A stretch of DNA of 32,500 nt from contig CAIPYE010000016.1 of NCBI GenBank assembly GCA_903869265.1, positions 1 to 32,500 of the forward strand. The letters are read 5' to 3'. The DNA is from an uncultured delta proteobacterium (lineage in GTDB: Bacteria > Desulfobacterota > Desulfobulbia > Desulfobulbales > Desulfurivibrionaceae). Both the position numbers and the translations under genes were made by a program. The notes beneath the pieces were generated by a model, which saw only the letters and a program-made list of their open reading frames with translations, did no database searches and was not told the origin of the DNA. Numbering within the stretch: position 1 is the first letter of the stretch; each line of letters starts with the position of its first letter. Below, one piece after another: positions 1 to 32,500 of this stretch.

Positions 1-88
1 CCGTTCCCATTCCGCACACGGAAGTTAAGCCTCTCAGCGCCGATGGTACTGCCAGGGAAGCTTGGTGGGAGAGTAGGTCGCCGCCGAT
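1..88 (+). rRNA. rrf: 5S ribosomal RNA, 3' part (5' end outside window)
   Basis: The sequence runs from inside helix III to the 3' end of a 5S rRNA. It contains the conserved GAAGTTAAG, the GCGCCGATGGTACTGC segment and GAGAGTAGGTCG near the 3' end. The last bases GCCGCCGAT would pair with the missing 5' end. It is the last gene of an upstream rRNA operon on the + strand. The exact 3' end is uncertain by a few bases. Confidence 0.9.
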
Positions 89-103
89 TCATTTTTTGTA
101 GCA

Positions 104-138
104 AAACCCTTCCCCTCAAAAGGAAGGGTTTTTTTTTG
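104..138 (+). terminator. Rho-independent terminator of the upstream rRNA operon
   Basis: A perfect 10-bp stem (AAACCCTTCC with GGAAGGGTTT) and an 8-base loop are followed by a run of nine or more T. It lies 16 bases after the 5S rRNA. Confidence 0.9.
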
Positions 139-202
139 CCTAAATCCCGGGTATGGTTTTTGGGCGGTTAAACAAGCTGATGTTTTCCTGGGAGGAGACG
201 AT

Positions 203-1228
203 ATGGAGTATTCTTCTGTTGTTGGCCTGGTGTTGGCTGCCGGAAAGGGCACCAGAATGAAATCGGATAACCCCAAGGTGCTGCATGAGGCCTTTTTTTC
301 TCCGATAATACACCATGTGTTGGATGCGCTTCAGCCCATATCGTTAGGAAGAAATATCGTTGTCACCGGGCATCGGCATCAACTGGTTGAGGGATCTCTC
401 CGTGGATATTCCCTCTCGTTTGTTCACCAGTCACAACAACTGGGAACCGGCCATGCTGTTCTGGCCTGTGAGGATGAGTTGCGCTCTCATAAGGGCTCTG
501 TTTTGATTTTGTGTGGAGACACCCCCCTCATCAAAACCGAAACGCTCCGGTTGTTCCTTCATGCTCATATCGAGGGCGCTTCCCATTTAACAGTGATGAC
601 GACCAATGTCACAACACCTGATAATTATGGCAGGATTATCTCCGATGAATACGGAAATATCGTAAGGATTGTTGAAGAAAAAGATGCTAACCCTGCACAA
701 AAAAAGATCAAAGAAATTAACGCCGGTATTTATTGTGTCGATGCGCATTTTTTGTTTGATGCGCTCAAGAGAGTTGGCACAAACAATATGCAGGGAGAGA
801 TATATCTCACTGATATTGTAGCGATTGCCGTCGGTGATGGGATTCATGTCCATAAATTTTGTTGTCTAGACAGTGAGGAAATTTTAGGGGTAAATTCAAG
901 ACGTGACTTGGCGCAAGCCCATGCTGTCCTGCAGAGACGTTATCTCGTTGTGCTCATGGAGTCCGGAGTCACCCTTATCCAACCCGAAGCTGTTACCATA
1001 GAAAAAACCGTAACAATCGGTAAAGACTCCGTAATATATCCCAATACCGCCCTTACTGGGGTATGCAATATTGGCTCTGGTGTACACATTGATTCCTTTG
1101 TGAAGATAGATGGTTGCACGATCGGAGATTGTGTTCGTATTGGTCCCTTCACTCATTTGCAACAGACTAGTATTCCTTCATGGAGTACTGTGGCACCCCA
1201 TACCATTGATATAAAATGCGGTAAGTGA
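203..1228 (+). CDS. GlmU-like UDP-N-acetylglucosamine pyrophosphorylase lacking the acetyltransferase half
   Basis: The 341-residue product has the full nucleotidyltransferase domain of GlmU, which makes UDP-GlcNAc from UTP and GlcNAc-1-phosphate. The motifs are LAAGKGTRM near residues 11-19, QLGTGHAV, GDTPLI, NYGRII, a KDA...EINAGIY segment and GEIYLTDIV. From about residue 255 it has several left-handed beta-helix hexapeptide turns, then stops at RIGPFTHLQ plus about 20 residues. Typical GlmU is about 455 residues, and its acetyltransferase active site lies in the missing part. No continuation is visible in any frame after the stop, so this is not a simple frameshift. The ATG at 203 is preceded by a strong GGAGGAG. 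Acetylation of glucosamine-1-phosphate would have to come from another protein. Family membership is sure; whether it is the cell's only UDP-GlcNAc pyrophosphorylase is unknown. Confidence 0.85.
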   Translation: MEYSSVVGLVLAAGKGTRMKSDNPKVLHEAFFSPIIHHVLDALQPISLGRNIVVTGHRHQLVEGSLRGYSLSFVHQSQQLGTGHAVLACEDELRSHKGSVLILCGDTPLIKTETLRLFLHAHIEGASHLTVMTTNVTTPDNYGRIISDEYGNIVRIVEEKDANPAQKKIKEINAGIYCVDAHFLFDALKRVGTNNMQGEIYLTDIVAIAVGDGIHVHKFCCLDSEEILGVNSRRDLAQAHAVLQRRYLVVLMESGVTLIQPEAVTIEKTVTIGKDSVIYPNTALTGVCNIGSGVHIDSFVKIDGCTIGDCVRIGPFTHLQQTSIPSWSTVAPHTIDIKCGK

Positions 1229-1281
1229 AAGATATGTTTTTAAGGGTTATGGCAATGGCCTTCCTTTTTGAGATAAAGGGC

Positions 1282-1311
1282 TTGACTTTCTTTTTTCCGA
1301 AGGAGTAAATT
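1282..1311 (+). promoter_or_regulatory. Possible sigma70-type promoter for the zapB-zapA-6S block
   Basis: TTGACT (1282-1287) and TAAATT (1306-1311) are separated by 18 bases, in the 216-base gap between the GlmU-like gene and the zapB-like gene. The rest of the gap is T-rich. I see no strong terminator for the upstream gene. Confidence 0.4.
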
Positions 1312-1444
1312 TCGAGTTCGTTTGGCTGTTACTGGATGAAGATGTTCTTGTTTTTTTGCTTGCGGTCTGTACTCTGGAACGTGGGCTTTTCTGTGGGTAA
1401 ATTCGATCCATCTCGTTTATTTTTGAGAGAAAAGGAGTCTTTGT

Positions 1445-1762
1445 ATGGAATACGAGGAAGATTTAAAGAAACTTGAGAGTAACGTCGAGAAAATGTTGAA
1501 CACTCTCGATTCGGTTCAGGGAGACAAGATAAAACTGCAAGCCGACATTGTCCGCCTGGAACAGGACAAGAGGGGGCTTGAGGAGCAGGTCAAACGCCTG
1601 AAGGATGAGAAAAAGAATATCCATCAACGGGTTTCAGGGCTGCTTGGGTCCATTGAAAAATGGGAAAAATCTACCACACTTGAGGCTGGTCCGTTATCTT
1701 CAGCACCCGTTCTTGGCAAAGGGCCTTCCGAGCCTGTTCAGGGGGTTCTGGTAGGCAACTGA
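1445..1762 (+). CDS. zapB: ZapB-like coiled-coil cell division protein
   Basis: The 105-residue product is almost entirely coiled coil from residue 3 to about 75: heptads rich in Leu, Glu, Lys and Asp, no aromatic core, no Cys. A low-complexity Gly/Pro/Ser/Val tail follows. In the ZapB family (DUF904), such proteins bridge ZapA and the Z-ring to the chromosome end region. AAAAGGAG lies seven bases before the ATG. It sits 60 bases upstream of zapA, an arrangement expected of a division-ring pair. ZapB proteins are usually about 70-80 residues, so the extra C-terminal tail of about 30 residues is unusual. The identity rests on coiled-coil pattern and context, because this family has few diagnostic residues. 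Confidence 0.7.
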   Translation: MEYEEDLKKLESNVEKMLNTLDSVQGDKIKLQADIVRLEQDKRGLEEQVKRLKDEKKNIHQRVSGLLGSIEKWEKSTTLEAGPLSSAPVLGKGPSEPVQGVLVGN

Positions 1763-1822
1763 TTGTGGAAATATATTGCTTTCAGGGAGTTATTCTGTTA
1801 ACCCTTTCATTGATGGTGCATT

Positions 1823-2104
1823 GTGGAACGATTGGTCACCTTTAAAGTGCTTGGCCAGGAGTATCCGCTTTATACAGATGCCCCGGAAAAAGATGTGCAG
1901 GAAATTTTGTCTTTGGTGAAAATGCAACTGGAACATGCTGGACAAGCCTCTCCGCATGTTTTGCCAGCGAATAAGCTTGGGATCTTAACGTGTTTGAACA
2001 TCGCAAGTAAGTATGTCAAATTGAAAAGAGAACACGAAGAATATAAGAACCTGGTTGAGGCAAAAATAAGTTTACTCAGCGAGAAAATAGAGAAGAATTT
2101 TTAG
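1823..2104 (+). CDS. zapA: Cell division protein ZapA
   Basis: The 93-residue product fits ZapA, the small FtsZ-binding protein that bundles protofilaments. The N-terminal globular part (VTFKVLGQEYPLYTD, then a helix around residues 25-38) is followed by a long helix from about residue 48 that would form the tetrameric coiled coil. The start is GTG at 1823. An in-frame stop at 1811 leaves only this GTG (or a rare ATT at 1820) as start, and the Shine-Dalgarno match is weak, suggesting modest translation or coupling to the upstream gene. It is followed directly by 6S RNA, as in many proteobacteria. Confidence 0.85.
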   Translation: MERLVTFKVLGQEYPLYTDAPEKDVQEILSLVKMQLEHAGQASPHVLPANKLGILTCLNIASKYVKLKREHEEYKNLVEAKISLLSEKIEKNF

Positions 2105-2119
2105 GCGACACATAGGTTT

Positions 2120-2294
2120 CCCCTGCCTTGTTAGTGATCTGGGAGAGTGTCTCGAGCCAACATTGAGATTGAGGGCGACTTTGCTGTTTCTGGATAGGAA
2201 TCCATTTCGGTGGAATTCCTTAAAAGGAATACAAGTACCGCCCACCTAACGCAGTTAGGTTCGATGTCACTGCCGGACACTTCAAAGGCGGGGG
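2120..2294 (+). ncRNA. ssrS: 6S RNA
   Basis: About 175 nt downstream of zapA, the classical position of the 6S gene. The two ends pair perfectly over ten bases (CCCCTGCCTT at 2120-2129 with AAGGCGGGGG at 2285-2294, one G-U). An internal region around GTGATC/GGACAC would flank the large central bubble. A further hairpin is CACCTAAC-GCA-GTTAGGTT. 6S RNA mimics an open promoter and sequesters sigma70 RNA polymerase in stationary phase. Size, architecture and context agree; the exact ends are estimated from the closing stem. Confidence 0.75.
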
Positions 2295-2321
2295 ATTTGG
2301 TTATTATTTGTACTGCCCCTG

Positions 2322-2349
2322 TTAGGATATGGATGGGCATTTATATAAT
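2322..2349 (+). promoter_or_regulatory. Possible promoter after 6S RNA
   Basis: A consensus -10 box TATAAT at 2344-2349 has only a weak -35 (TTAGGA, 2322-2327) 16 bases upstream. It could drive the downstream reading frame and rny. Low confidence because of the poor -35. Confidence 0.3.
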
Positions 2350-2374
2350 ATTGGGCAGGCAGAATAAACAGTAA

Positions 2375-2581
2375 CATATTCTGTCCATCAATGAGGATGC
2401 GAGAACGGTAGTGTTTGCCGATTTTCCCCTGGTGGGAACTGTGCATGGGATTGTGGTTCAGGTCACTTGTTTGCATCATACGACAGAAAAACTCTCCGGA
2501 GATATGGAGAGATATTATATTGATATTGAAAAAAAACAGTCGTCTGAGGATTTGTTACCAAGACAAGTGATTTACACCTGA
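2375..2581 (+). pseudogene. Possible small or decayed reading frame, PilZ-like C-terminal half
   Basis: The 484 bases between 6S RNA and rny hold no normal gene. One + frame is open from 2375 to a TGA at 2579-2581 and reads like real protein: it has alternating hydrophobic strands (VVFADFPL, then TVHGIVVQVTCLHH) followed by GDMERYYIDIEKK. This resembles the last strands of PilZ-type beta barrels, which is only an impression. There is no good start: candidates are a GTG at 2411 or ATT at 2378, without a clear ribosome site. The same frame continues upstream through one stop (TAA, 2372-2374) to an ATG at 2264 inside the 6S gene. It may be a gene remnant, a small protein with a non-standard start, or chance. 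Downstream to 2760 I see only T-rich sequence and a CCCC-GAA-GGGG hairpin at 2725-2735. Confidence 0.3.
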
Positions 2582-2778
2582 AGCAGTCCTTTTTTTCCGT
2601 TTTTGTTTTCTCCTGATTCCCTTCCAGTTTCATAAACAAGGGTTAGTGGCTTTTGTGCAGGCCTGACCGTAAGGTTTGCAATATTGCTTCCCCTACTCCT
2701 TTTAGGCATTGAGCGCGGCATTTTCCCCGAAGGGGCTTGTGCGGGCTTTTCAGATAAATTCGACATGAGGTTGTCTCC

Positions 2779-4338
2779 GTGACTGTACAGATAATATTAG
2801 CGATTGTACTTGGCATATGCAGTGGAGTTGGCCTTGGCTTTCTGGTGCGCAAGAAATTCCTTGAAGACCGTACGGAAAATCTTGAGGCCCAAGGACGCAA
2901 GCTCATTGAAAATGCTTTGGCTCAAGCGGAACAGATTAAAAAGGAAGCTGTGCTGCAAAGCAAAGATGAGGCCTTTGCCCTGAAGCAGGAAGCAGAAAAA
3001 GATATCAAGGCGCTCAAGAAAGATGTTCTTGAGGAGGAGAAGAAGTTCATTCAGAAGCTTGAACAGATTGAAAGGAAAATGGATTTTCTGGACAAGCGTG
3101 AGATGGACTTTTTGAAAAAAGAACAGGCCTTTGCTCGCGAAGAAGAAGTTCTGGGACGTCGTCAAAAAGAGATTGATCTTGTTATCGAAGAGCAACGAGT
3201 CCTGTTGGAAAAAATTTCTGGAATATCTCGCGAGGAAGCAATAAAACAGCTTACGGACAGCATCGAAAGTGAAGCACGGATGGAAGCCGCCAAGATGGTG
3301 GTCAAGATCGAAAACGAAACGAAGATTATTGCAGATAAAAAGGCGAAGGATATCATTGCCCTGGCTATTTCCCGATATGCTGGCGATTATGTCGCTGAAA
3401 AAACTGTTTCCGTTGTGCCCTTGCCCAATGAAGAGATGAAAGGCCGGATCATCGGCCGTGAAGGTCGTAATATCCGGGCCATCGAAGCCGCAACCGGGAT
3501 CGATATTATTATCGATGACACCCCGGAAGCGGTGATCCTCTCGGGCTTTAATCCTGTCCGACGTGAGATTGCCCGTCAATCCCTGGAGCGATTGATCACC
3601 GATGGTCGTATTCATCCTGCCAGAATCGAGGAGATTGTGGAAAAGGTGAGCGAGGAGCTTGAGGTGACCATGCGGGAGGCAGGGGAGCAGGCAACCTTTG
3701 ACGTGGGTGCCCATGGTGTCAATTTGGAGTTGATCAAGCTGCTTGGCCGTCTTAAATACCGCACCAGCTATGGTCAGAATGTTCTACAGCATTCTCTGGA
3801 AGTCGCTTTTCTCTGCGGGGTTATGGCGGCCGAACTCGGGGTTGATGTGAAACGGGCAAAGCGGGCTGGCTTGCTGCATGATATTGGCAAGGCTGTGGAT
3901 CATGAGATCGAAGGATCACACGCCAGCATTGGCGCTGATTTGGCTAAAAAATATGGTGAATCTTCGGTTATCGTGCATGCTATTGCTGCCCATCATGAAG
4001 ATGTCCCGCCGGATGGAATTCTTGATGTTCTTGTGCAATCCGCTGACGCCCTTTCCGGTGCCCGGCCAGGGGCGCGGAAGGAAATGCTTGAGTCGTATGT
4101 CAAGCGGCTTGAAGATCTTGAGAAAATTGCCAATTCTTTCAAGGGAGTGGAGAAATCCTACGCCATTCAAGCTGGCCGTGAGGTCCGGATCATCGTCAAC
4201 AGTGGGGTGATCAGCGATGCAGAGGCAATGATAGTCAGCAAGGACATTGTCAAGAAGATCGAGCAGGAGTTGACCTATCCCGGGCAGATTCGTGTGACCG
4301 TAATCCGGGAAACCAGGGCAGTCGAATACGCCAAATAG
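2779..4338 (+). CDS. rny: Ribonuclease Y
   Basis: The 519-residue product is the membrane-anchored endoribonuclease RNase Y, which initiates mRNA decay. In order it has one N-terminal membrane segment (about residues 3-22), a long charged coiled coil (about 30-185), a KH RNA-binding domain with [15 protein letters not shown] (about 222-236), and an HD phosphohydrolase domain with HSLEVA and the HD pair in [12 protein letters not shown]. Length and domain order match the family. The start is GTG at 2779, chosen because GAGG lies eight bases upstream and the membrane segment begins at once. Its place after zapA and 6S RNA couples a division gene, a transcription regulator and an RNA decay factor. 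Confidence 0.95.
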
Positions 4339-4348
4339 TAATGTTCTG

Positions 4349-4390
4349 AAATGCTGATAGGATTTAATGATCCCATCAGCATTTTTTTTT
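4349..4390 (+). terminator. Rho-independent terminator of rny
   Basis: The stem AAATGCTGAT (4349-4358) pairs with ATCAGCATTT (4374-4383), and ten T in total follow the A at 4381. It lies ten bases after the rny stop. Confidence 0.9.
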
Positions 4391-4417
4391 GCTGGTTCAT
4401 CAATTATTGATCACCAC

Positions 4418-5635
4418 ATGAATATATCAATTGAAAAACAGGTAAAACTGATAGGGCGCGGAGCAGTTAACGTTATTTCCAGGGCAGATCTTGTGAAGAA
4501 ACTGGAAAAGTCGAAAGCGACCGGTGTGCCTTTGAAGATCAAGGCAGGCTTTGATCCTACTGCACCCGATCTCCATTTTGGTCATACCGTTCTGATCCAA
4601 AAATTGAAACATTTTCAGGATCTCGGGCATGAAATTTCTTTTCTGATTGGGGATTTTACCGGCATGATCGGGGACCCGACCGGGAAATCAGAGACCCGGA
4701 AGCCACTGACGGTTGAGCAGGTCGAAAAAAATGCTGAGAGTTATAAAGAGCAGATTTTTAAAATTCTCGATCCGGAAAAGACGAAGGTCGTTTTTAACAG
4801 CACCTGGCTGAACAAGCTTACTTCCAAGGATTTCATCATGCTTGCCTCGCAACTTACCGTGGCCCGTATGCTTGAGCGTGAGGATTTCAAGGTCCGGTTT
4901 GAAAATGAACGACCTATCAGCATCCATGAATTCCTCTATCCCCTTATTCAGGGCTATGACTCCGTTGCTCTCAAGGCGGATGTGGAGATTGGTGGCACCG
5001 ACCAGTTGTTCAATCTGCTCATGGGCCGCGATCTGCAACGTGTCTGGGGGCAAGAACCTCAGGTGGTCATCACCATGCCTTTGCTCGAAGGACTCGACGG
5101 GGTCAACAAGATGAGCAAATCCCTTGGCAACTATATCGGCATCACCGAAAAGGCCGAAGATATCTATGGGAAAACCATGTCGGTTTCCGACAGCCTTATG
5201 TTTCGATATTTCGAGTTGCTCAGCGATCTTGCCGAAGAACAGATAGGCGCGCTTAAGGATGAGATGCAAGCGGGCAGAATCCATCCCAAGGAGGTCAAGC
5301 AGCAATTGGCCCGAGAGTTGACTGGTCGGTTTTATGATGCTGTGACAGCCCAGAGGGCGGAAGAGAATTTTGAAAAGATTTTCAGCCAGCATGACAACCC
5401 GGAGGACATGCCCGAGGTTGTTATCCCTGCCTCAGCGGAAGGGATATGGCTGCCGAAGCTGTTGGTGGAGACCCAGTTGGTCAGCGGCACCGGAGAGGCG
5501 CGCCGGATGATCCAGCAGAATGCGGTTTCTCTCAATGGCGACAAGGTGAGCGACATCGAACACCTCGTGACGACCCAAGGGGAAATTATTCTCAAGGTCG
5601 GTAAGCGGCGTTTTTGCAAGGTGACCTTCGCTTAG
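4418..5635 (+). CDS. tyrS: Tyrosyl-tRNA synthetase
   Basis: The 405-residue class I aminoacyl-tRNA synthetase charges tRNA-Tyr. The catalytic domain carries the HIGH-type motif HFGH (residues 53-56), [14 protein letters not shown], the tyrosine pocket segment [19 protein letters not shown], and KMSKS (231-235). A C-terminal S4 RNA-binding domain spans roughly residues 335-403 ([18 protein letters not shown] and onward). It is the subgroup with HFGH and a compact S4 tail. An ATG at 4367 in the same frame lies inside the rny terminator and cannot be the start, so ATG 4418 is used although its Shine-Dalgarno match is poor. The gene is transcribed alone and ends at a strong hairpin shared with dapL. 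Confidence 0.95.
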
Positions 5636-5654
5636 CTTCCACAGGGCAGGAAAT

Positions 5655-5699
5655 GCAACAAAAAGGGGGGCGAAATAATCGATTCCCCCTTTTTGTTGC
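5655..5699. terminator. Bidirectional terminator between tyrS and dapL
   Basis: A 15-bp perfect stem (GCAACAAAAAGGGGG with CCCCCTTTTTGTTGC) and a 15-base loop lie between two convergent genes. The A and T runs inside the arms give either strand a U-rich 3' side. Confidence 0.85.
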
Positions 5700-5720
5700 T
5701 CTGGTTCTATTGCCGATGGC

Positions 5721-6959
5721 TCAGATTTTCCCCCATTTTCCTTGAATGCGGCACACCGCTTCCTGCACGTTCTCCCGTGAACCGAAGGCGGAGAGGCGGA
5801 AGTAGCCTTCGCCGCTGGGTCCGAAGCCGCTGCCTGGAGTGCCCACCACATGGCATTCATTGAGCAGTTTGTCGAAGAAATCCCAGCTTGCCAGCCCTCC
5901 TGGGGTTTTCAACCAGATATAGGGGGCGTTCACTCCACCGTAGCAGGTGATGCCTGCCGTTTTAAGCCCTTCCAGAATAAGGCGGGCATTTTCCATGTAA
6001 AAAGAAATGGTTTCCTGCACCTGGGGCCAGCCTTCCTCTGAATAGACTGCGGCTGCAGCCCGCTGCACCGGATAGGAAACCCCATTGAACTTGGTGCATT
6101 GCCGGCGATTCCAGAGTTTGTTTAAGCCCACTTTTTCGCCGCTTAGGGTAAGGGCCGTGAGCTGTTCGGGTATCACAGTCAGACCGCAGCGCACCCCAGT
6201 GAAACCTGCGGTTTTTGAAAATGAGCGGAATTCGATGGCGCAAGTCTTCGCGCCCTCAATCTCGTAGATGGAGTGGGGTATTCCTGGTTCGGTGATGAAG
6301 GCCTCGTAGGCTGCGTCAAAAAAGATGATCGAGCCCTGGGCATTGGCATAGTCCACCCAGGCCTTCAGCTCTGCTTTGGTGGCCACCATGCCAGTGGGGT
6401 TGTTGGGATAGCAGAGATAGATGATGTCAACTTTTTCCTTGGGGATGGCTGGGGTAAAGTTGTTTGCCTCAGTGCAGGGCAGATAGGCCAGCCCTTCGTA
6501 GTAACCCCTGTCGTCCGCCTCGCCGGTCCGACCGATCATGACATTGGTATCGTTATAGACCGGATACACCGGATCACAGATGGCGACCTTGTTTCCCAGG
6601 GCAAAGATATCGAGAATATTGGCACTGTCGCATTTGGAGCCATCCGAGATAAAGACCTCCGAGGGCATAAGCTCCACGCCCAGCGGCTTGTATGATTTCT
6701 CAATGATGATCTTGCTCAGCCAGTCATAGCCTTGCTCCGGGCCATAGCCGTGAAAGGATTCCCCACGGGCCAGATCGTCAACTCCATCATGAAAGGCCTT
6801 GATGACTGCGGGGGCAAGCGGTCGGGTGACGTCGCCGATGCCAAGGCGGATAACCTTGGCATCGGGGTTGGCGTCGGTAAACCCCTTTACCCTCCGGCCG
6901 ATTTCCGGGAAGAGATAGCCCGCTTTGAGCTTGAGATAGTTTTCGTTTATTAAGGTCAT
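5721..6959 (-). CDS. dapL: LL-diaminopimelate aminotransferase
   Basis: The 412-residue fold-type I PLP enzyme converts tetrahydrodipicolinate directly to LL-diaminopimelate with glutamate as amino donor, bypassing the succinylase route to lysine and peptidoglycan. The N-terminus [20 protein letters not shown] and GIGDVTRPL are typical of DapL. PLP-binding features are [18 protein letters not shown] (about 184-190), DAAYEAF and SFSKTAGF with the Schiff-base Lys249. Length matches the usual 410. The start at 6959 is set by AGGAGG seven bases upstream; a longer frame to 7046 runs back into the nifJ terminator. No own promoter is obvious, so low readthrough from nifJ may contribute. Confidence 0.95.
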
Positions 6960-7007
6960 GTTTCCTCCTGCGTATTCCCAGACCACACATTTCAGCATCG
7001 CCGCATC

Positions 7008-7042
7008 AAAAAAAATCCTGCCTTGCAAGGCAAGGCAGGATT
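7008..7042 (-). terminator. Rho-independent terminator of nifJ
   Basis: On the - strand a perfect 13-bp stem (AATCCTGCCTTGC with GCAAGGCAGGATT) is followed by a run of T. It lies about 30 bases beyond the nifJ stop and before the dapL ribosome site. Confidence 0.9.
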
Positions 7043-7070
7043 CCAAAACAAGACTTGGTCAAGCCATGTT

Positions 7071-10616
<3,546 letters not shown>

Positions 10617-10669
10617 AGACTCATCTCCTTCCATTCTGATTGGGTTTATAATGGTGTAAACTTTCAGGG

Positions 10670-10706
10670 CCGCACCCCATTGTGCGCGGGGCAGAAACGG
10701 GTGCGG
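10670..10706 (-). other. Leader hairpin upstream of nifJ
   Basis: On the - strand CCGCACCC pairs perfectly with GGGTGCGG across a 21-base loop, between the putative operator and the nifJ start. No U-run follows, so it is not a standard terminator. It may protect the 5' end of the mRNA or be the trace of a regulator site. Confidence 0.45.
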
Positions 10707-10727
10707 TCAAAATAACGTTGTTTTGAC
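10706..10727. promoter_or_regulatory. 22-bp palindrome, candidate operator of nifJ
   Basis: The arms GTCAAAA (10706-10712) and TTTTGAC (10721-10727) flank a central AACGTT, giving a palindrome with only one mismatched pair out of eleven. It lies about 90 bases before the nifJ start, in the 234-base gap between nifJ and the serine acetyltransferase. The size and symmetry are those of a dimeric repressor or activator site. I cannot name the regulator. The remaining bases to 10850 hold no gene that I can see. Confidence 0.5.
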
Positions 10728-10850
10728 AGAGAAAAAATAAAATTACAGGCAGCTCTTTACGTATAAATACGGGGGGTTAAAAGCATCCTGTTATCTGCCA
10801 TTCTTGCTGAACTGAACAATCTAAACGAAGTTTTCAAGAATATCCAGTTT

Positions 10851-11837
10851 TTATTTTACCGGCTGGTTTTGCGTGGTTTTCATGATGAGTTCTTGGGATT
10901 TGAGCAAGACCTTGGTGTCCGGAGGTACGGACTGGGTCAGCCAGGTGTTGCCGCCGATGACCGATCTGGCGCCGATGATGGTATCGCCGCCCAGGATGGT
11001 GCTGCCTGCATAGACCGTGACATCGTCTTCAATGGTTGGATGGCGTTTGCTCTGGCGGTCAAGATCGCCGGAGTCGTCCCGTTTGAAGGACAGAGCGCCC
11101 AGGGTTACGCCTTGGTAGAGCTTGACCCGTTGGCCGAGGACACTGGTCTGCCCAATGACCACGCCGGTGCCGTGGTCGATGAAAAACGAGGCGCCGATGG
11201 TGGCGCCGGGGTGGATGTCGATACCGGTGATGCTATGGGCGTATTCGCTCATGATGCGGGACAGGATGGGAACTCCCAGCGTATACAGCTCGTGGGCAAC
11301 CCGGTAGACCATGATGGCATAAATGCCGGGATAGCTGAAGATGATTTCGTCAAAACTGCCGGCGGCAGGGTCGCCTTCATAGGCCGCCCGCACGTCTGTG
11401 GCTAGAATCGCCCGTAGGGCGGGTAGCGAGTTGATGAAATTGAAAGCGTTTTCCTTGCCCGCGTCTTCGCAGTGCTGGCAGCTTGTGTCGTGGCGGAGGC
11501 ACTCATGCCGGATGGCGTTGGTGATTTCCCTGGTCAGCTTTTCATAGAGGCCGGAAATTTCCAGACCCAACTGGTATTTGAGACTGACCCGGTCAATGCC
11601 CTGGTTGCGGAAATAACCGGGAAAGAGGATGTCGCGGCAGGACTCCAGGATGTCGATGATGTGCTGGCGACTGGGCAGGGGTTCCGCTTCGACGTGCTCA
11701 AAGCAGGCGTTGTTGTAGCAGGTGTCCACCACCTGATCAACGATTTGCGGAAGTCGGCCCCGGAAGTCGGAGACGGTTGGGTGTTCCTTGGGGCAGGATT
11801 CGTTCTGGGCAATGGGGATTTTTTTGGTCTGGGGCAC
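10851..11837 (-). CDS. cysE: Serine O-acetyltransferase (EpsC/CysE type)
   Basis: The 328-residue product transfers acetyl from acetyl-CoA to serine, giving O-acetylserine for cysteine synthesis. A helical N-terminal region (to about residue 190) precedes a left-handed beta-helix with DIHPGATIGASFFIDHGTG near residue 215, VVIGQTSVLG, QGVTLGALSF and HPTIEDDVTVYAGSTILGG. The His in DHGTG is the family's catalytic one. The start is GTG at 11837, nine bases after GGAGG; a longer frame to 12116 runs into the MFS gene and is rejected. The N-terminal region has an unusual Cys cluster, CLRHDTSCQHC, around residues 112-125, which could bind metal or sense redox. It stands alone, with a possible promoter and inverted repeat upstream. 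Confidence 0.9.
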   Translation of the reverse strand: MPQTKKIPIAQNESCPKEHPTVSDFRGRLPQIVDQVVDTCYNNACFEHVEAEPLPSRQHIIDILESCRDILFPGYFRNQGIDRVSLKYQLGLEISGLYEKLTREITNAIRHECLRHDTSCQHCEDAGKENAFNFINSLPALRAILATDVRAAYEGDPAAGSFDEIIFSYPGIYAIMVYRVAHELYTLGVPILSRIMSEYAHSITGIDIHPGATIGASFFIDHGTGVVIGQTSVLGQRVKLYQGVTLGALSFKRDDSGDLDRQSKRHPTIEDDVTVYAGSTILGGDTIIGARSVIGGNTWLTQSVPPDTKVLLKSQELIMKTTQNQPVK

Positions 11838-11901
11838 GGCGTGTCCTCCGGATTTTTGCGTAGAAACAGGGAAAGAATCAAATAGTGGAACATGGATTAA
11901 A

Positions 11902-11930
11902 ACAGTAACAACGATTTGTTGTTCTCTCAA
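11902..11930 (-). promoter_or_regulatory. Possible promoter with inverted repeat for the serine acetyltransferase
   Basis: On the - strand TTGAGA (11925-11930) and TACTGT (11902-11907) are 17 bases apart. Between them is a perfect inverted repeat AACAAC-N5-GTTGTT (11907-11923) that would sit under RNA polymerase. The -35 is good and the -10 is poor. Confidence 0.3.
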
Positions 11931-11976
11931 GAATTCCCTGAAATTATCTGGTGTCTTTGTGGAGAGGGGTGGATAT

Positions 11977-13155
11977 TCAGGCGGCAGGTCTGGCCTGAGA
12001 GATAAAAAACAACAAGCTTGTCGTTGCCAAAACGGTGCAGGCACCCAGGAAAGAGGCGGGTAGACCAAAAGAGGCGGCAAGGAGGCCGCCCAATAAGGGC
12101 CCGAGGCTGTGGCCAATGTCCATGATGGAACCGAGGATGCCCATGGCCGAGCCTTGGGTGGTGTCTTTGCTCAGGTCGGCGATATGGGCGGCGCTGGCGG
12201 AAGTGACTACTGAGATGGTCAGCCCTAGAAGAATGCTCAAGACGAGCAGGGCAATAAAGGATCCGGCTATTGCGAAAAAAGCGATACAGATGCCTGCTGC
12301 AATCGCGCCGACAAATATTTGCCTTGGCCTGCCGTGGCGATCTGAGAATCGGCCCATGATCGGTTTTGCCAGGGCAATGGTGATAATCTGGGACGAGAGG
12401 CATAGGCCGATTTGGTAAGGGCTCAGCCCCGCCATGAGAGCGTGGGCAGGGAGAAAGGTTTCAAAGGTTCCGTAGGCGAAGAGGATGGCTGCTTCCACTC
12501 CGCAGGTTAGCATGATGCCTCGGTTTCCTAAAAGTTCTTTGACCCCTTCCCGCCAATGCGGGCGGCGGCCTGGTTTTTTTGGAGTGCTCTGGTTAAGGTC
12601 GGGAAGGAAAAAGAGACTGAAGAAAACGGCAAGCCCGGCAATCCCGCATACAATGTAGAGCGTATGAAAGCCGGCTGCTTGGTCCGTTGCGTAAAATCCG
12701 AGAATGGCGCCGCCCAGAGCTGGAGCCATAAAGCGCCCCAGCAGAGTGGCGGTGGAAAACCAGCCCATTTTTTCGCCCCTTCCTTTTTGGAAAAGATCCG
12801 AGACCATGGCCATTGCCACAGGCACGAAGATGGCGGTGGCTAGGCCGTGATAGAAGCGAACTAGGGCCAGTTGCCAGATCTCTCGGACTACCAGATAGAG
12901 AAACGGGGCCGTGGCGAAGACGATGGCGGAAAATATGAGCATGCGTTTCCGGCCAATCCGGTCCGAGAGGATACCAGCCGGAAAGCTGAACAGAATGCCG
13001 GTGCCTGCGGAGATCGAGGCGATCAGCCCGACTGCAGCAGGCCCGCCGCCAAGGTGGCTGACAAATAAAGGAAGCGCCGGACTCTTGGAAATGGTGCTGC
13101 TGAAGATGGCTATTAGCCCCACCCCGCAGAGCAGTTTGAATGGAGAGAGAGGCAT
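11977..13155 (-). CDS. Major facilitator superfamily transporter, substrate unknown
   Basis: The 392-residue integral membrane protein has about twelve hydrophobic segments. The MFS signature loop between helices 2 and 3 reads SDRIGRKR (residues 64-71), and the second half repeats it as GRFSDRHGRPRQ. The two halves are joined by a basic, Pro-rich loop (NQSTPKKPGRRPHWR) near residue 200. The pattern is that of drug/H+ antiporter-like members (DHA1 type), which export small molecules using the proton gradient, but no substrate can be read from the sequence. The ATG at 13155 has AAGGAATG about ten bases upstream. It is divergent from the ABC exporter across 165 bases and ends 139 bases before the serine acetyltransferase. 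Confidence 0.85.
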   Translation of the reverse strand: MPLSPFKLLCGVGLIAIFSSTISKSPALPLFVSHLGGGPAAVGLIASISAGTGILFSFPAGILSDRIGRKRMLIFSAIVFATAPFLYLVVREIWQLALVRFYHGLATAIFVPVAMAMVSDLFQKGRGEKMGWFSTATLLGRFMAPALGGAILGFYATDQAAGFHTLYIVCGIAGLAVFFSLFFLPDLNQSTPKKPGRRPHWREGVKELLGNRGIMLTCGVEAAILFAYGTFETFLPAHALMAGLSPYQIGLCLSSQIITIALAKPIMGRFSDRHGRPRQIFVGAIAAGICIAFFAIAGSFIALLVLSILLGLTISVVTSASAAHIADLSKDTTQGSAMGILGSIMDIGHSLGPLLGGLLAASFGLPASFLGACTVLATTSLLFFISQARPAA

Positions 13156-13320
13156 TTTTTATTTCATTCCTTGTTCGGGGCATGGAAGGAGGACTTGTAC
13201 GATATAGTTTTTAATATGATACGAGTCTTCGACCGTTAGCGTGAGAAAATTTTTAAGGTAACAAAGGCAATGGGGAGGGAATGGTGGCGGGGAGCGGCTG
13301 GCATCGAGTATAGTTGATTA

Positions 13321-14286
13321 ATGATTCCGGCAAATTCTCAACAAAAAAAAATATCTGGCTCCCACGGCAGCCAGGCAGTCGTTTCCGTCGTCGGCCTTAC
13401 CAAGCGGTTCGGCGAGCGGCTCGCGGTGGACAACATCTCCTTTGCCATCCAACGGGGTCGGTGTGTTGGCTTTCTTGGTCCCAACGGGGCCGGGAAAACC
13501 ACTTGCATCAATATGCTGCTCGGTCTGGTGGAAAAAAGCGCGGGCGAAATCAGAATTTTTGACTTGGAGGCGCCGCGCTTTCATCGTGAGATCAAAGCCC
13601 GCATCGGGGTGGTGCCCCAGGCGGACAGCCTTGATCCTGACTTGAGTGTGCAAGAGAATCTGCGCACCTATGCCGGGTATTTCCGAATCCCGCGTCGGAT
13701 TGCCCGTACGCGGGTCGAAGAACTTCTGCATTTTTTCGCTCTGCACAACCGACGGGACGAGATCATCGAGCATCTGTCCGGAGGACAGCGGCGGCGGCTG
13801 CTCTTGGCCCGTGCCCTGCTCAACGAACCAGAGCTGCTGATTTTGGACGAACCCACCATCGGCCTTGACCCCCAGGCCCGACATCTGATTTGGGAACGCC
13901 TCGCAATTCTCCAGGCCCAGGGAACCACCATGCTTCTGACCAGCCATTATCTCGATGAGGTTTCCCGCCTGAGTCAGCAGGTGTTGATCCTTGACCATGG
14001 CCAGGTCGTGGTGCAGGGTGAACCGCGGCAGCTCATCACTGATATGGTCGGGCTTGAGGTTTTCGAGGTGGATGGAACCGCTGCTGAGCTTGATGCACTG
14101 GCAGCATCTTTTAGGCAGTGCAATGCCACGCAGGAAAGGGTGGGGGACAAGTTGTACGTTTATGCCAGGGAGGACTGTTCCCACCTGGTGAAGGTGCTGG
14201 GTGAAGCAGGCAGCTGGGTGCGGCGTCCGGCCAATTTGGAGGATCTCTTTATTCAACTCACCGGCAGGTCGTTGAGGGAGTCATGA
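13321..14286 (+). CDS. ABC-2 type transporter, ATP-binding subunit
   Basis: The 321-residue ATPase powers an export-type ABC transporter. Walker A is GPNGAGKT (residues 53-60), the signature LSGGQRRR starts at 152, Walker B LLILDEPTIGLDP starts near 172, and the switch His is in LLTSHYLDE. About 75 C-terminal residues follow the nucleotide-binding domain, as in NodI/CcmA-like or drug-export ATPases. Its stop overlaps the start of the permease gene by four bases (ATGA), so the two are translationally coupled. The ATG at 13321 has only a weak ribosome site, and the first 20 residues are low-complexity. Substrate unknown; drug, lipid or polysaccharide export are all possible. Confidence 0.93.
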   Translation: MIPANSQQKKISGSHGSQAVVSVVGLTKRFGERLAVDNISFAIQRGRCVGFLGPNGAGKTTCINMLLGLVEKSAGEIRIFDLEAPRFHREIKARIGVVPQADSLDPDLSVQENLRTYAGYFRIPRRIARTRVEELLHFFALHNRRDEIIEHLSGGQRRRLLLARALLNEPELLILDEPTIGLDPQARHLIWERLAILQAQGTTMLLTSHYLDEVSRLSQQVLILDHGQVVVQGEPRQLITDMVGLEVFEVDGTAAELDALAASFRQCNATQERVGDKLYVYAREDCSHLVKVLGEAGSWVRRPANLEDLFIQLTGRSLRES

Positions 14287-15041
14287 ACGGGTTCTCTTTC
14301 TGGACAATCTGGCTGCGCAACGGGCGGGTCTGGAAAAAGCATATTCTGGCCACCCTGATCGGCAATCTGGGCCAGCCCCTGTTGTTTCTCCTGGCCATGG
14401 GCTACGGACTTGGTCGGGACATGGCGCAGGTGGATGGCTTGACCTACCTGCAGTTTATCGCCCCTGGGCTGGTTGCCTCTGCGGTGATGTACAGCGCCGC
14501 CCTTGAAACAACCTACGGTTCTTACACCCGGCTCACTGTGCAGAAAACCTACGAGGCCATCCTGATGACCCCCCTTGGCGTTGTTGATCTGGTTCTGGGG
14601 GAGATTGTCTGGGGGGCGAGCAAGGGGGTGTTGTCCGGGGTCATCATGTTGCTGGCCTTGCCCCTTTTCGGGGTGATACCTTCCCTTTGGGTCGTTGCCC
14701 TGTTGCCGGTGCTGTTTCTTTCCGGCATGTTTTTCTCCGCCTGTGGCCTTATCATGACGGCGTTGGCGAAAAATTATGATTTTTTCAACTACTTCACCTC
14801 GCTGGTCATTACCCCGCTCTTTCTCTTCTCCGGGATTTTCTTTCCGGTGCAGACCATGGCCCCGCCTGTCAGAGGCTTTCTGGAAATGTTGCCTCTGACT
14901 CCCATCGTCAGCCTGGCCCGGATTCTCTGTTATGGTCGCTTCGGCGAACCGATCCTGCTGAAAATCCTTGGTTCTCTCCTGGCCACTGGCTGCGCCGTAT
15001 GGCTGGCCGGATATCTTCTCCGGCGGCGTTTGATTCAGTAG
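14283..15041 (+). CDS. ABC-2 type transporter, permease subunit
   Basis: The 252-residue membrane protein has six hydrophobic segments and the layout of ABC-2 permeases (NodJ/DrrB-like). A short cytoplasmic N-terminus (FWTIWLRNGRVWKKHI) is followed by a family-typical segment with YGSYTRLTVQKTYEAILMTPL near residues 77-97, and the conserved region PLFLFSGIFFPV near 176-187. It pairs with the ATPase just upstream. The TAG at 15039 is only ten bases from the stop of the convergent gene on the - strand, and no terminator hairpin fits between. Confidence 0.92.
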   Translation: MNGFSFWTIWLRNGRVWKKHILATLIGNLGQPLLFLLAMGYGLGRDMAQVDGLTYLQFIAPGLVASAVMYSAALETTYGSYTRLTVQKTYEAILMTPLGVVDLVLGEIVWGASKGVLSGVIMLLALPLFGVIPSLWVVALLPVLFLSGMFFSACGLIMTALAKNYDFFNYFTSLVITPLFLFSGIFFPVQTMAPPVRGFLEMLPLTPIVSLARILCYGRFGEPILLKILGSLLATGCAVWLAGYLLRRRLIQ

Positions 15042-15051
15042 CCGGAGTACC

Positions 15052-15297
15052 CTACAGGTGTTGTTCGATAAAACGGCGGATCATCTGTGGGGTGAGGATG
15101 AACCCGGTGAGGATATCGTTGCCGATTTTGATCGCGGGCACGGTCCTGATCCCGGCTTGACGAATCCGTGTCAGATTGGTGGCGACCTCGATGGTTTCGA
15201 GGTCGAGGTGTGGGGAGCTGGCAACGATCTTTTTCAGGATGCGGCTCACATACAGACAGCGTGGGCAGAGGATGGTGCGGTAAAGTTCTATTTTCAT
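15052..15297 (-). CDS. Small thioredoxin/glutaredoxin-fold protein with CPRC motif
   Basis: The 81-residue protein has the thioredoxin-fold pattern: strand MKIELYRT, then a CPRC redox motif (Cys11, Cys14) at the start of helix 1, and the cis-proline loop RTVPAIKIG (Pro54). The CxxC spacing suits a dithiol-disulfide reductase, or a glutaredoxin-like protein without a glutathione-specific sequence. It follows the adenylate cyclase by 29 bases on the same strand, so the two are probably cotranscribed. Its ribosome site is weak, again suggesting coupling. The partner is unknown. Confidence 0.75.
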   Translation of the reverse strand: MKIELYRTILCPRCLYVSRILKKIVASSPHLDLETIEVATNLTRIRQAGIRTVPAIKIGNDILTGFILTPQMIRRFIEQHL

Positions 15298-15326
15298 GGC
15301 GCTCGACGGTTGTTCTGGGCTTGGGA

Positions 15327-17327
15327 TTATCGTTCGATCAGGGTTTTGATATAATTCTGTTCGCTCTGTGCCGGGATGAAAATCTCCAGGTTGTTGTTCC
15401 AGCGGCTCACGTAATGTTGGGTGAGCAGGGCGCGAATTGCGTTTTTAAGCTGGATTGGTGTGGTGTATTCCTGAATGAAGTATTCGCCGTAGCTGTTTTC
15501 CGTAACCATGGTCGATTTCAGGGTTTTCGACCCTTTCACCGGTTCCTTTTCGAAGTTGACGATGGCCAGCGCCCGCAGCACGGTTTCCCGCTTGAGCAGG
15601 TTTGCCGGGGAAATGCGGGAAAAATGGATGATGGGAAAGGTTTTTATCAGAAGTTCGGTAAGCTTCTGAATATCCACCAGATCGATGGGTAGGAAATTTT
15701 TTGTCAGATGGAGCTGGGTTTTGGCGGCAAGGATGCCATTGACCAGGAGCCAGACAATCAGCCGGACCAGGTTGTTTTCCCGCTTGATCACCGAATCCAC
15801 ATTGCTTTTTACTGTTTCGTGGTCAAGCTGCCCCTGAAAAGCATAGTAATGAAACTCGCCTTCGTATTTGGTGATATGGATGGTGATATGCTCTTGCGCC
15901 ATCAGGTCGCGGGCAACACTACGGATATAATCGATCTTGTTTTCCTTCTGCTCGTAGAAGGTGAACAGTTTACGGCCCAGGATGGAGATGTCCCGTTCGG
16001 TGATGGTCAGGCCGGTGTCTGCGCCAAAGCTTTTAAAAATCCAGCGCAATCGTTTGTAAGTCTCGATGAGATAATCGTGGACCTTGGCGCCAAAGGCAAC
16101 GAGCTCCTTGTACTTCCAGTTGCGGAAACGTTGGAAGTGGCTGAAATTTTCAGGGAGAAGATGCCATGCCTGCATCATGTCCATGGTTGCTTTCAGGTGG
16201 CTGGTTTGGCCGAATTTGGTATTTTTTTGTGATTCAACCCCCTCAAGCGTCTTGAGAAAGAGGCATTCCTGGATCAGGGAGGCCCGTTTCTGTTCGGCTT
16301 TTTCCTGGGTGTAAAAGGCGATGATATCGCGGGCCAGCAGGATGTATGGGTCAACCTCGGCCAGATCCATGGCACCCTGTTCTGCGGGCGGAAGTTTTTC
16401 TGGATAAGTCACCAGGCATTTCACCCTGTCCGAGAACAGCGGGAGGGTGGTTGTTTCCCCGCGCAGGAGGAGTTCGAGATAGGCAAATTTGATCACCGAC
16501 TTGAACGGGCTGTCCAGCGCCTTGTTCATTTGCCAGAGGCAGGCCCCGAAAATTTCTGATTTGGGGATGTCGGAGAGATAGCCGAGATCAACAAAGTCAT
16601 TGGCCCGGAGCTTGTTGCGCGAAACAAGATTCTGGACAAAGGTCCGGTATTCGCCTTCGGTAAGGCCTGGGGGAATAAACCACCAGAGGAGCATCTTGCC
16701 AGCCACCAGAATATGGGTACGGAAAAGCTCATCCTTGAGCAACAGCTTGAGGGCAGAGCCCGCCGACTCTTCATCCGTCTCCGCCTCAAAGTTGTTTTCC
16801 TTGGTCTGGTCGATGTCCACCAGAAAGAAATGGACTTCCGAGCCCCGTTTCGTGGCCCACTCTTCGATTCCTTTGCATTTCTCCTGCAAAAGCTGCAGCC
16901 CCTTTTTCCCAAGCTCTTCCTTGCGGATGCTGACCCAGTAATCGCAGTCGGAAATCGTCGACTGGGCGATGGTCCCAATACTGCCGATGGTTTTTAAGGA
17001 GTGGATGCAGGGTTTTTCGGTAAAGGGGGAAGGCCTGTCGATCCGCATGGCTGTCGAGTTTGGGAAATAGCGGCGAAAGAGCTCGTGGGGAAATTCTTCT
17101 GTCGGGTTGAAGAGGTGAATGCCATAGGGACAATCCGCATCATCGACAAAGCCGGGGAGGTCCGGGTAGTTGCTGTGGAGCAGATAGGGGAGAACCTTGA
17201 GCAGAAGATTGCCCTGATTCGTGTTGAAAAGCACCGCCTTGGCTTTCCGTTCCTCATTATACTTGAGGTAGCGTGTCAGCTTTTGCTGGAAGGAGTTTGG
17301 GGCGGGTTCCGGTTTGGTATCATCCAT
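15327..17327 (-). CDS. cyaA: Class I adenylate cyclase
   Basis: The 666-residue protein matches the enterobacterial CyaA family, which makes cyclic AMP from ATP. The best conserved block is GSIGTIAQSTISDCDYWV (residues 115-132), corresponding to the E. coli GS...QS...SDLDIW nucleotidyltransferase-type active site, with Asp127 and Asp129 as likely metal ligands. Other matching segments are HSNYPDLPGFVD, LLQEKCKGIEEWA, FFLVDID, ELFRTHILVAGKMLLWW and IFGACLWQMNKALDSPFKSVIKFAYLE. It is about 180 residues shorter than E. coli CyaA, mostly at the C-terminal regulatory end. AAAGGA lies about 13 bases before the ATG. An inverted-repeat element lies immediately upstream. No CRP-type receptor gene is in the window. 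Confidence 0.88.
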   Translation of the reverse strand: MDDTKPEPAPNSFQQKLTRYLKYNEERKAKAVLFNTNQGNLLLKVLPYLLHSNYPDLPGFVDDADCPYGIHLFNPTEEFPHELFRRYFPNSTAMRIDRPSPFTEKPCIHSLKTIGSIGTIAQSTISDCDYWVSIRKEELGKKGLQLLQEKCKGIEEWATKRGSEVHFFLVDIDQTKENNFEAETDEESAGSALKLLLKDELFRTHILVAGKMLLWWFIPPGLTEGEYRTFVQNLVSRNKLRANDFVDLGYLSDIPKSEIFGACLWQMNKALDSPFKSVIKFAYLELLLRGETTTLPLFSDRVKCLVTYPEKLPPAEQGAMDLAEVDPYILLARDIIAFYTQEKAEQKRASLIQECLFLKTLEGVESQKNTKFGQTSHLKATMDMMQAWHLLPENFSHFQRFRNWKYKELVAFGAKVHDYLIETYKRLRWIFKSFGADTGLTITERDISILGRKLFTFYEQKENKIDYIRSVARDLMAQEHITIHITKYEGEFHYYAFQGQLDHETVKSNVDSVIKRENNLVRLIVWLLVNGILAAKTQLHLTKNFLPIDLVDIQKLTELLIKTFPIIHFSRISPANLLKRETVLRALAIVNFEKEPVKGSKTLKSTMVTENSYGEYFIQEYTTPIQLKNAIRALLTQHYVSRWNNNLEIFIPAQSEQNYIKTLIER

Positions 17328-17349
17328 GGGACGGGTTGTTTCCTTTTAG

Positions 17350-17430
17350 GAGCCGTTACGAAATATTTTTGTATTCTTGATTATCGCGGTAGCAGTAGCG
17401 TAAGCGGCGCTGCTTCCTACGTTACGGCTC
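17350..17430. repeat. 81-bp element with terminal inverted repeats
   Basis: GAGCCGTTACG (17350-17360) and CGTTACGGCTC (17420-17430) are inverted copies with one mismatch out of eleven. Inside is a second, GC-rich hairpin (GTAG.AAGC.....GCTT...CTAC read on the - strand). It lies in the 169-base gap between the folP stop and the cyclase start, ending just before the cyclase ribosome site. It looks like a small palindromic repeat or MITE-type element, or a structured leader RNA. I find no second copy in this window. Confidence 0.45.
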
Positions 17431-17496
17431 TTTATGCCGGTTAGGTTCATCCAGAGGATGGCTTTATTTTGTTGCAGCAGCCATAGCGGCGACGGC

Positions 17497-18426
17497 TTAG
17501 GGCGCCTGGGATATGGCCTCATGCAGGCGAACCGCCTGCATGGTTTTTTCCACGTCATGTACGCGAAGAATATCCGCCCCTTGTGTGGCGCAATAGGATG
17601 AAATCATGGCCGTTGCCAGATCCCGGTCCTGAGCCTCCAGAGTAAGGAGCTTGCCGATGAAACCTTTACGGGAATGCCCGATAAGGAGCGGGCATTCCAG
17701 TTTTTTAAACGCACGCAGATGTTTGAGGATTGTCAGGTTATGCGCTACAGTCTTGCCGAATCCGAGGCCGGGGTCAACAATAATCCGTTGTCGGTCAAGT
17801 CCCTGTTGTGTTGCCCAGGATATACGTTCAGCCAGAAAATCCCTGATTTCCTGGATAACATTATCGTACACCGGTTCGTCCTGCATGTCTTTGGGAGTTT
17901 TGCGCATATGTATGAGAATGACCGGAGCCTCATGGGCAATGGCGATCCGAATCATGTCAGGATCGAAACGCAACCCGCTCACATCGTTGATGAGATCCGC
18001 GCCCGTGTTCAAGGCTTGGCGCGCCACCTCTGCCTTGGTCGTATCAATGGAAATCGGAATGCTGCTATGCAGTGCGCGGATGCAGGCAATGGCGGGAAGA
18101 ACCCGACGCAGTTCCTCGTCTTCCGATACCGGTTCGGCATAGGGCCTGGTTGATTCGCCCCCCACATCAATGAGGTCTGCTCCGCTGTTCAGCATGGTCT
18201 TGATCTGGGCGGAGAGGGCCTCATTTTGGGTAAAGCGGCCTCCATCGGAAAAAGAATCCGGGGTGACGTTGAGAATGCCCATGACCAGAGGGCGGGGGCC
18301 AAAGGTTATGGTTTTGTTTTTGCTTATGATCTGCAAGGGGCTGCCTGAAAATACGTGAGCCCTTTGGGCGGGCAGAGTGTCAAAGGGCTCAGAGTGTTGG
18401 AAAGGGAAAGCAAGGGCATCGGTCAT
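17497..18426 (-). CDS. folP: Dihydropteroate synthase
   Basis: The 309-residue TIM-barrel enzyme condenses p-aminobenzoate with the pterin diphosphate in folate synthesis and is the sulfonamide target. Signature 1 is GILNVTPDSFSDGG (about residues 50-63), then DVGGESTRP, the pterin-site DLINDVSG, DPGLGFGK and IGHSRKGFIG. The N-terminus has about 25 residues more than E. coli FolP before signature 1; no better internal start with a ribosome site is visible. It starts nine bases after the ftsH stop, the same ftsH-folP order as in E. coli, so the two are cotranscribed. The region after its stop holds an inverted-repeat element rather than glmM. Confidence 0.95.
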   Translation of the reverse strand: MTDALAFPFQHSEPFDTLPAQRAHVFSGSPLQIISKNKTITFGPRPLVMGILNVTPDSFSDGGRFTQNEALSAQIKTMLNSGADLIDVGGESTRPYAEPVSEDEELRRVLPAIACIRALHSSIPISIDTTKAEVARQALNTGADLINDVSGLRFDPDMIRIAIAHEAPVILIHMRKTPKDMQDEPVYDNVIQEIRDFLAERISWATQQGLDRQRIIVDPGLGFGKTVAHNLTILKHLRAFKKLECPLLIGHSRKGFIGKLLTLEAQDRDLATAMISSYCATQGADILRVHDVEKTMQAVRLHEAISQAP

Positions 18427-18435
18427 CCGGTGATT

Positions 18436-20265
18436 TTATTGCGGCGTTGAAATCTCCACCGCAGGGGATGTTTTGGTCTCACGCCCCATGATTGTTTGGA
18501 TGTCGTCCAGACAGAGGGTTTCCTTTTCAAGGAGAGCCTGGGCAATGGACTTCAAAACCGCAATGTTTTCCGAAAGCAACTGGTGGACCTTTTCGTTGGC
18601 CTTCAGAACAATGCGTTTGACCTCGTCATCAATCCGGACTGCGGTCGATTCGCTGTAGTCGCGGTGCTGCGCGATTTCCCTGCCCAGGAATATCTGTTCT
18701 TCCTTTTTGCCGTAGGATAGGGGGCCCATCTCCTCGCTCATGCCCCATTCGCAGACCATTTTTCGCGCCAGCTGGGTGCAGCGCTCGATGTCATTGCCGC
18801 TGCCGGTGGTGATTTCGCCAAAGGTCAATTCTTCCGCCACCCTGCCGCTGAGGAGGATGCAGAGATTGTTCTGGAGGAAGGAACTGGCGTAGGTGTGTTT
18901 TTCATCCACCGGCAGCTGCTGGGTAAGGCCAAGGGCACGGCCCCGGGGGATAATGGTTACTTTGTGGATGGGATCGGTGCCGGGCAGCAGCATGGCCACC
19001 AAAGCGTGTCCTGCCTCGTGATAGGCGGTGATCTCTTTTTCCTTCTCGGTGATGATCATGCTGCGGCGTTCGGCCCCCATCATCACTTTGTCCTTGGCGT
19101 GCTCCATGTGGACCATGGTGATTTTGTCCGCATCGGCCCGCGCTGCGAGCAGCGCGGCCTCGTTTACCATGTTTTCCAGATCGGCTCCTGAGAAACCTGG
19201 GGTGCCACGGGCGATTACTTCCCATTTCACATCTTCCGCGATGGCTTTTTTCTGACCGTGGACTTCCAGGATTTTTTCCCTCCCCTTTACGTCCGGCACC
19301 GGCACCACCACCTGCCGGTCGAAACGGCCGGGTCTCAGCAGGGCCGGGTCAAGCACATCGGGACGGTTGGTGGCCGAGATAATGATGACGCCTTCGTTGG
19401 ATTCAAAGCCGTCCATCTCGACCAGCAGCTGATTCAGGGTCTGCTCCCGTTCATCGTGGCCCCCGCCCAGGCCTGCGCCGCGGTGGCGGCCCACCGCGTC
19501 GATCTCGTCGATGAAGATGATGCAGGGGGCATTTTTTTTGCCCTGGATGAACAAATCACGCACCCGGGAAGCGCCAACACCGACAAACATTTCGACAAAA
19601 TCGGAGCCGCTGATGGAATAGAAGGGAACCTCGGCCTCGCCGGCCACGGCCTTGGCCAGCAGGGTTTTGCCGGTGCCCGGTGCGCCGGCAAGCAAAACAC
19701 CCTTGGGGATGCGGCCGCCCAAGCGGGTAAATTTTTTGGGATCTTTCAGGAAATCGATGATCTCGGAAAGCTCTTCCTTGGCCTCTTCAATGCCTGCGAC
19801 ATCGGCAAAAGTAACCTTGGTCTGATCCTTGTCCAAGAGACGGGCCCGGCTTTTGCCAAAGCTCATGGCCTTGCCGCCGCCACCCTGCATCTGGCGCATG
19901 AAAAAAATCCAGACGCCAATGAGCAGGAGCATGGGGAACCAGGAGACCAGGACGGTGACGTACCAGGGCGACTCTTCCTTCTGTTTGACCAGGATATTGA
20001 CCTTGGCCTTGCGCAGGATGGGAATAAGCTCTGCGTCGGCAGGGGGGGTGATCACCTTGAAGTCCTTGCCGCCGCTGCCTTTGCCTGTAACTTCATCCGC
20101 CTGGATGTTTACCGAGGAAATCTGGCCGGATTCAATGCTGGTCAGAAAATCGCTGTAGCTCATTTCCACTACGGAGGATTGCGGTTTATTGAACAGGTTG
20201 AAAAGCAGGATCATGGTGAGGCCGATTACCAGCCACATGGACAAATTTTTATAAAAGCTATTCAA
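18436..20265 (-). CDS. ftsH: ATP-dependent zinc metalloprotease FtsH
   Basis: The 609-residue membrane AAA+ protease degrades misfolded membrane proteins and regulatory substrates. The cytoplasmic start [10 protein letters not shown] is followed by two membrane segments (about residues 11-27 and 104-122) around a periplasmic domain. The AAA domain has Walker A GAPGTGKT (194-201), Walker [13 protein letters not shown], the pore motif FVEMFVGVG and second-region-of-homology arginines in RPGRFDR. The zinc protease motif is HEAGH. I place the start at TTG 20265: AGGAGG lies six bases before it, and family proteins begin M-N-S-F-Y-K-N. The longer frame with an upstream ATG would translate its own Shine-Dalgarno as Arg-Arg. 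folP follows in the same operon. Confidence 0.96.
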
Positions 20266-20336
20266 GCAGAGCCTCCTCATTATTGGCAAGTTGCAGGGGA
20301 TAATCCTGCGAAAGATGCCGCATATTTCTTTTTCAG

Positions 20337-20374
20337 CCGCCTGGTGCGATCATGGAACCAGGCGGATTTTTTTT
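20337..20374 (+). terminator. Terminator-type hairpin on the + strand between carB and ftsH
   Basis: A perfect 9-bp stem CCGCCTGGT / ACCAGGCGG with an 11-base loop is followed by A and eight T, a textbook terminator for + strand transcription. Both neighbouring genes are on the - strand, and on that strand no U-run follows the stem. It would stop antisense transcription entering carB from the ftsH side. Confidence 0.7.
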
Positions 20375-20454
20375 GCTTTCTCACCATAAGTCAGACGCGA
20401 GAGAAAGTCCATAGGAGGCAGTCGCAGCCCTCTTTTTTTTGCGCGGCCCCTCAA

Positions 20455-23400
20455 TTATTCGAAATATTCCTGTACCGACTTGGGCTCCATGGATTCCTGC
20501 TGCATGGTGCCGATGGCCTTGACCATGGACTCTGCCCCGGCAATGGTGGTGGTGTATGGCAGGTGGTAGTTCAGGGCCGCCCGACGGATGGTATAGGCAT
20601 CTTCCGTGGTTCTGGTGCCAAGGGAGGTGTTGACAATCCACTGGATCTGCTTGTCCTGAATCTTGTCGAGGATATGCGGCCTGCCCTCGGAAATCTTGTG
20701 GACACTGGTGCAGGCAACTCCGTTTTCTTCCAGGATTTTTGCGGTGCCCCGGGTGGCGAGAATATTGAAGCCCAGGGCAATGATCTTCTTGGCAATGGGA
20801 ACGATGGCTGGTTTGTCGCTGTGGCGCATGCTTAAGAGAACATTGCCTTCGGTGGGAATCTTCTGGCCCGCAGCCAGCTGTGATTTGGCAAAGGCAAGGC
20901 CAAGGCAAACATCCATGCCCATGACCTCGCCGGTGGATTTCATCTCCGGACCCAGCAAGGTGTCCACGTTGTCAAAACGGTCAAAGGGGAAAACCGCTTC
21001 CTTGACCGCATAGTGCGAGACCTTGACTTCTTCGGTGAGGCCCAGCTCCGGCAAGGTCTTGCCGAGCATGACCATGGTGGCCAGCTTGGCGAGGGGGACG
21101 CCCGTTGCCTTGCTGACAAAGGGAACGGTCCGCGAGGCGCGCGGGTTCACCTCAAGGACATACAGCGTATTTTCCTTGACGGCATACTGGATATTCATCA
21201 ACCCTTTGACCTTGAGTTCTGCAGCCATGGCTCTGGTCGCATCCTTGATGGTCTCGATCATTTCCTTGGAGATGGAGTGCGGCGGGAGAACGCAGGCGGA
21301 ATCTCCGGAATGGATACCCGCTTCTTCGATGTGCTGCATGATTCCGCCGATGATGGTGTTTTCTCCATCGGAGATGGCATCCACATCGATTTCCACCGCA
21401 TCCTTCAGGAATTTGTCGATCAGGATGGGCCGGTCGGGTGAGACGTCAATGGCCGAATTCATATAGGAGGCCAGGTCTTTTTCATTATAGACGATACGCA
21501 TGGCGCGTCCGCCAAGGACGTATGAGGGGCGAACCACCACCGGATAGCCGATTCTCACGGCGATGTCCAAGGCCTCATCCGCGGTCTGGGCTGTGCCGTT
21601 CTCCGGTTGCAATAGATTCAGTTTGTGCAGAAACTGCTGGAAACGTTTGCGGTCTTCCGCCCGATCAATGGAGTCTGGAGAGGTGCCGAGGATGGGCACG
21701 CCTGCCTTGGCCAGGGGCACCGCAAGATTCAACGGGGTCTGCCCACCGAATTGGACGATAACGCCTTCTGGTTTTTCTTTTTTGATGATATGCAGCACAT
21801 CTTCCCGGGTCAGCGGCTCGAAGTACAGTTTGTCCGAGGTGTCGTAATCGGTGGAAACCGTTTCCGGGTTGGAGTTGACCATGATGGATTCAATACCCAT
21901 TTCCTTGAGGGAGAAAGAGGCGTGGACGCAGCAGTAGTCGAATTCGATGCCTTGGCCGATGCGGTTGGGGCCACCGCCTAAAATCATGACCTTGCGGCCC
22001 GTGGTTTCCCTTGCCTCGTCTTCCACCTCGTAGGTGGAGTAATAGTAAGGGGTGTATGCCTCGAACTCGGCGGCGCAGGTGTCAACCAGCTTGTACACCG
22101 GCTGTACGCCAAGCTTTTCCCGCAGTTCCCAGACATCCTCTTCCGAGGTGCCGGTGAGAAAGGCGAGTTGGCGATCGGAGTACCCGAGCTGTTTGACCTC
22201 TTGGAGAAAGTCATGGTCCAGGCCGTTAAAGCCTTTTTCCCGGATGCGGGTTTCCATTTCGACAATCTGCTTGAAATTGTGCAGAAACCATGGGTCGATA
22301 AAGGAAATTTCGTAAATCTTTGCAACGCTCATGCCCCGGCGCAAAGCCTCGAACACCTGAAAATATCGTTTGGAGTTCGGTTTGCGCAACCCTTTTTCAA
22401 GGTCCTCTTGTTCCATGGACTCAAGGTTGAATTTAGGATCCGCGCCAAAGCCGCTCACCCCGATTTCCAGGGAACGCATCCCTTTCTGGAAGGCTTCCTT
22501 AAAGGTGCGGCCAATGGCCATGGTCTCGCCCACCGACTTCATTGCTGTGGTGAGAAAATCATCGGCCTCGGGGAACTTTTCAAAGGTGAAGCGGGGGATC
22601 TTGACCACGCAGTAATCGATGCTCGGCTCAAAGGCCGCCATGGTTTCCCGGGTGATGTCGTTCTTGAGTTCGTCCAGGGTGTAGCCCACGGCCAGCTTGG
22701 CGGCGATCTTTGCAATGGGAAAGCCCGTTGCCTTGGAGGCCAGGGCGGAACTTCGGGAAACCCGGGGGTTCATTTCGATGATCATCAGTTCGCCGTCTTT
22801 CGGGTTCACGGCAAACTGGACGTTGGAGCCGCCGGTTTCCACGCCGATCTCCCGCATGATGGCGATGGCGGCGTTGCGCATTTCCTGGTATTCGCGGTCG
22901 GTCAGGGTCTGGGCCGGGGCCACGGTGATGGAGTCTCCGGTGTGTACCCCCATGGCGTCAACATTCTCGATGGAACAGATGATTACCACGTTGTCGGCCT
23001 TGTCGCGCATCACTTCAAGCTCATACTCCTTCCAGCCAAGCAGACTCCGCTCGAGCATGACCTCGGAATTCATGCTCAGGTCGAGGCCGGCCTTGCAGAA
23101 TTCATCGAGTTCCTGGGAGTTGTAGGCAATGCCGCCGCCGGTGCCGCCCAGGGTGAAGCTGGGGCGGACAATGATGGGAAAACCGATCTGCTCGCTGGCA
23201 CCCTTGGTTTCTTCAATGGTGTGGATGATGGCGCTTTCCGGCACCTTGAGGCCGATCTTGCGCATGGCATCCCTAAAGGAGTCCCTCCCTTCGGCCTTTT
23301 TGATAACCGCGATATTGGCGCCGAGCAATTCCACCCCGAATTTTTCCAGCACGCCCAGTTCGGCGACCTTGATGGCGGTGTTGAGGGCGGTTTGCCCTCC

Positions 23401-23670
23401 CAGGGTGGGCAGGAGTGCGTCCGGCCGCTCCCGTTCGATGATCTTGGCGACCATCTCCGGGGTGATGGGCTCGATGTAGGTTCGATCGGCAATCTCTGGG
23501 TCGGTCATGATGGTGGCTGGGTTGGAATTGATGAGGATGACCTCATAGCCTTCCTCTTTCAGAGCCTTCACCGCTTGGGTGCCGGAATAGTCGAACTCGC
23601 AAGCCTGGCTGATGATGATGGGGCCGGAGCCGATAATCAGAATCTTTTTAATGTCGGTTCTTTTAGGCAT
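20455..23670 (-). CDS. carB: Carbamoyl phosphate synthase, large subunit
   Basis: The 1071-residue subunit makes carbamoyl phosphate from bicarbonate, ATP and the ammonia channelled from CarA, for pyrimidines and arginine. It shows the internal duplication of the family: [20 protein letters not shown] and its repeat [20 protein letters not shown], each heading a pre-ATP-grasp plus ATP-grasp unit (about 130-335 and 675-865). The C-terminal domain (about 935-1071, with [16 protein letters not shown]) is the allosteric MGS-like domain. Length equals E. coli CarB. AGGTAAG lies about eight bases before the ATG. It follows carA by 86 bases. Confidence 0.97.
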
Positions 23671-23756
23671 CGGATTTCTTACCTGCTTGTGTTTATGCCG
23701 CTTTTGAAACGGCTGAGTGGTCGGTACGCTGTCGGTTGCCGGTGTTGTTCCCGCTG

Positions 23757-24869
23757 CTAGGGCTGCATCATTTCGATGAATCTGTCAAAAAGATACAACG
23801 AGTCATGTGGGCCGGGGGCATTTTCCGGATGATACTGCACGGAAAATATCGGGTACTTTTTGTGTCGCATGCCCTCGACACTGTTGTCGTTGAGATTGAT
23901 ATGGGTCAGCTCGATATCGTCCGGATTCAAGGTGGTTGAATCAACGCAGAATCCATGATTTTGCGAGGTTATTTCTATCTTGCCGGTGAGGAGATCCTTG
24001 ACCGGCTGATTGGCGCCGCGGTGGCCGAATTTGAGCTTGTAGGTGGTGCCACCATAGGCAAGGCCGAGCAGCTGATTGCCCAGGCAGATGCCGAATATGG
24101 GTTTCTTGCCGAAGAGGGCGCGGATATTGTCGACAATCCCCGGAATGCCGGCTGGATCGCCGGGGCCATTGGAAAGAAAGACGCCATCCGGATTCATGGC
24201 CAGAATTTCATTAGCGGTGGTGGTGCATGGGACAACCTGTACAGAACAGTTCCGTTCGGTCAGGAGCCTGAGCTGATTGTATTTCAGGCCGAAATCATAG
24301 GCGACAACCTTGTATTTGCCTGAGGCGGCCGTGCTGAAATTGCTGCCGGGAACGGGTTTGTTGTCGCGCCAGCCATAGGGCTTGGCACAGGTCACTTCCC
24401 GAACCAGATCCCGCCCGACAAGACCGGGAGAATCCTTGGCCTTCTGGATGAGGGATTGCGGGTCGAGATCCTCGGTGGAGACAATGCCCTTTAACGCCCC
24501 GGCATTACGGATGTGGCGGGTAAGAGCCCGGGTGTCGATGCCCTCGATTCCGAGAATGTTGTCCTTTTTGAGGAAGTCGGCAAGCGTCCCGGTTGAACGG
24601 AAGTTGCTGGGAAAGGCATTGTATTCCTTGATAAGGAACGCCTCGACCTGCACCCTGTCCGATTCCATGTCCTCGGGGTTGACGCCGTAGTTGCCGATGA
24701 GGGGGTAGGTCATGGTTACGATCTGTCCCTTGTAGGACGGGTCGGTGAGCACCTCCTGATAGCCGCTCATTCCGGTGTTGAAGACGATCTCGCCGCTGGT
24801 TTCTCCGGAGCCGGTAAAGGATTTTCCTTCGAAGATAGTGCCGTCTTCAAGGGCGATAAGTGCTTTCAT
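23757..24869 (-). CDS. carA: Carbamoyl phosphate synthase, small (glutaminase) subunit
   Basis: The 370-residue subunit hydrolyses glutamine and delivers ammonia to CarB. The N-terminal half has the family segment [21 protein letters not shown] (residues 30-50). The class I glutamine amidotransferase domain has the nucleophile Cys262 in [15 protein letters not shown], with His347 and Glu349 in SVQYHPE completing the triad. Its ATG overlaps the stop of waaA (ATGA), so translation is coupled to that gene. carB follows in the same operon. Confidence 0.97.
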
Positions 24870-26206
24870 GGGATTTCCCTAGTCTCTAAAATTGTAGAAT
24901 GTACGCAAGATGATTGCGTTACGGAATGCAAATCTTCTTTAATGAGCGCGATCTGTTTTTGGGCCGAACCCTGCTGTCTGCTCGCGACCTTCAGGGCGCC
25001 TCGCCCCGCCACGGCATATTCTTCTGGTTTTTCAATGAAATAGAGCAGTCGGCTGGCGAGTTCCTGGGGCGTTTTTACGCAGAACCCGGCGTTCTCAGCC
25101 TCGAGCAGCGCTTTGGCGTCGGAAAAGTCCGTCATGTGGGGGCCGTAAAAGACAGGGGTTCCCCAGGCCGCCGGCTCTAAGACATTATGGCCGCCACGCT
25201 CCACCAGGCTACCTCCGCAAAAAACGAAGGTGGCCATCGAGTAGAGGCCTGCCAGTTCACCCATGGTGTCAACCAGCACCACATCGGTGCTGCGGCCTTG
25301 TTCCTGAACCTGACGCAAACGCATGGTGGCGATTTTTTGGGCCTCAAAGAGAGTTTCAATTTCGGTGAGCCGCCGGAGATGTCGGGGGGCAATTACCCAG
25401 ACAAGATCAGGGAGCCGCTGTTGCAGGGAGCGAAACACCTCGATCAGCATCGCCTCCTCGCCGGTATGGGTGCTGCCGGTAACCAATACTGGTTGTTGGC
25501 GGTGAATATCCAACATCTGCCGATACCGCTCTGCCAGATTCGGGTTTGCCTGGGTGATTGACTGGTCGTACTTGGCATTGCCCAGGATCCGAATTTTGGC
25601 CGGATCCGCGCCCAAGGCTCTGAATCGTTTGGCGTCATCCCCTTGGATAACGGAGATTTTGGTGAAGCAGGAAAGCAAATCCTGCATGAAACTTTTTATC
25701 TTCCGGTAGCCGGCATAGGAATTTTCAGAAAGGCGTCCATTCAGCAGAAACAGCTTTGCCCCGTGATGTTGCGCCTGCCGGATGATATTCGGCCACAGCT
25801 CCGTCTCCAGACACACATATATAGTGGGTCGGATCGTATTCAGGGTCCGGTTGACGATGCCGATGAGGTCAAGCGGAGCAAAAAAACAGGGGACATCGTC
25901 CGGAAGCTGGTTTGCCGCCATGATCAGTCCTTGCCGATGTCCGGTGGAGACAACGATGGAGGCCTCGGGCAATTGTTTTTTGATCTCGGAAATCAGCACC
26001 TTGGCGACTTGAATTTCGCCGACCGATGAAGCGTGCAGCCAGATGCGGACTGGCTTGTTTTCGTCAAGTTGCACATCTTCCACATGGCCGAAACGTTGCC
26101 GGAGACCTTGGCGATGTTTGCCCGAAAGACCAAGGTACACACAGGCAAAAGGAGAAACGGCAATGAAAAAGAGCCAGCCGAAAAGTTGATACAGAGTATA
26201 TAGCAA
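24866..26206 (-). CDS. waaA: 3-deoxy-D-manno-octulosonic acid (Kdo) transferase
   Basis: The 446-residue GT30 glycosyltransferase attaches Kdo to lipid A precursors at the inner membrane. An N-terminal membrane anchor (about residues 8-27) is followed by HASSVGE with the catalytic Glu64, [32 protein letters not shown], and the CMP-Kdo site segment [19 protein letters not shown]. Length is close to the usual 420-430. The start is TTG at 26206, with AAAGGG about twelve bases upstream; no ATG occurs early in the frame. Its end overlaps carA by four bases. This gene is good evidence for a lipopolysaccharide-bearing outer membrane. Confidence 0.95.
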
Positions 26207-26372
26207 GGATTAAGGGGCCCTTTCTGTGCGAGGGAATATGCCGGTTACAGACCTCAGGTAAAAATCAAAGTATTAAAACTGATCGCGGCTTTTTCGTCAA
26301 TAAGAATTACGGGAGTGAGCCGCAGGGAAAGGGTGGTGGGGCTTATCTTCACCGCATAAGGAGTTATAACGA

Positions 26373-26410
26373 AATCAACGCCGTTTAAGCTGCTGTTAAC
26401 GGCGTTGATT
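26373..26410 (-). terminator. Strong hairpin after amrS
   Basis: AATCAACGCCGTT and AACGGCGTTGATT form a perfect 13-bp stem with a 12-base loop, 15 bases beyond the amrS stop. The U-run on the - strand is short (ATTTCGTT), so it is a weaker intrinsic terminator or a 3'-end stabiliser. The rest of the gap to waaA (26207-26372) shows no gene. Confidence 0.6.
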
Positions 26411-26425
26411 ATTTGGTGGGGGCCT

Positions 26426-27442
26426 CTAAAAAATGCCGGCGATGGGCGTTTTGCAGTGGTTGCAGCTTCCGCCGGTCATGTGTTGTTGTTTTACCGTGAA
26501 GCCAGCCCGCTCTATGACCAGTTTTCCGCAGGTTGGACAGAGGGTGTTTTCCCCGGTGTCGCCGGGAATATTCCCGACATAGACATACCGCAGACCCTCC
26601 GCCAGACCGATTTCCCTGGCGCGGACCAGGGTGTGGTGCGGGGTGGAGGGGCGGTCGGTCATCATGTAGGTGGGCCAGAAGCGGGTGACATGCCAGGGGA
26701 TATCTGCGGAAAGGCTTTTGATGAAACGGGCGATGTCGCGCAGTTCCCCCTCCGAATCGTTCCAGCCCGGAATTATGAGGGTGGTGACCTCCACCCAGAC
26801 GCCCAGCTCTTTCATCAGTCGGATTGTGTCAAGGACAGGTTGCAGTTTGGCGCCGCACACCTCTTTGTAGAATTTGTCGGTGAAACCCTTGAGATCGATA
26901 TTGTTGGCGTCAAGATACGGGGCCAGTTCCCTGGTCGCTTCCGGGCCGGTATAGCCGTTGCTGACAAAGATATTCTTCAACCCCGCCGCCCGCGCCAGCT
27001 TTGCGGTATCGAAGGCAAATTCGTAAAAAATGGTGGGCTCCACATAGGTGTAGCTGATGGAGTGGCAATTAGACCGTTGCGCGGCTTCGACCACTTCTTC
27101 CGGGGTGCGCCGGGCGCCGGGGATATCTCCTCCATGGCGCTGGGGATACTGGGAGATCTCGAAATTTTGGCAGTGTTTGCAGTGGAAATTGCAGCCCACA
27201 GTGGCAATGGAATAGGAAAGGGAGCCGGGCAGCAGATGAAAGAGGGGTTTTTTTTCGATGGGGTCGATGTTTTCGCTGATCAAGCGGCCGTAGTTGAGGC
27301 TGTAGAGAATCCCCCCCCGATTTTCCCGGACCTTGCAGATTCCTCGGTGGCCGTTACTGATCAGGCAGTTATGGCGACAGAGCAGGCAGCGGACATGTTC
27401 TGGGTCATCAACGGGTTGGGTGTAAAAGAGCGCTTCGTGCAT
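26426..27442 (-). CDS. amrS: AmmeMemoRadiSam-type radical SAM enzyme AmrS
   Basis: The 338-residue protein has the radical SAM cluster motif CxxxCxxC in GCNFHCKHC (Cys84, 88, 91). An N-terminal Cys group CLLCRHNC...GIC (residues 19-36) and a C-terminal CPTCG...CNHC group near the end may bind additional metal. The order of motifs is that of AmrS, the radical SAM partner of the AMMECR1 and Memo proteins, a system of unknown chemistry. The ATG at 27442 is preceded by a GGGGGGTG ribosome site; a TTG six codons earlier is less likely. Its partners are not in this window. Confidence 0.85.
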   Translation of the reverse strand: MHEALFYTQPVDDPEHVRCLLCRHNCLISNGHRGICKVRENRGGILYSLNYGRLISENIDPIEKKPLFHLLPGSLSYSIATVGCNFHCKHCQNFEISQYPQRHGGDIPGARRTPEEVVEAAQRSNCHSISYTYVEPTIFYEFAFDTAKLARAAGLKNIFVSNGYTGPEATRELAPYLDANNIDLKGFTDKFYKEVCGAKLQPVLDTIRLMKELGVWVEVTTLIIPGWNDSEGELRDIARFIKSLSADIPWHVTRFWPTYMMTDRPSTPHHTLVRAREIGLAEGLRYVYVGNIPGDTGENTLCPTCGKLVIERAGFTVKQQHMTGGSCNHCKTPIAGIF

Positions 27443-27510
27443 GGTCACCCCCCAAGGCAATCGGCCTGTTCATGTTATTAGGTGTGTACGATGGAGAAAG
27501 GGTTCACTTA

Positions 27511-27541
27511 TATTAATTCACAAATGGAGAAGGTCGGTCAA
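27511..27541 (-). promoter_or_regulatory. Possible amrS promoter
   Basis: On the - strand TTGACC (27536-27541) is followed 17-20 bases later by the A/T-rich ATTAATA. The -10 cannot be fixed. It faces away from the rRNA promoter about 75 bases further on. Confidence 0.35.
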
Positions 27542-27616
27542 CAAGAAAATTTTCAATTTATTTCAATAGATTACTGTGCTTTTTGTCGATTGGTGAATAA
27601 AAAGTAAAAAATAGGG

Positions 27617-27645
27617 TTGACGGGGGGGGATGGATCGACTAATTT
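27617..27645 (+). promoter_or_regulatory. rRNA operon promoter
   Basis: TTGACG (27617-27622) and TAATTT (27640-27645) have the ideal 17-base spacing. Upstream is a long A/T-rich stretch (about 27541-27610) that could serve as an UP element. The discriminator after the -10 is GCCGCTCTCC. Transcription would begin near 27652, about 190 bases before 16S. Confidence 0.75.
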
Positions 27646-27698
27646 GCCGCTCTCCGAACGACGGAGGCCAAGACTGACTTCGGGTCAGACCCTGGGCG

Positions 27699-27742
27699 CA
27701 GCGATCATTGAAAACTGAATAGTGAGCAAAGTAGAAGATGGG
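27699..27742 (+). other. 16S processing stem, 5' arm
   Basis: This segment is almost fully complementary to 29446-29485 downstream of 16S, including the uninterrupted ACTGAATAGTGAG. The two arms would form the long stem cut by RNase III to release pre-16S rRNA. Confidence 0.8.
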
Positions 27743-27840
27743 CCCCAAGAAACCGGAGCTTCGGCTTCGGGGAGTTTTGTAAAAAGAGATCAGAATCTCT
27801 GTTGAAGAATAACGGGTCTTTCGGGACTTGTTAAGATATT

Positions 27841-29402
<1,562 letters not shown>

Positions 29403-29445
29403 TAAAGGATGTACTTCCTGGCAACAGGAAGGCATGCTTGGTCAA

Positions 29446-29485
29446 CCCCATCTTTTACTCACTATTCAGTTTTGAATGATCGCTG
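29446..29485 (+). other. 16S processing stem, 3' arm
   Basis: Complementary to 27699-27742; contains CTCACTATTCAGTTTTGAATG. It lies between 16S and tRNA-Ile. Confidence 0.8.
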
Positions 29486-29515
29486 TTTTGATCACTTAAA
29501 AGAAGAGAAATGAAC

Positions 29516-29594
<79 letters not shown>

Positions 29595-29613
29595 CCATGA
29601 GCCTGGAAAAATG

Positions 29614-29689
29614 GGGGGTGTAGCTCAGCTGGGAGAGCGCCTGCCTTGCACGCAGGAGGTCATCGGTTCGATCCCGTTCACCTCCACCA
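29614..29689 (+). tRNA. alaT: tRNA-Ala (TGC)
   Basis: 76 nt with encoded CCA. Acceptor GGGGGTG/CACCTCC (one G-T), anticodon TGC in the loop CTTGCAC between CCTGC and GCAGG, T loop TTCGATC. The T stem ATCGG/CCGTT has a T-T mismatch at its second pair. Standard partner of tRNA-Ile in the spacer. Confidence 0.96.
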
Positions 29690-29713
29690 TTTTGCCACAA
29701 TGAAGTGTAAAGT

Positions 29714-29754
29714 GGAGAAGGTAAAATAAACTTTTGGTTTAATTTACCTTCTCT
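29714..29754 (+). other. Long hairpin in the tRNA-Ala to 23S spacer
   Basis: GAGAAGGTAAA and TTTACCTTCTC form the base of a stem of about 17 bp (two mismatches) around a short loop. It lies 25 bases after tRNA-Ala and may act in pre-rRNA processing. The following 110 bases to 23S are A/T-rich and hold no gene. Confidence 0.5.
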
Positions 29755-29866
29755 ATTATGCATTTTGCATGAAAGCAGCATTGCTGTTTTGTAGATCTTT
29801 GATAATTGAATATTTTGTTTTTGTTGTACCCAAATATAGCTGAGTATAAAAGATCAAGCGTTTTTT

Positions 29867-32500
<2,634 letters not shown>

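Follow-up and report, generated by a model that had tools for sequence, protein, structure and literature searches.

In the E. coli paradigm, the class I adenylate cyclase is activated by the phosphorylated PTS, as set out in PMC4005916. Class 1 and class 2 cyclases were described in 2005 as relatively narrow in phylogenetic distribution (PMC1183210). The class I CyaA of Vibrio cholerae AJ10 is reported in PMC13079933 to be light-responsive, so an input other than the PTS has already been claimed for this class. Among the matches listed in a narrow search of the open-access literature, none dealt with a class I cyclase from Desulfobulbales or sulfate reducers, or with control of such cyclases by thioredoxin.

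The DNA analysed here (the window) spans a complete contig (G000:C16, 32,500 bases) from a 2.82-Mb genome. This genome is akin to Desulfurivibrio, which belongs to the Desulfobulbales, in agreement with the desulfobacterial host proposed in the first-pass annotation. The same annotation placed a class I cyclase gene (cya) 29 bases from a gene for a small dithiol protein, and both open reading frames, the gap between them (15298-15326, with both genes on the minus strand) and the CPRC motif were recovered as described (Table 1). Because several families of the order have conserved forms of the cyclase and of the thioredoxin-like protein, neither reading frame is a product of chance. The cyclase is probably a catalytically intact short form encoded in an old gene block, with the thioredoxin-like protein as a syntenic neighbour rather than a dedicated regulator. 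The cysE-like reading frame farther downstream overlaps an MFS gene, and its start is uncertain.

Table 1. Features of the cya region, in window coordinates
Feature	Coordinates	Strand	Basis
cya, short class I adenylate cyclase, 666 aa	15327..17327	-	PF12633, PF01295, NF006981
Nucleotidyltransferase active-site motif G115-S116...S126-D127-C128-D129-Y-W131	16935..16985	-	alignment
Thioredoxin-fold protein (trx), 81 aa, CPRC at residues 11-14	15052..15297	-	PF13192
folP, dihydropteroate synthase, constant upstream neighbour of cya	17497..18426	-	PF00809
ftsH protease, upstream neighbour	18436..20289	-	PF01434 + PF00004
Presumed carbamoyl-phosphate synthase genes carB and carA, at the beginning of the conserved block	20455..24869	-	synteny
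Presumed cysE-like serine acetyltransferase	10851..12116	-	Hexapep PF00132

Judged by its sequence, the 666-aa protein belongs to the class I adenylate cyclases but lacks a C-terminal part of the E. coli type. It has the conserved domains PF12633 (Adenyl_cycl_N; E-value: 2.7e-54, 184.6 bits, cut-off 27) and PF01295 (Adenylate_cycl; E-value: 5.5e-47, 161.1 bits, cut-off 27), the latter over model positions 1-348 of 601 only. All nine of its NCBIfam hits carry the name class I adenylate cyclase. The best of these, NF006981 (638 positions), aligns residues 17-643 of the protein with model positions 24-638 (E-value: 4.8e-210) and also matches each of the 24 aligned relatives (E<=0.001). Because NF006981 is itself short and is matched end to end, the short form has already been catalogued; neither short forms nor class I cyclases in this phylum are new. 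With 699.3 bits against a curated cut-off of 802, the cyclase lies outside the boundary of NF006981 itself, though the short form is known.

A profile built from the 24 relatives, which reach down to 45% identity, aligns with residues 10-564 of the 848 residues of E. coli CyaA (NP_418250.1), and no confident counterpart was aligned with the rest of the E. coli protein (residues about 565-848). The first-pass estimate of about 180 missing residues at the regulatory end was accurate, the difference in length being 182 (848-666). There are 124 columns invariant among the 24 relatives, and 82 of these are the same in E. coli. The two proteins share the PF12633 N-terminal domain and the GS...SDxDxW motif. 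They differ in the C-terminal region, which only the E. coli protein has, and in the residue between the catalytic aspartates, which is Leu in E. coli CyaA and Cys in the Desulfobulbales cyclase.

The catalytic block that had been read as SD-x-D is confirmed by alignment of the motif GSIGTIAQSTISDCDYW with E. coli GSTSSVGQSCSSDLDIW. E. coli CyaA and every row with a letter there share residues S116, S126, D127, D129 and W131, which makes 58 of 58 for Desulfobulbales (59 rows, one of them truncated) and 25 of 25 for other orders. We take the E. coli equivalents to be S103, S113, D114, D116 and W118, which are presumably important for activity.

The AlphaFold2 model of the cyclase has a pLDDT of 80.3 and a pTM of 0.74; residues 118-126, adjoining the motif, fall below pLDDT 50. 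In a VIA-align comparison, model residues 23-434 align with AadA/ANT(9) adenylyltransferases (Z 12.7, 230 residues, rmsd 5.2), with an identity of about 12%, so that the predicted model has the nucleotidyltransferase fold. These enzymes are alike in predicted fold, but AadA and ANT(9) transfer AMP to drugs and do not cyclise ATP. Foldseek gave a less clear nucleotidyltransferase match, with a best E-value of 0.012 and nothing at E<=0.001. Residues 478-557 and 555-666 of the model show a weak likeness to other folds (Z about 4), which was not used. A sequence search with the cyclase returned no solved class I structure at E<=10.

The 81-aa neighbour appears from sequence and model to be a real thioredoxin-fold protein, and disulfide reductase activity is predicted. 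It has the conserved domain PF13192 (Thioredoxin_3; 28 bits, just over the cut-off of 24.8), a domain also matched by 15 of 16 aligned members (E<=0.001). C11-P12-R13-C14, the cis-proline P54 and G65 are invariant in all 16 of these members. The structural model has a pLDDT of 93, and solved thioredoxins are among its best fold matches. The protein resembles the small archaeal-type thioredoxins (PDB 1fo5; phmmer E-value: 5.3e-06) and Pfam Thioredoxin_3 in size, CxxC, cis-proline and fold, and differs from the 1fo5-type proteins in having CPRC where they have CPHC. It scores under the cut-off of every named NCBIfam model that it matches (TIGR02196, 27.8 vs. 88.55; TIGR00411, 27.2 vs. 92.75).

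Cyclase genes were matched in 39 of 58 surveyed genomes, own genome included, and in 18 of 30 genera. Across the phylum, the cyclase profile finds short and long forms in 50 of 395 genomes (34 of 246 genera). Close relatives sit in records named Desulfurivibrio, Desulfobulbaceae, Desulfocapsa, Desulfobia, Deltaproteobacteria or Proteobacteria (52 loci). For the analysis of adjacency, 61 distinct loci were assembled: the window itself, 37 of the 38 further loci from the genome survey and the non-duplicate loci of the named records. The excluded survey locus (G039) has a cyclase gene interrupted by the end of its contig. In 59 of the 61, the sequence covers the 3' end of cya and no less than 350 bp past it; L118 and L119 were dropped.

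The thioredoxin gene lies on the same strand and within 300 bp downstream of cya in 41 of these 59 Desulfobulbales loci and at 301-4,000 bp in four others, counts that are biased towards finding thioredoxin, as the profile was partly built from the same loci. It is absent from the downstream flank (1,077-5,997 bp) in the remaining 14. The median gap is 34 bp, and the thioredoxin gene is never on the strand opposite to cya. Close adjacency is found in 17 of 17 loci within the genus and in 24 of 42 outside it; the first-pass annotation had asked whether the arrangement is kept beyond this strain, and it is. In other orders of the phylum, none of the 25 loci examined (from 25 of 45 such genomes with a cyclase match; downstream flank 0-1,482 bp) had a thioredoxin gene beside cya. 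Taken together, the frequency of adjacency, the small gap and the constant orientation mean that some functional reason for closeness is possible.

The upstream gene order is constant. On the same strand upstream of cya, folP is found within 1,200 bp in 52 of 53 loci with room for it, and ftsH in 47 of 48. The presumed carB is upstream in 28 of 37 cya loci, the others being mostly short contigs. The carA and carB genes precede ftsH-folP in 9 of 16 loci, 8 of which are in genomes without cya. Downstream, cysE is found on the same strand within 6 kb in at least 24 of 52 loci with flanks of 3 kb or more, and por in at least 27 of 52 (flanks 3-6 kb); thioredoxin adjacency is commoner than either, these two counts being lower bounds. 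As cya is tied to folP more than to thioredoxin, the arrangement looks like inherited synteny, and an inherited block is the simplest reading of the cya-thioredoxin neighbourhood. The constancy of folP and ftsH is instructive here, since nobody reads folate synthesis as cAMP control.

The two genes can also be found apart. In the 58 genomes, cya is present in 39 and the thioredoxin gene in 35; 29 have both (including G034, which has them on different contigs and is counted under both), 6 have only the thioredoxin gene, 10 have only cya and 13 have neither, so that 16 carry just one of the two. Seven of the 19 calls of missing cya are not judgeable, with no folP found in G017, G018, G021, G026, G048 and G057, six of the genomes that have neither gene, and a contig that ends inside folP in G053. 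Gaps of the kind seen in G048, G053 and G026 weaken the presence counts, and G048 and G053 are still scored as lacking cya on a CarB tree of 52 genomes. On that tree, cya changes at least 6 times and the thioredoxin gene at least 8 times. In the four independent pairs that differ in cya, the thioredoxin gene changes the same way in an average of 0.4, the other way in 0.1 and not at all in 3.5, which is an underpowered comparison giving no sign of coupled gain or loss. The suggestion that the pairing ties cAMP to thiol redox state finds no support in these counts or in the closer tie of cya to folP. The CPRC-cyclase pair shows no sign of being a dedicated redox switch, and its support stops at adjacency. 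This separability was seen because genomes lacking one partner were examined, and it illustrates how far guilt by association can be trusted: even a gene that stays adjacent in most loci of the order proves separable.

Neither PTS_EIIA_1 (PF00358, EIIA-Glc) nor PTS-HPr (PF00381) has a match in own genome; the same searches found them in 5 and 7, respectively, of 14 control genomes, E. coli included in both cases. Classical sugar-PTS input to the cyclase is therefore unlikely, and both the C-terminal region and the EIIA-Glc partner that mark the enterobacterial PTS-regulated CyaA subfamily are missing here. Of the two-part proposal that cAMP production answers thiol redox state and not a sugar PTS, the second part thus agrees with the searches; the first does not fare as well, given that either gene occurs without the other. 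The region shows a class I cyclase whose host genome gave no match to EIIA-Glc or HPr.

Own genome has seven cNMP-binding domains, of which one is in a CRP/FNR-type protein, one stands alone and the others are fused to HATPase, Ser/Thr kinase, T2SS/T4P ATPase, CBS-DUF294 and HDOD domains. Cyclic AMP-binding CRP-type regulators are expected to have an arginine at a particular pocket position. The sole CRP/FNR-type (cNMP-HTH) protein found in own genome, L174, reads FAEAAVFTGSTFPAH where this arginine is expected. On inspection by eye, a pocket resembling GE...(P/K)R(S/T)A is retained in four of the fusions, those to kinase, ATPase, HDOD and HATPase. The Ser/Thr kinase-cNMP (L176) and cNMP-HDOD (L179) proteins are possible cyclic-nucleotide outputs other than CRP. 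A T2SS/T4P-type ATPase with a C-terminal cNMP-binding domain is encoded at G000:C15:306094-306345 (L177). This PilB/GspE-type fusion was considered as a specific cAMP output and rejected because it scores at least 159 bits in 51 of 58 genomes, with or without cya. PMC11656802 concerns PilB.

If the thioredoxin-like protein acted on its neighbour, it would reduce a disulfide or a sulfenylated cysteine of the cyclase, for which C107, C128 and C263 are the candidates, and cAMP would be tied to thiol state. Such a switch is unlikely. Apart from the same-strand adjacency, the distribution of the cysteines speaks for it. At C128, inside SDCDYW between the catalytic aspartates, Cys is present in 58 of 58 Desulfobulbales rows that have a letter and in one of the 25 from other orders; for C263 the counts are 59 of 59 and 0 of 25, respectively. 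Two further cysteines are shared with E. coli, C151 (58 of 58 Desulfobulbales rows with a letter and 1 of 25 others) and C355 (59 of 59 and 22 of 25). However, C128 and C263 are as invariant in the 14 loci without thioredoxin as in the 45 with it, and each gene occurs without the other. C107 does track thioredoxin at face value, since Cys stands there in 35 of the 44 thioredoxin-linked rows that have a letter vs. 1 of 14 unlinked rows, but on the supported branches of the cyclase tree this comes down to just two independent pairs and is not significant (the tree held E. coli, 59 Desulfobulbales rows and 8 of the 25 from other orders, with L061, cut short by its contig edge, scored as without C107), and C107 was rejected as a thioredoxin-linked cysteine. 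The order-specific C128 and C263 are, as sequence features, a lead for thiol control and not evidence of it. They might form a built-in switch, often together with C107, in which oxidation at the active site blocks cAMP formation and the CPRC neighbour, where present, is one of the reductases; we consider this quite improbable. If true, we would know of no earlier class I cyclase under redox control, judging from a narrow literature search, and a clade-specific cysteine in the catalytic motif makes the redox hypothesis cheap to test.

A reading compatible with a syntenic, non-regulatory neighbour is that the cyclase shares a transcript with the thioredoxin-like gene, whose product would serve the other neighbours (CysE and the metabolism of cysteine or sulfur) or thiol repair in general. 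This refinement is plausible, if tentative. It agrees with the presence of cysE and por downstream and with two genomes, G045 and G054, in which the order is carA-carB-ftsH-folP-trx-por, with the thioredoxin gene directly after folP and no cyclase found in the genome. In G047 and G055 (loci read in families f12 and f11), on the other hand, the thioredoxin gene is elsewhere, divergent from what we take to be a deacetylase-like gene, so CysE is no fixed partner. That the cyclase is a relic without activity is very improbable. The missing C-terminal part and the failure to see a CRP-type regulator with the canonical cAMP arginine in own genome would fit a relic, but the catalytic residues belong to the 124 invariant columns, and none of the 39 matched cyclase stretches, two of them partial, has an internal stop. 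N-terminal fragments of E. coli CyaA are also active, which counts against a relic.

The preferred reading, an intact short cyclase in an inherited block, can be put as a model. The block, with the order carA-carB-ftsH-folP-cya-trx-cysE-por, is conserved and would be an old chromosomal feature of Desulfobulbales. The N-terminal two thirds of the cyclase (residues about 23-434) would be a nucleotidyltransferase of the Pol-beta type, joined to a helical part; here ATP would be cyclised to cAMP, with the metals held by D127 and D129. The C-terminal segment that answers the glucose PTS in enterobacterial CyaA is missing. As this segment and both of the PTS families searched for are missing, activity may be constitutive or set otherwise, by expression level, ligands or partners encoded elsewhere. 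The thioredoxin-like gene would be a syntenic and probably co-transcribed neighbour with a thiol-reductase job of its own.

Scans of both strands of 14900-20500 found no promoter-like sites where 3.3 were expected and 16 terminator-like ones against an expected 7.3, and are uninformative on co-transcription of cya and the thioredoxin gene. The two strongest terminator-like sites are on the plus strand within the 3' part of folP and antisense to it. The gap between folP and cya holds a palindromic element (17340-17445) with 11-nt arms (17350-17360 and 17420-17430) that are 91% complementary. Pieces of 18-27 bp, mostly from its ends, recur at six other places in own genome, at one of which (L226) both ends lie within 61 bp; the element is perhaps a dispersed REP-like repeat. 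The idea that cya occupies the place of cdaA (diadenylate cyclase) after folP was rejected; the DAC domain is encoded elsewhere (G000:C3:72748-73101) and occurs in 56 of 58 genomes. A NodI/NodJ-like ABC transporter pair (13321-15041, plus strand), which scores below the NCBIfam cut-offs, is convergent with the thioredoxin gene; its permease occupies this position in 16 of 59 loci, every one from the same genus. Both ends of the contig lie in rRNA genes, a usual assembly break, with a partial 5S gene at 1-89 and 16S, tRNA-Ile, tRNA-Ala and partial 23S genes at 27841-32500. A 6S RNA gene is located at 2117-2298 (53.6 bits; gathering score 46.4).
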